64,000 nt of DNA from Kineococcus endophyticus (GTDB lineage Bacteria; Actinomycetota; Actinomycetes; Actinomycetales; Kineococcaceae), in assembly GCF_040796495.1 (NCBI RefSeq), contig NZ_JBFNQN010000008.1, positions 1-64,000 of the forward strand. The letters run 5' to 3'. The notes under the pieces are model-generated. The model searched no databases and was not told the DNA's origin. It was given only the letters and a program-made list of their open reading frames with translations. A program made the translations under genes and the position numbers. This document shows, piece after piece, positions 1-64,000 of the stretch (position 1 is the stretch's first letter; every line of letters starts with the position of its first letter).

Positions 1-298
1 GCAGTGGGGTCCAGGCCGCGAAGGGGTGGCCGTGGTGGCGGCCCATGATCTGGATGCGGCGGTCGGACAGTTCCCCGGCCTGGTCGGGGTGGGGGTGGGT
101 GCTGAGTTGGGTGATGAGGTCGGCCAGGCCGAGCAGTTCGCGGGCGTGGGCCTGGTCGGCGGCGCGGCGCAAGGTGGCGAGGTGGACGTCGACGTCGAGG
201 TCGGTGAAGCCGTCGGCGTCGAGGGGGAACTGCAACGACTGCGAGGGCAGCGAGGTGTGCGTGGGGTGTTCCACGCGTTCTGCAACCGCTGCCGTCAT
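1..298 (-). CDS. Hypothetical protein, N-terminal part only (cut by window edge)
   Basis: An open frame reads leftwards from an ATG at 296-298 and runs off the window without a stop, so only about 99 residues are visible. It begins MTAAVAERVEHPTH and holds an Ala/Leu-rich helical stretch (VHLATLRRAADQAHARELLGL) before an HHGHPFAAWTP segment. I do not recognise the family. The start is supported by a -10 element, TAGGAT, six bases upstream, with a -35-like TTGTTC 17 bases further. The longer opposite-strand frames over this interval are taken as shadows. Confidence 0.55.
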   Translation of the reverse strand, partial: MTAAVAERVEHPTHTSLPSQSLQFPLDADGFTDLDVDVHLATLRRAADQAHARELLGLADLITQLSTHPHPDQAGELSDRRIQIMGRHHGHPFAAWTPL

Positions 299-304
299 GT
301 CTCG

Positions 305-333
305 ATCCTACCGCTCAGGACTCGTTCGAACAA
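305..333 (-). promoter_or_regulatory. Vegetative-type promoter of the partial gene
   Basis: On the minus strand TTGTTC (328-333) and TAGGAT (305-310) are separated by 17 bases, and the -10 ends six bases before the ATG, so the transcript would be leaderless. A CGTTCG/CGAACG inverted repeat (323-341) overlaps the -35 and could be an operator. It does not match the actinobacterial LexA box well. Confidence 0.5.
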
Positions 334-451
334 TACGAACGCGGTGTGCCGCAACGATTCCCAAGGGTGACGGCAGTCCGGTGGTCGCCGTCTGCGTCGG
401 GAACGCATCGACGTCCGCTCACCTTCCGCCCGTCCGGGCCACGCTCGACGG

Positions 452-625
452 ATGGCGCACGCTGACGAGCTGGGGGACCGCGGCGGAGGTTTCATCCCGG
501 CGTCGGAGGTCCCCGACGACATCCGCGAACTCCTCGAGCGCGGCGGCGAGGACCGCCTCGAAGGTCTGCGCCGCTTCTCGGACTGGGCGCGGCGTCGTCT
601 TCAGGCAACGTCCAGGGAACCCTGA
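452..625 (+). CDS. Small hypothetical protein, 57 aa
   Basis: A short frame from ATG 452 to TGA 623-625 encodes MAHADELGDRGGGFIPASEV followed by PDDIRELLERGGEDRLEGLRRFSDWARRRL. It is charged and predicted mostly helical, with no membrane segment or signal peptide. The composition is protein-like and the stop is followed by a short non-coding gap, which argues for a real gene, but there is no clear ribosome binding site and I do not recognise a family. It could also be an unused frame. Confidence 0.4.
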   Translation: MAHADELGDRGGGFIPASEVPDDIRELLERGGEDRLEGLRRFSDWARRRLQATSREP

Positions 626-663
626 GAACGATCCCAGTCCTCCGGAGAACAGTGGTGGTCGTG

Positions 664-683
664 GACCCGCGGAGCCGCGGGTC
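664..683. repeat. Perfect inverted repeat before the 129-aa gene
   Basis: GACCCGCGG, two bases, CCGCGGGTC form a perfect 9-bp stem. It lies between the 57-aa frame and the next start codon (707), so it may be a weak terminator without a T-run or an operator/5' leader hairpin. Confidence 0.5.
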
Positions 684-706
684 GTGGAGAGTCGACGGAG
701 GACACG

Positions 707-1096
707 ATGGCCAAGCAGCGCATCGGACGGGGCCCGCTCAGCGTCGCCCTCGAGGACCAGGGCACCACCCACCCGCGCCTGTACGTGCGCGACGGCAGCG
801 GGCTCGTCATGGTGCTCCCGGTCCACGTCGACGCTCTGCCGGACGTGCGCCGGCACCTCGAGGAGCCGGTGGGCGAGCAGTTGTGCGACGTCGAACTCCT
901 CGACGAGGCAGGAACCGTCGCGAGCCGGTGGGGGAGCTTCGCCCACCGTGGCCAGGCGGGCGCGTTGGCCGTCGTGCTCCTGGGCTCGGACCGCACACTG
1001 GTCGACGCCCGTGTCGTGGCCCGCGACGGGGACCACCGCGGCGAGGAGCTCGAACGCGTCCGCTGCCACCGCCTCCCCGTCGGCACCTGGGCCTGA
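707..1096 (+). CDS. Hypothetical protein, 129 aa
   Basis: The frame starts at ATG 707 with a good GGAGGA ribosome binding site seven bases upstream. The product (MAKQRIGRGPLSVALEDQG...) is soluble, acidic, rich in beta-type segments (RLYVRDGSGLVMVLPVHV) and has one cysteine in DVELL context and one near the C-terminus. No signal peptide or transmembrane helix is visible and I do not recognise a family. It is monocistronic and converges with the HMG-CoA-lyase gene, whose stop is two bases away. Confidence 0.7.
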   Translation: MAKQRIGRGPLSVALEDQGTTHPRLYVRDGSGLVMVLPVHVDALPDVRRHLEEPVGEQLCDVELLDEAGTVASRWGSFAHRGQAGALAVVLLGSDRTLVDARVVARDGDHRGEELERVRCHRLPVGTWA

Positions 1097-1097
1097 G

Positions 1098-2024
1098 TCA
1101 GCGGACGACCCAGCCGAAGGCCTCGGCGCGGGACCGCGCTCCCTGCGCGGCCTTGGAACTGCTGCGCTCGCCGAGGTCGGCGACGACGCGTTCCGCCAGG
1201 CGCACCACGTCGGCGAACGACGACGGAGTGAGCCAGGAGGGCCGGAGGCCGAACAGCAGGTCCTCGGTGGCGGTGTTCCCGCTCGCGCCCGGCGCGAACG
1301 GGCACCCGCCGAGGCCGCCGAGCGTCCCGTCGACGAACTCGGCCCCGGCCTGGACGGCGGCGAGGGCGTTCGCGACGCCCTGACCCCACGTGTCGTGCCC
1401 GTGGAACCCGGTGCGACGCGGGGGAGTCTCGGCCCGCACCCGCGCCACGAGCGACGCCACCTCCGCCGGGGCCGCCTGCCCCAGCGTGTCGCACACGACG
1501 ACGTCGACGGTCCCGGCGGTCCGCGGGTCGGCGGCGATCCGCACGACCTCGTCCGGGTCCACGGGTCCGTCGAACGGGCACGTGAAACTCGTCGCGAGCG
1601 TGAGCTGGACGCGGCCCCCACCGGCTGCCGCCACCCCGTCGGGGACGGTGTCCAGGCTCGCCTCGGTGCTGCGTCCCAGGTTCGCGCGGTTGTGCGCGTC
1701 GGACACCGACAGGCAGTACTGGAAGTTCACGACGCCCCGCTCGGCAGCCCGCCGGACGTGGCCGGGCGTGGCCACCCACACCCAGCAGCGTTCGAGTTCC
1801 CCCGGGGTCAAGGCGTCCACCACGTCGAGGGTGTCCGCGAGCGTCGGCACGAGGTCCGGGCGGGCCATCGACCCGATCTCCAGCGACGGCACCCCCAGCG
1901 CGAGGAGTTCGCGCACGACCTCGACCTTGCGTCCCGTCGACGGCGCCCGGCCAACGAGCTGCAGCCCGTCCCGCAGGGTCACGTCCCGCAGTTCTACGCC
2001 CCACGAACCCGGGTCGGTGCTCAC
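1098..2024 (-). CDS. HMG-CoA lyase-like enzyme (HMGL family)
   Basis: This 308-residue TIM-barrel protein belongs to the pyruvate-carboxyltransferase/HMG-CoA lyase family, which cleaves 3-hydroxy-3-methylglutaryl-CoA to acetyl-CoA and acetoacetate or acts on related acyl-CoAs. Visible family marks are VTLRDGLQ near the N-terminus (catalytic Arg and metal-binding Asp), the metal-ligand HGHDTWG motif, and the active-site loop GLGGCPFAPGASGN with its cysteine. The GTG start overlaps the stop of the upstream CoA-transferase gene (GTGA), so the two are translationally coupled. The pairing suggests a catabolic route in which the acid is activated by CoA transfer and then cleaved; the true substrate is not shown by sequence. 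Confidence 0.85.
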   Translation of the reverse strand: MSTDPGSWGVELRDVTLRDGLQLVGRAPSTGRKVEVVRELLALGVPSLEIGSMARPDLVPTLADTLDVVDALTPGELERCWVWVATPGHVRRAAERGVVNFQYCLSVSDAHNRANLGRSTEASLDTVPDGVAAAGGGRVQLTLATSFTCPFDGPVDPDEVVRIAADPRTAGTVDVVVCDTLGQAAPAEVASLVARVRAETPPRRTGFHGHDTWGQGVANALAAVQAGAEFVDGTLGGLGGCPFAPGASGNTATEDLLFGLRPSWLTPSSFADVVRLAERVVADLGERSSSKAAQGARSRAEAFGWVVR

Positions 2025-3256
2025 GCCTGCGCCTCCAGGAACTCCTCGATGCGCGGACCGTCCCAGCCGAGCACGTCGCCCAGCACCTCGCGCGTGTGCT
2101 GGCCGAGGTCCGGTCCGAGGCTGCGCACGGGCAGCGACGTCGGCCCGAACAACGGCACGATGCCGGGGAACGCCACTACCTGCGGCCCGTTCCCCGCGTC
2201 GACGGTGAGGTGCTGCACCATCCCGCGGGCCTCGAACTGCTCGTCGGCGAGGATGTCGGCCGCCTCGTGGATGGGGCCCGCGGGAACTCCCGCGCCGTCG
2301 AGCACGGCGAGCACCTCCGCGCGGGTCCGCGTTCCCGTCCACGCCCCGATCGCCGCGTCGAGCTCGTCGCGGCGGGCCCACCGGGCGGGGTTCGCCTGCA
2401 GCGCCGGGTCGGCCGCGAGGTCCGGCCGGTCGATCGCGGCCATGAAGCGGGCGAAGATCGCGTCGCCGTTCCCCGCGATGACGACCTCGCCGTCCCGGCA
2501 GGCGTAGGCGTTGGTCGGGGCGATGCCCTCCATGCGACCGCCCACCCGCCGCCGGGTCACCCCGTGGGCGGAGTGGTCGGGCAGCAGGGACTCCATGACG
2601 GACAGGACGGCCTCGCTGAGGGCGACGTCGACGTGCTGGTCCACCGGCCCCAGCGGCGCCCGGCCCGCGGCGGCGCGGCGGTCGCGCTGCAGGAGCGAGG
2701 TCACCACGCCGAACGCCGCGTACAACCCGGCGATGGAGTCACCGATCGACACCCCCGTCCGCGACGGTGGCCGGTCCGGTTCCCCGACGAGCGCCCGCAG
2801 GCCGCCGTAGGCCTCGGCGACCGCGGCGAAACCCGGCCGCGGGGCCAGGGGACCGGTCTGCCCGAACGCCGAGACCCGCGCCACCACCAGGTCGGGGTTC
2901 GCCGCCTGCAGCCGCTCCGCGGACAGTCCCCACCGGTCCAGCGTCCCGGGACGGAAGTTCTCCAGCAGCGCGTCGCTGTGCCGGACCAGGTCCAGGACGA
3001 CGTCCTGGCCCGCCTCGGTCCGCAGGTCGAGCACCACGGACCGCTTGCCCCGGTTGAGCGTCCGGTAGAGCAGGGAAGTCTCCCCGGCGTGCAGGCGCCA
3101 CTGCCGCAGTTCGTCGCCCGTGCGGGGCCGCTCCACCTTGACGACGTCGGCGCCGAAGTCCGCGAGCAGCCGCCCCGCGGTGGGTGCCGCGATGTAGTTG
3201 CCGAGTTCCACGACCCGCAGGCCGGCCAGCGGGAGTTCCCTCCGGTCGTCGGTCAC
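2021..3256 (-). CDS. CaiB/BaiF (family III) CoA transferase
   Basis: The 411-residue product has the family III CoA-transferase layout: LAGLRVVELGNYIAAPTAGR, LADFGADVVKVERPRTGDELR, and the segment LLENFRPGTLDRWGL, followed by SAFGQTGP. The catalytic aspartate region is GVSIGDSIAGLYAAFG. These enzymes move CoA between acyl-CoA and a carboxylic acid. The GTG at 3254-3256 was chosen because a GAGGGGA site lies at normal spacing; a second GTG six bases upstream is too close to it. It is co-transcribed with the downstream lyase gene and sits 11 bases after the permease stop. Confidence 0.9.
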   Translation of the reverse strand: MTDDRRELPLAGLRVVELGNYIAAPTAGRLLADFGADVVKVERPRTGDELRQWRLHAGETSLLYRTLNRGKRSVVLDLRTEAGQDVVLDLVRHSDALLENFRPGTLDRWGLSAERLQAANPDLVVARVSAFGQTGPLAPRPGFAAVAEAYGGLRALVGEPDRPPSRTGVSIGDSIAGLYAAFGVVTSLLQRDRRAAAGRAPLGPVDQHVDVALSEAVLSVMESLLPDHSAHGVTRRRVGGRMEGIAPTNAYACRDGEVVIAGNGDAIFARFMAAIDRPDLAADPALQANPARWARRDELDAAIGAWTGTRTRAEVLAVLDGAGVPAGPIHEAADILADEQFEARGMVQHLTVDAGNGPQVVAFPGIVPLFGPTSLPVRSLGPDLGQHTREVLGDVLGWDGPRIEEFLEAQA

Positions 3257-3267
3257 GCGCACTCCCC

Positions 3268-4344
3268 TCAGACGAGCACCGTCAGCAGCCCCGCGCTCAC
3301 GAGGCTCCCCGCGGCGACGACGACCATCGTCCACCCCACGACGCGGCGCCCCAACGCGCCCACGACCATGACCGCGGACGGAAGGCTCACGGCGGGCAGG
3401 GCGATGAGCAGCGCCCCCACGACGGCCGGCCCGAACCCGGCGGTCGCGAGCCCCTGGGTGAGCGGCACCTCCCCGGCGGTGGGGATGACCAGCAGCAGGC
3501 CGAGGACGAGCGCGACGAGGACGCCCAGCACACCCCACGAACGCGCGGACTCGCCGAGCGGGAACAACCAGCCCGCGAACGTCCCCACCGCGAACACGAC
3601 GACGAGGTACTCCGGCACCAGGTAGGCGCTCATCCGGGCCAGGACGGGCAGGAACCGGCGAGGGCCCTCGTCGCGTCCCTCCTCGTGCTGCGCGGCGACC
3701 TCGTCGACCGCGCTCGCCGCGACGCGGTCCCCGGCGAGCCGGGCCACGAGCGCGCTGCCGCCGACGACGAGGAGCGCGCCGACGACGAACCGCGTGGCGG
3801 CCCACTGCCACGGCGCGACGAGCACGAGGAAGACGAGGACGGCCGGGTTCAGCAGCGGGTTGCCCAGCCAGTAGGCCACGACGCCGGCCGTCGGGGCGCC
3901 GCTGCGGCGCAGCGCCGTGGCGACGGGAGCCGTGCAGCAGGAGCACATCATCGACGGGGTCGACAGCAACCCGCCGACGAGCGCGCTGGACGGTCTGGAA
4001 CGGCGGCGGAGCACCGCCGTCAGCCACCGCCGCGGCACGAGCGTCTGCACGGCCGCCGCGATGACCAGGCCCGCGACGAGGGCCTTCCACACCGCGAGCG
4101 CGTAGACCTTCGTGAACTCCCACCCGGCCGCCGGGCTCGGCCCGGAACCGGCCTCGATGCTCGCCCCCGCCAGGACCGACGAGCCGGACCACGCGTGCGT
4201 CCCGGACAGCTCCCCGACGCGCGCGGAGTAGGGCAGCCACTTCGACCACAGCAGCAGCCCGGCCGCCAGCAGCAGGGCCAGGACGGCGAACGCCGCCGCA
4301 CCCCGAGGGGTGCGGCGGCGTGCGGCCAGTGCGGGAGTGCTCAC
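3268..4344 (-). CDS. ArsP/DUF318-family permease
   Basis: This 358-residue membrane protein has about eight to ten hydrophobic segments and the characteristic STPSMMCSCCTAPV motif (near residue 130) with the CxCC cysteines, followed by GNPLLNPAVLVFL. Members of this family include ArsP-type exporters of trivalent organoarsenicals and related permeases. A charged cytoplasmic loop (AAQHEEGRDEGPRR) separates the two halves. The GTG start at 4342-4344 is in a GGTGAG context. It is first in a minus-strand run with the CoA transferase and lyase; no arsenic-resistance gene is adjacent, so the substrate is unknown. Confidence 0.75.
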   Translation of the reverse strand: MSTPALAARRRTPRGAAAFAVLALLLAAGLLLWSKWLPYSARVGELSGTHAWSGSSVLAGASIEAGSGPSPAAGWEFTKVYALAVWKALVAGLVIAAAVQTLVPRRWLTAVLRRRSRPSSALVGGLLSTPSMMCSCCTAPVATALRRSGAPTAGVVAYWLGNPLLNPAVLVFLVLVAPWQWAATRFVVGALLVVGGSALVARLAGDRVAASAVDEVAAQHEEGRDEGPRRFLPVLARMSAYLVPEYLVVVFAVGTFAGWLFPLGESARSWGVLGVLVALVLGLLLVIPTAGEVPLTQGLATAGFGPAVVGALLIALPAVSLPSAVMVVGALGRRVVGWTMVVVAAGSLVSAGLLTVLV

Positions 4345-4354
4345 CCGGGCGAGA

Positions 4355-5197
4355 CTACGAGGGCACGTAGTCCATGGTGTCGGGGTGGCCGCCGATGCGG
4401 CCCTCGGCGCCCTGGTCGAGCGCGGTGATGAGCGCGAGGTCCTCCTCGGTGAGCTCGATGTCGAAGAGGTCGAAGTTCTCCTCCACGCGCGAGCGCGTCA
4501 CCGACTTGGGGAAGACGATGTCGCCGCGCTCGATGTGCCAGCGCAGGGTGATCTGCGCCGGCGACTTGCCGAGCCGCTCGGCGACGGCGGTGATGGCTGG
4601 GTTGTCCAGCACCTTGCCCTGGGCGATGGGCGACCACGCCTCGACGCCGATCTGGTGCTCACCGCAGTAGGCGCGCACCTCCTCGTTGCCGAAGTAGGGG
4701 TGCACCTCGATCTGGTTGACGGCGGGCGTCACCGTCGTCTCCTGCGCCAGCCGGCGCAGGTGGGGGACCTGGAAGTTGGACACGCCGATGGACTTCAGCC
4801 GTCCGTCGGCGCGCGCCTCCTCCAGCACCTTCCAGGTGGAGACGAAGTCCCCGCCGTACAGCGTCGGCAGCGGCCAGTGGATGAGGTAGAGGTCGATCGG
4901 GCCGCCCAGCTTCTCGACCGAGGCGTCGACCGCGGCGCGCGCCGCATCCGGCTCGTGGGCGGCGTTGCTCAGCTTGCTGGTGATCCAGACCTCGTCGCGG
5001 GGCACCCCGGAGTCGAGGACGCCCTGCAGGGTCTCGGCCTCGTTGCCGTACATCTGCGCGGTGTCGAGGTGGCGGTAGCCGACCTCCAGCGCCGTGCGCA
5101 CCGCGTCGGCGGTCTCCTCCGGCGGGATCTGGAAGACCCCGAAGCCGAGCTGCGGGATCTCGCGGCCGTCGTTCAGCATGATCGTGGGAACAGTCAC
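4355..5197 (-). CDS. Aldo/keto reductase (2,5-diketo-D-gluconate reductase-like)
   Basis: The 280-residue protein is a typical AKR5-type NADPH-dependent reductase. The catalytic tetrad is visible as Asp and Tyr in HLDTAQMYGNE, Lys in WITSKLSN, and His in LYLIHWPLP. The cofactor-binding end includes IVFPKSVTRSRVEENFDLFD. It reduces small aldehydes and ketones in the cytoplasm; the specific substrate cannot be read from sequence. The GTG start is chosen because the conserved N-terminal VPTIMLNDGREIPQLGFG begins three residues later. It is divergent from fdhA with only 66 bases between the starts. Confidence 0.9.
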   Translation of the reverse strand: MTVPTIMLNDGREIPQLGFGVFQIPPEETADAVRTALEVGYRHLDTAQMYGNEAETLQGVLDSGVPRDEVWITSKLSNAAHEPDAARAAVDASVEKLGGPIDLYLIHWPLPTLYGGDFVSTWKVLEEARADGRLKSIGVSNFQVPHLRRLAQETTVTPAVNQIEVHPYFGNEEVRAYCGEHQIGVEAWSPIAQGKVLDNPAITAVAERLGKSPAQITLRWHIERGDIVFPKSVTRSRVEENFDLFDIELTEEDLALITALDQGAEGRIGGHPDTMDYVPS

Positions 5198-5251
5198 GGT
5201 GGTGATCCTGGTACGGGTGGGTCGGACGCGCATGCGGAGCGGGACCGGGGG

Positions 5252-5257
5252 TATGTT
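5252..5257 (+). promoter_or_regulatory. -10 element of the fdh operon (leaderless)
   Basis: TATGTT ends six bases before the GTG of fdhA, at the spacing seen for other leaderless starts in this window. No convincing -35 is seen. Confidence 0.45.
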
Positions 5258-5263
5258 CCGGGC

Positions 5264-8200
5264 GTGGGTCTCAAGACGTTCCTCGAGGGGTGGCCGGTCT
5301 ACCGGCAGCTGACGGGCGACGACCCGCTGGGCCGCGGTGCCGCGACCCAGTCGGCGCGCTCGAAGTCGCTGACGCCCCGCACGGCCACGGCCGACCGCGT
5401 CGCGAAGTCGGTCTGCCCCTACTGCGCGGTCGGCTGCGGCCAGCGCGTCTACGTCAAGGACGAGAAGGTCGTCCAGATCGAGGGCGACCCGGACTCCCCG
5501 CACTCGCGCGGCCGGCTCTGCCCGAAGGGCTCGGCGAGCGAACAGCTGGTCAACGGAGACTCCCGCGCCACCACCATCCGCTACCGCGCGCCGTACGCGA
5601 CGGAGTGGAGCGACCTCGACCTCGACACCGCGATGGACATGATCACCGACCGGGTGATCGACGCCCGGCGGCGCGGGTGGCAGGACAGCGACGACCAGGG
5701 CCGGCGTCTCAACCGCACGATGGGGATCGCCAGCCTCGGTGGTGCGACGCTGGACAACGAGGAGAACTACCTCATCAAGAAGCTGTTCACGGCCATGGGC
5801 GCGATCCAGGTCGAGAACCAAGCCCGCATTTGACACTCCGCCACGGTGCCCGGTCTGGGTGCCTCGTTCGGTCGCGGTGGAGCCACCGGTGACCTGCAGG
5901 ACCTGAGCAACGCCGACGTCATCGTCATCCAGGGCTCGAACATGGCCGAGTGCCACCCGGTCGGGTTCCAGTGGGTGATGGAGGCCAAGGCGCGCGGTGC
6001 GAAGGTCTTCCACGTCGACCCCCGGTTCACGCGCACCAGTGCGCTGGCGGACACGTACGTCCCGATCCGCACGGGAACCGACATCGTGTTCCTCGGGGCG
6101 ATCATCAACCGCGTCCTGACGCAGGAGCGCGACTTCCGCGAGTACGTCGTGGCGTACACCAACGCCTCGCACCTCGTGTCGGAGGACTTCCAGGACACCG
6201 AGGACCTCGACGGGTTGTTCTCCGGTTTCGACCACGACACCCGTTCCTACGACACGGCCTCGTGGCAGTACGCCGGCGGCGAGCACCAGGGTGACGAGCA
6301 GGAGGAGACCGCCGAGTCGACGGACAGCGAGTCGGGGCACTCCCTCGGATCCGGCGGCGCCTCGGTGGACCACGAGCACATCCGGCGCGACGAGACGCTG
6401 CAGGACCCGCGGTGCGTCTACCAGGTGCTCAAGCGGCACTTCGCCCGGTACACCCCCGAGATGGTGGCCGACGTCTGCGGCATCCCCCTCGACGTGTTCG
6501 ACGAGATCGCCGAGGCGTGGATCTCCAACTCCGGTCGCGAGAAGACGGGGGCGCTCGTCTACAGCGTCGGCTGGACGCAACGCGGGACGGGCGTGCAGTA
6601 CATCCGGACCGGGGCGATCCTCCAGCTGCTGCTGGGGAACATGGGCCGGCCCGGCGGCGGCATCATGGCGCTGCGCGGTCACGCCTCGATCCAAGGGTCG
6701 ACCGACATCCCGACCCTGTACAACCTGCTGCCCGGCTACCTGCAGATGCCGCACGCCGAGCGGCACGCCGATCTCGCGGGGTACGTCGACACCATCAAGG
6801 GCCAGAACCAGAAGGGCTTCTGGGCCAACGCCGACGCCTACACCGTGAGCCTGCTCAAGGCGTACTTCGGCGAGAACGCGACGGCCGAGAACGACTACCT
6901 GTTCGACGAGCTGCCCCGCATCAACGGTGACCACGGCACCTACAGCCAGGTCATGGACATGATCGAGGGCGGGAAGATCTTCGGGTACTTCCTGCTCGGG
7001 CAGAACCCCGCCGTGGGGTCCGCCAACGGCCGGGCCCAGCGGCTCGGGATGGCCAACCTCGACTGGATGGTCGTGCGCGACCTCGTGATGATCGAGAGCG
7101 CCACGTTCTGGAAGGACGCCCCCGAGGTCGAGACGGGGGAGATCGTCCCCGAGGAGTGCCGCACCGAGGTGTTCTTCCTGCCCGCCGCCTCCCACGTGGA
7201 GAAGGAGGGCACGTTCACCCAGACGCAGCGCATGCTGCAGTGGCGGGAGAAGGCGGTGAACCCGCCGGGTGACGCGACGAGCGAGCTCTGGTTCTTCTAC
7301 CACCTCGGCCGGCGCATGCGGGAGAAGCTGGCCGACTCGACCGACCCGCGCGACCAGCTGCTGCTCAAGCTGGCCTGGGACTACCCGCTGCACGGCGAGG
7401 AGCAGGAACCGAGCTCCGAGGACGTGCTGAAGGAGGTCAACGGGTACGGCCCGGACGGCCTGCTGCCCGGGTACACGGCCCTGAAGGCCGACGGGTCGAC
7501 GTCGAGCGGCTGCTGGATCTACTCCGGCGTCTACGCCGACGGCGTGAACCAGGCCGCGCGCCGCAAGCCCGGCCGCGAGCAGTCGCTGCACGCCCCCGAG
7601 TGGGGCTGGGCCTGGCCCATGAACCGCCGCGTCCTCTACAACCGCGCCTCGGCCGACCCGGACGGCAAGCCCTGGAGCGAGCGCAAGGCGCTGGTCTGGT
7701 GGGACGAGGAGCAGGGCCGGTGGGTCGGTGACGACACCGCCGACTTCGAGGCGACGAAACCGCCGTCGTACCGGCCGCCGGCCGGGGCGACGGGGGTGGA
7801 GGCCATCGCCGGCGACGACCCGTTCATCATGCAGAGCGACGGCAAGGCCTGGCTCTACGCGCCCAAGGGCGTCGTCGACGGGCCGCTGCCGGCGCACTAC
7901 GAACCGGCCGAGTCCCCGTTCCGCAACGCCGTCTACACCCAGCAGGCGAACCCGGCGCGGGAGATCTACACCAACCACCTCAACGAGGTGCACCCGTCGC
8001 CGCCCGAACCCGGCAGCGGGGTGTTCCCGTTCGTGTGGTTCACCTCCCGCATGACCGAGCACCACACGGCGGGTGGCATGAGCCGCTACCTGCCGTACCT
8101 CGCCGAACTGCAGCCCGCGCTCTTCATGGAGGTCTCGCCCGAACTGGCGCAGTTGCGCGGCCTCGAGCACCTGGGGTGGGCCCACGTCGTCACGGCGCGG

Positions 8201-8713
8201 GCCGTGGTGGAGGCGCGGGTCATGGTGACCGACCGCCTGGCTCCGCTGAAGGTGCAGAACGACCTCGTGCACCAGGTCTGGCTCCCGTACCACTGGGGCC
8301 AGGGCGGGCTCACGACCGGGGACGTCGTCAACGACCTCGCGCACCTGACGCTGGACCCGAACGTGCACATCCAGGAGTTCAAGGCCGGGACGTGCGACGT
8401 CGTGGCCGGGCGCCGTCCGCGCGGGCGGGACGCCCTGGCCTACGTCGACGAGTACCGCGTCCGCGGCGGCGTGACGATGGCCTCGGGCGCCGTCGCAGTG
8501 ACGTCCGACCTGCTGGAGCAGCAGGGGCGGGACCGCGGGGAGCTGGCGCGGCAGGGAGCGACGACCGTCGCGTCCGGACACGACGACGAACTCGCCGACG
8601 AGGTGGTGAGCGTGCGTCACGACACGCGGTCGCAGCCCGGTGACCCGCAGCAGCACGGCGTGGACCCCGAGGTCCTCGACCCGAACCCCGACCTGGACCT
8701 GGAGGGCCGGTAG
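5264..8713 (+). CDS. fdhA: Formate dehydrogenase catalytic subunit, selenocysteine-containing
   Basis: The 1149-residue molybdopterin oxidoreductase oxidises formate to CO2. An N-terminal 4Fe-4S site is formed by CPYCAVGCGQ and the cysteine of RGRLCPKGS (C51, C54, C58, C86). An in-frame TGA at 5831-5833 falls at residue 190 exactly where formate dehydrogenases carry Sec, in the context RI-U-HSATVPGLG, and a SECIS-like hairpin follows. Reading simply continues in the same frame to TAG 8711-8713, so this is neither a frameshift nor a broken gene. An acidic linker (GDEQEETAESTDSESG) is inserted near residues 345-365. There is no twin-arginine signal, so the enzyme probably acts on the cytoplasmic face. 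The GTG start at 5264 follows a TATGTT -10. Confidence 0.95.
5831..5868 (+). promoter_or_regulatory. UGA Sec codon and SECIS-like hairpin in fdhA
   Basis: Eleven bases after the TGA, GGTGCCC (5845-5851) pairs with GGGTGCC (5857-5863), allowing two G-U pairs, around a five-base loop GGTCT. E. coli fdhF has the same GGUCU apical loop and, as I recall it, the same 11-base distance. SelB would bind this element to place Sec-tRNA at the UGA. Confidence 0.85.
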
Positions 8714-9792
8714 TGGTTTCCCCCAACAGCCTGTACGGCCGCCTCGACGACCCGGCGCGTGACGCCGGCTACGTCGACCCGCCACCGCGCAAGGGGTTCT
8801 TCACCGACACGTCGGTCTGCATCGGCTGCAAGGCCTGCGAGGTCGCGTGCAAGGAGTGGAACGCCGTCCCCGAGGACGGCATCGACCTGCTCGGGCTGTC
8901 GTACGACAACACCGGGGGTCTCGGAGCGGACTCCTGGCGAGCTGTCGCCTTCATCGAGCAGTCCCGGCCCGCGGTCGACCGGATGCAGCAGGACACCGCC
9001 GCAGCCGGGTTCGACGCCTTCGCCGAGGCGGCGCGCCTGGGCACCGGGGTGCCGGGCGGGCACCCGGTGGCCGAGCGCGCCTACCAGAACTCCTCGCACG
9101 GGGGATGCGGGGGATCCTGCGGGGGCGCTTCCGCGGCCCCCGCGGCGAAGGACACCGGTGGGCAGTTCCTCGGCATGCCCGGGATGCTCGCCCCCGCCCC
9201 GCTGCCGGACCGGGACGGCCGGCAGGACGTGCGCTGGCTGATGATGTCCAACGTCTGCAAGCACTGCACGCACGCGGCCTGCCTCGACGTGTGCCCCACC
9301 GGGGCCCTGTTCCGGACCGAGTTCGGCACCGTCGTGGTCCAGCAGGACGTCTGCAACGGCTGCGGCTACTGCGTCTCGGCCTGCCCCTACGGCGTCATCG
9401 ACAAGCGTGAGGACGACGGCCGCGCCTGGAAGTGCACGCTGTGCTACGACCGGTTGGGCGAGGACGAGACGCCCGCGTGCGCGAAGGCGTGCCCCACGGA
9501 GTCCATCCAGTTCGGCGACCTCGACGAGCTGCGCGAACGTGCCGAACGGCGCCGCCAGCAGTTGCACGACGTCGGCGTGACCGAGGCGCGGTTGTACGGC
9601 GAGGACCCCGACGACGGGGTCGGCGGCGACGGGGCCTTCTTCCTCCTGCTCGACGAGCCGGAGGTGTACGGCCTGCCGCCGGACCCGGTCGTCACCACCC
9701 GCGACCTGCCGTCGATGTACAAGCACATGGTGGCGGCCGCGGGCTTCATGGTGCTCGGCACGGTGGCGGCGGCGCTGGGACGGCGCGCGTGA
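8713..9792 (+). CDS. fdhB: Formate dehydrogenase iron-sulfur subunit
   Basis: This 359-residue ferredoxin-like subunit passes electrons from FdhA to the membrane partner. Four cysteine clusters are visible: CIGCKACEVACKEW (C36-C46), CKHCTHAACLDVCP, CNGCGYCVSACPYG, and CTLCYDRLGEDETPACAKACP. A C-terminal hydrophobic helix (about residues 337-357, AAAGFMVLGTVAAAL) probably anchors it. Unusual is a Gly/Cys-rich insert HGGCGGSCGGASAAPAAKD at about residues 128-146. The GTG start shares one base with the fdhA stop (TAGTG), so translation is coupled, and the gene overlaps nrfD by GTGA. Confidence 0.92.
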   Translation: MVSPNSLYGRLDDPARDAGYVDPPPRKGFFTDTSVCIGCKACEVACKEWNAVPEDGIDLLGLSYDNTGGLGADSWRAVAFIEQSRPAVDRMQQDTAAAGFDAFAEAARLGTGVPGGHPVAERAYQNSSHGGCGGSCGGASAAPAAKDTGGQFLGMPGMLAPAPLPDRDGRQDVRWLMMSNVCKHCTHAACLDVCPTGALFRTEFGTVVVQQDVCNGCGYCVSACPYGVIDKREDDGRAWKCTLCYDRLGEDETPACAKACPTESIQFGDLDELRERAERRRQQLHDVGVTEARLYGEDPDDGVGGDGAFFLLLDEPEVYGLPPDPVVTTRDLPSMYKHMVAAAGFMVLGTVAAALGRRA

Positions 9793-10901
9793 GCCCGAAA
9801 CCGTCCCAGGAGACTCCGCACCAGCCCGGCCAGCCGGGTTTCGAGCACGTCCCCGGCACCGACCCCATCGGCGGGCAGGCCGCCCGGATGTGGGACGCGG
9901 GCATGGGGGCGCGGCGGGCGAAGAAGAGGCGGGGGGACGCGAACGCCGTGGTCCCGGACGCGGAGTTCCGGTCCTACTACGGCCGGGCCGTCCTCAAACC
10001 CCCGGTGTGGACGCACGAGATCGCCTACTACCTGTTCTCGGGTGGCCTGGCGGCCGGGTGCTCGATGCTCGCCGCCGTCGCCGACGCCCGCGGCGACGTG
10101 CTGGCACGCAGGGCGTTGCGGACGACGTCGCTGGGGGCGGTGGGTGCCAGCGCGTACTTCCTCATCGCCGACCTCGGCCGTCCGGAACGCTTCTACAACA
10201 TGCTGCGCGTCGCCAAGGTGACGTCGCCCATGTCCGTCGGGACGTACATCCTCTCGGTGTTCGGGCCGTTGTCCGGGGCTGCTGCCGTCGCCGAGCTCGG
10301 GGCGCTGCTGCCCGAGCGGGGCGTCCTGGGCCTGCTGCGCCGTGTCGCCGGCCCGGCGGGGTCGGTGGCCGGAGTGGGGGCCGCGCTGACCGGTCCGCTG
10401 CTGGCCACGTACACCGCGGTGCTCTTCGCGGACACCGCGGTCCCCTCCTGGCACGAGCCCTACCGGGAACTGCCGTTCGTCTTCGGCGGGAGCGCGCTCG
10501 CCGCCGGGTCCGGTGCGGCCCTGCTGCTCGCCCCCGTCGCCCAGAGCGGTTCCGCCGCCCGGCTGGCGGCGATCGGTGCCACCGTCGAACTGGCGGCCGC
10601 GCACCGGATGGAGACCGCGCACAGGCTCGTCAGCGAACCCTTCCACCTCGGTCGGCCGGGGACGTTCCTCAAGACCGCCCGCGCGCTGACCGTGGCCGGG
10701 GTCGCCGGGGGCATCGCCGCCCGGTTCCTGCCGCGCCGAACGGGGAGGGTGGTCTCGGCCCTGGCCGGGGCGAGCCTGCTGGGCGGCTCGTTCCTCACGC
10801 GCATGGCCGTCTTCGAGGCGGGTGTCGTCTCGACGAAGGACCCCAAGTACGTCGTCGTCCCGCAACGGGAACGCCTGGAGGCACGTCAGCGCGCCTCCTG
10901 A
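9789..10901 (+). CDS. nrfD: NrfD/PsrC-type membrane subunit of the formate dehydrogenase
   Basis: The 370-residue product is a polytopic membrane protein of the NrfD/polysulfide-reductase family, with about eight hydrophobic helices after a roughly 75-residue polar N-terminus. The conserved start of the membrane domain is visible as PPVWTHEIAYYLFSGGLAAGCSM and LGRPERFYNMLRVAK. Such subunits link an iron-sulfur protein to the quinone pool without haem b, replacing the FdnI-type cytochrome. GTG 9789 overlaps the fdhB stop. The C-terminal EAGVVSTKDPKYVVVPQRER motif is typical of actinobacterial homologues. Confidence 0.9.
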   Translation: MSPKPSQETPHQPGQPGFEHVPGTDPIGGQAARMWDAGMGARRAKKRRGDANAVVPDAEFRSYYGRAVLKPPVWTHEIAYYLFSGGLAAGCSMLAAVADARGDVLARRALRTTSLGAVGASAYFLIADLGRPERFYNMLRVAKVTSPMSVGTYILSVFGPLSGAAAVAELGALLPERGVLGLLRRVAGPAGSVAGVGAALTGPLLATYTAVLFADTAVPSWHEPYRELPFVFGGSALAAGSGAALLLAPVAQSGSAARLAAIGATVELAAAHRMETAHRLVSEPFHLGRPGTFLKTARALTVAGVAGGIAARFLPRRTGRVVSALAGASLLGGSFLTRMAVFEAGVVSTKDPKYVVVPQRERLEARQRAS

Positions 10902-10917
10902 GCACGAGGAGAACCGC

Positions 10918-11715
10918 ATGGCGTTCAAGACACCGGAGCAGATCGCCGTCGCCGCCGTGGCCAGCGGTGAGAAGAAGGCGCACCTGCCGGTCAGCAAGAT
11001 GCTCGCCGGGGGTTTCCTCGCCGGGGCCTGCATCGCGTTCGCGGGGTTGCTGGCCGTGGACGTCACGGCTGGGTTGAAACCCGAACTGTGGGGTGGGGTG
11101 ACCACGCTGCTCACGGGGGCCGTGTTCAGCCTCGGGCTGGTGCTCGTCATCATCGCCGGGTCCGAACTGCTCACGGGCAACATGGCGCTCATCCCCATCG
11201 CGGTGCTCAGCCGCAGGGTCACGATCGGCCGCCTCGCGGTGAACTGGGGCGTCGTCCTCGGCGCGAACCTTCTGGGGGCCCTGTTCGTCGCCTACGTCCT
11301 CGCCGTCCAGACCGGGGTCATCGGCGCCGAGGGCACCGCGTCGTACGCGCGCATCGCGGCCATCGCGACGGGCAAGGCCGTGACCGAGGACGACCTGACC
11401 ATCTTCCTGCGCGCCATCGGGTGCAACTGGCTGGTCTGCCTCGGGGTGTGGATGGCGCTGGCCGCCGAGGACGTCGCCGGCAAGGTGCTGGCCATCTTCT
11501 TCCCCATCACCGCGTTCGTGGCGCTGGGTTTCGACCACGTCGTGGCGAACATGTTCTTCCTGCCCGCCGCCCACTGGGCCGGGGTCCCCGGCATCGGCTG
11601 GGGCCACATCGTCAACAACTGGGTGTTCGCCGGCCTCGGCAACGTCGTGGGCGGCGGCTTCTTCGTCGGCGTCCTCTACTGGTTCCTCTACCTGCGCGGC
11701 CGCGAGGCGGACTGA
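10918..11715 (+). CDS. Formate/nitrite transporter family channel
   Basis: This 265-residue FNT-family protein has six predicted membrane helices and the family segments KMLAGGFLAGACIAFAG, GSELLTGNMALIP (omega-loop region) and NWVFAGLGNVVGG. FNT channels are pentamers that move formate or nitrite. The ATG at 10918 has a GAGGAG site seven bases upstream and lies 16 bases after nrfD, so it belongs to the fdh operon and most likely imports or exports formate. It converges with selD with four bases between the stops. Confidence 0.92.
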   Translation: MAFKTPEQIAVAAVASGEKKAHLPVSKMLAGGFLAGACIAFAGLLAVDVTAGLKPELWGGVTTLLTGAVFSLGLVLVIIAGSELLTGNMALIPIAVLSRRVTIGRLAVNWGVVLGANLLGALFVAYVLAVQTGVIGAEGTASYARIAAIATGKAVTEDDLTIFLRAIGCNWLVCLGVWMALAAEDVAGKVLAIFFPITAFVALGFDHVVANMFFLPAAHWAGVPGIGWGHIVNNWVFAGLGNVVGGGFFVGVLYWFLYLRGREAD

Positions 11716-11719
11716 ACGC

Positions 11720-12703
11720 TCAGCGCACGACCAGGGTCGTGTCCCCGCGGCGCGGGACGACCTCTCCGACGACGGGGTACCCGGGGACCTCGCCGACGAC
11801 GAGGAGCCCGCCGGAGGTCTGGGCGTCGGCGAGCAGGACGAGTTCGTCCTCGCCGGCCGCACCGGCGTCGAGGTGCGGCCGGACCCAGTCGAGGTTGCGT
11901 CGGCTGCCACCGGGGACGAAACCGTCGGCCAGCGACCGGCGCGCCCCGTCGACGTACGGGACGGCGGCCGCGTCGACGACCGCCGTGACCCCGCTGGCCC
12001 GCGCGACCTCGTGCAGGTGGCCGAGGAGCCCGAAACCCGTGACGTCGGTGGCACACCGAGCGCCCGCGGCGAGGGCCGCGACGGAGGCGTCCCGGTTCAG
12101 CGTCGTCATGACGGCGATCGCCTCCTCGAACACCTCACCCGTCGCCTTGTGCCGGTTGTTCAGCACACCGAGCCCGAGGGGTTTCGTCAGCGTCAGCGGC
12201 AGACCGGCCTGCGCGGCGTCGCCGCGCAGCAACGTGTCCGGGTCGCCGATCCCCGTCACGGCCATGCCGTACTTCGGTTCGGGGTCGTCGATGCTGTGGC
12301 CGCCGCCGAGGAAGCACCCCGCCGCCGCGGCGGCGTCGGCGCCGCCGCGCAGCACCTCCCGGGCCAGCTCCGGCGGCAGCACGTCCCGCGGCCAGCCGAG
12401 GAGGTTCACGGCGACCAGCGGGGTCCCGCCCATCGCGTAGACGTCGGACAGCGCGTTGGTCGCGGCGATCCGGCCGAACGTGTAGGCGTCGTCGACGACG
12501 GGGGTGAAGAAGTCCGCGGTGGCGATGACGGCGCGGCCGCCGTCGATGCGCACGACCGCCGCGTCGTCGCCCACGCCGACGACCAGGTCCTCGCCGGCTC
12601 GCTGTGCGAGACCGGCGACCATCTCCTCGAGCTCACCGGGCGGGATCTTGCAGGCGCAGCCGCCGCCGTGCGCGTACTGGGTGAGTCTCCGGAGGTCGCT
12701 CAT
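11720..12703 (-). CDS. selD: Selenophosphate synthetase (selenide, water dikinase)
   Basis: The 327-residue SelD makes selenophosphate, the selenium donor for Sec-tRNA and selenouridine synthesis. The N-terminal active-site loop reads LTQYAHGGGCACKIPPGELE, with catalytic Cys16 (not Sec) and Lys19. ATP-binding motifs include GVGDDAAVV, ATADFFTPVVDDAYTFGRIAA and GFGLLGHLHEVA. The ATG at 12701-12703 is preceded six bases upstream by TACGGT, so the mRNA is probably leaderless; an upstream in-frame extension would run through the tRNA gene and is rejected. Confidence 0.95.
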   Translation of the reverse strand: MSDLRRLTQYAHGGGCACKIPPGELEEMVAGLAQRAGEDLVVGVGDDAAVVRIDGGRAVIATADFFTPVVDDAYTFGRIAATNALSDVYAMGGTPLVAVNLLGWPRDVLPPELAREVLRGGADAAAAAGCFLGGGHSIDDPEPKYGMAVTGIGDPDTLLRGDAAQAGLPLTLTKPLGLGVLNNRHKATGEVFEEAIAVMTTLNRDASVAALAAGARCATDVTGFGLLGHLHEVARASGVTAVVDAAAVPYVDGARRSLADGFVPGGSRRNLDWVRPHLDAGAAGEDELVLLADAQTSGGLLVVGEVPGYPVVGEVVPRRGDTTLVVR

Positions 12704-12709
12704 GGCCCC

Positions 12710-12719
12710 ACCGTAGGCT
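12710..12719. promoter_or_regulatory. Overlapping divergent -10 elements of selD and selC
   Basis: On the minus strand TACGGT (12710-12715) lies six bases from the selD ATG. On the plus strand TAGGCT (12714-12719) lies 14 bases before tRNA-Sec. They share two bases, so polymerase probably cannot use both at once. Confidence 0.45.
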
Positions 12720-12733
12720 GGCCCCGCGTGCGT

Positions 12734-12829
12734 GGAGGCGTACGGGTGCCTGGTGGCCCCCGCGGTCTTCAACACCGGCGTGACCGAGCACCTCGGTCAG
12801 GTGGGTTCGATTCCCATCCGCCTCCGCCA
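12734..12829 (+). tRNA. selC: tRNA-Sec (anticodon TCA)
   Basis: The 96-base gene has the hallmarks of selenocysteine tRNA. The acceptor strands GGAGGCG and CGCCTCC pair over seven positions; as I read it, the eighth pair of the usual extended stem is mismatched. The anticodon loop CTTCAAC carries TCA at 12769-12771. The long variable arm TGACCGAG-CAC-CTCGGTCA makes a perfect 8-bp stem. The T loop is TTCGATT and CCA is encoded at 12827-12829. It sits between selD and selA, and its product decodes the UGA in fdhA. Confidence 0.95.
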
Positions 12830-12857
12830 CGCGCGCAGCCCCACCGGAGGTGTCGCG

Positions 12858-12863
12858 TAGGTT
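12858..12863 (+). promoter_or_regulatory. -10 element of selA (leaderless)
   Basis: TAGGTT ends six bases before the selA GTG. selAB could therefore be transcribed separately from the tRNA 28 bases upstream. Confidence 0.45.
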
Positions 12864-12869
12864 GCCCGT

Positions 12870-14177
12870 GTGCAGCCCGCGGAACCGCAGGACCCCCGAC
12901 GCAGCGTCCCGCGCACCGACGCGGTCCTGGCCGACCCCCGGGTGGCCGCAGCCGTCGCCGAACGGGGCCGCGACGTCGTCAAGGACGTCGTGCGCACGGT
13001 CCAGCAGCGGGTGCGGGCCGGGGAGGTCCCGGCCGACGCCCTGGTGGCCGAGGTGCTGGCGGCGCTGCCCCCGGCGGGCACGACGCTGCGACGCGTGCTC
13101 AACGCCACGGGGGCGGTCCTGCACACCAACCTCGGTCGCGCGCAGCTCTCGCCGGCCGCCGTGGACGCCGTCGTCACCGCCGCGGGCGCCACCGACGTGG
13201 AGCTGGACCTCGTGACGGGCCGCCGGGCCCGGCGAGGCCGCGGGACGATGGCCGCCCTGCGGGCGGCGGTCCCCGCCGCGGGCGACGTGCACGTCGTCAA
13301 CAACGGTGCCGCCGCCCTCGTCCTCGTCGCCACGGCCCTGGCCGCCGGCAAGGAGATCGTCGTCAGCCGCGGCGAACTCGTCGAGATCGGTGACGGGTTC
13401 CGACTGCCGGACCTGCTGGAGTCCACCGGGGCCCGGCTGCGGGAGGTCGGCACGACCAACCGCACCTCGCTCGCGGACTACCGCGCAGCCCTGTCCGACC
13501 GGACCGGGTTCGTGCTGAAGGTCCACCCCTCGAACTTTGTGGTCACCGGTTTCACCGCGGGCGTCGAGGCCGTGGACCTCGCAACGCTGGGGGTTCCCGT
13601 CGTCGTCGACATCGGGTCGGGCCTGCTGACTCCGGACGCGGCGCTGCCGGACGAACCCGACGCGACGAGCGTGCTCGCCGCCGGTGCCGACCTCGTGACG
13701 GCCTCGGGCGACAAGCTCCTCGGAGGGCCGCAGGCGGGGTTGCTCCTCGGCACGGCGGACCTCGTCGAACGGCTGCGTCGGCACCCGCTGGCGCGGGCGC
13801 TGCGCGTCGACAAGCTGACGCTGGCCGCCCTGGAGGCGACGGTGCGGGCGGCCCCGAACCCCACGCGCGACGCCGTGCACGCCGATCCCGAGGGCCTGCG
13901 CGAACGGTGCGCCGCCGTGGCGGAACCGCTGCGCCTCAGCGGGATCGACGTCTCGGTGGAACCGTCCGCGGCCGTCGTCGGTGGGGGCGGCGCTCCGGGG
14001 GTCGACCTCCCGTCCTGGGTCGTCTCGCTGCCACCGGACCTGGCGGTCGCGCTGCGGACGGGGGACCCCTCGGTCGCCGGCCGCGTCGAGGGGGGCCGGT
14101 TGCTGTTGGACCTGCGGACCGTGCCGACCGACGCGGACGAACTCGTCGTGTCCGCCGTGCGTGCGGTGGCGCGATGA
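12870..14177 (+). CDS. selA: L-seryl-tRNA(Sec) selenium transferase
   Basis: The 435-residue PLP enzyme converts Ser-tRNA-Sec to Sec-tRNA-Sec using selenophosphate. Family marks include the tRNA-recognition N-terminus RVLNATGAVLHTNLGRAQL, VNNGAAALVL, SRGELVEIGDGFRLPDLLES, and the PLP lysine (K282) in TASGDKLLGGPQAG. Length is close to the usual 450-460 residues. GTG 12870 is preceded by TAGGTT. The stop overlaps the selB start (ATGA), which couples the two genes. Confidence 0.95.
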   Translation: MQPAEPQDPRRSVPRTDAVLADPRVAAAVAERGRDVVKDVVRTVQQRVRAGEVPADALVAEVLAALPPAGTTLRRVLNATGAVLHTNLGRAQLSPAAVDAVVTAAGATDVELDLVTGRRARRGRGTMAALRAAVPAAGDVHVVNNGAAALVLVATALAAGKEIVVSRGELVEIGDGFRLPDLLESTGARLREVGTTNRTSLADYRAALSDRTGFVLKVHPSNFVVTGFTAGVEAVDLATLGVPVVVDIGSGLLTPDAALPDEPDATSVLAAGADLVTASGDKLLGGPQAGLLLGTADLVERLRRHPLARALRVDKLTLAALEATVRAAPNPTRDAVHADPEGLRERCAAVAEPLRLSGIDVSVEPSAAVVGGGGAPGVDLPSWVVSLPPDLAVALRTGDPSVAGRVEGGRLLLDLRTVPTDADELVVSAVRAVAR

Positions 14178-15928
14178 CGAGCCGCACCAGCGTCGTCGCG
14201 ACCGCGGGTCACGTCGACCACGGGAAGTCCTCCCTCGTGCGCGCCCTCACCGGCCGCGACCCGGACCGCTACGAGGAGGAGAAGCGGCGCGGGCTGACGA
14301 TCGACCTGGGGTACGCCTGGACGGAGGTCTCCGGCGCGGGGACGGTCGCGTTCGTCGACGTCCCGGGGCACGAACGGTTCGTGCCGACCATGCTCGCCGG
14401 CGTCGGGCCGGTGCCCGTGGTGCTGTTCGTCGTCGCGGCCGACGGGGGGTGGATGCCGCAGTCGGCCGAGCACCTCGCCGCCCTCGACGCCCTCGACGTC
14501 CGGCACGGGCTGCTGGTGGTGACCCGTGCCGATCTCGCCGACCCCGACCCGGCGCGCGCCGCGGCCCTGGCGCACCTGCGCCGCACCAGCCTCGGGGACG
14601 TGCCCGCGGTGGCGTGCAGCGCCGTCACGGGCGGGGGTCTCGACGACGTCCGGGCGGCGCTGGCGCAGGTCCTGGGGAACGTCGCGGCGCCGGATCCCGC
14701 TGCACCCGTCCGGTTCTGGGTCGACCGCAGCTTCTCCGTCACGGGGGCCGGGACGGTGGTGACGGGAACCCTGGCCGCCGGGACAGTGGCGGTCGGGGAC
14801 GAGTTCGTCGTCGGCGGGCGCACCGTGCACGTGCGCGGGGTGCAGTCGCTGGAACAATCCGTCGAGCGGGTCGTGGGCGTGGCCCGGGTGGCCCTGAACC
14901 TGCGCGGGGTCGACCGGCGGGACGTGCGCCGCGGCGACGCGTTGCTGACCCCGGGAACGCACGTGCGCACCGACGTCGTGGACGTGCGGGTGGAGCTGCC
15001 GGACCTCCCCGCCGAGCTGGTGGTGCACCTCGGGTCGGCCGCCGTCCCCGCGCGGGTGCGGCCCCTGGGGGGCGTGGTGGTGCGGTTGCAGTTGCGGACG
15101 CCGTTGCCGCTCGTCGTGGGGGACCGGCTGCTGCTGCGGGACCCCGCCCGGCACGAGGTCCTCGGCGCGGCCGCGGTGCTCGACGTCCTGCCGCCCGCGC
15201 TCCGGCGACGGGGCGCGGCGGCGGCCCGGGCCGGCGAGCTCGCCGAGGTCCTCGTCGACGGTCAGGGCCCCGACCTCGCCTCGGAACTGCGCCGACGACA
15301 CCTCGTCCGCGGCGCCACCCTGCGGGCCATGGGCGTTCCCGTGGCGGGGCGACCTGTCGTGGGCGACTGGCACGCCGACCCGGCCTGGTGGGAGGCGCAG
15401 CGCGCGCGGGTGCCCGAGGTGGTCCGCGACCACCGCGCGCGGGACCCGTTGCAGCCCGGGCCGACGCTGGAGCACGTGCGGCGCACGCTCCGGTTGCCGG
15501 ACCTCGACGTCGTCACGGCGCTCGTCGCGGACCCGCTGCGGGTGCGGGCGGGCCGGGTCGTGGAGCGGACCGACGACCTGCCCCCGGCGGTCGAGCGCGC
15601 GGTGGCCGCCGTGCTCGCCGACCTCGCGACGTCCCCGTTCGCGGCGCCCGACGTGGAACGGTTGCGGGACCTGCGGCTGGGACGGTCCGAACTCGCGGCC
15701 GCGGTGCGGGCGGGCCGGCTGGAGCGCGTCGCCGAGGGACTCGTGCTGGCGCCGGGGTTCCGGGACCGGGCCGTCGCCGCGCTGCGCGCCGTCCCGCAAC
15801 CGTTCTCCCTAGGCGAGGCGCGGAAGGCGCTCGGGACGTCCCGCCGCGTCGCGGTGCCGGTGCTCGAAGCGCTCGACGCGTCGGGCGCCACGGTGCGCGA
15901 ACCCGACGACCGGCGGCGGCTGCGGTGA
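14174..15928 (+). CDS. selB: Selenocysteine-specific elongation factor
   Basis: The 584-residue SelB delivers Sec-tRNA to ribosomes at UGA codons marked by a SECIS. The GTPase domain (about residues 1-170) shows G1 [10 protein letters not shown]3 DVPGHERF and G4 TRAD. EF-Tu-like domains 2 and 3 follow ([34 protein letters not shown]). The C-terminal half, to residue 584, forms the winged-helix repeats that bind the SECIS. ATG 14174 overlaps the selA stop. No other user of Sec is visible in the window, so fdhA is its evident target. Confidence 0.95.
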
Positions 15929-15935
15929 GTCCCGC

Positions 15936-17075
15936 GTGAGGGTCCTGGGGATGATGTCGGGGACCTCCCACGACGGCATCGACGTCGCCGTCGTGGAGTT
16001 CTCGGAGACCGAGGGGCCGGACGGCGGTGTCCTGCGGGCGCGACTGGGGGAGCGCGGCTCGGTGCCGTACTCCCCGTCGTTGCGGGCCGACCTCGTGGCG
16101 GCGCTGCCCCCGGCCCGCCCGGGGTTGGAGCAGGTGTGCGCCCTCGACGTCCGCATCGGCCAGGAGTTCGCGGCCGCCGCGGCCGCGGTCGGGGAGGAGT
16201 ACGACCTCGTCTGCTCCCACGGGCAGACGGTGTTCCACTGGGTCGAGGGCGGCCAGGCGCGGGGGACCCTGCAACTGGGCCAGCCCGCGTGGATCGCCGA
16301 GGCGACGGGCCGACCCGTCGTCTCGGACCTGCGGACCGCCGACGTCGCCGCGGGCGGTCAGGGAGCCCCGCTCGTCCCGCTGCTCGACGGGCTGCTCCTG
16401 GCCCCGTTCGTCGAACGGGGACTGACCGCCGCCGCGCTGAACCTGGGGGGCATCGCCAACGTGACCGTCTGCGCACCGGGAGAACCGGTGCGCGCGTGGG
16501 ACACCGGGCCGGCGAACGCCCTCGTCGACGCCGCCGCCGGCGGGATCGACCGCGACGGCCGCCTGGCCGCGAGCGGAACCGTCGACGTGAAACTCCTTGC
16601 CGCCCTGCTGGCCGAGCCGTTCTACGCCCGCACGCCGCCGAAGACGACGGGCAAGGAACTCTTCCACCCCGGATACGTCGACGGGCTCCTCGACGGCCGG
16701 GTCCTGCGACCGGCCGACCTCGTCGCGACGCTCACCGAACTCACCGTGCGGACCGTGGCGGACGCGCTGGCGGGAGTGGACGTCGTGGTCGTCTCCGGAG
16801 GCGGCGTCCGCAACCCCGTCCTCCTGGCCGGGCTGCAGCGGGAACTGCGCGCCCGGGTGGTGCTGTCCGACGACCTCGGCTGCCCCGCCGGGGAGAAGGA
16901 GGCCGTCGCCTTCGCACTGCTGGGGTACGCCTTCGCCACCGGTCGGCCGGGGAACGTGCCGAGCTGCACGGGAGCCCGCGGTGGGCGGGTCCTGGGGCGG
17001 GTCACGCCGGGGCGGTCCGGCCTGCCGGCCACCACCCGGTCCGAGCGGTGGCCGACGGCCCTGCACCTGTCCTGA
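15936..17075 (+). CDS. anmK: Anhydro-N-acetylmuramic acid kinase
   Basis: The 379-residue sugar kinase opens and phosphorylates 1,6-anhydro-MurNAc in cell-wall recycling. It starts [20 protein letters not shown], the family signature for the phosphate-binding region, and contains [30 protein letters not shown] and [13 protein letters not shown]. Length fits the family. GTG 15936 follows the selB stop by seven bases, so it may be the last gene of the selAB transcript, but no functional link to selenium is known. Confidence 0.93.
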
Positions 17076-17099
17076 CGCGTTGCGGCCGAACCGGTCGGT

Positions 17100-17501
17100 T
17101 CAGGACCGGACGGTCACCACGGGGCAGGCGGCCTCACCGATGACCCGTTGGGCGATGCTGCCCATGAGGTACTTCATGGTCGCCGACCGCTTCCGCACGG
17201 GCAGCACCACCACGTCGGCGCCGGCCGCGCTGAGCGCGATGAGCTGCTCGGCGACGTCGGGGTCGGGGTGGTGCAGGTGGGCGGCGACGCCGGCCTGCCG
17301 GGCGCCCTCCTCGACGGTCCGTCGCACCTCCTGCGAGACGTGGACGGGTGTGGAGGGCGCGTCGGAGGTCAGGGGGACCGCCTGCACCCCCAGCCCCAGG
17401 CTGCGGGCCCGTTCCAGGGCCCAGGCCAGGGCCGCGGCTCCTTCGGGGCGGTCGGTGACGGCGACGACGACGTCGCCGGTGGTCGGTGGTTCTCCGGTCA
17501 C
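17100..17501 (-). CDS. Universal stress protein (UspA family)
   Basis: This 133-residue single-domain Usp has the Rossmann-like pattern DVVVAVTDRPEGAAALAWALERA at the N-terminus and the nucleotide-binding end LPVRKRSATMKYLMGSIAQRVIGEAACPVVTV; the G-S residues after the loop (MGSIAQRV) match ATP-binding members. It probably binds ATP in the cytoplasm. The GTG at 17499-17501 has a GGAGGA site five bases upstream. It is on the same strand as the citrate-family carrier, 52 bases downstream of it. Confidence 0.88.
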   Translation of the reverse strand: MTGEPPTTGDVVVAVTDRPEGAAALAWALERARSLGLGVQAVPLTSDAPSTPVHVSQEVRRTVEEGARQAGVAAHLHHPDPDVAEQLIALSAAGADVVVLPVRKRSATMKYLMGSIAQRVIGEAACPVVTVRS

Positions 17502-17553
17502 GGTGTCCTCCGGGTTTCGCGGGTGCTCAGGGGGCGTGGGGTTCGGGGCGTCC

Positions 17554-18969
17554 TCAGCCGAAGGGGACGACCCCGCTGGCCACGGCGGCGACGAGCATCA
17601 CGAGGGACAGGACGACCGAACGCCAGATGACCTTCTTGTGGTGGTCCGCCAGGTCGACCTTGGCCAGGGAGATCAGCAGCAGCATCGCCGGCACGAGCGG
17701 GGAGGTGAAGTGGACGGGCTGGCCGACGATCGAGGCCCGGGCCATCTCGACGCTGGAGATGCCGTAGTGCGAGGCGGCCTCGGACAGGATCGGCAGGACG
17801 CCGAAGTAGAACCCGTCGTTGGACAGGAAGAACGTCAGCGGCATGCTGAGGACGCCGGTGATGACGGCCAGGTGCGGGCCCCACGCGTCGGGCACGATGT
17901 CGACGAGCCAGCGGGCCATGGCGGTGTCCATGCCGGTCTCGGTGAGCACCGCGGTCAGGACCGCGGCCGCGAACACCATGGAGACGACCGCGACGATGCT
18001 GGAGGAGTGCTCCTTGATGCGCTCGACCTGCTCGGAGGGCTTGGGGAAGTTCACCAGCAGCGCGAGGGCGGCGGCCACCATGAAGAGGAACGGCAGCGGC
18101 ATGACGTCCATGCCCAGCAGGACGAGCAGGGCGACGGTGAGGGCGCCGTTGAACCAGATGAGCTTGGGACGCAGCGTGGGACGGTCGGGGTCGAGCGCAC
18201 CGCTGGTCATGCCGTCGTCGTCGCCGCCGAGGGCTGCGCCGCCGGCCGAACCCGTCGTGCGGTGGGCGGTGCCCGCACCGGGACCGCCACCGGCGAGGGC
18301 GGGTTCGCGCACCTCGACGAGTTCCACGGTCTCGATGCCGAACTCGCGACCCGCCTTCGCCAGGCGGCGCTTCTCGGACAGGCCCAGCGTCCAGGCCATG
18401 ACGACGACGGCCGCGAGGCCGGCCAGCATGCTCGGGACCATGGGGTTGAACAGTTCCGAGGGGGAGACGCCGAGCGCCGTCGCCGCCCGGACGGTCGGCC
18501 CGCCCCAGGGGATGATGTTCATGACGCCGGCGGCGAGGTTCGCCACGACCGTGAGGACCACGGGCGACAGGCCCAGGCGCAGGTACAGCGGCAGCATGGC
18601 CGAGACCGTGATGATGAACGTCGTCGACCCGTCCCCGTCGAGGGAGACGAGCGAGGTCAGCACGGCTGTGCCGATGACGACCTTGACGGGGGAGTTCCCG
18701 CAGATCCGCAGGATCAGCCGGATCAGCGGGTCGAACAACCCGACGTCGATCATCAGGCCGAAGTAGACGATCGCGAAGAACAGCAGCGCGGCCGTCGGGG
18801 CGAACTTCCCGACCTGTTCCATCACCGCGTCCCCGACCCCGACTCCCGTGCCGGCGATGACGGCGAACGCGAGCGGGACGAGGATCAGGGCGACGACCGG
18901 CGTGAGCCGTTTCGTCATGATGAGGACCATGAACAGGGCGACCATGGTGAAACCGAGGGTGACCAGCAT
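17554..18969 (-). CDS. CitMHS-family citrate transporter
   Basis: The 471-residue protein has about 12 hydrophobic helices and matches the CitMHS group, which imports metal-citrate complexes with protons. Recognisable segments are LTPVVALILVPLAFAVIAG, SLDGDGSTTFIITVSAMLPLY, NIIPWGGPTVRAATALG and the C-terminal MPLTFFLSNDGFYFGVLPILSE. A long hydrophilic loop (about residues 205-270) divides the two halves. ATG at 18967-18969 has GGAG upstream. The divergent CitA/DcuS-like kinase and its regulator very likely control it. Confidence 0.9.
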   Translation of the reverse strand: MLVTLGFTMVALFMVLIMTKRLTPVVALILVPLAFAVIAGTGVGVGDAVMEQVGKFAPTAALLFFAIVYFGLMIDVGLFDPLIRLILRICGNSPVKVVIGTAVLTSLVSLDGDGSTTFIITVSAMLPLYLRLGLSPVVLTVVANLAAGVMNIIPWGGPTVRAATALGVSPSELFNPMVPSMLAGLAAVVVMAWTLGLSEKRRLAKAGREFGIETVELVEVREPALAGGGPGAGTAHRTTGSAGGAALGGDDDGMTSGALDPDRPTLRPKLIWFNGALTVALLVLLGMDVMPLPFLFMVAAALALLVNFPKPSEQVERIKEHSSSIVAVVSMVFAAAVLTAVLTETGMDTAMARWLVDIVPDAWGPHLAVITGVLSMPLTFFLSNDGFYFGVLPILSEAASHYGISSVEMARASIVGQPVHFTSPLVPAMLLLISLAKVDLADHHKKVIWRSVVLSLVMLVAAVASGVVPFG

Positions 18970-19108
18970 CGTTGCTCCGAGTTCTCCGTCGAACGGGACT
19001 GGCGGGAACGCTAGGGAACTCCCGGTCGTCGGGGAGGGTTGCGCGCACAGAACGGCGCACTGAGCGTTCCGCGTGTTGTGCGCGTTGTGCTCACGCGCGC
19101 GACGGGGC

Positions 19109-19114
19109 TACCGT
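19109..19114 (+). promoter_or_regulatory. -10 element of the sensor-kinase operon
   Basis: TACCGT ends seven bases before GTG 19122, and TTGTGC lies 18 bases upstream as a plausible -35, giving a leaderless message. Confidence 0.5.
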
Positions 19115-19121
19115 TCGGCGC

Positions 19122-20744
19122 GTGGACCCCCGACGATGGTCGTTCAGCCGCCAGGTGCTGGCCGTGCTGCTCCTGCTCGTCGCCGTCGTCCTCGCCGTCG
19201 GCTGCGGCGGCTCGGTCTACCTCCTGCACCAGCAGGCCGTGGTGGAGTCCCGCAACCGCAGCCTCGACGTCGCCCGCACGCTCGCCGAGGACGACGCCGT
19301 CCGTGCGGCCGTCACCGCCGCGAGCGACGCCCCGCCGGCCGGGGCCGCGACGCTGCGCGACGGTCTCGTCCAGCGCGAGGCCGAGGCCGTCCGCGCGCGC
19401 ACCGGGGCCCTGTTCGTCGTCGTCACCGACGACCGCGGCCTCCGGCTCGCGCACCCGAACCCCGACGTCCTCGGGCAGCGGGTCAGCACCGACCCCACCC
19501 GCGCCCTGGCTGGGGAGGAGGTCGTCACCGACGAGACCGGGACGCTCGGCGCCTCGGCCCGGGCCAAGGTGCCGGTCCGCGCGCTCGGGTCGGACCGTGT
19601 CGTCGGCGAGGTCAGCGTCGGTGTCGGGTCCGCGGCCATCGCCGACCGCGCCCGGGACGCCCTGGTGCCCGCCCTGGCCGTCGCCGCCGCCGCCCTCGTC
19701 CTCGGGCTGGCCGGGGCCAGCGTCCTGGCCGGGCGGCTGCGCCGGCTCACCCTGGGTCTGCAGCCGGAGGAGCTCGGCGGCATCCTGCAGGCCCACGACG
19801 CCGTCCTGCACGGCATCGCCGAGGGGGTCGTCTCCCTCGGGCCCGACCAGCGCGTCGTCCTGGCCAACGGGGAGGCGGCCCGGCTCCTCGGCCGCCCCGT
19901 CCCCGCAGGGGCCGCGCTGGACGACCTGCCCCCCGCCGTCCGCGAGGTCGTCACCAGCCCGCCGGCGGCGCCGGTCCTCGCCGTCGTGGGGGACCGGGCG
20001 CTGCTGCTGTCCGCCCGCCGCGTCGACCGCGACGGCCGGCTGCTGGGGCACGTCGTCACGGTCGCCGACCGCACCGACGTGGAACTGCTGACCCGCCAGC
20101 TCGACGCCGTCCAGGCCGTCGGGGAGGTCCTGCGCGCGCAGCGGCACGAGTTCGCCAACCGGCTGCACCTCGTCGCCGGGCTGCTGGAGACGGGCCGTCC
20201 GGAGGAGGCCGGGGCCTACGTGCGCACCCTGCTCGCCACCGGGCCGCTGGGGTCCCGGGTGGAGGGGCTCGACGCCGTCGGCGACCCGTACCTGCAGGCC
20301 TTCGTCGCGGCCAAGGCCGCCCACGCGCGCGAACGGCAGGTCGTCCTCGCCCTCGGGGAGGTCTCGGTCGCCGGTCGCGTCGCCGACCCGGTCGACGTCA
20401 CCACGGTGCTGGGCAACCTGGTGGACAACGCCGTCAACGCCGCCGCGGGCAGTCCCGACGCCCGGGTCGAGGTGGACCTGGTGCAGGAGGGCGCGGACCT
20501 CGTCGTGGCCGTCGCCGACTCCGGGGCCGGAGTTCTGGAAGCACTGCGCGACAGCGTGTTCGAGACGGGGGTCAGCACCCGCGACGAGGAGGGCCACGGC
20601 ATCGGCCTCGGCCTGGTGCGGCAGGTGGCCCGCGCCCGGGGCGGCGACGCGTGGCTGGCTCCCGCATCGGCCGGGTCCGGCGCCGTCTTCGTCGTGCGGC
20701 TCCCCGGGGCCCTGACCCCCGTGCACCAGCTGGAGGTGCCGTGA
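19122..20744 (+). CDS. CitA/DcuS-type sensor histidine kinase
   Basis: The 540-residue kinase has a transmembrane helix near residues 10-32, an extracytoplasmic ligand domain with the PASTA-free sCache pattern (VVVTDDRGLRLAHPNPDVLGQRVSTDP), a second helix near 183-207, a PAS region and a C-terminal kinase core. The phosphoacceptor H342 lies in RAQRHEFANRLHLVAGLL, the form used by the CitA/DcuS family. N-box LGNLVDNAVNAA and G-boxes DSGAGV and GHGIGLGLV follow. Such kinases sense citrate or C4-dicarboxylates. GTG 19122 is supported by TACCGT upstream. It overlaps its response regulator. Confidence 0.92.
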   Translation: MDPRRWSFSRQVLAVLLLLVAVVLAVGCGGSVYLLHQQAVVESRNRSLDVARTLAEDDAVRAAVTAASDAPPAGAATLRDGLVQREAEAVRARTGALFVVVTDDRGLRLAHPNPDVLGQRVSTDPTRALAGEEVVTDETGTLGASARAKVPVRALGSDRVVGEVSVGVGSAAIADRARDALVPALAVAAAALVLGLAGASVLAGRLRRLTLGLQPEELGGILQAHDAVLHGIAEGVVSLGPDQRVVLANGEAARLLGRPVPAGAALDDLPPAVREVVTSPPAAPVLAVVGDRALLLSARRVDRDGRLLGHVVTVADRTDVELLTRQLDAVQAVGEVLRAQRHEFANRLHLVAGLLETGRPEEAGAYVRTLLATGPLGSRVEGLDAVGDPYLQAFVAAKAAHARERQVVLALGEVSVAGRVADPVDVTTVLGNLVDNAVNAAAGSPDARVEVDLVQEGADLVVAVADSGAGVLEALRDSVFETGVSTRDEEGHGIGLGLVRQVARARGGDAWLAPASAGSGAVFVVRLPGALTPVHQLEVP

Positions 20745-21433
20745 CGGGCGGCGGTCTGCGCGTCCTCGTGGTCGACGACGACTTCCGCGTCGCGTCGCTG
20801 CACGCCGGGTACGTGGACGCCGTCGCCGGGTTCGAGGTGGCCGGGACCGCCGGGTCGGTCGCGCAGGCCCGGACGCTGCTCGCCCGCCAGCAGGCGGCCG
20901 GCACCCCCGTCGACCTCGCGCTGCTGGACGTCTACCTCCCGGACGGGTCCGGGCTCGACCTCCTCGGGTCCTGCGACGCCTTCGTGCTCAGCGCGGCCGG
21001 TGAACCGGGCTCGTTCCGTCGTGCGGTGCGCTGCGGGGCGCTGGGCTACCTCGTCAAACCGTTCGGCGAGGCCGTCCTGCACACCCGGCTGCGCGCCTAC
21101 GCCCGCTACCGCAGGGTGCTCGCCACGGCCGAGGAGCACGGTCAGCCCCTCGACCAGGACGTCGCCGACGCCGCCTTCCGCGCCCTGCACGCCGACGCCG
21201 CGGCCACCCGCGGGGGGAGCGCCGCGACGAGCGCCACCCGCGACCTCGTCCTGCGGGCCCTCGCCGAGGCCGCCGAGCCGCTGTCGGCCGCCGACGTCGC
21301 GGCCGCCACCGGGATCTCGCGGGCCACCGCCCAGCGCCACCTCGCCGCGCTCGACGGGGAGGGCAAGCTCGCCCTTCGCCTGCGCTACGGGGCCACGGGA
21401 CGGCCCGAGCAGCGCTACGCGCCGCTGACCTGA
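20741..21433 (+). CDS. CitB/DcuR-type response regulator
   Basis: The 230-residue protein has an N-terminal receiver domain (LRVLVVDDDFRVASLHAGYV) with phosphoacceptor D63 in LALLDVYLPDGSGLDLL and the signalling lysine in GYLVKPFGE. The C-terminal half holds a helix-turn-helix (PLSAADVAAATGISRATAQRHLAAL) as in CitB/DcuR regulators. The GTG start overlaps the kinase stop (GTGA), so kinase and regulator are made together. The expected target is the divergent citrate-family transporter gene. Confidence 0.92.
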   Translation: MTGGGLRVLVVDDDFRVASLHAGYVDAVAGFEVAGTAGSVAQARTLLARQQAAGTPVDLALLDVYLPDGSGLDLLGSCDAFVLSAAGEPGSFRRAVRCGALGYLVKPFGEAVLHTRLRAYARYRRVLATAEEHGQPLDQDVADAAFRALHADAAATRGGSAATSATRDLVLRALAEAAEPLSAADVAAATGISRATAQRHLAALDGEGKLALRLRYGATGRPEQRYAPLT

Positions 21434-21445
21434 GCCCGACGTGAC

Positions 21446-21506
21446 CCGATCGGGTGACTTCAGGGCCGTTCGGGGTGGGTCGTCGTGACGCGGCCGACCG
21501 GGTGAA
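21446..21506. promoter_or_regulatory. Two CCGAYCGGGTGA elements upstream of the GGDEF-EAL gene
   Basis: CCGATCGGGTGAC (21446-21458) and CCGACCGGGTGAA (21494-21506) start 48 bases apart. The first contains the palindrome ACCCGATCGGGT. A reverse-strand copy of the same core occurs upstream of fliA (31472-31484). They look like operators of an unknown regulator. Confidence 0.35.
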
Positions 21507-21621
21507 GTAGACAGAACGTGTGGGCTCGATGACGATGAGCAGTCAACGAGCTGCTCAGGTGAAGCCAGCGCCTGGAGTGGCCCGCGTGACACGAGGGACG
21601 ACGACGAGGAAGGACCCCGGG

Positions 21622-23223
21622 ATGAGCCGCTGGCCCTGGTCGGCGCGGCACTCGGCGGGCGACGACGTCCGCACCCGGGTCGTGCCCTGGGCGATCGTCT
21701 CGCCCCTCGTGGTGGTGGGCGTGGTCGCCCTCGTCGAGGTGCTCGCCGCCGGAGGGCCCTCGCTGCGGGTGCTGCTGGCCGCGCTGGCCGGTGGCCTGGT
21801 CGCCGCTCTCCTGCTCCTCGTCCTGGCCCTGCAGTCGGCCGTGCGCCTCGACGGCGAGGGCCGTCACCAGCAGGAGGCGCTCGACGCCGCCCTGCGGCAG
21901 GCGCTGCACGACCCGCTGACCGACCTCGGCAACCGCCAGCTGTTCACCGACCGCCTCCAGCACGCCCTGGCCCGCCGCAGCTCCGGCGCCTGCGCCGTCC
22001 TGTACCTCGACCTCGACGGGTTCAAGGGCGTGAACGACACCCACGGGCACGCCGTGGGCGACATCGTCCTCGTCGAGGTCGCGAACCGGCTGCGCGCCGC
22101 CGTGCGCCCCGAGGACACCGTGGCCCGGTTCGGCGGCGACGAGTTCGCCGTCCTGTGCGAGGACCTGGCCGACGAGCTGAACGCCTCGCGCATCGCCGAG
22201 CGCGTCGTGAACTCCATCGCCGACCGGCCCATCGAGTTCGGTGGTGGCCGTCGCCTGGTCATCACTCCCAGCGTGGGCATCGCGCTGGCCCGCGACGAGG
22301 CGGACGCCTCGAAGCTCCTGCGCCGGGCCGACGCCGCGCTGTACCGGGCGAAGGAGGGCGGCAAGGCCCGTTCGGAACTCTTCGACGAGCGCATGCAGGC
22401 CCAGGCCGTCGACACGCTGCAGACCGAGGACGACCTCGCCCTCGCCGTGGCCGAGGGGCAGTTGCGCCTGCACTACCAGCCGATCGTCGACCTGCGCGAC
22501 GGGCACGTGCAGGGCGTCGAGGCGCTGCTGCGCTGGCAGCACCCCCGCCGGGGGTTGCTGCAGCCGGCCGAGTTCGTGCCGCTGGCCGAGCGCAGCGGCC
22601 TCATCGTCGACATCGGCAAGTGGGTCATCGACGAGGCGTGGAAGACGTTGGAGCACTGGTACTCCACCATCGAGGACTGCCGCCTGACCATCGCCGTGAA
22701 CGTCTCGCGGCGCCAGCTTGCCAACGCCGAACTGCTCGACGCCGTCGCGTCCTCGCAGCCGACCGGTCCGGCCGGGAACGCGCTGCTGGTCGAGGTGAGC
22801 GAGGAACTCCTCGTCGCCGACGCGAACGCGGGGTTCTCGACGTTGCACGCGCTGCGGATGATGGGCGTCCGCGTCGCGGTCGACGACTTCGGGGCGGGGG
22901 TCTCCTCGCTCGCCCACCTGCAGACGATGCCCATCGACCACGTCAAGGTGGACCGGCACTTCGTCGCCGGGCTCGGCCGGCACCGCCAGGACGAGGCGGT
23001 CGTCGCCGGGATCATCGGCATGGCGAAGAACATGGGCGTGGGCGTCGTGGCGGAGGGCGTGGAGTCCTCCGACCAGCTCGAGGCGCTGAAGCGGCTCGGC
23101 TGCGACTCGGCCCAGGGTTTCCTCCTCGGCCGGCCGAGTCCGGACGTGCGCGACGTCGTGGACCTGCCGGCCCTGGAGGCACGGCAGGGCGCTGCTCCCG
23201 CTGTGCAGGAGGCGGTGCGGTAG
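21622..23223 (+). CDS. GGDEF-EAL protein (c-di-GMP turnover)
   Basis: The 533-residue protein has two N-terminal membrane helices (about residues 20-75), a GGDEF domain with an intact RFGGDEFAVL motif near residue 171, and an EAL domain with VEALLRWQHP near 299 and AVDDFGAGVSSL and VAEGVES further on. Both catalytic motifs look complete, so it could make or break c-di-GMP. ATG 21622 was chosen because AGGAAGGA lies upstream at workable spacing; an in-frame GTG at 21520 would add 34 residues. c-di-GMP control of motility fits the nearby flagellar genes. Confidence 0.88.
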   Translation: MSRWPWSARHSAGDDVRTRVVPWAIVSPLVVVGVVALVEVLAAGGPSLRVLLAALAGGLVAALLLLVLALQSAVRLDGEGRHQQEALDAALRQALHDPLTDLGNRQLFTDRLQHALARRSSGACAVLYLDLDGFKGVNDTHGHAVGDIVLVEVANRLRAAVRPEDTVARFGGDEFAVLCEDLADELNASRIAERVVNSIADRPIEFGGGRRLVITPSVGIALARDEADASKLLRRADAALYRAKEGGKARSELFDERMQAQAVDTLQTEDDLALAVAEGQLRLHYQPIVDLRDGHVQGVEALLRWQHPRRGLLQPAEFVPLAERSGLIVDIGKWVIDEAWKTLEHWYSTIEDCRLTIAVNVSRRQLANAELLDAVASSQPTGPAGNALLVEVSEELLVADANAGFSTLHALRMMGVRVAVDDFGAGVSSLAHLQTMPIDHVKVDRHFVAGLGRHRQDEAVVAGIIGMAKNMGVGVVAEGVESSDQLEALKRLGCDSAQGFLLGRPSPDVRDVVDLPALEARQGAAPAVQEAVR

Positions 23224-23226
23224 GTT
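23221..23226 (+). promoter_or_regulatory. -10 element of the RNA methyltransferase gene
   Basis: TAGGTT includes the stop codon of the GGDEF-EAL gene and ends six bases before GTG 23233. Confidence 0.45.
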
Positions 23227-23232
23227 CCCGGG

Positions 23233-24051
23233 GTGCCGCGGATCGACCTCGAGGACCTCGACGACCCCCGGTACACGGGTTTCCTGCGCGACTTCACCGC
23301 GCTGCGCGACGTGCAGCTGCGGACGCGCCGGGAGCCGGCCGAGGGGTTGTTCCTGGCCGAGAGCGTCGAGGTGATCCGCCGGGCGTTGGAGAACGGGTAC
23401 GCGCCGCGGTCGTTCCTCGTCTCCCCGCACCGGTACGCCGAGCTCGCCGGGGACCTGCCCGACGACGCCCCGGTCTTCGTGGCGCCGCCCCGGACCGTCG
23501 AGGCGTTGACCGGTGTCGACCTGCACCGCGGGGCGCTGGGGTCCTTCGCGCGTCCGGCGCCGCGCAGCGTGGCCGACCTGCTGGCGGCGCTGCCGCCCGG
23601 CCCGGCCCGGCTCGTCGTGCTCGAGGACATCGCCGACGCCACGAACGTCGGCGCCATCGTCCGGTCGGTCGCGGCGTTCGGGGTCGACGGGTTCGTCGTG
23701 AGCCCGCGGTGCGCCGACCCGCTGTACCGGCGCAGCGTGCGCGTCTCGATGGGGACCGTCCTGCACCTGCCGTGGGCGCGGGCGGTGTCCTGGCCGGGGG
23801 ACCTCGACCTCCTGCGCGAGGCGGGGTTCACGGTCGCCGCGCTCGCCCTGTCGGACGACTCGGTGGCGCTGGGGGAGTTCGCGGCGCCCGAGCGGCTCGC
23901 GTTCCTGCTCGGCACGGAGGGGGACGGGCTGAGCCGGCGGGCGGTGGCCGCCGCCGACGTCGTCGTCCGCATCCCCATGGACCCGCGCGTCGACAGCCTC
24001 AACGTCGCCGCCGCGAGCGCGGTCGCGTTGTGGGAGACGCGGCGGGCGTAG
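23233..24051 (+). CDS. TrmH/SpoU-family RNA methyltransferase
   Basis: The 272-residue SPOUT methyltransferase uses SAM to 2'-O-methylate rRNA or tRNA. The SpoU substrate-binding N-terminal domain (residues 1-110) precedes the catalytic motifs LEDIADATNVGAIVRSVAAFGVDG (motif 1), FLLGTEGDGLSRR (motif 2) and IPMDPRVDSLNVAAASAVALWE (motif 3, knotted SAM site). Exact RNA target is unknown. GTG 23233 is preceded by TAGGTT and is probably leaderless. Confidence 0.9.
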   Translation: MPRIDLEDLDDPRYTGFLRDFTALRDVQLRTRREPAEGLFLAESVEVIRRALENGYAPRSFLVSPHRYAELAGDLPDDAPVFVAPPRTVEALTGVDLHRGALGSFARPAPRSVADLLAALPPGPARLVVLEDIADATNVGAIVRSVAAFGVDGFVVSPRCADPLYRRSVRVSMGTVLHLPWARAVSWPGDLDLLREAGFTVAALALSDDSVALGEFAAPERLAFLLGTEGDGLSRRAVAAADVVVRIPMDPRVDSLNVAAASAVALWETRRA

Positions 24052-24054
24052 CGT
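24049..24054 (+). promoter_or_regulatory. -10 element of gpsA
   Basis: TAGCGT overlaps the stop of the methyltransferase gene and ends seven bases before GTG 24062. Confidence 0.45.
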
Positions 24055-24061
24055 GGACCGC

Positions 24062-25018
24062 GTGCGCGTCGCCGTCCTGGGAGCCGGAGCGTGGGGGACG
24101 ACCGTCGCCGGTGTCCTCGCGCAAAGCGCCGACGTCGCGTTGTGGTGCCGGCGGGGCGAACTCGCCGAGGAGGTCGCGGCGACCCGCGAGAACTCCCGCT
24201 ACCTGCCCGGCGTGGAACTGCCGGACCGGATCCTCGCGACCCCCGACGTCGCGGTGGCCCTGGGTGGGGCGTCGCTGGTCGTGCTGGCCGTACCGTTGCA
24301 GCAGTTGCGGTCCCGGCTCGCCGCCTGGCGACCGGAGTTCCCCGACGTTCCGGTCGTGAACCTCGCCAAGGGCGTCGAGACGGCGACGGGGCAGTTCGGG
24401 ACGGAGGTCGTGCAGGACGTGCTGCGCGACCGGCAGGTGCTCGCGCTGTCGGGACCGAACCTCGCCGCCGAGATCGCACGCGGACAACCGGCGGCCACGG
24501 TCGTGGCGGGGTCGGACGCCGCGGTGGCGACGGCCGTCGCGACCGCCTTCACGACACCGCAGTTCCACGCGCACGCGGTCACCGACGTCGTCGGGGTCGA
24601 CGTCGCGGGTGCGTTCAAGAACGTCGTGGCCCTCGCGGTCGGGATGGTCGAGGGCGCCGGGCTGGGGGCGAACGCGCGGGCGGCGGTGCTGACGCTGGGT
24701 CTCAGCGAGATGGCCGCCCTCGGCGGGCGGCTCGGGGCGCGGCCGGAGACGTTCCTGGGCCTGGCCGGGGCCGGGGACCTCGTCGCCACGAGCACGTCGA
24801 CGCTCTCGCGCAACCACCGCGTCGGGCTGGCGCTGGGGGAGGGGTTGCCGCTCGCGGACGCGGTCGGCCGGGCCGGCGGGACCGCCGAGGGGGTCGCCAC
24901 TGCCCCCGCCCTGCTCCGCCGCGACGCCGACCTGCCGTTCGTCCGCGACGTCGTGGCGGTGCTCGCGGGGGAGCGGTCACCCGTCGCCGCGGTGTCCCGC
25001 CTGCTGTCGGCGACCTGA
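24062..25018 (+). CDS. gpsA: Glycerol-3-phosphate dehydrogenase [NAD(P)+]
   Basis: The 318-residue enzyme reduces dihydroxyacetone phosphate to sn-glycerol 3-phosphate for phospholipid synthesis. The N-terminal dinucleotide fold VRVAVLGAGAWGTT, the segment SGPNLAAEIARGQPAA, and the catalytic lysine region DVAGAFKNVVALAVGMVEG, together with GLAGAGDLVATSTSTLSRN, identify it. Length is slightly below the usual 330. GTG 24062 is preferred over GTG 24053 because of TAGCGT seven bases upstream. It converges with and overlaps the SRPBCC gene by 42 bases. Confidence 0.93.
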   Translation: MRVAVLGAGAWGTTVAGVLAQSADVALWCRRGELAEEVAATRENSRYLPGVELPDRILATPDVAVALGGASLVVLAVPLQQLRSRLAAWRPEFPDVPVVNLAKGVETATGQFGTEVVQDVLRDRQVLALSGPNLAAEIARGQPAATVVAGSDAAVATAVATAFTTPQFHAHAVTDVVGVDVAGAFKNVVALAVGMVEGAGLGANARAAVLTLGLSEMAALGGRLGARPETFLGLAGAGDLVATSTSTLSRNHRVGLALGEGLPLADAVGRAGGTAEGVATAPALLRRDADLPFVRDVVAVLAGERSPVAAVSRLLSAT

Positions 25019-25354
25019 GACCAGGCGCCGCAGCGCGCACCAGGCCACCGGCAGGTACGGGGCCGGGCCGTCGAACGTCGTGACGCACCCGCCCGGGACG
25101 GCACGGACGGCGTGGGCCATCCGGATCCCGAGGACGCGCCACGACCACGTCATGGCGTCCTCGTCGACCGCGGTGATCGTGAAGCGGAGTCGGACCGGTC
25201 CGCCGTGGACGCGACCCGTGACGCCTTCGGCGATCCGGTCCGCGTCGGCGTCCACGGACGTCATGTGCGGGGCCCAGGTCGGCCAGCGGGCGATCTGCGC
25301 GTAGTCCGCCCAGACCGCCGTGGCCGGCCGCGGGCCCCGCACCGTCAGGCGCAT
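24977..25354 (-). CDS. SRPBCC-fold protein
   Basis: The 125-residue product (MRLTVRGPRPATAVWADYAQIARWPTWAPHM...) has the START/polyketide-cyclase pattern of actinobacterial SRPBCC proteins: an initial W-x-D-Y helix, VTGRVHGGPVRLRFTITAVD strands and a C-terminal helix. It likely binds a small hydrophobic ligand; nothing more specific can be said. It starts one base after the YbaK stop, so it is third in a three-gene minus-strand operon, and its 3' end overlaps gpsA convergently. Confidence 0.7.
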   Translation of the reverse strand: MRLTVRGPRPATAVWADYAQIARWPTWAPHMTSVDADADRIAEGVTGRVHGGPVRLRFTITAVDEDAMTWSWRVLGIRMAHAVRAVPGGCVTTFDGPAPYLPVAWCALRRLVSGRRQQAGHRGDG

Positions 25355-25355
25355 G

Positions 25356-25901
25356 TCAGCCCTGCGCGATGTCCATGGCGATGTCCACGACCTCCGCGCC
25401 CGGGAGGGCGGCGAGGTCGTCGCCCCGGACGACGAGCTTGGAGCGGCGCAGGCCGGAGCCGACGAGCAGCCAGTCGGTGTCGGCGACCCGCTGGTCGACG
25501 AGGACCCGCCAGCCGGCGGGGAGTCCGACCGGGGTGATGCCGCCGTACTCCATGCCGGACTCCTCCACGGCGCGGTCCATCGACAGGAACGAGGCCTTGC
25601 GCACCTCCAGCAGCCGCTTGACGGCGCCGTTGACGTCGGCCCGGGTGCTCGCCAGGACGACGCACGCGGCGATGCGTTCCTCACCCTCCCGCTTGCCCGC
25701 GACGACGACGCAGTTCGCCGACCCGTCGAGCGGGACGCCGGCCGCCTCGACCAGGGCCGCGGTGTCGGCGAGGTCCGGATCGATGTCGGCGACCCACGCG
25801 CCCTCCGGCAGGACCGCCCGGACCGCCTCGGGGAGGAGCTCAGGGTGCTCGGCCGCGGGCAGGAGGGTCAGTGAGCCGGCCGCGCGCTGCGGACCACTCA
25901 C
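25356..25901 (-). CDS. YbaK/ProX-type aminoacyl-tRNA deacylase domain protein
   Basis: The 181-residue protein matches the YbaK/EbsC family, which clears mischarged tRNA such as Cys-tRNA(Pro). Typical segments are [31 protein letters not shown], the lysine-containing [28 protein letters not shown] and [17 protein letters not shown]. The GTG start overlaps the YbhB stop (GTGA). It is the middle gene of the YbhB-YbaK-SRPBCC run. Confidence 0.88.
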
Positions 25902-26404
25902 CGGGAGTAGACGGGGCTGAGCGTCGCCCGCGCCAGCACGTGGCCCAACGACGTGAAGGCGGCGACGGTCGGCGTCGCACCCTCGGGCAGGCCGAGCGAC
26001 TCGACGTCGAGGGCGTGCACGGCGAAGACGTACCGGTGCTCGCGGTCTCCGGGCGGCGGCGCCGCCCCCGTGAAGTCCTGGGTGCCCATGTCGTTGCGCA
26101 GGACGGTGGCGCCCTGCGGGGCCGTGGCGCCCTGCTCCAGGCTCGTGACGCCCACCGGGACGTCGACGACCGCCCAGTGCCAGAACCCGGCCGGCGTCGG
26201 CGCGTCGGGGTCGAAGCAGTTCACGAGGAAGCTCTTCGTGCCCTCGGGGAACCCGTCCCAGCTCAACTGCGGCGAGACGTTGCCGCCGGCGTGCTTCTCG
26301 TCCATCTGCTCACCCGACGTGACGTCGGTGGAGTGCAGCGCGAAGCTCGGCACCGTGGGGAGCAGGGAGTAGGGGTCCGGGGCGATGGGTCGTTCGAGGT
26401 CCAT
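25898..26404 (-). CDS. YbhB/YbcL (PEBP, Raf kinase inhibitor-like) protein
   Basis: The 168-residue PEBP-family protein contains [41 protein letters not shown] and the ligand-site strand [18 protein letters not shown]. Bacterial members are small soluble proteins of unclear role. ATG at 26402-26404 is preceded seven bases upstream by TAGCGT (26412-26417), so the operon mRNA is probably leaderless. A strong hairpin separates it from fliW. Confidence 0.88.
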
Positions 26405-26411
26405 GCACCCG

Positions 26412-26417
26412 ACGCTA
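26412..26417 (-). promoter_or_regulatory. -10 element of the YbhB-YbaK-SRPBCC operon
   Basis: TAGCGT on the minus strand ends seven bases before the ATG of the YbhB gene. Confidence 0.45.
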
Positions 26418-26425
26418 ACGGGCGC

Positions 26426-26457
26426 GGGCCGGACCGGCCCCTCGACCGGTCCGGACC
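26426..26457 (-). terminator. Hairpin after fliW (distal copy)
   Basis: GGACCGG (26431-26437) pairs with CCGGTCC (26446-26452) and the stem extends by further G-C pairs on both sides. It lies between the fliW stop and the YbhB promoter. There is no clear T-run. Confidence 0.5.
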
Positions 26458-26477
26458 GCGTTCCCAGGAGCTGCGCG

Positions 26478-26882
26478 TCAGTCCTTGCGGACCAGGGGGG
26501 CGTCCAGCGGCTGGTCCTTGCCGTACAGGACGGCCTGCGTCGCGCGGTGTGCCTTGGGGTTCAGCACGATCGGCGCGAGCAGGTTCATGGTGGCCTTCTC
26601 GGCCCCGCCCTGCATGTTGACGACGGCCAGCACGGCCCCGTCCTTCTCGTCGACGATCTCCAGGGAACGCGCGGTGTCCCCGTCGATCATCGGCTCGTAG
26701 TCGGGGTAGAAGGGCATGGGGTCGGCGACGACCAGCTGGAGGCTGGGGTCCGACGTGGACCGCATGGTGAAGAACAGGCCGTCCTCGTCGAGGGGTTCGA
26801 GCTCGAAGCTGCGGTGCTCCTCGAGACCCACGAGGGGGGAGATGAACTCGATCTTGGGAGTTGTTTCGGAAGCGATGCTCAC
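26478..26882 (-). CDS. fliW: Flagellar assembly factor FliW (copy 2)
   Basis: The 134-residue FliW binds flagellin and, where CsrA is present, antagonises CsrA repression of flagellin translation. The pattern [46 protein letters not shown] and [22 protein letters not shown] is typical. It is a paralogue of the next upstream gene, with the same layout but much sequence change. GTG at 26880-26882 has GAAGGGA upstream. A 177-base gap containing a terminator separates it from copy 1, so it must have its own promoter; I see no clear FliA box there. Confidence 0.88.
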
Positions 26883-27016
26883 AACGACGATCCCTTCGTC
26901 TGCAAGCCCCCGAGGACTCCTCCCGGGGGCAGGTCGCTGGCTGCTCGGCCACTACAGACAGTAGCGAAGAATCAGCGATCCGTCGCGGCACTCGTGTCTC
27001 TCCCGGAACGCACGAA

Positions 27017-27042
27017 CGCCCCGCCGACAGCTCGGCGGGGCG
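27017..27042 (-). terminator. Terminator between the two fliW genes
   Basis: GCCCCGCCGA (27018-27027) and TCGGCGGGGC (27032-27041) form a perfect 10-bp stem with a four-base loop, extended by one C-G pair. It lies 20 bases beyond the stop of fliW copy 1 and probably ends the flgN-flgK-flgL-fliW transcript. Confidence 0.75.
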
Positions 27043-27059
27043 CTTGGTGCGTGGAGGCG

Positions 27060-27470
27060 TCAGGGGGCCAGCAGCGGCGCCCGCAGGGGGAGGTCGGTCC
27101 CCACGAGCACTGCCTGCGCAGCCCGCAGGTTCCGGTGGTTGATGACGATCGGTGCCAGCAGGTTGACGGTCGCCGTCGCCGGGTCGTCCCCGATGTTGAC
27201 GACGTTGAGGACGGCGGCCTCGCTCGCCTCGCGCAGGTCGAGCGCGGCCACCGTCTCGTCGTCGATCTCGGGGGCGTAGCCCGGGAAGAACCGCCCCGGC
27301 GCGACGACCACCAGCCGCGTCCGGGTCCCGCCCGCCTCGCGCAGCGACCACAGGTTCCCCTCCTCGTCCAGCGGCTGGAGGTGGAAGGCCGTGTGGTTCG
27401 GCAGGCCCATGATCGGCGAGACGAACTCGATGACGGGAGCGGACACGGGCGCGTCGGTCATGAGGGTCAC
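27060..27470 (-). CDS. fliW: Flagellar assembly factor FliW (copy 1)
   Basis: The 136-residue FliW homologue carries VIEFVSPIMGLPNHTAFHLQPLDEEGNLWSL, VVAPGRFFPGYAPEIDDETV and VNLLAPIVINHRNLRAAQAVL. It is 27 bases downstream of flgL and is probably the last gene of the flgN operon. The GTG at 27468-27470 has GGAG at suitable distance; an ATG nine bases further in is the alternative. In many bacteria csrA adjoins fliW, but no csrA-like frame was found next to either copy. Confidence 0.9.
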   Translation of the reverse strand: MTLMTDAPVSAPVIEFVSPIMGLPNHTAFHLQPLDEEGNLWSLREAGGTRTRLVVVAPGRFFPGYAPEIDDETVAALDLREASEAAVLNVVNIGDDPATATVNLLAPIVINHRNLRAAQAVLVGTDLPLRAPLLAP

Positions 27471-27497
27471 TCTAGGAACTCCGGAGGGGTGGACGAG

Positions 27498-28397
27498 TCA
27501 GCGGAGGAAGTCGAGCAGGGAGACCTGGACGGTCTTCGCGGTCGCCTGGAGGGCCGCCTGGTAGGCGATGTTCTGCTGGTTGAACTCCAGGTACGCCTTC
27601 ATCGGGTCCACGCCCTGGACGTCGTCGAGCTGGGACTGCAGGTACTGCAGCTGCGTCGTGTTGACGTCGTCCGCGTGGTCGAGCTGGTTGGTCTTCGCGC
27701 CGATGACGGCGCGGGCGTTGGTGGCCAGGTTGATGCGGCTGTCGATCGTCGTGAGCGTCGTGCTGCTGGTGCTCAGGTTCCCCGCCGCGATGTCGTCGGC
27801 GAGGGTGTCGAGCTCCTGGAAGACCGTCGTGGTCCCCGGCGCCTGCGCGCCGTAGACGCTGTTGCCGGAGATGTTCACCGACGTCGTCACACCGGGGGAG
27901 ATGGTGCGGGTGACCGCGCCGCCGTCGTCGTTCGAGGTGTACGGGGACGTCGTCGTGAAGGCGGTGGTCGTCGCCGAGGTGCCCGCGAACACGGCCCGGC
28001 CCTGGTACTGGGTGTTCGCGTCCCCCAGCACGGTGTTCTTGATCTCCCGGATCTGCTTCGCGATGGCCGCGCGGCCGTTCGCGTCGAGCGCGCTGTTGCC
28101 GGCCTGGACCGTGAGGTCGCGGACCTTCTGCAGCGCGGACGTGGTGCTGTCCAGCGCCGGCTCCTGCGTCGTCATCCACCCGCGCGCCTCGTAGAGGTTC
28201 CGGGAGTTCTCGGTGTTGACGGCGATCTGGTCGTTGAGGCGCAACGCCGCGGCGGCGCGCACGGAGTCGTCCGAGCCCTTGGGCAGGGACGTCCCGCTGG
28301 TGATCTGCTCCTGGAACTTCGCCGCACGAGCCTGCGTGTTCTGCAGGTTCGTGAGCGCGTTCGTCGCGAGGCTGCGCTGGGTGATGCGGCCGAGCAT
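27498..28397 (-). CDS. flgL: Flagellar hook-filament junction protein FlgL
   Basis: The 299-residue HAP3 joins hook and filament. It has the flagellin-like N-terminus RITQRSLATNALTNLQNTQARAAKFQEQITSGTSLPKGSDDSVRAA and a coiled C-terminus ending NQQNIAYQAALQATAKTVQVSLLDFLR. Between them lies a Ser/Thr-rich region (about residues 140-215). ATG at 28395-28397 has GGAGGAG upstream. It is 26 bases after flgK in the same operon. Confidence 0.95.
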   Translation of the reverse strand: MLGRITQRSLATNALTNLQNTQARAAKFQEQITSGTSLPKGSDDSVRAAAALRLNDQIAVNTENSRNLYEARGWMTTQEPALDSTTSALQKVRDLTVQAGNSALDANGRAAIAKQIREIKNTVLGDANTQYQGRAVFAGTSATTTAFTTTSPYTSNDDGGAVTRTISPGVTTSVNISGNSVYGAQAPGTTTVFQELDTLADDIAAGNLSTSSTTLTTIDSRINLATNARAVIGAKTNQLDHADDVNTTQLQYLQSQLDDVQGVDPMKAYLEFNQQNIAYQAALQATAKTVQVSLLDFLR

Positions 28398-28423
28398 GGT
28401 CTCTCCTCCGGTCAGGTCAGTCG

Positions 28424-29833
28424 TCAGCGGCCGACGAGGCCGGTGCGGTTGATGAGGGTGTCGAGCGCCTCGTCGATGCTGGTGAGGACGCGGGCGGCCG
28501 CCGAGTACGCGTGCTGGTAGGCCACCAGGTTCGTCATCTCCTCGTCGAGGTTGACGCCCGAGACGCCGTCGCGGACGGCGCCGGACTTCAGCGACACCTG
28601 CGAGGCGAGGTCGGCCCGGTTGGACGCGGACTGGGTCGAGGCGGCGAGGTTCGTCACGTTGGTGCGCCAGGTGCTCTTGACGTCGCCGAAGGCGTTCTTG
28701 ACAGCCGTCGCGTAGACGCGGTCCGCCGAGCCGGTCCCGGTGCCCGTGCCCGTGCTGTCGCGGAACGTCGCCGTCGTCACCGACACCTGCAGCTGCGAGG
28801 CCTTGACCGGGTCACCGGCCGTCCAGCCCGCAGCCACGCTGCTGAAGAACGTGCCGTCGTAGGCGCCGTTGACCGTCGTCGCCAGCTTGGTGGCGAAGTC
28901 GTCCAGACCCTTCTGCTGGTCGACGAGGGTCTTGTTCGCGCCGTCCAGCGTGGCCTTCAGCGACCCCGTGACCGGCCCGGCGTCCTGACCTCCGATGGAC
29001 ACGACGAACTGGTTGCCGATCTTCTCCGCCCCGGGGGCGACAGGGGTGCGGTCGGTGGTGCTCGTGACGGTGCCGATCTGGAGTCCGTAGGAGAAGTCAC
29101 CGCTGACCAGGGCGGCGTTCCCGACGAGGACGTCGACCGTGCCGTCCTGGCGGTCCACCACGCGGGCGCCCGTGAGGTCGGCGAGCTGGTTGAGGTACTG
29201 GTCGCGCTGGTCGAGGAGCTCGTTGGCCGAGGCGCCGTTGACGAGGGTCTCGCGGATCGAGGTGTTGAGCTTGGCGACGTTCACCGCGATGGTGTTCGCC
29301 TGGCTCGCCAGCGTCTGGGCCTGCAGGCCGAGTTGGTCGTACTGCGCTTCGAGCTGCTTGTCCATCCCGACGAGCTCGGTCGCCACGGCCTGGCTGCGCG
29401 TCACGACCAGCGCCTGTGCGCCGGCGAGACCGTCGTTGCCGCTCTTGGCCGCGAGGTCGCTCCAGGACGCGGAGAGGTCGGAGAGGCTCTTGCTGAGCCC
29501 GGTCGCGCCCGTGTCGCCGATGGCGTTCTCGATGCTGGACCACACGGTGCTCGCGGTGGCCTGCTCCTTGGCGGCCGCGGAGTCCTGACGGGCGGTGGCC
29601 GTCGCCAGGGCGTCCGAGACGCGCGACAGGCCCGTGACCACGACGCCGTCACCGGGGACGAACTTCTGGCTGAACTGGCCCGTCTGGTTCAGGACGCTCG
29701 CGGACTGCTCGACGCGCTGGCGCGAGTAGCCCTCCGTGCCGACGTTGGCGATGTTCTGGCCCGTGACCTCCATGCCGCGCTGAGCGGCGGACAGGGCGCG
29801 GGAGGCGGTGGTGATGCCGGAGAAGGTGCTCAT
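28424..29833 (-). CDS. flgK: Flagellar hook-associated protein FlgK
   Basis: The 469-residue HAP1 begins MSTFSGITTASRALSAAQRG and continues with GQNIANVGTEGYSRQRVEQ, the axial-protein signature, and ends with NLDEEMTNLVAYQHAYSAAARVLTSIDEALDTLINRTGLVGR. The central region is Ala/Ser/Thr-rich and includes a short GTGTGTG run near residue 370. ATG at 29831-29833 follows an AAAGGA site. It lies 26 bases downstream of flgN and 26 bases upstream of flgL. Confidence 0.96.
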   Translation of the reverse strand: MSTFSGITTASRALSAAQRGMEVTGQNIANVGTEGYSRQRVEQSASVLNQTGQFSQKFVPGDGVVVTGLSRVSDALATATARQDSAAAKEQATASTVWSSIENAIGDTGATGLSKSLSDLSASWSDLAAKSGNDGLAGAQALVVTRSQAVATELVGMDKQLEAQYDQLGLQAQTLASQANTIAVNVAKLNTSIRETLVNGASANELLDQRDQYLNQLADLTGARVVDRQDGTVDVLVGNAALVSGDFSYGLQIGTVTSTTDRTPVAPGAEKIGNQFVVSIGGQDAGPVTGSLKATLDGANKTLVDQQKGLDDFATKLATTVNGAYDGTFFSSVAAGWTAGDPVKASQLQVSVTTATFRDSTGTGTGTGSADRVYATAVKNAFGDVKSTWRTNVTNLAASTQSASNRADLASQVSLKSGAVRDGVSGVNLDEEMTNLVAYQHAYSAAARVLTSIDEALDTLINRTGLVGR

Positions 29834-29859
29834 CGTCTGGGGTCCTTTCAGCAGGCCGG

Positions 29860-30351
29860 TCAGAGTGCTTCGTCGACGAAGTGGGCGCGGGAGCCACCGG
29901 TCGGCGCGGCCATGTTCTTGCCCTTGGCGGTGTAGGTGTCGAGGGGCTTGTCCAGCCCGAGCAGCGTCTCGCGCAGGGCGCGGGAGCCGGCGTTGAGGAG
30001 GTCGCGGTTGGCGTCGGCCAGGTCCTGGATCTCCGCGGTGAGGGTGAGGAACGCGTCGCGGTGACCGCGGAAGATCTCACCCCACGGGTCCGGCGCCGCG
30101 TCGGCCACGGCGTTGAGGCTCGGGCCGGGTTCGAGGTCGAGCTCGGCGGCCACGGCGTCGACCTCGGTCGCGCGCAGGAGCTCGGTCGTCCGGATCTGCT
30201 CCATGACGAACTCGACCTCGCGGGTCGCGTGCGCCAGCCAGCGCGTCCGGCCACTGGCCAGCACGAGCTGCTCCTCCTCCAGCTTGAACAGGAGCAGCTC
30301 CAGCAGCTCCCGCTCCTTCCAGAGGATGCCGGAGACCTCGGCGAGTCCCAT
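29860..30351 (-). CDS. flgN: FlgN-like export chaperone
   Basis: The 163-residue, mainly helical acidic protein (LWKERELLELLLFKLEEEQLVL..., LRETLLGLDKPLDTYTAKGKN) fits FlgN, the chaperone that escorts FlgK and FlgL to the flagellar export gate. Its place directly before flgK supports this. ATG at 30349-30351 has AAGGA five bases upstream; longer in-frame extensions run into the promoter. It is the first gene of the flgN-flgK-flgL-fliW operon and follows a FliA-type promoter. Confidence 0.85.
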   Translation of the reverse strand: MGLAEVSGILWKERELLELLLFKLEEEQLVLASGRTRWLAHATREVEFVMEQIRTTELLRATEVDAVAAELDLEPGPSLNAVADAAPDPWGEIFRGHRDAFLTLTAEIQDLADANRDLLNAGSRALRETLLGLDKPLDTYTAKGKNMAAPTGGSRAHFVDEAL

Positions 30352-30397
30352 GCGTGTCCTTCCCCGTTGCCTGTCGTGGGTGGTGCTCGAGGCGTCC

Positions 30398-30423
30398 ATC
30401 GGCGGGCGGTACCACGAGCTGAG
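30398..30423 (-). promoter_or_regulatory. FliA-type promoter of the flgN-flgK-flgL-fliW operon
   Basis: On the minus strand CTCA (30420-30423) is followed after 16 bases by GCCGAT (30398-30403) and GGA. This matches the sigma-28 layout and the promoters of fliC and fliS. The flgN ATG is about 45 bases downstream. Confidence 0.75.
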
Positions 30424-30495
30424 GCGGCGAGAGGGTGGATCGGGGAGGTCGGCTGGCGAGGATCGGCCCAGGACGACGGGGGAGGGGGCGGTCAC

Positions 30496-30928
30496 GTGAC
30501 CGTGTCGATCGGCTCGGCGCTGCCCCTGCACGTGGAGGACCTGCCGCAGGACGGCCGGGCCGCGCATCGAGCTCGTCGACGGGGGCCTTCTCGTGACGCC
30601 CCTGGCAGGGCCCGGTCACCAGCACGTCGTGGGCGAGCTGTACAGCGCGCTGCGAGCCAGCGCTGTCCTCTCCGAGGACAGTCCCTACGTCGACCCGTCA
30701 GACGTCCTCCTGGTGGTTGAGGTCGAGTCGCCCTCGACGAAGTCCACCGATCGCTCGCTCAAGCGGGACCGCTACGCGCAGTGGCGCATACCGAGCTACT
30801 GGATCGTCGACACGGAGGCGCGCACGGTGACCCGTCTGCGGCTCGGTGGACAGCGACTCCACGAGGTCGGTGACCCCGAGGGGAGCTGGCTCTCGTCCGT
30901 GGACGTCACCGCGGTCTGGCCGCGCTGA
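30496..30928 (+). pseudogene. Degraded Uma2-family (DUF820) endonuclease-like gene
   Basis: The C-terminal half is clearly Uma2-like: VDPSDVLLVVEVESPSTKSTDRSLKRDRYAQWRIPSYWIVDTEARTV. N-terminal fragments are split between frames: VTVSIGSALPLHVEDLPQD in one frame, then RIELVDGGLLVTPLAGPGHQHVVGELYSALRAS in another. The two parts are then joined directly where about 50 residues of the usual domain are missing. So the gene appears to carry a frameshift and an internal deletion. A shortened protein from about 30593 could still be made, but the active site would be incomplete. Confidence 0.65.
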
Positions 30929-30929
30929 C

Positions 30930-31277
30930 TCAGGTCCCCGCCTTGCGGACGAACTGCGCGTTCTTCGACGGCTTGCGCAGGGCGTAGGGCCGGCCGTCCT
31001 CGCGGGCTCGTCGCATCTCCTGGTTCAAGACGCGCGCCTCCTCCTCCATCGCGCGGTTGACCGCGCTCTGGTCGAGCCCGCGCGAGCGCTCCTTCGCGAT
31101 GTGGTCGTTGCGGCCGATCTCGTGCTCGACGTCGAGGAAGTTCTTCGCGCACAACGCGTAGAGGGCGCTCACGCGCTCCTCGTTCTTCACCGCGTAGTTG
31201 TCGAGGAAGGTCGGTGTCAGCCAGCCCTTCTTGTAGGCGAACTCCAGGTCCTGCACGACCTGCCACAGCGGCTTCAC
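30930..31277 (-). CDS. Hypothetical protein, 115 aa, next to fliA
   Basis: The product (MKPLWQVVQDLEFAYKKGWLTPTFLDNYAVKNEERVSALYAL...) is soluble, charged and mostly helical, with a basic C-terminus (RRAREDGRPYALRKPSKNAQFVRKAG). I do not recognise a family. The GTG start at 31275-31277 has a strong GGAGGA site five bases upstream, and codon use is normal for the region, so it is a real gene. It is divergent from fliA, so a regulatory or flagellar role is possible but unproven. Confidence 0.75.
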   Translation of the reverse strand: MKPLWQVVQDLEFAYKKGWLTPTFLDNYAVKNEERVSALYALCAKNFLDVEHEIGRNDHIAKERSRGLDQSAVNRAMEEEARVLNQEMRRAREDGRPYALRKPSKNAQFVRKAGT

Positions 31278-31380
31278 GAACGTCCTCCTGCCTCACTGGT
31301 CCCACGCGCCTCAGGGTTCGGGCGACGGGTGCTCCGCAACAACTCTCGGCGCATGGGTGGGGTCCGCTGAACCCGTCTGG

Positions 31381-31484
31381 GCCGATCGGGTCGGACGTCA
31401 CCCCGACCGCCGATCGGCGCACAGCGCGTGGCGCCGGCGGTCCCGTTCGGCGCAACGCGCCGGGGTGACGACTCACCCGATCGG
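31381..31484. promoter_or_regulatory. fliA upstream region with repeated CCGATCGG elements
   Basis: GCCGATCGGGTCGG (31381-31394), GCCGATCGGC (31410-31419) and CTCACCCGATCGG (31472-31484) lie in the 246-base gap between the 115-aa gene and fliA. The first and last are in opposite orientation and share the core seen upstream of the GGDEF-EAL gene. They may bind a regulator of fliA. Confidence 0.35.
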
Positions 31485-31523
31485 CGCTCAAGTCACGAGG
31501 GGGAACGTGCCGAGAAGGGGTGT

Positions 31524-32420
31524 GTGACCGCAGACGTTGCCACCGCCACCCGGGAGCTCCCCATGGTCGAGCTCAGCGCAGCCCAGCGCAGCTCGCTCGT
31601 CGAGCAGCACCTGCCGCTCGTCGGCTACATCACCTCCGAGTTCATCGGTCGTCTGCCCTCGCACGTGAGCCGCGACGACCTGACCTCGGCCGGCCTCATG
31701 GCGCTCTTCCAGGCCTCGCGGGCCTACGACCCGACCACGGGCGTCCCGTTCAACCGCTACGCCAACACCCGCATCCGCGGCGCCATCCTCGACGACCTGC
31801 GCGGCCAGGACTGGGCCTCGCGCGGCGTCCGCAGCCGCCAGCGCAAGCTGTCGCAGACCGAGGACCAGCTGACCACCCAGCTCGGCCGCACGCCGACGTC
31901 CGCCGAGCTCGCCTCCACCCTCGGGGTGTCCGAGAAGGAGCTCGCCGAGACCCGCGACGAGGCGCAGCGTTCCATGGTGCTGTCGATGCAGGGTTTCACC
32001 GCCGAGGGCGCCTCCCTCGACGACCACCTGCCGACCCACACGCCCGGCCCCGAGCAGGAGCTCCTGCACCGCGAGCGCCTGGGCTACCTGCGCTCGGCCG
32101 TCGACGTCCTGCCCGAGCGGCTGCGGCACGTCGTGGAGGGCTACTTCCTGCAGGAGCGCCCCATGGCCGAGCTGGCCGAGGAGCTCGGCGTCTCGGAGTC
32201 CCGCATCTCGCAGATGCGCGCCGAGGCCCTCGTCCTGCTGCGCGACGGCATGAACACGCACCTGTCGCCCGAGATGGTGCTGAAGTCCTCCGGGTCCGGC
32301 GCGGCCGTGAAGCGCAAGGAGGCGTACTACGCCGCCGTCGGGACGCAGAGCGACTTCCGCAGCCGGCTGGCGCTGAGCAGCTTCGCGCAGTTTTCCGTGC
32401 CGGTGGCGCGGACGGCCTGA
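31524..32420 (+). CDS. fliA: FliA/WhiG-family RNA polymerase sigma factor
   Basis: The 298-residue sigma-70 family protein has region 2 (LVGYITSEFIGRLPSHVSRDDLTSAGLMALFQASRAYDP, then FNRYANTRIRGAILDDLRGQDWASR), region 3 (QLTTQLGRTPTSAELASTLGVSEKEL) and region 4 with an HTH (MAELAEELGVSESRISQMRAEAL). It lacks region 1.1, as in sigma-28. A C-terminal tail of about 60 residues after region 4 (SSGSGAAVKRKEAYYAAVG...) is longer than in E. coli FliA. It would recognise the four YTCA-N16/17-KCCGAT promoters here. GTG 31524 has AAGGGG close upstream; ATG 31563 is an alternative. Confidence 0.93.
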   Translation: MTADVATATRELPMVELSAAQRSSLVEQHLPLVGYITSEFIGRLPSHVSRDDLTSAGLMALFQASRAYDPTTGVPFNRYANTRIRGAILDDLRGQDWASRGVRSRQRKLSQTEDQLTTQLGRTPTSAELASTLGVSEKELAETRDEAQRSMVLSMQGFTAEGASLDDHLPTHTPGPEQELLHRERLGYLRSAVDVLPERLRHVVEGYFLQERPMAELAEELGVSESRISQMRAEALVLLRDGMNTHLSPEMVLKSSGSGAAVKRKEAYYAAVGTQSDFRSRLALSSFAQFSVPVARTA

Positions 32421-33189
32421 CCGCGGCGGCCGCGTCTGGACACCCACCACACGTCCGGGCCCGACACGTCCGTCGCCCTCGAATGCGAGGCCAGTCAGCT
32501 CCTTCGCTGCTGTGAGAAACTTCGAGCGCTCTGCCGACCTTCGCTTGCACTCTCCCCACAGATGCGCGGCCGTGATGGCGATGGACTCGATCCGCATCGC
32601 CGTCGTGGACGGGGTCCGGCCCGCGTTGCACGACCGAGCCTCATCGCCGGTCCTCGGCCCTCCGCATGGGCTGGTTGGCGCCAGACGTCACGGACACGTG
32701 GGTTCGGGAGGTCACTGCGGTGGCCGGAACCGATCCCGATGCCGGACGCGCCGCAAGACGGCAGACAAGCTCCCGGTCCTGCGCGCGCGCTGGAGGGCGC
32801 TCCAGGTGCGGTCCGGCCGCGCCGGGGCAGGCTGGGTCTGCGCGTGGTGGTCGCCGTAGTTCTTTGAGCAAGGATCGGGCGCGAGCGCCGTTGCGCTGAG
32901 GTTCGGTCCTCAACTGGCCATTCCGAAGAGCTTCTCGGCGGAACTTGCGCCATCCGGCGTGCGCGGAGAGCCAGCCGACGCCGACGACGGCCCAGCCCTA
33001 ACCCGCGCCACGTCCTCATCGAAACCGAAGGACCGTAAGCACAGGGGGACGGTGCACGTGCAAGCAGAACGGTGAGCGGGTCGTGTCGTCGGCGCCGGGC
33101 CTACCCGACGTCAAGCCCACGGGGGCGGTGTGCGACGTCTGCCGCGTGATACTTCCTGCGGCTAGCCCTACAGGGCCCTTATCCCGAGG
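32421..33189. other. Gene-poor stretch after fliA
   Basis: No convincing gene was found. A fragment MDSIRIAVVDGVRPAL (from 32581, plus) faintly resembles the start of a response-regulator receiver but ends in unrelated sequence. Frame breaks, odd codon use and the adjacent transposase remnant suggest decayed DNA. Confidence 0.5.
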
Positions 33190-34250
33190 GCGGTGCCCAC
33201 CTCCTGAGTGGACTCGGTGCTCCTACGGGCTTTTCGACCACACTTGTCGCCACCTACTTCAAGAGCTGGTGAAGGCCTGGACGTCGGCGCCTGCGGGGTC
33301 CAGATGCGCGGTGACGCTCGGCAACTTGGCCTGGGCCGGATCCAGCGGCCGGTCGAACTGGGTACGCAGCGACGCCGCGTCGGGCTGGTCGCACACGCTG
33401 TGCAGCAGCGACTTCATCGAACGGCAGCTCGTCTTGGGCGTCACCGCCACCAAGTTCGCCGCGTAGTGCGTGCGGCACCGCTGCCAGGACGCGCCGAGCA
33501 GGGTGGCGCCGATCGCAGCGACCAGGCCAGCCTGGGCGTCGGAGGTCACCAGTCGCACCCCGGACAGGCCGCGGGCGGTGAGGTCGCGGAAGAATCCTAA
33601 CCAGCCGGTCCCGTGCTCAGCGGAGGAGACCAGCAGGCCCAGGATGTACCGGTGCCCATCGGCCTTCACCCCGACAGCCGACAGGGCGTGGACGTTGGCG
33701 ACCACATGACGGGGCGGCCGTCCTCGCGAATCTTGACACCAACGAGCCGGCGGCGGCGAAGGTGTAACGGCCGCAGGAAGGGGGCGGGTGCGGGACGCCT
33801 CGACCTGAGAAGCCAGGTCATTCGCCATCTCACTGACCTGCAACTTCGAAAACCTCGTGATGCCGAGGGTCTCGACCAGCTTCTCCATCCTGCTGGTGGA
33901 CACCCCCAGCAGATGGGCGGTGGGTACGACGATGGTCAGGGCGCGTTCGGCGCGGCGGGCGCCCCTCCAGCAGCCAGTCGTGGAAGTAGGAGCTGAGCGC
34001 AGCTTGGGGATGGCCCCGCAGTGTCCGCGTCGATCGTCCCGGGGAGGGTGTCGAGGGGTCGGTGGCGGTAGCCGTTGCGGGTGTTGACCCGCTCCGGGCT
34101 GGAGGCTCCGTACTCCGCGCCGCAGGCGGCGTCGGCGGACATGAGGGTGTCGATGAAGGCGCGCAGCATGATGTGCATCAGGTCCGGGCTGGCTTGAGCG
34201 AGGTCCTCGTCCAGGAGATGGGCAGGGTCCATCATGGGGTTTATGGTCAT
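33190..34250 (-). pseudogene. IS256-family transposase remnant
   Basis: The N-terminus MTINPMMDPAHLLDEDLAQA...RVNTRNGYRHRPLDTLPGTID starts at ATG 34250, then shifts frame into AIPKLRSAPTSTTGCW...RAERALTIVVPTAHLLGVSTSRMEKLVETLG, ISKLQ-type sequence and VKADGHRYILGLLVSSAEHGTGWLGFFRDLTARGLSGVRLVTSDAQAGLVAAIGATL. After QAFTSS the frame meets TGA, reads SRWRQVWSKSP (the usual WRQIWSNNP region), and meets TAG. Family motifs identify a mutator-type IS256 transposase, but one or more frameshifts, at least two stops and a missing C-terminus make it inactive. Confidence 0.85.
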
Positions 34251-34370
34251 CGCGGTGTCCTCTTCGACTTGAGGGGGAACTCACTTCGAAGCATCACGCG
34301 GTGGCCGCCTTCTACGTGTCAGCCGCGCCCGTCGGCGGGGTGGTCGCACACCACTCTGCTGGACTGCACT
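33190..34370 (-). mobile_element. IS256-type insertion sequence remnant
   Basis: Upstream of the transposase the sequence TCCAGCAGAGTGGTGTGCGA (minus, about 34345-34366) and a downstream GAAGGCGGCCACCGCGTGAT look like the left end of actinobacterial IS256 elements. No matching right end was found beyond 33190, so the element is truncated. It borders the glycosyltransferase island. Confidence 0.55.
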
Positions 34371-34714
34371 CCACTCGAACACACCGGAACGCTGCCGGCC
34401 GGCCCCGGACCTCGGTCACGGGAAGGAGCAAGGGTGCTACCGCAGGATGCTGAGGCAGAGGCGCACGGCAAGGACCACGCGCTGGAGCGGTGCTGGTGGG
34501 CTGGGCGGTCCGCGCGGCGGTCGAGGAGTCTTCCCCGTGCGCGCACCACGATCGTGCGGCGGACCGGGAGGAGCACCGCCCCGCCACCAGGTGCAGGGAT
34601 TCCTACTCTGCGCGAGGGGGGCCGGGGATGAGGATGGGGGCCGCACGTCTGCAGCCACCTCGTGTAGCCCTCGGACACCGCCGGCACGCTTGAGCGCGCG
34701 CCGGCGGCATCGCG
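34371..34714. other. Non-coding gap between IS remnant and glycosyltransferase island
   Basis: No gene with a supported start and family was found. Several overlapping frames exist on both strands but none has protein-like composition or a ribosome binding site. Confidence 0.45.
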
Positions 34715-35407
34715 TCACAGCGCGACGAGGTGCGGTTCGGGGTCCAGGATGCTGTGGTATTGCTCGAGCCAGCCTAGTGCTCCGTCAGGATCCGCCTCCA
34801 TGTAGCGGTCGAACTTGGCCTTGCGATCCTGCTCGCGGCTCCACCCCATGTGCTTGATGGTGAGGTCCGTGAACCCGACCACACCCTCCGAGCCGAGGGG
34901 GAAGGACCCGCAGTGGTGAGTGGCGTCCCTCCACCTGTTCGGTGCCGTGGGATCGAAGCGAACCGCTCGGACCCACTGGCGGTGATGCGCCGTCCAGAAC
35001 TTGTCGTCGCGGTAGTGCGTGTCCGACCACATGTCGCACAACCGGAAGCTCATGCTGTCCACTCCAGGCAAGAACTTCGTCGTGAGGATGAGGCGGAGTC
35101 GTTCGACGTGGTCCTCGGGCAAGAGTTCGTCGGCGTCGAACCCCAAGATCCAGTCTCCTCGTCTCGCCATCCTCGTGGCCGTGTCCCACAGCCGCTGACG
35201 CTGGAAGCGCTCGTCGCGCGCGAACATGCTGACCGCGCTCTCGAGCACCTCGTCGGCGTACTGGTAGGCGATCTCACGCGTCGTGTCCGTGCTGGCGTCA
35301 TCGAGCACCACGACGTGGTCGCTGAGGAAGCGAGCCTGTCGCAGCGCCTCGTGGAGCCATCGATCGGCTTCGTTCTTGACCAGCATCATGCTGATCACGT
35401 TCACCAT
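34715..35407 (-). CDS. GT2-family glycosyltransferase
   Basis: The 230-residue GT-A protein opens MVNVISMMLVKNEADRWLHEAL, with the nucleotide-sugar segment VVLDDASTDTTREIA and the DXD motif in WILGFDADELLPEDHV. It resembles glycosyltransferases that act on surface glycans or proteins. The ATG at 35405-35407 has an AAGG site at moderate distance. It is the last of four minus-strand genes, 40 bases after the epimerase gene, so it is probably in the same operon. DNA here looks less GC-biased than the flanks. Confidence 0.8.
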   Translation of the reverse strand: MVNVISMMLVKNEADRWLHEALRQARFLSDHVVVLDDASTDTTREIAYQYADEVLESAVSMFARDERFQRQRLWDTATRMARRGDWILGFDADELLPEDHVERLRLILTTKFLPGVDSMSFRLCDMWSDTHYRDDKFWTAHHRQWVRAVRFDPTAPNRWRDATHHCGSFPLGSEGVVGFTDLTIKHMGWSREQDRKAKFDRYMEADPDGALGWLEQYHSILDPEPHLVAL

Positions 35408-35447
35408 CAGATCGCCCTTCGAGCGGATCGGGGATTCTTGTCGCAAG

Positions 35448-36608
35448 TCACGATGCCCCCACCGTGACCCCCACGGACGGGCGTCCTGCCGCGGCCGGAA
35501 AGTGCTCAAGGATCTCGCGCGCCGCGTACTCGGCGGCCCGGCCGTCGCCGTAAGGGTTGGCCACGGCGCTCATGCGTCGGTAGTCGTCGTCTTCGAGGAG
35601 GAGTTCTCGCACCGCGCCCACGATCGCCTCGCGTCCTGTCCCGATGAGGCGGGCGCATCCGGCGTCGACGGCCTCGGGACGCTCGGTGCTGGCACGCATC
35701 ACCAGGACCGGTTTGCCGAGGCTGGGGGCCTCCTCCTGGAGTCCTCCTGAATCCGTCAGGACCACCGACGCGTCTCGCAGGGCGGCGACCATGTCGCGGT
35801 AGGGGAGCGGCGGGACCACCTGCACGTTATCGAGGCCGTCCATCGCCGCGAGTACTCGGCCCTTGAGCTCAGGGTTGGGGTGGGCGGCCCAGAGGAACCG
35901 TTGCCTTCGGTGGGTCGTCGCGAGGTGACGAACCGCGTCGAGGATGCCCTGGAAGGCGGCCCCCCACGATTCTCTGCGGTGGGCGGTCACGAGGACGTGG
36001 CCACGGCGGCCTCCGTCGATCATACTGCCGGCGTCCTCGGTGGCGGGGGCCAGTCCGGCCACCGTTGTGAGCAGGGCGTCGATGACGGTGTTGCCGGTGA
36101 CCGCGATCCGCTCAGCGGCGACGCCCTCCCGCACCAGAGCGGCCCGGGCCCGCTCTGTCGGAGCGAGGTGCAAGTCGGCGATCTGGCCGATCAGCCGACG
36201 ATTTCCTTCCTCAGGAAACGGGTTGTGCAGGTCCGCTGTGCGAAGACCGGCTTCTAGGTGGACGACTGGAACCCTGGCGTTGAAGGCAGCAAGAGCCGCT
36301 GCGAGAGCCGACGTGGTGTCGCCTTGGACCACAACGGCGGCGACGTCGGCCTGATTGAGGTGCTCTGTAGTCCCTGCTTCGACGTCGGCGAGGAGACGGC
36401 CGAGGGTTCGCCCATCCGGCCACGGGCCGAGGGTCACCTCAGGCGAGAGACCGAACGAGGTCAGGACGTCGCTCACCACGGTCGTGTGCTGGCCCGTGCT
36501 GAGGACGCGCACGGCAGTGCCGCTCGCGCGCAGTCGTGCGATGAGCGGGGCCATCTTGATGGCCTCCGGCCTCGTTCCGACGACGGCCACGACGTACTGG
36601 TCAGACAC
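35448..36608 (-). CDS. wecB: UDP-N-acetylglucosamine 2-epimerase (non-hydrolysing)
   Basis: The 386-residue enzyme interconverts UDP-GlcNAc and UDP-ManNAc, providing ManNAc-type sugars. Signature segments are VVGTRPEAIKMAPLI, VQGDTTSALAAALAA, VVHLEAGLRTADLHNPFPEEGNRRLIGQIADLHLAPT, VTAHRRESWG and TDSGGLQEEAPSLGKPVLVMRASTERPEAV. Length is normal. The GTG start overlaps the preceding glycosyltransferase gene by eight bases. In this context its product is likely a donor precursor for sugars added by the neighbouring transferases. Confidence 0.93.
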   Translation of the reverse strand: MSDQYVVAVVGTRPEAIKMAPLIARLRASGTAVRVLSTGQHTTVVSDVLTSFGLSPEVTLGPWPDGRTLGRLLADVEAGTTEHLNQADVAAVVVQGDTTSALAAALAAFNARVPVVHLEAGLRTADLHNPFPEEGNRRLIGQIADLHLAPTERARAALVREGVAAERIAVTGNTVIDALLTTVAGLAPATEDAGSMIDGGRRGHVLVTAHRRESWGAAFQGILDAVRHLATTHRRQRFLWAAHPNPELKGRVLAAMDGLDNVQVVPPLPYRDMVAALRDASVVLTDSGGLQEEAPSLGKPVLVMRASTERPEAVDAGCARLIGTGREAIVGAVRELLLEDDDYRRMSAVANPYGDGRAAEYAAREILEHFPAAAGRPSVGVTVGAS

Positions 36609-37422
36609 CGGCGACGACTCCCGCCTCGGCCAGGAAGTGCGGAAGTCGCTGCAGGTCGGACTTGCGGTAGAGGTGCAGGGGAGGTAAATGAGTGTCCGCG
36701 TGGAGCCGAAGCCCCACGGCCATCGCGCGAACGCAGAAGTGCCGGTCCTCTCCGTTCAGGGAGAGGTTCGGGATCTCGGCAAAAGACACACCGCGCATCA
36801 TGGCCTCGCGTGACAACAGGGTGCAGGCCCCGAGGCCTCCGACCTCGTAGACGCCGGGGATGCGCAACACGTCGAGGAACTCCTGCGCGCGACGCGCCTC
36901 CTCGTGGGCCGAGATGATCTCACCTCGGCGCCGGTAGACGATGTCGTAGGAGTCGCGGAGCCACACTTGGGGCCATTCCGGGCTGCCGGGTTGCCAGGAC
37001 GTCCAGAAGACCTCGCTGACGATGTCCTTGCCGAGACTCGCCAGGTGTCCGATCGTGCCGGGGCGGAGGACGATGTCGGAGTCGACGAAGAAGATGTGGT
37101 CGTACCCGCCGTCCCGTGCGTGATCGATCAGCGCGTCCTTGAATTCCGCCACCCGCCAGATGAGGCCGTCCTTCCAGTGGTGGGTGTTCTCGTCCCGGTG
37201 GTACCGCTGGGCAGGCGGGACCTTGACCACGGTGGTGTTGGGATGTTTCGAGGAGAAGTCCGCCAGCAGTTCGGAGGAGCGGGCGTCGTGGTTGTCATCG
37301 ACGAAGGCGTAGTCAACGACGAGTCCGTTCGTCTCCTGCAGGATGAGGTTGTCAAGGAATGCGGCCAGGATCTCGGGATCCTGCTGGACCGGGGATGCTG
37401 TCAAGACCCGGGTCGGCGACAT
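36601..37422 (-). CDS. GT-A-fold glycosyltransferase
   Basis: The 273-residue protein has a long N-terminal nucleotide-sugar domain (RVLTASPVQQDPEILAAFLDNL) with the DXD-like DHIFFVDSDIVLRPGTIGHL, and a C-terminal catalytic part (VGGLGACTLLSREAMMRGVSF, NGEDRHFCVRAMAVGLRLHAD). The pattern recalls the Anp1/MNN9-like transferases but the substrate is unknown. It overlaps the epimerase gene and lies 66 bases downstream of the TPR-glycosyltransferase gene. ATG at 37420-37422. Confidence 0.75.
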   Translation of the reverse strand: MSPTRVLTASPVQQDPEILAAFLDNLILQETNGLVVDYAFVDDNHDARSSELLADFSSKHPNTTVVKVPPAQRYHRDENTHHWKDGLIWRVAEFKDALIDHARDGGYDHIFFVDSDIVLRPGTIGHLASLGKDIVSEVFWTSWQPGSPEWPQVWLRDSYDIVYRRRGEIISAHEEARRAQEFLDVLRIPGVYEVGGLGACTLLSREAMMRGVSFAEIPNLSLNGEDRHFCVRAMAVGLRLHADTHLPPLHLYRKSDLQRLPHFLAEAGVVAGV

Positions 37423-37488
37423 CGGGGTGCTCCTAGGGCTGGTTCAGGACGGGGGCGAGCGTGCGGCGCGCGTGTCGGGCTGCGAGGT

Positions 37489-39024
37489 TCAGACCGGAGC
37501 GAGGACCGAGGCGACGTTCGGTGCGTAGCGAGAGAGCTGCGCCGTCAGCGGAATGCGCTCGTGCTGCGGGACGACGGCGAGCATGGAATCAAGGGCGGGC
37601 CGCACGTCCTCCTCGCCCACCTCGACGAGGACGCTCGCACACAGGATTCGGGTGATGGTGTCCCGCTCGCCTCGGGCGAGGGCGATGCGGCGCAGGGGGC
37701 AGAGCTCCACCACGCCGGCTTCGCGGCACCGCAGGGACCACTCCAGAGCCTTCTCGAAGCTGAGGGTCGGCCACTGCTTGGACACCGCGACGAGGACCGC
37801 CGTGCGGGAGCGCTCCGTGCTCCAGAGGTGCTCGAAGAACACGTCGGTAGCGTCAGCCCGGCACGTCTGCAATTGTGCGAGGTAGGGCTTGAGCAGGTTG
37901 GCCGGCAGTGCCTCCGCCAGGCGGCGCACACCGTTGTGCGCCTCGCTGGACAGGAGGAGGGCGCTGACCGGGGAGATGTTCGAGATCCCGGTGGCAACGT
38001 GCTCGAGCAGCATCTCGGCCGCTTCCCGCCCCCGACCCTGACGAGCGATGCTGGTGATGAGTTCGTCGGTGTGGGCGCGGGCACGGAACTGGGCCTGGCT
38101 GAACATCCGGTCGTCCTCGAGGGAGCGGATCAGACGCTCAGCCTCGGCCCAGTCGCCGGCGGCCATGCTGACGTGTGCTCGGAGTGCGTTGCAGGCGTGC
38201 GGGCTCTCCCCCCAGGCCGCCATGCGGTCGATCCAGTCGCGCGCCACATCGAGCTGCAGTTGGTTGAGAGCGCTGAGAACAACAGTCTGACCCGACATGA
38301 TGCCGTAGGACGCGGGGATCGTGTCCAGGTCGAGCTCCGCGAACGTGCTGAGGGCCTTGGCGTGGTTCCCTGCGAGTGCAGCTGACCTACCGACGTTCAC
38401 GATGAGCTCGTCGATGTTGCGGGCACCTCGCGCGCGCGCCTTCTCGAGCGCGCTCTCCGCCAGCCTGAGGTTGCGCTCGCCCTTGTTCCGTTCGTTCAGG
38501 TGCATCGCTGTGTAGCCATAGTGTCGCAGGTGGATCGCCTCGTTGAGGACGTGCGGGGCCTCCTGCCAACGACCGACGATCGCTTCGTGGAGGGCGCCCT
38601 CCCAACGACAGTGCGACCTCCTCAGGACACGCGCGACCATCGCTCTGTGCTCTGCGCCGCCGTCGGTGAAGGCGCTGGAGACGACCTCGACGGCGAAGCT
38701 CTGCGCCGAGGCGAGGTGCAGGGACCTGCGCCAGGCTCGAGGATCCCCTTGCACGACCTCGTCGGCGTCTACGCTCAGTACCCATTCGCCCCGGCAGTGC
38801 TCCAACGCTCGGTTGCGGGCGGCTCCGAAGTCGTCGTCCCAGTACCCCTCGATCACGATCGCGCCGTATTCACGCGCGATCTCCACCGTCCGGTCGCTGC
38901 TGCCGGTGTCGTAGACGACCACCTCGTCCGCGAACGCGATCACTGCCGTCAACGAGGCAGCGAGGAACTCTTCCTCGTCCTTCACGATGTAGCAAGCGCT
39001 GATGAAGACCGGTTCGTCGCTCAT
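37489..39024 (-). CDS. GT2 glycosyltransferase with C-terminal TPR-like helices
   Basis: The 511-residue protein has an N-terminal GT2 domain (about residues 1-210): ISACYIVKDEEEFLAASLTAV, EVVVYDTGSSDRTVEIAREYG, WDDDFGAARNRALEHCRGEWVLSVDADEV. The rest is a run of Ala/Leu-rich helices (ALAGNHAKALSTFAELDLD...) like TPR repeats. This layout occurs in protein-glycosylating transferases. Most important, a FliA-type promoter lies about 50 bases upstream, so this and the three genes after it should be expressed with the flagellum. It is paralogous to the GT2 at 46.8 kb. Confidence 0.85.
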   Translation of the reverse strand: MSDEPVFISACYIVKDEEEFLAASLTAVIAFADEVVVYDTGSSDRTVEIAREYGAIVIEGYWDDDFGAARNRALEHCRGEWVLSVDADEVVQGDPRAWRRSLHLASAQSFAVEVVSSAFTDGGAEHRAMVARVLRRSHCRWEGALHEAIVGRWQEAPHVLNEAIHLRHYGYTAMHLNERNKGERNLRLAESALEKARARGARNIDELIVNVGRSAALAGNHAKALSTFAELDLDTIPASYGIMSGQTVVLSALNQLQLDVARDWIDRMAAWGESPHACNALRAHVSMAAGDWAEAERLIRSLEDDRMFSQAQFRARAHTDELITSIARQGRGREAAEMLLEHVATGISNISPVSALLLSSEAHNGVRRLAEALPANLLKPYLAQLQTCRADATDVFFEHLWSTERSRTAVLVAVSKQWPTLSFEKALEWSLRCREAGVVELCPLRRIALARGERDTITRILCASVLVEVGEEDVRPALDSMLAVVPQHERIPLTAQLSRYAPNVASVLAPV

Positions 39025-39074
39025 GTGTGCCCTCTCGCAAGGTGCCGCGGCACCACCACCCGTTCAGCCCATCC

Positions 39075-39101
39075 ATCGGCAGCCGGTCGACCCGACCTGA
39101 G
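39075..39101 (-). promoter_or_regulatory. FliA-type promoter of the glycosyltransferase island
   Basis: On the minus strand CTCA (39098-39101) is followed after 17 bases by GCCGAT (39075-39080) and GGA. The match is as good as at flgN and fliS. The first gene of the island starts about 50 bases downstream. Confidence 0.7.
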
Positions 39102-39387
39102 CACGCCCAGGTGTGCCCCGGACGCCCCTCGCGAAACACTGGTCACACCCGCTACGTCTGGCGGGCGCCTAAGCGCGGGCCTCCGCCACGTGAAGGGGGT
39201 CTCAGGACACGAACGCTGCTCACAGCTAGTCACCTTAGAGCTACCTAGGGCATCATTGAAGAGCAGTCTCGAGCACGCAGGGTGTGGATGAGGACTTCCA
39301 CCTGTTACCCCGGGGATCCTGGGGTGCGCCTCGTGCCACCGGGGGGCACGGCCGAACGGGCGACGTCGAAGAACATGACCGGAAACG
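39102..39387. other. Intergenic stretch upstream of fliC
   Basis: No gene was found. It holds a hairpin CGTGCC/GGCACG (about 39330-39350), a CTCG-N17-GCCGAA string as a weaker second FliA-like match for fliC, and comparatively AT-rich stretches near 39220-39260. Confidence 0.4.
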
Positions 39388-39413
39388 TTCAGGTCGCGGT
39401 CGCTGGCTCCGAT
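39388..39413 (+). promoter_or_regulatory. FliA-type promoter of fliC
   Basis: TTCA (39388-39391), 16 bases, TCCGAT (39408-39413), then GGAGT. The block TTCAGG...CCGATGGAGT is shared base for base with the fliS promoter. The leader to the fliC ATG is about 90 bases. Confidence 0.75.
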
Positions 39414-39507
39414 GGAGTCAGTGGCTGGCCCGCGAGGGCAGGCCAGGCCGGACCACGGATGGACCGGTAACCCCCACATCGACCCCACTCACGGAGGAAT
39501 GAACATC

Positions 39508-40671
39508 ATGGGTCTTCGCGTCAACAACAACATCGCGGCTCTGAACAGCTACCGGAACCTGCAGGCGACGGACAAGCAGCTCAACTCCTCCTTGGAGAAG
39601 TTGTCCTCCGGTCTGCGGATCAACAAGGCTGCTGACGACGCTGCCGGCCTGGTGATCTCCGAGGGTCTGCGTTCGCAGATCGGCGGTCTCACCGTTGCGG
39701 CCCGCAACGCCCAGGACGGCGTCAACGTCGCCCAGACCGCGGACGGCGCGCTGAGCACCTCCACGACCATCCTGCAGCGCATGCGTGACCTGGCTGTCCA
39801 GTCGGCCAACGACACCAACGACACCACGTCCCGCGCGGCCATCCAGAAGGAGATCACCTCCCTCTCGGCCGAGCTCGACCGCATCTCGGACAAGTCCTCC
39901 TTCAACGGTGTCAACCTGCTCGACGGCACCTTCGCGGGCAAGGTCTTCCAGGTCGGCGCGTTCAACGGCGACACGATCAGCTTTGACGTCAAGTCCGGTG
40001 CCTCTGCGGCGTCGGCCGTCGTCGCGGCCACCGAGACCTTCACGTCGACCGGTGCCTTCGACAACGCGGCCGTCAGCGCGGCCACGTCGATCTCGATCGG
40101 CGGCAACACGGTCAGCTTCGCCGTCAGCTCGTCGGCTGCTTCCATCGTTGCGGCGATCAACGCCGACCCCACGGTGGGTGCCGCGTGGAACGCCACGACG
40201 AATGCTGCTGGGTCCCTCATCCTGACCTCCAAGGTGGCTGGCAACGTCACCGACGCTGCGGTCAGCTTCGGTGGCGCGACCTTCGCTGGCACCGAGGTTC
40301 AGGGTGCGGTTGCCTCCGCCGCCGTCAAGGCCGACTCCTTCGGCTCCGGTGGTCTTGGTCTCGGCACGCTCAACCTGTCCACCCAGTCGGGTGCGGCGTC
40401 GGCGATCGCGACGATCGACACCGCCCTGAAGACGGTCTCCTCGGCTCGCGCCTCCATCGGTGCGCTCCAGAACCGCTTCGAGCACGTCATCAACTCCGTC
40501 AACGTCGCGGTCGAGAACCTGACCGCGTCGGAGTCGGCCATCCGCGACACCGACATGGCCAAGGAGATGACGAAGTTCACCCGCAGCCAGATCCTCTCGC
40601 AGGCTGGTACGAGCATGCTGGCGCAGGCGAACTCCGCCTCGCAGAACGTCCTCACGCTGCTGCGCGGCTGA
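39508..40671 (+). CDS. fliC: Flagellin
   Basis: The 387-residue filament subunit has the conserved N-terminal D0/D1 (GLRVNNNIAALNSYRNLQATDKQLNSSLEKLSSGLRINKAADDAAGL) and C-terminal D1/D0 (QNRFEHVINSVNVAVENLTASESAIRDTDMAKEMTKFTRSQILSQAGTSMLAQAN). The middle (about residues 150-300) is Ala/Ser/Thr-rich, with many possible O-glycosylation sites and no cysteine. ATG 39508 is favoured over ATG 39499 because GGAGGA lies directly before the latter and ten bases before the former. Codon use is strongly biased, as expected for high expression. A FliA-type promoter precedes it and a terminator follows. Confidence 0.96.
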   Translation: MGLRVNNNIAALNSYRNLQATDKQLNSSLEKLSSGLRINKAADDAAGLVISEGLRSQIGGLTVAARNAQDGVNVAQTADGALSTSTTILQRMRDLAVQSANDTNDTTSRAAIQKEITSLSAELDRISDKSSFNGVNLLDGTFAGKVFQVGAFNGDTISFDVKSGASAASAVVAATETFTSTGAFDNAAVSAATSISIGGNTVSFAVSSSAASIVAAINADPTVGAAWNATTNAAGSLILTSKVAGNVTDAAVSFGGATFAGTEVQGAVASAAVKADSFGSGGLGLGTLNLSTQSGAASAIATIDTALKTVSSARASIGALQNRFEHVINSVNVAVENLTASESAIRDTDMAKEMTKFTRSQILSQAGTSMLAQANSASQNVLTLLRG

Positions 40672-40713
40672 GTCTGACATGAGGTGGTCCGACCTCGGTC
40701 GAGCCACTTCCTG

Positions 40714-40748
40714 AGGCGGGGGTGCCGGTGATGCCGGCACCCTCGCCT
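40714..40748 (+). terminator. Terminator after fliC
   Basis: GGGTGCCGG (40720-40728) and CCGGCACCC (40734-40742) form a perfect 9-bp stem with a five-base loop, extended by an outer AGGCG/CGCCT pairing. No long T-run follows. It would reduce read-through from fliC into fliD. Confidence 0.75.
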
Positions 40749-40776
40749 GTCTCCACATCAACCTCGACCAGACAGG
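40746..40776 (+). repeat. Inverted repeat overlapping the fliD ribosome binding site
   Basis: CCTGTCT (40746-40752) can pair with AGACAGG (40770-40776), whose last bases begin the AGGAAGG site of fliD. This could limit fliD translation, and it competes with the fliC terminator stem. Confidence 0.35.
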
Positions 40777-40789
40777 AAGGGTGACCGGA

Positions 40790-42208
40790 ATGGCTTCCGT
40801 CTCATCGTCCACTGTCGACGGATTGATCAGCGGGCTCGACACCAGCGCGATCATCAGCAAGCTGCTCACCGCGGACGCCGCTCCGCAGACGCAGCTCAAG
40901 ACGAACGTCAGCGCAGCCCAGCTGAAGGTGACGGCCTACCAGTCCGTCAACACCAAGATGTCGGCACTCCAGACCGCCGCGGACAACCTCTCCAAGGCGA
41001 CCACCTGGGCTTCGGCGAAGGCCACCTCCTCGAGCGACTCGGTCGTGGCCACCGCGAGCAGCACGGCGCAGCCGGGCAGCGTCACGCTCGACGTCCGCAA
41101 CCTCGCGAGCGGTCGCAGCGTCATCAGCAAGGACTTCTACAGCGCCACCGACACGAACGCCGCGTCGGACATGGGTTACCCGCTGGACGTGGTCGCCAAC
41201 GGGCAGATCGTGGGAACGGTCAGCCCGAGCCGCGGCACCCTCAGCGACGTCGTCTCGGCCATCAACAAGGCGACGACTCTCGGCATCACCGCCGTCGCCG
41301 TGCGGGTGGGGGACAACCAGTACCGCCTGCAGATCACGTCGACCAAGACGGGTGCGCAGGACGGGGACTTCAAGCTGGTCCCGCGCAACTCGGACGGCAC
41401 GTCGGCCGGGGTGAACGGCGCCCAGAGCACGGACTTCGACAACCTCACGGTGGCGGCGAACGCTCAGGCGTTCATCGTCGGTGACGGGTCCAGCGGCAGC
41501 ACGAGCGTGCCGGTCAGCAGCCCGACGAACACGTTCCAGGAACTGCTGAGCGGCGTCAACGTGACGGCGAGCAAGACCGGCGTCGCCAAGGTGACCGTGG
41601 CCGGCGACCCGAGCGCCGTCGCGGACGCGGTCGGAGCCCTCGTGAAGGCAGCGAACGACGCGGTCGGCGAGATCACCACGCAGTCCCGCCCCGGCGCCGT
41701 CGGGTCGGACGGCAAGGTGGTCGGTGGTGGCACCCTGCGGGGTGACGCCATCCTGCGTCAGCTCAAGACGTCCCTCCTCGGGACCGTCACGAGCGCTCTT
41801 GGGAACAACGTCTCCCCGGCGCAGTTCGGCATTCAGTCCACGAAGGACGGCGAACTCACCTTCGACAAGGCGAAGTTCCTGGAGTCCTACGGCAAGGACC
41901 CCGTCGCGGCCCAGCAGCTGCTGGCGCCGAAGAGCGTGGACACCGCGTCGACGGCCAGCGGTCTGGTGGACCGGTTGAGCGCGCTCGCCAAGAGCGCGAC
42001 CGACCAGTACACCGGTCAGCTGACCACTGCGATCACCGGGCAGAACACCACGATCAGCGACCTCACGAAGAGGATCGCCGACTGGGACGACCGCCTGGCC
42101 GACCGCAAGGTGCGCTACCAGAAGTACTACAGCTCGCTCGAGACGTCCCTCGGCAAGCTGCAGAACCAGTCCAGCTGGTTGGCCGGGCAGCTGTCCAAGC
42201 TCGGCTGA
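40790..42208 (+). CDS. fliD: Flagellar filament cap protein FliD
   Basis: The 472-residue HAP2 caps the filament and helps flagellin fold. The N-terminus SSTVDGLISGLDTSAIISKLL and the FliD-N region (KTNVSAAQLKVTAYQSVNTKMSALQTAADNLSKATTWASAKATSS) and the C-terminal coiled coil (QLTTAITGQNTTISDLTKRIADWDDRLADRKVRYQKYYSSLETSLGKLQNQSSWLAGQL) are clear. ATG 40790 has GGAAGG nine bases upstream; GTG 40781 is too close to that site. Confidence 0.95.
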   Translation: MASVSSSTVDGLISGLDTSAIISKLLTADAAPQTQLKTNVSAAQLKVTAYQSVNTKMSALQTAADNLSKATTWASAKATSSSDSVVATASSTAQPGSVTLDVRNLASGRSVISKDFYSATDTNAASDMGYPLDVVANGQIVGTVSPSRGTLSDVVSAINKATTLGITAVAVRVGDNQYRLQITSTKTGAQDGDFKLVPRNSDGTSAGVNGAQSTDFDNLTVAANAQAFIVGDGSSGSTSVPVSSPTNTFQELLSGVNVTASKTGVAKVTVAGDPSAVADAVGALVKAANDAVGEITTQSRPGAVGSDGKVVGGGTLRGDAILRQLKTSLLGTVTSALGNNVSPAQFGIQSTKDGELTFDKAKFLESYGKDPVAAQQLLAPKSVDTASTASGLVDRLSALAKSATDQYTGQLTTAITGQNTTISDLTKRIADWDDRLADRKVRYQKYYSSLETSLGKLQNQSSWLAGQLSKLG

Positions 42209-42228
42209 ACCGACGAGACGGTCCGGCG

Positions 42229-42263
42229 GGAGCCGGGTGCGCGTGAGCGCACCCGGCTCCTTT
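42229..42263 (+). terminator. Strong terminator after fliD
   Basis: GGAGCCGGGTGCGC and GCGCACCCGGCTCC form a perfect 14-bp stem with loop GTGA (42229-42260), followed by TTT. It separates fliC-fliD from the fliS promoter. Confidence 0.9.
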
Positions 42264-42278
42264 CGCGTTCCGGCCACT

Positions 42279-42304
42279 TTCAGGAATCCGCCCGCGTTGC
42301 CGAT
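42279..42304 (+). promoter_or_regulatory. FliA-type promoter of fliS
   Basis: TTCA (42279-42282), 16 bases, GCCGAT (42299-42304), then GGAGT. It is the best sigma-28-like match in the window. The leader to the fliS ATG is about 35 bases. Confidence 0.8.
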
Positions 42305-42345
42305 GGAGTGCACGACAATCCGTCCACCCCACGGAGGACCACCGC

Positions 42346-42753
42346 ATGACCTCGATGACGTACGGCCGTTCCAAGAACCGCTACCTCGGGGACGCGCTCG
42401 CCACGGCCACGCCGGCGACGCTGCTCGTGATGCTCTACGACCGCCTCTTGCTGGACCTGCAGCGGGCTGAGAAGGCGCAGCGCGAGCAGGACCGCGAAAC
42501 CGCGCACACCAACCTCATCCACGCCCAGGCCATCGTCCAGGAACTGCAGAGCAGCCTCGACCTGGAGGCCTGGGAAGGTGCTCCCGGCCTGATGTCGCTC
42601 TACACGTGGCTGTTGCAGGAGATGTCGAACGCGAACGTCGACTGCGACCCCGAACGCACCGCGCGCTGCCGCGTCGACACCGTCGAGCCGCTCGCCGAGG
42701 CGTGGCGCGAGGCGGCGCTCAAGGGCATGGCGGGCTCGACGGGCAGCGCGTGA
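42346..42753 (+). CDS. fliS: Flagellin export chaperone FliS
   Basis: The 135-residue helical FliS binds the flagellin C-terminus and prevents early polymerisation. Typical segments are YGRSKNRYLGDALATATPATLLVMLYDRLLLDLQRAEKAQ, TNLIHAQAIVQELQSSLD and LYTWLLQEMSNANVDCDPERTARCRVDTVEPLAEAWREA. ATG 42346 has GGAGGA upstream. The stop overlaps the next start by GTGA. Confidence 0.95.
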   Translation: MTSMTYGRSKNRYLGDALATATPATLLVMLYDRLLLDLQRAEKAQREQDRETAHTNLIHAQAIVQELQSSLDLEAWEGAPGLMSLYTWLLQEMSNANVDCDPERTARCRVDTVEPLAEAWREAALKGMAGSTGSA

Positions 42754-43100
42754 ACCAGGCCGGCGCTGCTGCCCAACCTTCCGAGTGGATCGCGGCGTGG
42801 GCAGAGGCGCTGCGGACCGTCGAGGGGGACGTCCTGCTCGCCGAGGACCTCCTGCGCCGTCTGCACGGCGACCCCGGGTTCGTCCCGGAGGTCCCGGTCG
42901 GGGACTCGTGGACGTCCCCGGACGTCACCGGGCCAGTCCCGGAGCAGTTCGCCGAGCGTGCCCGCCGGTTGCTCGCCCGGCAGGAGGAGGTCGGGGCGGC
43001 GCTGGAGGAGGCGATGCACCACGTCCGCTCCCAGACGCGGGCGCTGGCGAAGCTGGACCGGGCCGAGTCCCGGCCGGTGTTCCTCGACACGGCGGTGTGA
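42750..43100 (+). CDS. Possible FliT-like flagellar chaperone, 116 aa
   Basis: The 116-residue protein (VNQAGAAAQPSEWIAAWAEALRTVEGDVLLAEDLLRRL...) is acidic with long helices, including RARRLLARQEEVGAALEEAMHHVRSQTRALAKLDR at the C-terminus. Translational coupling to fliS (GTGA overlap) and the helical make-up suggest a FliT-type chaperone for FliD, but sequence similarity is too weak to name it. An alternative is a lineage-specific flagellar protein. Confidence 0.65.
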   Translation: MNQAGAAAQPSEWIAAWAEALRTVEGDVLLAEDLLRRLHGDPGFVPEVPVGDSWTSPDVTGPVPEQFAERARRLLARQEEVGAALEEAMHHVRSQTRALAKLDRAESRPVFLDTAV

Positions 43101-43105
43101 GGCGC

Positions 43106-43147
43106 GCGAACGGGTGACGTTCTAGATAACGAGGCAAGTTCTAGAAC
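43106..43147. promoter_or_regulatory. GTTCTAGA repeats upstream of the FN3 gene
   Basis: GTTCTAGA (43119-43126) and GTTCTAGAAC (43138-43147, palindromic) are 19 bases apart, just after a CGAACGGGTGAC element (43107-43118). The repeat spacing, near two helical turns, suggests an operator or activator site for the 43.2-kb gene. Confidence 0.45.
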
Positions 43148-43211
43148 CTTCGGGTCGATGAGCAGGTGAGCCCCGGCGACGGTCCGGGGCCCGTCTGCTG
43201 CGAGGTGCCCG

Positions 43212-46200
43212 ATGTCCCCGTCCCGCCGTTCGCGTCGTCATGCCGCCGCCGTCGGCACGCTGGCCCTCGCCCTCGTTCTGGCCCCGCTGCCGTCGACGTG
43301 GGGGATCGGACCGCAAGCGGCCGTGGCCGCGGTCAGCTCGAACCAGACGGCGCCCTCGGGCGTCCAGGCCGACGCGACGGCGACCGGCGTCTACGTCCAG
43401 TGGACGGCCAAGACCGACGGACCCTCCGGCTACCAGGTCCAGTACGACACCAGCCTCATCGGTCTGGGACTCGGGTCCACGATCAAGGACGTCGCCGGCG
43501 GCGCCACGACGTCGACGTTCATCAACGGCAGTTTCCTGAACTCCTTCGCCGTGCGGGTTCGGGCGGTCTACGGCTCCGGTGTCCTCAAGACGTATTCGGA
43601 CTGGTCCGGGGCGGTGTCGGCGACGCCGAACCTCAACGGCAGTACCCCGGCACGGCCTGCGGGCCTGACGGCGACCCCCGGGCAGGACAGCGTCGTCCTG
43701 GCCTGGAACCCGCCGCCCGCGGACAGCCGGACGGCCGTGAAGGTCTACCGGAACGGGACCCAGGTGGCGACCGTCGCGGTCCCCACGACGACGTGGACCG
43801 ACACCACCGGAGTCCTGGGGACCCAGTACACGTACCACCTCGTCGCCGTGGGGTCGCAGCCGCAGTACGTGTCCGCGAACTCCGACAGCGTGGTGGCGGG
43901 TCCCTACGACCGGATCCCGCCGGCCGCGCCCGCCGGGCTGGCCGCGGTGGCCGGTGACGCGACCGCCACCCTGTCGTGGACGGCGGGGACGGAGTCCGAC
44001 CTCGACCACTACGAGGTCACTCGCGGGGGAACGGTCACGACCGTCCCGCGCGCAACCCCGTCCGTGACCTTCACCGGGCTCACCAACGGTCTCGCCCACA
44101 CCTGGTCGGTCACCGCGGTCGACCGGTGGGGCAACGTCTCCGCGACGAGCAGCGTGTCCGCCACGCCCCGGGACACCACCCCGCCGGACGTCCCCGCGGG
44201 CCTGTCCGTGAGTCCGGGGGACGCCGCGCTCACCGTCACCTGGAACGCTTCCGCCGCCGCGGACACCGCCGGCTACCGCCTCTACGTCGACGGCGTCGCC
44301 CGCCCGGTCACGACCGCCCGGACGGCGCAGCTCACGGGGCTGGTCAACGGCCGTTCGTACTCGGTGTCCGTCGCAGCGGTCGACCTGGTGGGCAACGAGT
44401 CCGCCCGCAGCCAGACCGTCGCGGGCACCCCGCGCGACCTCACTCCGCCGGGCGCCCCCGCAGGGCTGGCCGCGGTGGCGGGGGACGGGCAGGTCGCCCT
44501 GTCCTGGACGGCGAACACCGAACCCGACCTCGCCTCCTACCGGGTCGTGGACGCGGCCGGTGGGGTCCTGGCCACCGTTCCCGCCCCGGGCAGGACGGCC
44601 GTCGTGACCGGTCTGGTGAACGGGACGACGCAGTCCTTCCGGGTGATCGCCGTCGACACCGCCGGGAACCCCTCCGCCCCCAGCACGGCCGTCAGCGCCA
44701 CGCCGCGCGACCTCACCCCGCCGGGAGCACCGACGGGTCTGGTGGCGACTCCCGGCGACGGGAGCGCGACGCTGGGCTGGGCCATCAACCCGGAGGCCGA
44801 CGTCGCCCGCTACGACGTCCTCGACGGCGCCGGCGCCGTGGTGGCCTCGGTGGCTCACCCCGCCACCGGTGTGGTCGTCGGCGGCCTGGTGAACGGCTCG
44901 GCGTCGACGTTCCGCCTCGTCGCCGTCGACCGCGCGGGGAACACGTCGGCTGCCAGCCAGGCCGTGTCGGTGACGCCTCGCGACACCACGCCCCCGACCG
45001 CACCCTCCGGCGTCGCCGCCACCGCCGGCGACGCCACCGCCGTGGTGACGTGGACGGCCTCGGCCAGCCCCGACGTCACCCGGTACGAGGTCGTCGACCA
45101 GACGGGTTCCGTCCGCGCCACCGCACCCGCCGGCGCGACGGGCACGACCGTGACCGGCCTGCTCAACGGCACCACCTACACCTTCTCCGTCGTCGCCGTG
45201 GACGCGGCGGGCAACCGGTCCCCGGCCGGGTCGGCCGCTCCGGTGTCCCCGCAGGCACCGGCGCTGGCGGCCCCCACGGGGCTGGCGGTGACGGGGCAGG
45301 ACGCGTCGGGGACCGTCGGCTGGACCGCGGTGGCGGGCGCGGCCTCCTACCAGGTGCTGCTGGACGGGGCGGTGTCCGCCAGCGTGACGGGGACCTCGGC
45401 GGCCCTGACCGGTCTGGTCAACGGCCGCACCTACGCGGTGACGGTGCGCGCCGTCGCCGCGGGCGGGCAGCCCGGCACCCTCTCGTCCTCGGTGTCCCTC
45501 ACACCGCGGGCGGCCGCGCCCGCACCCACCGCGCCCCCGGTCAGCGGGTCGGGTTCGGCCGGCGTGTCCACCACGCGCGACGGACGGTTCAGCCTCGTCG
45601 GCACCGCGGCCCAGCTCGAGCCGTCGGACACGAACTCGCTGTTCGAGCTGTACCTGCGCGACTCGGTGGCCGGCACCGTGACCCGGCTCGACCCCTCGGC
45701 CGCCGGGACCGACCTCGGCGCCAGCCAGACGGCCATCAGCGCCGACGGCCGCTTCGTCGTCGTCGTGACGTCCGCGGCCAAGGTCGCCGCCGACACCAAC
45801 AAGCTGCCGGACGTGTACCGGTTCGACCGGTGGACCTCGACGTGGGAACTGGTCTCCGTCCCGACCTCCGGGAAGGTCGCGACGGTGGCGGGCACCGAGT
45901 TGCAGTCCCAGACGCGCGTCTACAGCCAGGCGCCGGCTGTGGCGGCCAGCGAAGACGGCAGGTTCGTCTTCTTCTACTCGGCCAGGACGGACCTCGTGCC
46001 CGACGACACCAACGGGACCGTCGACCTCTTCCGCAAGGACATGACCAGCGGCGTGGTCGTCCGCGTCTCGACGACCACGACCGGTGGCCAGCTCGGCGCC
46101 GGTGCGACCGGCCCGGCGCTGGCCGTGACGCCGGACGGTCGGTTCGCCGTGTTCCCCTCTTCGGTGCAGAACATGGCCGTGCTGTGGCGCAAGGACCTCC

Positions 46201-46778
46201 AGACCGGAGCCCTCGACGTCGTCTCCGGGCGTGGCCAGTGGGGGAGCCTCAGTGCGGCCTACCCGGTCAGCAACGACTCGCGCGACACCTCCGTCAGCGA
46301 CGACGGCCGGTTCGTGGCCTTCAGCTCGAGCACGACGGCACTGACCCCCAACGCCGCCGAGTACCTCGTGTACCGGCGCGACATGACCGTCGCGGGCCAG
46401 TTCAGCCGGGTCGGGATCCAGACGACGACGTCCCGCTGGGAGCACGGCGCGCAGCTGGACCCGACCGGCCGGTGGGTGTTCTTCGCGACCACGGCGAAGG
46501 TGGGTGCGGACACGGACAACCGGACCGACTGGTACCGGACCGACGCGCAGAACCCCGGTGCGCCGGCCGTCATGGTCACGTCCCAGGCCGACGGGACGCC
46601 GACCTCCCGGCGGCTCACCACCCAGGAGTCCACTGCCGAGTACGGCGTCGTGCACGTCCTGTCGGCCGACTCCGTCCTCGTGACGACCATGCAGTCCCTC
46701 GTGCCGGCGGACACCAACGGCGTCGTCGACACCTACAGCAAGAACCTCACGACCGGCTCCGTCGTCTCCCGGATGTGA
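43212..46778 (+). CDS. Large secreted fibronectin type III / beta-propeller protein
   Basis: The 1188-residue protein has a basic N-terminus and hydrophobic signal peptide (RRHAAAVGTLALALVLAPLP) ending near residue 40. About eight FN3 modules follow (about residues 45-780), each with a PP-x-P-x-GL start (PAAPAGLAAVAGDATATLSW, PPGAPTGLVATPGDGSATLGW) and a GLVNGxxYxxxVxAVDxAGN end. The last 400 residues are PD40/TolB-like propeller repeats (SADGRFVVVVTSAAKVAADTNKLPDVYRFD). No sortase motif or C-terminal anchor is seen, so it is probably released or wall-bound. Its site beside flagellar genes suggests a surface or motility-linked role, which is not shown. Confidence 0.85.
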   Translation: MSPSRRSRRHAAAVGTLALALVLAPLPSTWGIGPQAAVAAVSSNQTAPSGVQADATATGVYVQWTAKTDGPSGYQVQYDTSLIGLGLGSTIKDVAGGATTSTFINGSFLNSFAVRVRAVYGSGVLKTYSDWSGAVSATPNLNGSTPARPAGLTATPGQDSVVLAWNPPPADSRTAVKVYRNGTQVATVAVPTTTWTDTTGVLGTQYTYHLVAVGSQPQYVSANSDSVVAGPYDRIPPAAPAGLAAVAGDATATLSWTAGTESDLDHYEVTRGGTVTTVPRATPSVTFTGLTNGLAHTWSVTAVDRWGNVSATSSVSATPRDTTPPDVPAGLSVSPGDAALTVTWNASAAADTAGYRLYVDGVARPVTTARTAQLTGLVNGRSYSVSVAAVDLVGNESARSQTVAGTPRDLTPPGAPAGLAAVAGDGQVALSWTANTEPDLASYRVVDAAGGVLATVPAPGRTAVVTGLVNGTTQSFRVIAVDTAGNPSAPSTAVSATPRDLTPPGAPTGLVATPGDGSATLGWAINPEADVARYDVLDGAGAVVASVAHPATGVVVGGLVNGSASTFRLVAVDRAGNTSAASQAVSVTPRDTTPPTAPSGVAATAGDATAVVTWTASASPDVTRYEVVDQTGSVRATAPAGATGTTVTGLLNGTTYTFSVVAVDAAGNRSPAGSAAPVSPQAPALAAPTGLAVTGQDASGTVGWTAVAGAASYQVLLDGAVSASVTGTSAALTGLVNGRTYAVTVRAVAAGGQPGTLSSSVSLTPRAAAPAPTAPPVSGSGSAGVSTTRDGRFSLVGTAAQLEPSDTNSLFELYLRDSVAGTVTRLDPSAAGTDLGASQTAISADGRFVVVVTSAAKVAADTNKLPDVYRFDRWTSTWELVSVPTSGKVATVAGTELQSQTRVYSQAPAVAASEDGRFVFFYSARTDLVPDDTNGTVDLFRKDMTSGVVVRVSTTTTGGQLGAGATGPALAVTPDGRFAVFPSSVQNMAVLWRKDLQTGALDVVSGRGQWGSLSAAYPVSNDSRDTSVSDDGRFVAFSSSTTALTPNAAEYLVYRRDMTVAGQFSRVGIQTTTSRWEHGAQLDPTGRWVFFATTAKVGADTDNRTDWYRTDAQNPGAPAVMVTSQADGTPTSRRLTTQESTAEYGVVHVLSADSVLVTTMQSLVPADTNGVVDTYSKNLTTGSVVSRM

Positions 46779-46792
46779 GGGACACCGTGCCG

Positions 46793-46798
46793 TAGCGT
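46793..46798 (+). promoter_or_regulatory. -10 element of the GT2 gene
   Basis: TAGCGT ends six bases before GTG 46805, so this gene is likely transcribed separately from the FN3 gene. Confidence 0.45.
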
Positions 46799-46804
46799 CG
46801 CACC

Positions 46805-47800
46805 GTGCAGCTCAGCGCGTGCCTCATCGTCCGCGACGCCGCCGACACGCTCGGGCCCTGCCTGGACGCGTTGGTCGGCGTCGTGGACGAGGTCGTCGTC
46901 CTCGACACCGGTTCGGTCGACGGCACGTGGGAGCTGCTGCGGGGGCGACCCGGTGTCCGGTCGTCGCAGGCTCCGTGGACCGACGACTTCGCCGCCGCCC
47001 GGAACACGGTCCTCGCCGCCGCGCGGGGGGAGTGGGTCCTCAGCGTGGACGCCGACGAGGTCCTCGTCGCCGGCGGAGGTGCGCTGCGCCGCAGTCTGTC
47101 CCACGAACCCGGGAGGACGCTGGCCGTCTGCGTGCGCAACCTCGGGGCGGACGGGGGACGGGACTACGAGTTCTCCGCGGTGCGGTTGTTCCGGCGTGAG
47201 GGGGCGGTCTGGAACGGCCGGGTGCACGAGCAGGTCGGCCACCCCGCGCACCGCGACGAAGCGCCCGGGGAACTGCCGCGCGACGTCGCACGGCTGGACC
47301 ACCGGGGGTACGCCGACGAGGGCGCGCGCCGCCGCAAGGGCGAACGCAACCTCCGGCTGGCAGTCGGGGAGTTCGAGCAGCTGCGCACCCGGCCCGGGGC
47401 CACCGCCGAGCAGCTCGCCGGTGCCGCGCTCGACCTGGGCAGGTCGGCGCTCGGTGCGGGCGACCGTCAGCGGGCCGTGGACGCCTTCGAGGTGGTGCGC
47501 GAGCTGGTCGCGTCCGGTCCGTCGTGGTGCCAGGCGACCGACTACCTCGCCCGTGTCCTGCTGGGGGCCGGGGAGGCCGGACTGGGCATCGTGCTGGCCG
47601 ACCAGCTCGTCCTAGCGGGCGTCGACCCCCGGTACTGCCGGTGGTTGCGGGCGCAGGGCCTGGCGCAGCAGGGTCGGACGCGTGACGCTCTGGCCGAACT
47701 CGACGGGCTGACGACGATCGTCGACACGGCGGGCCGGCGCCACGATCCGGTGGCCCTCGACGTCCTGCGCCGGTTGTGCCGGGAGGCCGCGACGGGCTGA
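46805..47800 (+). CDS. GT2 glycosyltransferase with helical C-terminus
   Basis: The 331-residue protein begins VQLSACLIVRDAADTLGPCLDALVG, continues EVVVLDTGSVDGTWELL, WTDDFAAARNTVLAAARGEWVLSVDADEV (DXD intact) and RREGAVWNGRVHEQVGHPAH. The second half is a TPR-like helical region. It is a shorter paralogue of the transferase at 37.5 kb and has the same GEWVLSVDADEV block. It likely modifies a surface or flagellar protein. GTG 46805 follows TAGCGT. Confidence 0.85.
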   Translation: MQLSACLIVRDAADTLGPCLDALVGVVDEVVVLDTGSVDGTWELLRGRPGVRSSQAPWTDDFAAARNTVLAAARGEWVLSVDADEVLVAGGGALRRSLSHEPGRTLAVCVRNLGADGGRDYEFSAVRLFRREGAVWNGRVHEQVGHPAHRDEAPGELPRDVARLDHRGYADEGARRRKGERNLRLAVGEFEQLRTRPGATAEQLAGAALDLGRSALGAGDRQRAVDAFEVVRELVASGPSWCQATDYLARVLLGAGEAGLGIVLADQLVLAGVDPRYCRWLRAQGLAQQGRTRDALAELDGLTTIVDTAGRRHDPVALDVLRRLCREAATG

Positions 47801-47804
47801 CGGT

Positions 47805-49931
47805 TCAGGCCGCCGCGATCCGCAACGGCGCGGGCCGCGCGAGGTGGTACCCCTGCCCCAACCCCACCCCGAGCTCCCGCAGCACCGCGAGTTCTGCGGC
47901 CGTCTCGATCCCCTCGGCGATGATCCGCGCGCCGGTGGCCTGCGCGAACGTCACGAGGCCGGCGGCCAGGGCCCGGCGGGAGGTGTCGGCGTCGATGCCG
48001 CGCACGAGGGAGATGTCGAGCTTGATGAAGTCCGGCAGCACCGCCAGGACGTGCGACAACGACGCGTACCCCGCTCCGGTGTCGTCCACGGCGATGCGCA
48101 GGCCGTTGCGGCGCAACGGCTCGAGCGCCTGCAGGAGGGCCGTGTAGTCCGCGACGGCGGAGTGCTCGGTGATCTCGACGACGACGCGGTCCAGCGGCAG
48201 CGCCTGCAGGCGCCGTAGGAAACCCGGCGTCGTGATGGTGGAGGGGGAGACGTTGAGGGCGAGGAAACCCGGCAGGTGGGGCAGCCCCTGGAGCGCGTTG
48301 TCGAGGGCGGACAGTTCCAGGTCCTCCCCGGCGCCGACCTCGGCGGCGTCCGCGAACCAGCGGTCGGGGCTCGGGGTTCCCGCGGGGAACCGGCTGAGCG
48401 CCTCGGCGCCGACGGTGGCGCCGGAGACGAGGTCGACGACGGGCTGGTAGACGACGACGGGGCCGCCGGAGGCGTCGAGGTCGGCGAGCCGTGCCAGTCG
48501 CGCCCGCCGCAGCCGGCGCGCCCCGTCCTCCTCCTCGACGAGTTCCATGACGGCGTCGGCGACGGCGATGAGGACCTCGGCGTCGCGGTCGCGCAACCCG
48601 GGGTCGGGCTGGCGGGACAGGGCGCACAGCGTCCCGTAGAGCGAGCCGTCGCGTCGCCGCAACGGGATGCCGACGTACGTCCGCGCGCCCGCCGCCCGCG
48701 CCGAGGACTGCTCGAACGCGGGGACGCCCAGGTCGGGCACCACGAAGGGCCGGCCGGTGGCGACGACCCGGTCGCACAGCCCGTCGTCCTGGGCGGCCGG
48801 CATGCCCGGCACGTACGGGACCGTCCGCGGGCAGGCCACGTTGCGGATGAGGCGGCGTTCGCCCTCGATGGTCGTGATGAAGGCGATGTCGGCGCCCAGC
48901 TGGCGCCGGGCGAGGTCGAGGAGGGCGTCCAGGGGACTGCGGCCGGGGGCGGGGGGAGCGGGGGCCGGCCGGCGGTGCGGTGTCGTCGGCACGTCGGCGA
49001 CCAGGCGCTCTTCGGCGCTCGCCCACGTCGCGAACAGGGTCGTCTCGTACGAGCGCGTCGCGTGCCCGGTCCGGGTGCCGATCCCGTCGGCGGCCAGCGC
49101 GGTGCGCAGCCGCTCCGTGAGGGCGGCGGCCCCGGTCGCGTCCGTCCCCGGCAGCAGCAGCCCGAACCGGTCCGGCGCGGTGCGGGCGATGAGGTCGCCG
49201 TCCCGCAACCGCGCCGTGGCGGCCCCGGCGGCGCGGTGCAGGAGGGCGTCCCCGGCGGGCAGCCCGAGCTCGGCGTTGACCTCGGCCAGCCCCTGCACCT
49301 CGAGCAGCACCAGCGAGACGGGGACGGCGTGCCGGGCGGCGTGCTGCTCCTCGGCGGCCAGGGCCTCCTGCCAGGCGGGCAGCGTCGCGATCCCGGTCAC
49401 CTCGTCGACCCGGCCGTCGACGGCGGCGTGCCGGTCCGCGCGGGTCCGGTCGGCGAGCTCGAGCTCGGCGGCGAGCAGTGCCCCCAGCAGGTCACCCTGC
49501 AACCGGATGCTGTCCAACAGCCCGGGCAGCCGGGTGCCTTCCCCCTCGCCGATGCCGCACAACGTCGCCAGGACCCGCCCGTCGGGCGAGGTCAGGGGCA
49601 CGCTGACGACGGAGACGGGCACCCCCTCGACGGTCCCGGGGCGGTCGGCCAGGGAGTCCGGCCACCGCGGCATCGCCAGGGACAGCGGGTGCGCGCCCTG
49701 CTCGACCACGCGGCGGCAGTGCGTGTCGGCCCACGGCAGCGCGTCGCCGACCTGGACGCCGAGGACGGGGTCCAGGGCGGCGACGAGCACCTGGTCCGGC
49801 CCCTCGGTGCGTCCGATCCACCAGCTGCGCAGCCCCGCGCGGTCGGCGAGGTCGCGCAGGGCGCGCTGCGCGACGGCGACGAAGTCCACCGCGTTCACGG
49901 GCGCGGAGGGGACGGACGGGGACACGTGCAC
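47805..49931 (-). CDS. GAF-(degenerate GGDEF)-GAF-EAL signalling protein
   Basis: The 708-residue protein has an N-terminal GAF-like domain (about 1-165), a GGDEF-like domain whose signature reads ARTAPDRFGLLL near residue 253 instead of GGDEF, a second GAF (about 320-470, IAFITTIEGERRLIRNVACP), and a C-terminal EAL domain with AEALSRF near 508, VVEITEHSAV, AVDDTGAGYASL and IAEGIE. So it should degrade c-di-GMP but not make it. No membrane segment is seen. The GTG at 49929-49931 follows GGAAGGGG at some distance; a GTG six bases further in is the alternative. Confidence 0.88.
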   Translation of the reverse strand: MHVSPSVPSAPVNAVDFVAVAQRALRDLADRAGLRSWWIGRTEGPDQVLVAALDPVLGVQVGDALPWADTHCRRVVEQGAHPLSLAMPRWPDSLADRPGTVEGVPVSVVSVPLTSPDGRVLATLCGIGEGEGTRLPGLLDSIRLQGDLLGALLAAELELADRTRADRHAAVDGRVDEVTGIATLPAWQEALAAEEQHAARHAVPVSLVLLEVQGLAEVNAELGLPAGDALLHRAAGAATARLRDGDLIARTAPDRFGLLLPGTDATGAAALTERLRTALAADGIGTRTGHATRSYETTLFATWASAEERLVADVPTTPHRRPAPAPPAPGRSPLDALLDLARRQLGADIAFITTIEGERRLIRNVACPRTVPYVPGMPAAQDDGLCDRVVATGRPFVVPDLGVPAFEQSSARAAGARTYVGIPLRRRDGSLYGTLCALSRQPDPGLRDRDAEVLIAVADAVMELVEEEDGARRLRRARLARLADLDASGGPVVVYQPVVDLVSGATVGAEALSRFPAGTPSPDRWFADAAEVGAGEDLELSALDNALQGLPHLPGFLALNVSPSTITTPGFLRRLQALPLDRVVVEITEHSAVADYTALLQALEPLRRNGLRIAVDDTGAGYASLSHVLAVLPDFIKLDISLVRGIDADTSRRALAAGLVTFAQATGARIIAEGIETAAELAVLRELGVGLGQGYHLARPAPLRIAAA

Positions 49932-50111
49932 GTGATCGGATCCCCTTCCGAAGTGCTTGAGAATTCGTCCACCGCGTGGGCGAACGCTTCCAGGATGTCA
50001 ACGCTGCGTAAAAGGAGTGTGACGGACGAAACGCTTCGCGTGTGCCGACCGATGGAAGTGGACAGTGGGGAACAGCTCGCCACGCACCGCAGGAGACCAC
50101 CGGGAGACCCG

Positions 50112-50660
50112 ATGCCGACCACCCGCACCACGCTCGCCGCGTGCCTCGTGCTGCAGGGCACCACCGACACCGGTGCCCTCGCACCCGCGCTCGAGCAGGA
50201 CCTGCGCGGTCTCGTGGACGTCGCCGACGAGGTCGTCGTCTACGACACCGCCGACCACATCGCCCCCGGCAGCCCCGCCTTCGCGGCCACGCTGCACCCC
50301 GCCGTCACGGTCGTCTCGGGCTTCTGGGCCGACGACCGCGAGCGCGCCCAGGAGGCGGCGCTGGCCCACGTCGGGTCCGACTGGGCGCTGTGCGTCCTCG
50401 CCGGTGAGCGGGTCACGGCCTCCACCGAGGAGCTGCGCGACCTGCTGCACCGCGCCACCGACGTCCCCGCCATGTCCGTCCGGGTCGACGACGTCGTCCG
50501 CGGCACCCACCGCTCGGCGCGGCTGCTGCACAAGGCCGCCTCGGGCACGCGCCGCACCGGCGACGTCCCCGAGGTGCCGAGCGCGCTGCTGACCGTCCGC
50601 CAGCCCGTCGCCACCACCGCCAGCGTCCCGCGGCAGCGCGGAGTCTTCGACCGGGTCTGA
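50112..50660 (+). CDS. Degenerate GT2-like protein, 182 aa
   Basis: The product aligns with the first domain of the GT2 proteins at 37.5 and 46.8 kb: LAACLVLQGTTDTGALAPAL, DEVVVYDTADHIAPGSPAF, VVSGFWADDRERAQEAALAHVGSDWALCVLAGERV. The nucleotide-sugar TGS-x-D segment has become TADHIA and the catalytic DXD block (VDADEV) has become VLAGERV, so it is unlikely to be an active transferase. It may bind sugar or a partner enzyme. ATG 50112 has GGGAG upstream. A strong hairpin terminator follows. Confidence 0.75.
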   Translation: MPTTRTTLAACLVLQGTTDTGALAPALEQDLRGLVDVADEVVVYDTADHIAPGSPAFAATLHPAVTVVSGFWADDRERAQEAALAHVGSDWALCVLAGERVTASTEELRDLLHRATDVPAMSVRVDDVVRGTHRSARLLHKAASGTRRTGDVPEVPSALLTVRQPVATTASVPRQRGVFDRV

Positions 50661-50665
50661 CGCGC

Positions 50666-50701
50666 GGCGGGGCCGGTGCGTGGTGCGCGGCCCCGCCGCG
50701 G
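50666..50701 (+). terminator. Terminator after the degenerate GT2-like gene
   Basis: GCGGCGGGGCC and GGCCCCGCCGC form a perfect 11-bp stem around a roughly 14-base loop just beyond the stop at 50660. Confidence 0.8.
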
Positions 50702-50742
50702 TGGCCGCGGCTGGCCTGGAGGCACCCCCGGGAGGTCGTCAC

Positions 50743-50838
50743 GTGTCCGAGCAGCTGGTCGAGTCGCACACCGGCGTGGGTCCGGGGCTGACCGGGGAGC
50801 AGGTCGAGCAGCTTCCGGAGACGCCGCGCGCCGGGTGA
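50743..50838 (+). CDS. Possible small protein, 31 aa
   Basis: GTG 50743 has GGGAGG seven bases upstream and opens a 31-codon frame (VSEQLVESHTGVGPGLTGEQ, then VEQLPETPRAG, stop TGA 50836-50838). It is acidic and lies alone between a terminator and a convergent gene. The good ribosome binding site is the only real support. Confidence 0.25.
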   Translation: MSEQLVESHTGVGPGLTGEQVEQLPETPRAG

Positions 50839-50920
50839 GCCGACGGGCAGGTGCTCCAGACCCCGACCCTGTCCCACGACGTCCGAGGACGCCGACGTGG
50901 GGGACTGCTCGGCTGAGACG

Positions 50921-51631
50921 TCAGTCCCCCGAGACGGAGAAGTGCTGGTAGTCCTTCAGCGACGACCATTCCCCGCCCCACGAGAACCCGTGGTCGGCGA
51001 AGGCCCGCACGACGGGGTCGCCGGCCAGGACGACCCCTCGGCCCGGTCGCCGCTCGACGAACGCGCGACCGGCGGCGGGCAGCACGGTGGTGCCCTTGAC
51101 GTAGGGGTTCTCGACGGGGTTGAGGTCGATCGCCGTGCCGTAGGAGTGCTCCGAGAAACCCGTGCCGCCCGTCGTTCGGCGGCAGTTGAACGCCGAGGTG
51201 TTGTCCGCGGCCATCGAGGCGTCGTCCGAGCCGCCGAACGCCTCGACGGGTTCCATCCGGGCGACGGGTAAGCGCTGGGCGTACAACTGCGCGAACACCG
51301 CGACGACGGCGGCGGCCACGTCGGCGTGGACGACGAGCCGTCCCGTCGAGGGGGCGCCGGCGAAGTCGACGAAGGACACCGTGACCGTCCGCAGCTTCTC
51401 CGGCGCGACGGGGCACCCGGGTCGCCAGGACGCGGACAGTTCCGCGGCCGTCACGGGCGCCACCGACGAGGTGAACGCCGGCGTCACCGGGGTCTGGACC
51501 GGGCGGGCCTGGCGGGTGACGTGCGCCGACGGGGGGCCGGAGGGTTCCGTCGCGACGGGTACCGCACAGGCCCCCAGCAGCAGGGGCACGGCGATGACTG
51601 CGCTGCGTAGGCGGAACCTCACTGCTCGCAT
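50921..51631 (-). CDS. Lipoprotein D-alanyl-D-alanine carboxypeptidase (M15 family)
   Basis: The 236-residue protein has a lipobox (VPLLLGACAVP, Cys22), a Pro/Thr linker, and an M15 VanY/DacY-like peptidase domain. The zinc site is visible as SEHSYGTAIDLNPVENPYV (His and Asp) and the final DYQHFSVSG (His), with the GFSWGGEW segment between. It would trim D-Ala from peptidoglycan peptides outside the membrane. ATG at 51629-51631 is preceded six bases upstream by TAGCGT (51638-51643). Confidence 0.9.
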   Translation of the reverse strand: MRAVRFRLRSAVIAVPLLLGACAVPVATEPSGPPSAHVTRQARPVQTPVTPAFTSSVAPVTAAELSASWRPGCPVAPEKLRTVTVSFVDFAGAPSTGRLVVHADVAAAVVAVFAQLYAQRLPVARMEPVEAFGGSDDASMAADNTSAFNCRRTTGGTGFSEHSYGTAIDLNPVENPYVKGTTVLPAAGRAFVERRPGRGVVLAGDPVVRAFADHGFSWGGEWSSLKDYQHFSVSGD

Positions 51632-51637
51632 CGCCGC

Positions 51638-51643
51638 ACGCTA
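51638..51643 (-). promoter_or_regulatory. -10 element of the carboxypeptidase gene
   Basis: TAGCGT on the minus strand ends six bases before the ATG. Confidence 0.45.
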
Positions 51644-51648
51644 CCCCG

Positions 51649-52374
51649 TCAGGCGGCGCGCACCGGGGACGTCGACGACGCGCTCGTCACGTCGACCGTC
51701 CGGGCCTGCTGCGAGACCCCCGCGACGACGGCGAGGAACAGCGCCGGGCCGACCATCTCGCAGGCCTCCTCGACGGTCTGCAGCGTCCCGAGCAGCAGAC
51801 CCTGCTCGCTGAACCCGCTGTCCGACAGCGCGTTCGCCACCATCTCCAGGCCGACGGAACCGCCGACGTACAACGCGCCGGCCAGCAGGACGAGGGCCGC
51901 GGTCCGGCGGGGCAGGGCCAGCAGGAACCGCGCGTAGAACAGCGCGACGAGGACGACCGCGGGCAGCGCGGCGGCGACCCAGGCGTACTTGAACACCCCG
52001 GAATCACCGACGACCGCGGTCATCGGTCCGACGAACCGCTCGTGCAGCGCCACGAGCTCGTCCAGGGACAGGTAGCAGAACCCGGCCCCCAGGACCATCC
52101 AGTGCCAGGCCCAGCGGCGGCCCTCGACGAGCGCCTGACGCCCCACCTCGAACGTCACCAGACCGGTGACGGTGAGCAGGACCGCGGAGTACCACGACGG
52201 CAGGTTCGTCTCGGCGTTCACGTCGACGAACTTGCGGGCCGACACGACCGCCCCGGCGTCGACGCCGAACGCCACCGTCAGCAGCAGGAACAGGTAGCTG
52301 AGGGCCGACAGCACCACGGCCGCCCCCAGCAGGACGAGGAACAGGTGGCGTGGTCGGACGGTGACTCGAAGCAT
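51649..52374 (-). CDS. Membrane protein of unknown function, 241 aa
   Basis: About six hydrophobic helices are visible, with a short extracytoplasmic loop after the first (RKFVDVNAETNLPSWYS) and SLDELVALHERFVGPM between helices, a pattern that recurs in uncharacterised multi-helix proteins with conserved Asp/Glu/His. I do not recognise a named family. ATG at 52372-52374 has a G-rich site upstream. It is 52 bases after the cydDC stop and may be co-transcribed. Confidence 0.75.
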   Translation of the reverse strand: MLRVTVRPRHLFLVLLGAAVVLSALSYLFLLLTVAFGVDAGAVVSARKFVDVNAETNLPSWYSAVLLTVTGLVTFEVGRQALVEGRRWAWHWMVLGAGFCYLSLDELVALHERFVGPMTAVVGDSGVFKYAWVAAALPAVVLVALFYARFLLALPRRTAALVLLAGALYVGGSVGLEMVANALSDSGFSEQGLLLGTLQTVEEACEMVGPALFLAVVAGVSQQARTVDVTSASSTSPVRAA

Positions 52375-52426
52375 CGCGGGGACCCCCCGTCGAGCCCGGT
52401 GCCGGGAACTCTGGCGGTGGGCGGGG

Positions 52427-55400
52427 TCACAGGTTAACCACGGATGAACCAGTGGTGAACCCGGAACCGTGGGCCGAACGGGTGACTTCCGGAGCCGCGA
52501 CCAGTTTCCCGTCTCGCAGGTCCAGCACACGGTCGGCCCGGTCCACGCCCTCCTCGCGGTGCGCGAGCAGCAGGACGCTGCGACCGGACCGGGCGTCGAG
52601 CAGGTCGGCCACGAGCTGGCGTCCCGTCTCCACGTCCAGACCCTCGGACGGCTCGTCGAGCACGAGCACCCGCACGTCGGCCAGCAGGGCGCGGGCCATC
52701 GCCAGCCGACGGCGCTCCCCGCCGGACAAGGGTGCGCCGCCGTCGCCCACACGGGAGTCCAGCCCCCGGGGCAGCGCGCGGAACCACTCACCGAGCCGGA
52801 CCCGGTCCAGCACCGCGAGGAGCTCGTCGTCGGAGCGGTCCGGGGCGGCCAGCAGCAGGTTCTGCCGGACCGAGGTCGCGAAGACGTGCTCGTCGTCGCC
52901 GACCCGGCCGACGACCGACCGGACGTCGTCCCCGGCCAGGTCACCGGCGTCGACACCGTCGAGCAGCACCCGGCCGTCCACCGGGTCGAGGAAGCGCTGC
53001 AGCACCGCGGCCAGGGTCGACTTCCCCGAACCGGACGGCCCGCGGACCGCGACGACCTCCCCGGCGCGCAGCTCGAGGTCCACGAGGTCGAGGCAGGGGT
53101 CGACGGCCGCGGGGTCCCAGTCCGCCCGCACGCCCCGCAGGCTCAGGACGGTCGGCGACGGCGGCGCGAGCGGTCGTGGCGCAGTGGGTTCAACGGCCGG
53201 GACGGAGGTGTCCAGCAGCGCCGTCTCCCGCTGCCGGGCGCGCCGGGCGCGGACGGCGGCCCGCGCGGCGTCGGGCAGGCCACGGGCGGCGTCGGCGAGC
53301 ACCACCCCGGCCAGCACCGCGGCCGCGGTCCACGCGACGGGGGTGCCCCCCGTCCCGACCAGACGTCCGGCGACGGCCGCGGTCCCCAGGGCCACGAGGC
53401 CGGCGCCCGCGGCGGTCAGCCCGGCGGTCGCGGCGGCGGCCCGCGCGCGTCGCCGGTCGGCCGCGGCCACGACGGACTGCCTGTGCCGCAGCGTGTCCAG
53501 GGCGTCCTCGGCCGGCAGCGTCTGGAGGTCCTCGACGGCGTCGAGGACCTCCACGGTGGCCGCACTGAGCGCGCCCGTACCGGTGCGGTGCGCATCCCCG
53601 TCCGCCCCCTCGCGGCGCTCGGCGGCCGCGGCGACGGCCGGTGCGCCGACCACCGCCACCAGCAGCCCGGGGACGGCGGCGAGCGCGAGCAGCGGGTGCA
53701 GCGCGGTGAGCGCCGCCAGAGCCAGCAGCACGGCGACGACCGTGACGGTCGCCGGGTGCCGGGCCCGCAGGACCCCGTCCACGCGGGCGTCGACGTCGTC
53801 GGCGAGCTGGACCAGCAGTTCGCCCGAGCGTCCGGACCGCTTGCGGGACAACGGACCCGGCAGCCTCGGCACGAGGGCGGCGACGACGTCGGAGCGCCAC
53901 CGCGCGAGCCGGGCGAAGGCGACGTCGTGGCTCAGCAGCCGCTCGGCGTAGACGAGCAGGGGCCGCGCCGTGGCGCTGGCGCGCACGACCACGGCCGCCA
54001 CCGACAGGGTCAGCACGGGTGGGCGGTCGGCGGCCGTCACCAGCAGCCACGTCGCGGCGGCCGTCAACGTCAGGCCGGCCAGGACGGCGACGACGCCGGT
54101 CGCGACCGCCAGGGCACCCGCCCACCGGCCGCGACGGGCCGGCTCGGCGGGGGCGGAGAGCACGACTTCCGCCCCCGATGGCGCCCCTGGAGGGGCGGAA
54201 AGAGTGTTTTCCACGTGGGAGTCGGGGGCCGGGGGGAGGGGGCGGGCGAGGGTGGTGGTGCGGTCGGCCGCGGCGAGGAGGGCGGGGCGGTGGGCGACGA
54301 CGAGGACGGCGAGCCCGTCGTCGTGGGCCAGGGACCGCAGGGTCGCGACGACGGCCGCCTCGGCGACCGGGTCGAGGTGGGCGGTCGGCTCGTCCAGCAC
54401 CAGCACCCGCGCGCCCAGGCGCGCCGAGAGCACCGTCCGGGCCAGGGCCACCCGCTGACGCTGACCGGCCGACAGGCCCGCCGCGTGCTCCCCGAGCGGG
54501 GTGGCCGGGTCCAGGTCGGCGGCGGCCACCTCGGCCAGCACACTGCGGACCTGCTCGTCGGTGGTCTCGCGGCCGGCGCGGACGGCGTCCGCCACCGTCA
54601 CCGCGTGGCCGAACTCGGGTCGCTGGGGCAGGTGCGCCACCGACGCGGGGAGCTCGACGGTGCCGTCGTCGGGGACGAGCACCCCCGCCGCGACACGGGC
54701 CACGGTCGTCTTGCCCGCCCCGCTCGGCCCGGCGAGGGCGTGCAGCTCGCCGGGGACGACGTCGAGGTCGACCCCGTCCACGACCGCCGTGCCGTCCTCG
54801 CGCCGCACGCCCACCGCCCGCAGCCGGACCCCCGCGGCCGGCGAGGGGACGCCGCGCCGCGGCAGGGGAGCGGTGAGCACCGCGTCGACGTCGTCGACGA
54901 CCGCGGTCGCGTCGGCGGTGTCGTGGAACCGCGCGCCGACCTCCCGCAGCGGCCGGTACGCCTCCGGGGCCAGCAGGATGACGAGGACCGCGGTGTGCAG
55001 GTCCAGCGTCCCCCCGGCCAGCCGCATCCCCGCCGTCACCGCGACCAGGCCCACCGAGAGCGTCCCGACGAGGTCCAGGGCCGTGGAGGACAGGAAGGCC
55101 ACCCGCAGCACCGACAGCGTCGCGCGGCGGTGGGCGTCCGTCGTCGCCGCGACGGCCGCGACCTGCCGCTGCGCCCGCCGGTGGGCGCGCAACGTCGGCA
55201 GGCCGCGGACGGTGTCGAGGAAGTGCGCGGCCAGCGTCCGCTGCGTGCGCCACTGCCGGTCCGCGCGCGCCTGCGTCGCCTTGCCCAGCAGCACGGCGAA
55301 CACCGGGACCAGGGGCAGCGTCAGGAGCACCGTCACCGCGGACTCGAGGTCGGTGAGGGCCAGCAGCACCAGCACCACCGGCGGCAGCAGCACCCCGGGC

Positions 55401-55828
55401 ACGAGGGCCGGCAGGTACCGCGTGAACCAGCCGTCCAGGGACGGCAGCCCCTGCGTCAGCAGCGCCGCCAGCCGGCCCCGGCCGAACCGCTCCACCCACG
55501 CCGGACCCAGCCGCAGCGCCCGGTCGAGCACCCGGACCCGCAGGTCGTCGCGCACGGCGCTCGCGGTCCGCTGCGCCAGCCTCGTCGCCGCCCAGGAGGC
55601 CAGGACGCGGGCGGCGACGGCCACCAGCAGCAGCCGGAGACCCGCGGCCGGATCCGTGCGGTGCCACAGGGACACCACGACGTCGGCGAGCGCCACGGCC
55701 TGCAGGACGAGGGCGCCGGCACCGGCCGCCTCGGCGGCACCGATGGCCGCGATGCCCGCGCGCGCCGGCCGGGCGTGCCGCAGCAGCCGGGGGTCGACGG
55801 GTCCGCGCGGGCGGTGTGCGGTGCTCAC
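52427..55828 (-). CDS. cydDC: Fused CydDC ABC transporter
   Basis: The 1133-residue protein joins two complete ABC half-transporters in one chain. The CydD half (1-560) has a membrane domain and an ATPase with Walker A GPSGAGKTT, signature GLSAGQRQRVALAR and Walker B VLVLDEPTAHLDP. The CydC half (about 590-1133) has GPSGSGKST, LSGGERRRLAMAR and VLVLDEPSEGLDV. CydDC exports cysteine/glutathione (or haem-related thiol) needed to assemble cytochrome bd. The GTG start overlaps the cydB stop, completing a cydA-cydB-cydDC operon. Such fusions are known in actinobacteria. Confidence 0.95.
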   Translation of the reverse strand: MSTAHRPRGPVDPRLLRHARPARAGIAAIGAAEAAGAGALVLQAVALADVVVSLWHRTDPAAGLRLLLVAVAARVLASWAATRLAQRTASAVRDDLRVRVLDRALRLGPAWVERFGRGRLAALLTQGLPSLDGWFTRYLPALVPGVLLPPVVLVLLALTDLESAVTVLLTLPLVPVFAVLLGKATQARADRQWRTQRTLAAHFLDTVRGLPTLRAHRRAQRQVAAVAATTDAHRRATLSVLRVAFLSSTALDLVGTLSVGLVAVTAGMRLAGGTLDLHTAVLVILLAPEAYRPLREVGARFHDTADATAVVDDVDAVLTAPLPRRGVPSPAAGVRLRAVGVRREDGTAVVDGVDLDVVPGELHALAGPSGAGKTTVARVAAGVLVPDDGTVELPASVAHLPQRPEFGHAVTVADAVRAGRETTDEQVRSVLAEVAAADLDPATPLGEHAAGLSAGQRQRVALARTVLSARLGARVLVLDEPTAHLDPVAEAAVVATLRSLAHDDGLAVLVVAHRPALLAAADRTTTLARPLPPAPDSHVENTLSAPPGAPSGAEVVLSAPAEPARRGRWAGALAVATGVVAVLAGLTLTAAATWLLVTAADRPPVLTLSVAAVVVRASATARPLLVYAERLLSHDVAFARLARWRSDVVAALVPRLPGPLSRKRSGRSGELLVQLADDVDARVDGVLRARHPATVTVVAVLLALAALTALHPLLALAAVPGLLVAVVGAPAVAAAAERREGADGDAHRTGTGALSAATVEVLDAVEDLQTLPAEDALDTLRHRQSVVAAADRRRARAAAATAGLTAAGAGLVALGTAAVAGRLVGTGGTPVAWTAAAVLAGVVLADAARGLPDAARAAVRARRARQRETALLDTSVPAVEPTAPRPLAPPSPTVLSLRGVRADWDPAAVDPCLDLVDLELRAGEVVAVRGPSGSGKSTLAAVLQRFLDPVDGRVLLDGVDAGDLAGDDVRSVVGRVGDDEHVFATSVRQNLLLAAPDRSDDELLAVLDRVRLGEWFRALPRGLDSRVGDGGAPLSGGERRRLAMARALLADVRVLVLDEPSEGLDVETGRQLVADLLDARSGRSVLLLAHREEGVDRADRVLDLRDGKLVAAPEVTRSAHGSGFTTGSSVVNL

Positions 55829-56883
55829 CGGGCGGCTCGGCCCACCGCGGCCGGGCGGGCGGTGCGCCGCGAGGGGCCGCTGGCGACGCGGCGGCGGAAC
55901 ACCCAGTAGGACCACGCCTGGTAGGCGAGCACCCCGGGCAGGATGACGACACCGGCCACCGTGATGAGGTGCAGCGCAGCGGGGGAGGCGGCAGCCGCAC
56001 CGAGCGTGACGTCCCCGGAGGGCCCGAGGGTGCTGCGCAGCAGGACCCACGCGCCGGTGCCCGCGCCGGTCTGCAGGTGGGCGGTGAACACCGCGACGAC
56101 GCTACCGGCGACGGCCAGGGTCGTCGCCGCGAACGCGAGGGCCTCGGCCCGGCGCCAGGCGGCGACGGCGGCGACGGCGAGCAGGGCGGCCGCGGCGGCG
56201 ACGACCGCGTGCCCGGCGGCGATGAACAGCGCCAGCGCGACGACCAGGAGGGCCGGTGCGGTCGCGATCGTCAGGCGACGGGCCCGCTGCCGCAGGACGC
56301 CGGTCGTGCGCAGGGCGAGGAACGTCGCGCCGTGCACCGTGGTCAGCAGGACGCCGGCGAACCCGCCGAGCACGGCCCACGGCCCGAACAGCGGGTCCAG
56401 GGACCGGCCCAGGCCGCCCAGCCAGCCCTGCACGTGGACCTCGCCGCCGGGGGACAGGGCCAGGCCCGAGACGAGGACCCCCAGGACCGCGCCCCAGGTG
56501 CCGGCCAGGAGCAGGGAACTCGCGGCCAGGGCGGCGTCGCACCGGTTCCGCCAGCGTGCGGTGTCGTGCTTGCCGCGGAACTCGATGGCGACCCCCCGCA
56601 CGGCGAGCAGGAGCAGCAGCGCGATCATCGGCAGGTACAACCCGGAGAGGAGTGCCGCGTACCAGTCGGGGAACGCCGCGAACGTGACGCCGATCGCGGC
56701 CACGAGCCACACCTCGTTGCCGTCCCAGACGGGCCCGACGGTGCGGACGGCGGCGCCGCGCTCGGCCTCGGTGCGCCCCAGCAGGGGGCCGAGGAAGCCG
56801 ACGCCGAAGTCGAAGCCCTCCAGGACGAAGAACAGCACCCAGGCCAGGACGGCGATCCCGAACCACAGGACGGACAGTTCCAC
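55825..56883 (-). CDS. cydB: Cytochrome bd ubiquinol/menaquinol oxidase subunit II
   Basis: The 352-residue membrane subunit begins MELSVLWFGIAVLAWVLFFVLEGFDFGVG and shows GPVWDGNEVWLVAAIG, family-typical around the conserved Trp and Glu/Asp, followed by about eight helices. It pairs with CydA to reduce O2 to water using quinol. GTG at 56881-56883 is 34 bases downstream of cydA. Confidence 0.95.
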   Translation of the reverse strand: MELSVLWFGIAVLAWVLFFVLEGFDFGVGFLGPLLGRTEAERGAAVRTVGPVWDGNEVWLVAAIGVTFAAFPDWYAALLSGLYLPMIALLLLLAVRGVAIEFRGKHDTARWRNRCDAALAASSLLLAGTWGAVLGVLVSGLALSPGGEVHVQGWLGGLGRSLDPLFGPWAVLGGFAGVLLTTVHGATFLALRTTGVLRQRARRLTIATAPALLVVALALFIAAGHAVVAAAAALLAVAAVAAWRRAEALAFAATTLAVAGSVVAVFTAHLQTGAGTGAWVLLRSTLGPSGDVTLGAAAASPAALHLITVAGVVILPGVLAYQAWSYWVFRRRVASGPSRRTARPAAVGRAAR

Positions 56884-56917
56884 GACGGGTCCCTTCTGAA
56901 CTGACGAGGTGGTGGAC

Positions 56918-58363
56918 TCAGTAGGTGGTGACGAACTCGTCGTCCGCGGCCCGTTCGGTCGGCGCGGGCGCCGGGATCTCGGGCAACCCCTTGCGGACCA
57001 GGCGGACCGCGAGCTTGACCCAGACGACGGCCAGGGCGCCGTAGACGACAGTGAACGCGGCCAGGGAGGCGGCGACCTCGGCGAAGGTCAGGCCGGGGGA
57101 GACCCCGTCGGCGGTCTTGAACAACCCGAACACCAGCCACGGCTGGCGGGCGGTCTCGGTGAAGATCCAGCCGAAGGAGTTCGCAGCCAGCGGCAGCAGC
57201 GGCAGCAGGCCGACCGACCACAGCAGCCCCTGGGCCAGGCGCCGGTCCGGACGCAGGACGCGGGACTTCCGCGTGACCCACAGGTGGGCGGCGGCGACGA
57301 CGACGGCGAACATGCCCACGCCGATCATGAGCCGGAAGCTCCAGAACGCGACCGGGATCCACGGCACGTAGTCGCCGGGGCCGAACTGCGCGACGTAGGC
57401 GTCCTGCAGGTCCTTGGTGCCCAGCACCTGGGCCGAGAACGAACCCTTGGCCAGGAACGACAGGAACCCCGGGACCTCCAGGGAGAACGTCGGCTTGTCA
57501 CTTCCCGGCGGGGCGTAGGAGAAGATCGAGAACGGGGCGCCGGTCGTGGTCCGGTACAACGCTTCGGCCGCGGCCATCTTCATGGGCTGCACCTGGGTGA
57601 TGACCTTGCCCAGGACGTCGCCGCTGAGGGCGACGAGGCCGCCGCCGGCCAGCAGGGCCCAGGCCCCGAACCGCGACAGCGTGCGGAAGGCCGCGAACTC
57701 GCGGGTGTCCTCGGCGTAGTCGCCGCGCAGCAGGTGCCACACGCCGACGGCCATGACGAGGGCGCCACCGGCCATGACGGCCCCGGCGTAGGTGTGCGGG
57801 AACGCCGCGAGGTTCACCTCGTTGAACAGCAGTTCCGAGAAGCTGCCGAGCCGGGCACGGCCGGTCTGCGCGTCGATCGTGTAGGCGACGGGGTTCTGCA
57901 TGAAGGAGTTCGCCGCGAGGATGACGAACGCGCTGATCGCCGTGCCGACCGCGACGATCCAGATGGTGGCGAGGTGGACCAGGGCCGGCAACCGGTCGCG
58001 GCCGAACCACCACAGGCCGAGGAACGTCGCCTCGAGGAAGAAGGCGAGCATCCCCTCCACGGCGAGGGTGGGGCCGAACACGTCGCCGTAGAACCGGGCG
58101 AAGGAGCTCCAGGACAGGCCGAACTGGAACTCCTGGACCAGTCCGGTGACGACGCCGACGGCGAAGGTCGTCATGAGCAGCTTGCCGACGAGGAGGGACA
58201 GGCGCCCGAACGTGTCGTCGGTGTTCCCTCGCCGGACGCGGCGCAGGTGCGCGGTCTGCAGCAGGGCGGTGAACAGCGCCAGGCTGATCGACAGCGGCAC
58301 GAAGAGGTAGTGGTAGAGCGTCGTCACCGCGAACTGGAGCCGGGTGAGGTCCTCGATGGTCAC
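56918..58363 (-). CDS. cydA: Cytochrome bd oxidase subunit I
   Basis: The 481-residue subunit carries haems b558, b595 and d. The N-terminus RLQFAVTTLYHYLFVPLSISLA holds the haem-ligand His region, and GWIFTETARQPWLVFG is the CydA signature, here with Thr-Ala before Arg-Gln-Pro-Trp. The Q-loop looks short, as in most non-enterobacterial types. GTG at 58361-58363 has GGAGGA upstream. A repeat-rich operator region shared with blaI lies directly before it. Confidence 0.95.
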   Translation of the reverse strand: MTIEDLTRLQFAVTTLYHYLFVPLSISLALFTALLQTAHLRRVRRGNTDDTFGRLSLLVGKLLMTTFAVGVVTGLVQEFQFGLSWSSFARFYGDVFGPTLAVEGMLAFFLEATFLGLWWFGRDRLPALVHLATIWIVAVGTAISAFVILAANSFMQNPVAYTIDAQTGRARLGSFSELLFNEVNLAAFPHTYAGAVMAGGALVMAVGVWHLLRGDYAEDTREFAAFRTLSRFGAWALLAGGGLVALSGDVLGKVITQVQPMKMAAAEALYRTTTGAPFSIFSYAPPGSDKPTFSLEVPGFLSFLAKGSFSAQVLGTKDLQDAYVAQFGPGDYVPWIPVAFWSFRLMIGVGMFAVVVAAAHLWVTRKSRVLRPDRRLAQGLLWSVGLLPLLPLAANSFGWIFTETARQPWLVFGLFKTADGVSPGLTFAEVAASLAAFTVVYGALAVVWVKLAVRLVRKGLPEIPAPAPTERAADDEFVTTY

Positions 58364-58376
58364 GTCCTCCGCCTTC

Positions 58377-58431
58377 CTACGACGTCCTGTCGTACTACGA
58401 CCAACTGTAGTACTTGCATCGGTAGTACGAC
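58377..58431. promoter_or_regulatory. BlaI-type operator region between cydA and blaI
   Basis: GTCGTACTAC (58389-58398) and GTAGTACGAC (58422-58431) are inverted, with a further GTAGTAC at 58407-58413 and CTACGAC at 58377. The half-sites resemble the ACTAC/GTAGT repeats used by mycobacterial BlaI. The divergent BlaI gene starts 40 bases away, so both cyd and blaI could be repressed here. Confidence 0.6.
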
Positions 58432-58458
58432 GGCTCGCGTTCGGCAGTGTGTTTGACG

Positions 58459-58464
58459 TAACAT
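58459..58464 (+). promoter_or_regulatory. -10 element of blaI
   Basis: TAACAT ends six bases before the blaI GTG, giving a leaderless start. Confidence 0.5.
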
Positions 58465-58470
58465 CTACCT

Positions 58471-58872
58471 GTGGCCCTGGGAGAACTCGAACGCGACGTC
58501 ATGGACCGCCTGTGGGCGGCCGGTGAGCCGCTGACCGTGCGCGAGGTCCACGAGCAGCTCGCCGAGCACCGCAAGATCGCCTACACGACCGTCATGACGG
58601 TGCTGGACCGCCTCGCCAAGAAGCACGTCGTGCGCCAGGAGCGCGAGGGTCGGGCCTTCCGCTACACCCCCGTCGCCTCCCGCGAGCAGATGGTCGCCGA
58701 GCTCATGCTCGACGCCCTCGGCGGCGTCCCCTCGGTCGACGACCGGCAGGCCGCCCTCGTCCACTTCATCGGCGGTGTCTCCCCCGCGGAGGCCGCTGCG
58801 CTGCGCGAGGCGCTCGACGCCGTGTCGAACGGTGGGGCACCCGAGCGGGGGAACGCCACCCCCACCGCCTGA
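58471..58872 (+). CDS. blaI: BlaI/MecI/CopY-family transcriptional repressor
   Basis: The 133-residue protein has the winged-helix MALGELERDVMDRLWAAGEPLTVREVHEQLAEHRKIAYTTVMTVLDRLAKKHVVRQEREGRAFRYTPVASREQM of BlaI-like repressors and a C-terminal dimerisation helix (VHFIGGVSPAEAAALREALDAV). It would bind the GTAGTAC repeats upstream. Repression is normally relieved by a membrane M56 peptidase, which follows 42 bases downstream. Confidence 0.92.
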   Translation: MALGELERDVMDRLWAAGEPLTVREVHEQLAEHRKIAYTTVMTVLDRLAKKHVVRQEREGRAFRYTPVASREQMVAELMLDALGGVPSVDDRQAALVHFIGGVSPAEAAALREALDAVSNGGAPERGNATPTA

Positions 58873-58902
58873 GCCGTGCACACCACCCGGCCCCGGACGC
58901 CG

Positions 58903-58908
58903 TAGGTT
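58903..58908 (+). promoter_or_regulatory. -10-like element before the M56 gene
   Basis: TAGGTT ends six bases before GTG 58915. It could add a second start inside the blaI-M56 unit. Confidence 0.35.
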
Positions 58909-58914
58909 CGGACC

Positions 58915-59844
58915 GTGACAGCCGTCTGGTTCGCAGCACTGGCGCTGCTCCTGGCGGGTCCCGTCCCGGCGCTCCTGGCGCGTGCGCGGTGGACCTGGCA
59001 GGTCCCCCGCGCCGCTCTGGTGCTCTGGCAGGCCATCGCGCTCGGCGCCGTCCTGGCGACCCTGGGGGCGGGCCTGGCCTCGCTGTCCCTGCTGTTCACC
59101 GAGGAACCGGGGTTCCCGTTCCTGGAACGGCACGGCGTGGTGCAGACGACGCTCATCGGCCTCGGCTCGGCCCTCGTCGCCATCGTCACCGTCCGGTTCT
59201 GGGTGGTCGCGACCCTCGTGGGGATCCGCACCCGCCGCCGCCGCAACCGGCACCGTGACCTGGTGGACCTGCTGCACCGCAACGAGTCCGTCTCCGAGGT
59301 CGACGCCGCGCTGCTGTCCGGGACCGGGGTGCGGGTCCTGTCCGGACCGGGCCGCGTCGCCTACTGCGTCCCCGGCGTCCGCTCCCGCGTCGTCGTCTCC
59401 GACGCGATGCTCGCGTCCTTGACCGCCGAGGAGGTGCGGGCCGTCCTGGCCCACGAGCGGGCCCACCTGCGGGCCCGGCACGACCTCGTCCTGGAGGGCT
59501 TCACCGCCCTGCACGCCGCGTTCCCGCGGTTCGTCTCCAGCCAGGCCGCGCTGGACTCGGTGCGCCTGCTCGTCGAGATGCTCGCCGACGACGCCGCCCG
59601 CCGCCGGGCCGGTTCGCAGCCGCTGGCGCGCGCGCTGGTGGCCCTGGCCGGCACCGACGAACCCGGCCGGGAGATGCCGGTCGGCTCCGCGGCCCTGGCC
59701 CGCGTGCGCCGCCTGGCGGCCCGCCCCCCGCGACGGGGCCTGTCCGTCGCGACCTACGCCACGGCCGCCGTGGTGCTCGGCGGGCCCACGCTGGCCATCG
59801 CCGTCCCCTGGCTGGAGGCCAGCTACCGCGCGCTGGCCGGCTGA
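58915..59844 (+). CDS. M56-family membrane metallopeptidase (BlaR1-like)
   Basis: The 309-residue membrane protease has N-terminal helices, the metallopeptidase HExxH in VLAHERAHLRARHDLVLEGF (near residue 180), and a C-terminal hydrophobic helix near 280-300. It lacks the BlaR1 extracellular penicillin-binding domain, so what it senses is unknown. It probably cleaves BlaI. Its 3' end overlaps the convergent GNAT gene by 22 bases. Confidence 0.88.
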   Translation: MTAVWFAALALLLAGPVPALLARARWTWQVPRAALVLWQAIALGAVLATLGAGLASLSLLFTEEPGFPFLERHGVVQTTLIGLGSALVAIVTVRFWVVATLVGIRTRRRRNRHRDLVDLLHRNESVSEVDAALLSGTGVRVLSGPGRVAYCVPGVRSRVVVSDAMLASLTAEEVRAVLAHERAHLRARHDLVLEGFTALHAAFPRFVSSQAALDSVRLLVEMLADDAARRRAGSQPLARALVALAGTDEPGREMPVGSAALARVRRLAARPPRRGLSVATYATAAVVLGGPTLAIAVPWLEASYRALAG

Positions 59845-60932
59845 GCGGCGACGAGGGGACGCCGTGCGTCCCCGGCGACCGGGCGGTGCACGCCGACCCG
59901 CGGTTCGAAGCGGCTGACCGTCAGCAGCGTCTCCGGCGCCACCCCGGTCATCCAGTCCACGACCTGCGTGGTCGGGTCCGCGAACGCGTGCTGCAGGACG
60001 GCGTGCTCGAGAACCCGGCCGGGGGAGTAGCGAGCCCACCGCGTCACGAAGCGTCCTTCGAAGACGCCGTAGCGGCCCTGGCCCGGCACCCCCACGACGT
60101 AAGCGGCGAGGTCCCCGTCCAGCCGCAGCGTCGCCAGTTCGCGGCGGTCCACCTCGCCCAGCGCCGCGAGCCGGTCCAGCCACGTGCGCCGGCCCGCGGG
60201 AGTGTCCAGCGGGCAGGCCAGACCGTGTGCGGCGTCGCGGTCGCGGTAGGCGGCCTCGATCTCCGGCAGCGTCGCGGCGAAGACGTCCGGGTCCCGGCTC
60301 AGGACCAGTTCCGCCGTGACGCCGTCGGTGGCGAGCCGGTTCGCGTTCTTGCGCAGGTTCTTGCGCATCCCGGCGCTGACGAGGTGGGCTCCGGGCGCGG
60401 GGCGCTCGACCACGGGGACGGGCAGTTCGGCGCCGACCTGGGCGCCGGCCGCGACCGCGAGCGCGCGCACGGCCGGGGTGTCGGGCAGCCCGGTCAGCGC
60501 CAGGTCCGTCCCGCGCCGGTCGGCGCCGTCGGCCAGCGCCGCGCCGAGGGGGCCGGCCAGGGCCAGGGCCGCACGCGCGAAGTCCTGGGCGCCTCGGGCC
60601 CCCGGGCTGGTCAGCACCCCGCTGCGGTACCCGCCGCCCCCGCTCAGCAGGTCGGTGCGCGTCCCGTCCTGCCCGTGGCGGGCGGCCCGTTCGCGGGTGT
60701 CCTGGAGGACGGCCAGCCCCCAGGCGGCGCCGTCGCGGACGGTCACGGCCCAGACGGCGGCGGGCGGGGCGGTGGCCACCGCGCGACGGACCCAGGCCAG
60801 GGAGGCGGTCACGGGGTCGGCCGGGGACGGGGTTCCCTCGACGTGGTCGAGGAGGGCCTGGACCGCGTCGCGGCCCTGCACGAGCGAGGCCGCGACGGAG
60901 GGGAGGGGGCTGTACTGCTGGGGGATGCTCAC
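59823..60932 (-). CDS. GNAT-fold (BioF2-like) N-acyltransferase
   Basis: The 369-residue protein has a variable N-terminal half and a C-terminal acyltransferase domain with the FemAB/BioF2-type pattern PGAHLVSAGMRKNLRKNANRL, FAATLPEIEAAYRDRDAAHG, LDGDLAAYVVGVPGQGRYGVFEGRFV and YSPGRVLEHAVLQHAF. Such enzymes add acyl groups to cell-envelope sugars or amino groups. The GTG start overlaps the GGDEF-EAL stop. Confidence 0.75.
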   Translation of the reverse strand: MSIPQQYSPLPSVAASLVQGRDAVQALLDHVEGTPSPADPVTASLAWVRRAVATAPPAAVWAVTVRDGAAWGLAVLQDTRERAARHGQDGTRTDLLSGGGGYRSGVLTSPGARGAQDFARAALALAGPLGAALADGADRRGTDLALTGLPDTPAVRALAVAAGAQVGAELPVPVVERPAPGAHLVSAGMRKNLRKNANRLATDGVTAELVLSRDPDVFAATLPEIEAAYRDRDAAHGLACPLDTPAGRRTWLDRLAALGEVDRRELATLRLDGDLAAYVVGVPGQGRYGVFEGRFVTRWARYSPGRVLEHAVLQHAFADPTTQVVDWMTGVAPETLLTVSRFEPRVGVHRPVAGDARRPLVAAQPASAR

Positions 60933-63283
60933 GAGAACTCTCCGGCCGGAGCCTGGGCGGGAACGGGAACGGGAACGGGAACGGGAACGGGGACGGGAAC
61001 GGGGGAGGACGCGGTCGCGAGGCCGGCGTCGTGCCGGAGCAGCCAGTCCTCGAGGTCGGCGGCCGGCAGGGCCTTGGCGTACAGCCAGCCCTGCACGACG
61101 TCACAGCCGGCCGCGGCGAGCTCGCGGCAGGTCTCCTCGTCCTCGACCCCCTCGGCGACCAGGCGCAGGCCCAGGGAGTGGGCCAGCCCGATCGTCGAGC
61201 GGACGATGGCCAGCGCCCGCGGGTCGTCGGTGAGGTCGGACAGGAACGACTTGTCGAGCTTGAGGTCGTCGATGGGCAGCTCGCGCAGGTACGCCAGCGA
61301 GGAGTACCCCGTGCCGTAGTCGTCGACGGCGACCCGGATCCCCCTGCGCCGCAGACCGTCCAGGATCTCCTGGACGCGGACGCGGTCGGCCATGAGGAAG
61401 TCCTCGGTGATCTCGATCTCCAGCAGCTCCGCCGGCAGCCCGCGCGCGACGAGCATGGCGCACACGCGGTCCGGCAGCGTGGCGTCACCCAGGGAGGAGG
61501 CCGAGAGGTTCACGGCGACGGCCCGCGGGCGCCCGGCGGCCGACCACACCGCGGCCTGGTCCAGCGCCTGCTCCAGGACGGCCTGGGTCATGGCCTCCAT
61601 GAGCCCGGCCGCCTCCACCACGGACAGGAACGCGTCGGGGAACAGCAGCCCGCGGCGCGGGTGCTGCCAGCGGACGAGCGCCTCGACGCTGTCCACCGCA
61701 CCCGAGGCGACGTCGACCTTCGGCTGGTAGTGCAGGACCATGCGCCGCTCCTCGATGGCCGCGCGCAGCATCTCGGCGGTCTCGAGCCGTTCCCCGGAGG
61801 CGAACTCGTCGACGTCGGCGACGTAGGCGAAGCTGCCGAGGTGGCGCGTCTTGGCGTGGTACATCGCCACGTCCGCCTGCCGCAGCAGCGTCGACAGCTC
61901 CGCGGCGCTCGCGAGCAGCACCGAGACGCCGATGCTCGCGCGGGCGCGGACCTGCACCCCGTCCAGGCCGTACGCCTCGTGCAGGGCGGTGTGGACGTCG
62001 TCGGCGAGGGCGAGGGCCTCGGTCTGGGAGGCGCCGGCGCGCAGGATCGCGAACTCGTCCCCGCCCAGGCGCACGACGACGGTCCGCGGGCTCGCCGCGA
62101 CGTCGCGGACCCGGCGGGCGATGTCGCGCAGCAGCGCGTCACCGGCCTGGTGGCCGAGGCTGTCGTTGACCTCCTTGAACCCGTCGAGGTCGAGCAGGAG
62201 CAGGGCCGCCGTCTCCTGCGGCGCGCACGCGGCGAGCAGCTCCGGACCCCGCCGGTACAGGGCGCGCCGGTTGCCCAGACCGGTGAGCTCGTCGGTCAGG
62301 GCGAGCTCGCGGTGCTCGGCCAGCCGGGTCACGTCGCGCAGGGTGACGACCAGGCGCGCCAGGGCGCTGAGGACGGTGGCCGCGGCGACGGCGATGGCGA
62401 TGGGGTGCAACGGCCAGCGGTGGTCGACGACGAGGACGCCGAGCGCGACGGTGGTGGCCAGGACGGGGATGGACAGCAGCGCCCAGGCGGGCAGACGGGG
62501 GCCGGTCGGGGTCGACGTCCAGCCCGGGGTGAACCCCATGAGGACGACGCCGGTGACCCACACGCCGTCCGTGACCCCGCCGGAGACGTAGGTGCCCTGG
62601 GCGGTGGCGAACAGGTAGGCGACGTCGGCGACGACGAAGACGACGAGCCCGGCCGCCAGCAGCCACAGCCCCTTGGGCGGGCGCCAGCCGAACAGCGCGA
62701 GGACGGCGGCCAGGACCATCAGCAGAACGAGGTCGAGCGCGGGGTAGGCCGAGGTCGTCGCGACCGCGGCCCAGCTGCCCTCGGCCGAGACGATGGGGCC
62801 GATGACGGCCGCGGCGGCGACGGCCCCGACGGCCAGGGCGCCGACGACCCCGTCGAGCCACAGGCTGCGGGTGTGCCGGGCGTCGCGGTGCTTGGCCAGC
62901 AGGATGAGGGCGACGAAGACGAGCGGGTAGAAGAGGAGGAACCCGAGGTCGGCGCCGGAGGGGTAGGGCGGGTCGGCCATCGGGCGCACCACGATGGTCC
63001 AGAAGACGTTGCCGGAGCCGTACACGGCGAGCGCCGCGCTGAGCAGGTACCCGCCACGGCGGGACCCCTGCAGCGCCAGCGTGCGCACGAGGCAGAGGGC
63101 GGCCGCGGACTCGTAGGCGAGGTTGTTGAGGACCCCGTCCAGGAGCAGCGAGTAGCCCGAGGTGGCGCGCACGCCCGGCACGGTGGACACGACGAAGGCC
63201 GCGGGCACGAGCAGCAGCAGGACGTGCAGCACGCGGTGCCAGCGCGCGGGGAGCACCGTCCGGTGCCGACTGGTTGAGCTCAC
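60929..63283 (-). CDS. Membrane GGDEF-EAL protein with C-terminal Val-Pro repeat
   Basis: The 784-residue protein has about nine N-terminal membrane helices (residues 1-300), a GGDEF domain with intact RLGGDEFAIL near residue 404, and an EAL domain with VEALVRWQHP near 533, AVDDYGTGYSSLAYL and VAEGVEDEE. It should act on c-di-GMP at the membrane. The C-terminus ends in a repeated Val-Pro tract made by a hexanucleotide repeat. GTG at 63281-63283 has GGAGG six bases upstream. Confidence 0.9.
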   Translation of the reverse strand: MSSTSRHRTVLPARWHRVLHVLLLLVPAAFVVSTVPGVRATSGYSLLLDGVLNNLAYESAAALCLVRTLALQGSRRGGYLLSAALAVYGSGNVFWTIVVRPMADPPYPSGADLGFLLFYPLVFVALILLAKHRDARHTRSLWLDGVVGALAVGAVAAAAVIGPIVSAEGSWAAVATTSAYPALDLVLLMVLAAVLALFGWRPPKGLWLLAAGLVVFVVADVAYLFATAQGTYVSGGVTDGVWVTGVVLMGFTPGWTSTPTGPRLPAWALLSIPVLATTVALGVLVVDHRWPLHPIAIAVAAATVLSALARLVVTLRDVTRLAEHRELALTDELTGLGNRRALYRRGPELLAACAPQETAALLLLDLDGFKEVNDSLGHQAGDALLRDIARRVRDVAASPRTVVVRLGGDEFAILRAGASQTEALALADDVHTALHEAYGLDGVQVRARASIGVSVLLASAAELSTLLRQADVAMYHAKTRHLGSFAYVADVDEFASGERLETAEMLRAAIEERRMVLHYQPKVDVASGAVDSVEALVRWQHPRRGLLFPDAFLSVVEAAGLMEAMTQAVLEQALDQAAVWSAAGRPRAVAVNLSASSLGDATLPDRVCAMLVARGLPAELLEIEITEDFLMADRVRVQEILDGLRRRGIRVAVDDYGTGYSSLAYLRELPIDDLKLDKSFLSDLTDDPRALAIVRSTIGLAHSLGLRLVAEGVEDEETCRELAAAGCDVVQGWLYAKALPAADLEDWLLRHDAGLATASSPVPVPVPVPVPVPVPAQAPAGEFS
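60959..61000 (-). repeat. GGGAAC hexanucleotide tandem repeat
   Basis: Seven GGGAAC units (the sixth reads GGGGAC) lie head to tail in the last codons of the GGDEF-EAL gene and encode alternating Val-Pro. Loss or gain of a unit would keep the frame. Confidence 0.9.
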
Positions 63284-63381
63284 GACGAACCTCCAAGGTC
63301 ACAGGAGGTGTCGGTTGCCCATGTGCACGACTCGACCCGCCGAACGGGTGTCGGTCCCGGTTGCGGGACCTGGTCGGCCCG

Positions 63382-64000
63382 TCAGCCCAGCGCGCAGAGC
63401 ACGGCGCCGAGGAGCACGAGCCCCACCGCGGTCGTCTGCAGGCGGCTGAGCCGCTCGTCGTGGACCTGCCGGGCCAGCAGGACCGTCACGGCCGGGTACA
63501 GCGAGGCCAGCACCGCCACGACGCTGACCAGCCCGGAGGCCGAGGCGAGGGCGAAGGCCGCCGTGGCGGCCAGGTCCAGGACGCCGAGGGCCAGCAGCAG
63601 CGGCAGGTCGCGGCCGAGCACGGGGGGAGCGGTGCGCACCACGAACGCCGCGGCGGCGACGACCACGACGAGGGAGGACAGGCGCATCCCCAGCAGGGCC
63701 CCCGCGACGGACGTCTCGCTGGCCCGGGCCAGGGCGTAGACCTCCACCCCGAACAGCAGCGCGGCCAGCGCCGCCAGCCCCACCGCCGACGCGGGGGTGC
63801 GCTGCGTCCCGGACAGTTCCGGGCCGGCCGTGCCGACGACGCCGACGAGGGCGAGCGCGGCGCCGCCCAGGGCGACGGCACCGGGGCGTTCGCCGGTGAG
63901 GACGGCGGCGGCGACGGGGACGAGCATCCCGCACGAGGCGATCGGGGCGACGACGCCCATCGTCCCGCGGGCCAGGGCGGTGTAGAGGGCGCCCATGGCA
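63382..64000 (-). CDS. DMT/EamA-type transporter, C-terminal part (cut by window edge)
   Basis: The visible 206 residues (GALYTALARGTMGVVAPIASCG... LLLALGVLDLAATAAFALAS... LASLYPAVTVLLARQVHDERLSRLQTTAVGLVLLGAVL) match the second half of drug/metabolite-type transporters. The end motif (H-E-R-L-S-R-x-Q) is typical of EamA proteins. The frame runs off the window, so the ATG at 63996 is not trusted as the start. Substrate unknown. Confidence 0.8.
   Translation of the reverse strand, partial: AMGALYTALARGTMGVVAPIASCGMLVPVAAAVLTGERPGAVALGGAALALVGVVGTAGPELSGTQRTPASAVGLAALAALLFGVEVYALARASETSVAGALLGMRLSSLVVVVAAAAFVVRTAPPVLGRDLPLLLALGVLDLAATAAFALASASGLVSVVAVLASLYPAVTVLLARQVHDERLSRLQTTAVGLVLLGAVLCALG

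Follow-up and report, generated by a model that had tools for sequence, protein, structure and literature searches.

A predicted flagellin O-glycosylation cluster led by a GmaR-type glycosyltransferase in Kineococcus endophyticus

The flagellar locus of Kineococcus endophyticus carries a predicted cluster for flagellin O-glycosylation that would be co-expressed with the filament, a reading to which we assign a probability of about 0.82. The cluster consists of four minus-strand genes located between fliA and fliC (34715-39024 of the window, i.e. the whole 64,000-nucleotide stretch of DNA analysed). We conclude that its lead gene encodes a GmaR-type flagellin glycosyltransferase, which is conserved in actinobacteria and accompanied by species-specific partner genes. 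The Kineococcus flagellum is thus very probably decorated with sugars, as a set of sugar transferases lies beside the flagellin gene, the lead enzyme is kin to a flagellin-modifying enzyme, and the promoter is of the flagellar type. The features of the locus are:

31524..32420, plus strand: FliA sigma factor (longest ORF from 31428)
33259-34284, minus strand: Mutator-family transposase frame, between fliA and the island
34715..35509, minus strand: GT2 glycosyltransferase (start probably at 35407)
35448..36608, minus strand: non-hydrolysing UDP-GlcNAc 2-epimerase (WecB), predicted UDP-ManNAc maker
36601..37422, minus strand: GT-A type glycosyltransferase
37489..39024, minus strand: GmaR-like GT2-TPR protein (511 aa), predicted initiating flagellin O-glycosyltransferase
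39073..39100, minus strand: island promoter, FliA-type (TCAGG-N16-CCGATGG)
39389..39415, plus strand: fliC promoter, FliA-type, divergent from the island promoter
39508..40671, plus strand: flagellin FliC (387 aa, no Cys), presumed acceptor
43212-46778: large Fn3-repeat protein (N-terminus signal-like by eye), beside the second GT2-TPR gene
46805..47800, plus strand: second, shorter GT2-TPR type protein
50112..50660, plus strand: degenerate GT2-like protein, DxD motif lost

The layout described in the first-pass annotation is real according to the ORF list and Pfam, and so is the GT2 identity of the lead protein (Pfam E 4.6e-17, residues 12-94). The TPR region behind this domain matches weakly by sequence (TPR_4 only, E 0.025) and takes the form, in the predicted model (mean pLDDT 85.6), of helical hairpins running to the end of the protein; designed TPR superhelices are among the Foldseek matches of this model (ranks 35 and 38). 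The PDB chain closest to the GT domain is named GmaR (E 2.6e-41 in a profile search, and 6.7e-25 in a single-sequence search, neither of which gives the organism of the chain). The catalytic DAD motif (D86, A87, D88) is invariant in all nine aligned homologues, with DxD intact. The top PDB matches by Foldseek are SunS/ThuS (E 3.9e-13 and 1.2e-12), but the protein falls far below the NCBIfam cut-off for the SunS S-glycosyltransferase (TIGR04195, 52.7 against 350 bits), an identity which we rejected, and the island adjoins flagellin rather than a bacteriocin gene, as far as annotated.

Among the partner genes, Pfam bears out the proposed epimerase (Epimerase_2, E 1.1e-97; NCBIfam wecB, 377 bits for a cut-off of 210) and GT2 enzyme (E 2.4e-12). 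The protein encoded at 36601-37422 has no Pfam match at 1e-3 (PF00535 appears at E 0.0024, below the family cut-off); its assignment as a GT-A transferase holds through weak similarity to procollagen galactosyltransferase (E 4e-5) and 48% identity to annotated Priestia glycosyltransferases. No relative of this gene was detected in the other 11 of the 12 family genomes (E<=0.001), its genome is the sole carrier among 296 genomes of the class (E<=1e-20), and none was found in phages or viral contigs. A wecB match lies inside the flagellar locus in only one of the 12 family genomes, that of K. endophyticus, the wecB genes of the others being located outside it. The ManNAc-derived sugar proposed earlier is possible, but would be peculiar to this genome.

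The FliA-type promoter reported in front of the island passed a held-out test. With a matrix trained on 12 fliC promoters, all from other genomes (relatives), the maximum among 127,930 window positions falls at 39104 on the minus strand (27.5 bits), just upstream of the 511-aa gene, and the fliC promoter of the window itself scores 19.0 bits. When nine genes of this type from family relatives were scored, one (G007) reached 12.4 bits and the eight others 3.0 bits or less, which rules out one promoter shared by the lead gene across the family; these eight may be read together with neighbouring genes. In addition to the window, TCARG-N16-CCGA is found on the glycosyltransferase strand in all five divergent order-level relatives examined, out of six (G145 being left out). 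Genome-wide, TCARG-N16-CCGATG yields 28 matches and the reversed pattern none, a comparison which was not used as a test because the reversed pattern differs in dinucleotides.

The lead gene co-occurs with flagellin. A homologue is located in the flagellar cluster of nine of the 12 family genomes, own included; three others (G004, G008, and G009) have flagellin and lack the 511-aa type, which is therefore not required for having a flagellar locus. In the order, relatives of the lead gene were detected in 23 of 297 genomes (E<=1e-30), and all 23 have a Flagellin_N match, against 88 of the 297 overall (one carrier outside the family, G224, has a single weak match, whose E value of 3.2e-19 is of the order typical of FlgL). 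Counted by genus, nine of nine carriers have flagellin, against 36 of 95 (hypergeometric, 8e-5). Outside the family, 132-665 bases separate the edges of the glycosyltransferase and fliC matches in nine of 13 carriers; in three others the distance is 3.4-10 kb, and these match only to residue 363 or less. A FliC match was found in the stretch around the lead-gene relative in 32 of 38 named loci, fliC being a repeated neighbour across families, reaching Selenomonas and kin. Finally, 19 island-neighbour proteins of relatives were scanned: 12 match sugar, glycosyl-, methyl- or acyltransferase-type families, four match others, and three have no match.

Flagellin composition, to which the first-pass annotation appealed, turned out to be uninformative. 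Cys is absent from all 15 Kineococcaceae flagellins measured and thus not diagnostic, and the three genomes lacking the 511-aa gene show no reduction in the Ser/Thr fraction (0.185-0.217, against 0.179-0.241 in the other 12 flagellins; two cut pieces from G006 were excluded by a length filter, and a contig end truncates the flagellin of G011). Glycosylation of the Maf/nonulosonic acid type (Pse/Leg/sialic) was considered and rejected: neither NeuB (PF03102) nor PF01973 (MptE-like), which we take to be Maf, was detected in any of the 12 family genomes, although the PF01973 control matched archaea only, which leaves unproven how well this family detects Maf in bacteria.

Beyond the first-pass annotation, the analysis brought out the link to GmaR, the second GT2-TPR gene (46805; best match of this type in six of the 12 family genomes), the degenerate GT2-like gene at 50112-50660, which is conserved in the flagellar loci of all 12 family genomes and whose product is probably inactive, and relatives in Priestia. 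On the Priestia plasmids pBM500 and pG5.MM8, a GT2-TPR gene is followed by a 516-aa protein, whose N-terminal half is 48% identical to the GT-A protein of the island and whose C-terminal half is 33-36% identical to the protein encoded at 34715-35509. The order GT2-TPR, GT-A, GT2 is thus colinear, but the last two are fused in Priestia and separate in the island, where wecB lies between them; the Priestia GT2-TPR proteins share only about 29% identity with the 511-aa protein, and their neighbours are collagen-like or spore-coat genes instead of fliC. A neighbourhood in Paenibacillus, inspected as well, carried no annotation. Fold alone thus does not fix the acceptor, and the GT2-TPR and partner set may be a cassette serving different acceptors. 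It is conceivable, though rather doubtful, that one glycosylation cassette (a GT2-TPR selector with GT-A/GT2 extenders) is common to Bacillales plasmids, with collagen-like or spore-coat targets, and to the Kineococcus flagellar locus, where it would have gained a FliA promoter and flagellin as target, the fused extender being two genes with wecB between them. The conserved GT2-like protein, inactive as an enzyme, would then serve the same system as a partner or regulator without catalysis.

The Priestia neighbourhoods also bear on whether the target could be a zoospore coat or some other exported protein produced along with the flagellum, such as FliD or the Fn3-repeat protein, whose signal-like N-terminus and position beside the second GT2-TPR gene would fit. 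We consider such a target improbable, as fliC is the neighbour that recurs across families and the Fn3 gene was found in just four of 12 family loci, counting that of K. endophyticus, within the stretches examined.

GmaR of Listeria monocytogenes is both a flagellin GlcNAc transferase and an antirepressor of MogR. The Kineococcus protein shares with it an N-terminal GT2 domain, predicted helical repeats behind, and a tie to flagellin; it differs in being actinobacterial, preceded by a FliA-type promoter and accompanied by other glycosyltransferases and WecB. As GmaR is bifunctional according to the available parts of two papers (PMC9638930, PMC3150276), the lead protein could be chiefly a regulator of flagellar genes, with a secondary transferase activity, but its length (511 aa, where GmaR has 637), the invariant DAD motif and the clustering of sugar-type genes with the lead gene in relatives make this very unlikely. 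In the accessible text of PMC13317340, Clostridium proteins likewise combining GT2 and TPR and encoded among flagellin genes are predicted flagellin transferases, although in the example from C. sporogenes maf is present too and pseudaminic acid is predicted, unlike in Kineococcaceae (NeuB and PF01973 each 0/12). FlmG of Caulobacter, from the portion of PMC7591256 available, is a cytoplasmic flagellin O-glycosyltransferase using a TPR domain for its substrate; its N-terminal TPR and C-terminal GT-B domains are arranged unlike the Kineococcus protein (GT-A first, at residues 12-94, helices behind), and we rejected this identity.

Least probable of all is a cell-surface polysaccharide island lying beside flagellar genes by chance. 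Polysaccharide loci often contain WecB and GT2 enzymes, a transposase frame adjoins the island, the GT-A gene lacks family relatives and other family genomes have wecB elsewhere. The FliA-type promoter argues otherwise, as do the co-occurrence of the lead gene with flagellin and its recurrent position next to fliC, and Pfam and NCBIfam identified no polymerase or flippase among the four genes.

The inference of flagellin O-glycosylation, as first proposed, is supported, and by better evidence than was offered at first: GmaR homology, flagellin co-occurrence, a fliC neighbour that recurs in several families, and the outcome of the held-out promoter test. Under this reading, RNA polymerase with FliA would read the island from the divergent promoter facing fliC, which is recognized by sequence. 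The GT2-TPR protein would bind cytoplasmic flagellin via its predicted helical repeats and, given its catalytic motif, could attach the first sugar to Ser/Thr; the donor would be a nucleotide sugar, UDP-GlcNAc being the simplest choice by analogy with GmaR. Further sugars would then be added by the GT-A and GT2 proteins, with WecB presumably giving UDP-ManNAc for one of them. As relatives retain the first enzyme with other partner genes, the glycan would be particular to each species.

No description of actinobacterial flagellin glycosylation was found in the literature searched, including the available part of a paper on actinobacterial flagella. The lead protein provides a testable candidate enzyme for this modification in a group where little is described, and takes the GmaR type outside Bacillota. 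How GT2-TPR enzymes choose their acceptor could be learned from the Priestia relatives. Finally, our results suggest that the first enzyme is retained while its sugar-making partners vary by species, a pattern that diversifying pressure on a surface trait would be expected to produce.

The four glycosylation-related genes that the first-pass annotation placed between fliA and fliC, together with their flagellar neighbours, are borne out by open reading frames and by Pfam/NCBIfam annotation. The features of this part of the genome (about 5.04 Mb in all) are as follows.

33259-34284, minus strand, Mutator-family transposase frame, between fliA and the island
34715-35509, minus strand, family 2 glycosyltransferase (GT2)
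35448-36608, minus strand, wecB
36601-37422, minus strand, GT-A transferase
37489-39024, minus strand, GT2-TPR protein of 511 aa (the lead enzyme)
39508-40671, plus strand, fliC
43212-46778, plus strand, large Fn3-repeat protein, adjoining flagellar genes and the second GT2-TPR gene
46805-47800, plus strand, second GT2-TPR gene, of a shorter type
50112-50660, plus strand, GT2-like protein of 182 aa lacking the DxD motif, within the flagellar locus

The transposase frame is a possible trace of the island's history of change. The Fn3-repeat protein, whose N-terminus looks signal-like by eye, has homologues in the flagellar stretches of three of 11 Kineococcaceae relatives.

By sequence, the closest structurally characterized match to the lead enzyme is a chain named GmaR. 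A profile of nine homologues retrieved from the PDB, as its best hit, a 204-aa chain named GmaR (E = 2.6e-41), followed by SunS and a further SunS-type GT2 chain, and the single sequence again placed GmaR first (E = 6.7e-25). The predicted model (pLDDT 85.6, pTM 0.67) shows helical hairpins behind a GT-A domain; Foldseek searches with it put SunS and ThuS at the top and TPR superhelices further down. GmaR transfers GlcNAc onto flagellin, and its authors propose that flagellin is recognized by the TPR region (PMC9638930); in Listeria, up to six sites of flagellin carry O-linked GlcNAc (PMC8306008). A search of mostly open-access literature turned up no description of glycosylated flagellin for actinobacteria; within that literature, the Actinoplanes missouriensis genome paper (PMC3569393) contains the words "flagellin" and "glycosylat".

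Lead-enzyme homologues are closely associated with flagellin genes. Within the family, they occur in the flagellar cluster of nine of the 12 genomes (the source genome included), while G009 carries the shorter type only and G004 and G008 carry neither GT2-TPR type in this cluster. Across 297 genomes of the order, 23 match the lead enzyme at E<=1e-30 with five candidates scored per genome, the matches of G009, G021, G025, and G042 ending at residue 363 or before. All 23 have a Flagellin_N match, versus 88 of the 297 overall, with the caveat that Flagellin_N picks up FlgL as well and that the sole match in G224 is weak and of FlgL range. Counted by genome, the hypergeometric probability is 7e-14; counted by genus, which allows better for kinship, it is 8e-5. 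Outside the family (13 genomes), 132-665 bases separate the edges of the glycosyltransferase and fliC matches in nine genomes and 3.4-10 kb in G021, G025, and G042; the Flagellin_N search gave no fliC-type match in G224. Among 38 named loci of relatives carrying the lead gene, 32 have a FliC match inside the fetched stretch (18 of 22 actinobacterial loci, 14 of 16 from Selenomonas and its kin). In five of the remaining six, the contig breaks off inside the fetched stretch; the sixth (L100) shares its contig with L095, where fliC is present. Loci of Selenomonas and its kin (L094, L096, L098, L108, and others of L094-L109) show as many as four GT2 matches of the lead-enzyme type in a row, mostly downstream of fliC. 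The flagellin of Selenomonas sputigena is reportedly O-glycosylated.

The fliC promoters of the other family genomes (n = 12) share TCARG, a spacer, and CCGA, mostly followed by TGA or TGG. We built a two-box matrix from these 12 promoters, excluding the window, and scored both strands of the whole window. The highest score among 127,930 positions (27.5 bits) falls at 39104 on the minus strand, upstream of the GT2-TPR gene, a figure that includes a penalty for a spacer exceeding that of the training promoters by one base; fliC's own promoter reaches 19.0 bits. Such a promoter is mostly absent in family relatives: among nine homologous genes scored, one reaches 12.4 bits and eight stay at or below 3.0. 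The nearest relative (G003, 65% identity) has the same divergent layout and, by matrix scoring, no promoter of the island kind for its gene. In most of the nine loci the GT2-TPR gene lies among flagellar genes of the same strand, with which it may be transcribed jointly. A TCAAG...CCGA motif (here CCGAGAA) also lies at 31488-31516 on the plus strand, 36 bases before the fliA start (31524). All 10 family fliA genes examined, own included, have it at -35 or -36, with starts as chosen by the gene finder; this points to a leaderless transcript, the promoter spacer being longer, and perhaps to autoregulation of fliA.

The divergent layout of GT2-TPR gene and fliC recurs in six genomes of another family, f8. 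In all five examined for the motif (G018, G080, G093, G106, and G119; G145 was left out), TCARG-N16-CCGA is present on the glycosyltransferase strand, no more than 650 bases upstream of where homology begins. Dinucleotide-shuffled versions of each region contain such a site in 0.3-1.1% of cases, values whose product is no clean probability, as the form of the motif was fixed after an earlier look at the data. In four of the five loci (L066, L068, L069, and L070), an in-frame start codon lies exactly 7 bases past the 28-base site and about 157-161 codons ahead of the GT2 homology, an arrangement that points to leaderless transcription and to proteins extended N-terminally by about 157-161 residues; this spacing was not found in the fifth (L065).

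Searches for relatives of the GT-A protein found none among the other 11 family genomes at E<=0.001 and none at E<=1e-20 among 295 other genomes of the class. Of 72,556 plasmid records, 10 contain a relative, and nine of these 10 are from Priestia, at about 48% identity. The Priestia gene encodes 516 aa; the GT-A protein corresponds to its N-terminal half and the GT2 protein encoded at 34715 to its C-terminal half (33-36% in the two records examined). In these two records a 366-aa GT2 gene shares an 11-base overlap with it and, on pBM500, has TPR matches. The neighbours include a collagen-repeat protein in the case of pBM500 and spore coat proteins in that of pG5.MM8. The order GT2-TPR, GT-A, GT2 is thus common to the Priestia plasmids and Kineococcus, except that wecB lies between GT-A and GT2 in the latter. 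The GT2-TPR proteins are only distantly alike, at about 29% over roughly 200 residues, and so do not establish a joint transfer of the three genes. WecB scores above the cut-off in seven of 12 family genomes, in a flagellar locus only in the window. Among 19 proteins picked from relatives' loci, 12 are of sugar, glycosyl-, methyl-, or acyltransferase type (DegT aminotransferase, Gfo/Idh dehydrogenases, GNAT, methyltransferases, NTP transferase, GT2, and CDP-glycerol transferase), four belong to other families (DUF707, a DUF559-like protein, DUF3000, and a LuxR regulator), and three gave no family match.

The 182-aa protein is present in the flagellar loci of all 12 family genomes, the other 11 copies being 67-86% identical to that of the window; the lead enzymes of the same loci are less conserved (34-65% to the window's). 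Among 297 genomes of the order, with 11 candidates scored per genome, only these 12 give full-strength matches to its profile (at least 295 bits); the other 285 give none, and the next match listed scores 59.8 bits. The profile also matches the GT2 domain of lead enzymes, and the predicted model is GT-A-like. In all 12 proteins, compared by eye, LAGE, LPGE, or LSGE replaces the DADE motif. The protein is likely a pseudo-glycosyltransferase, that is, an inactive enzyme probably retained in this family for another function.
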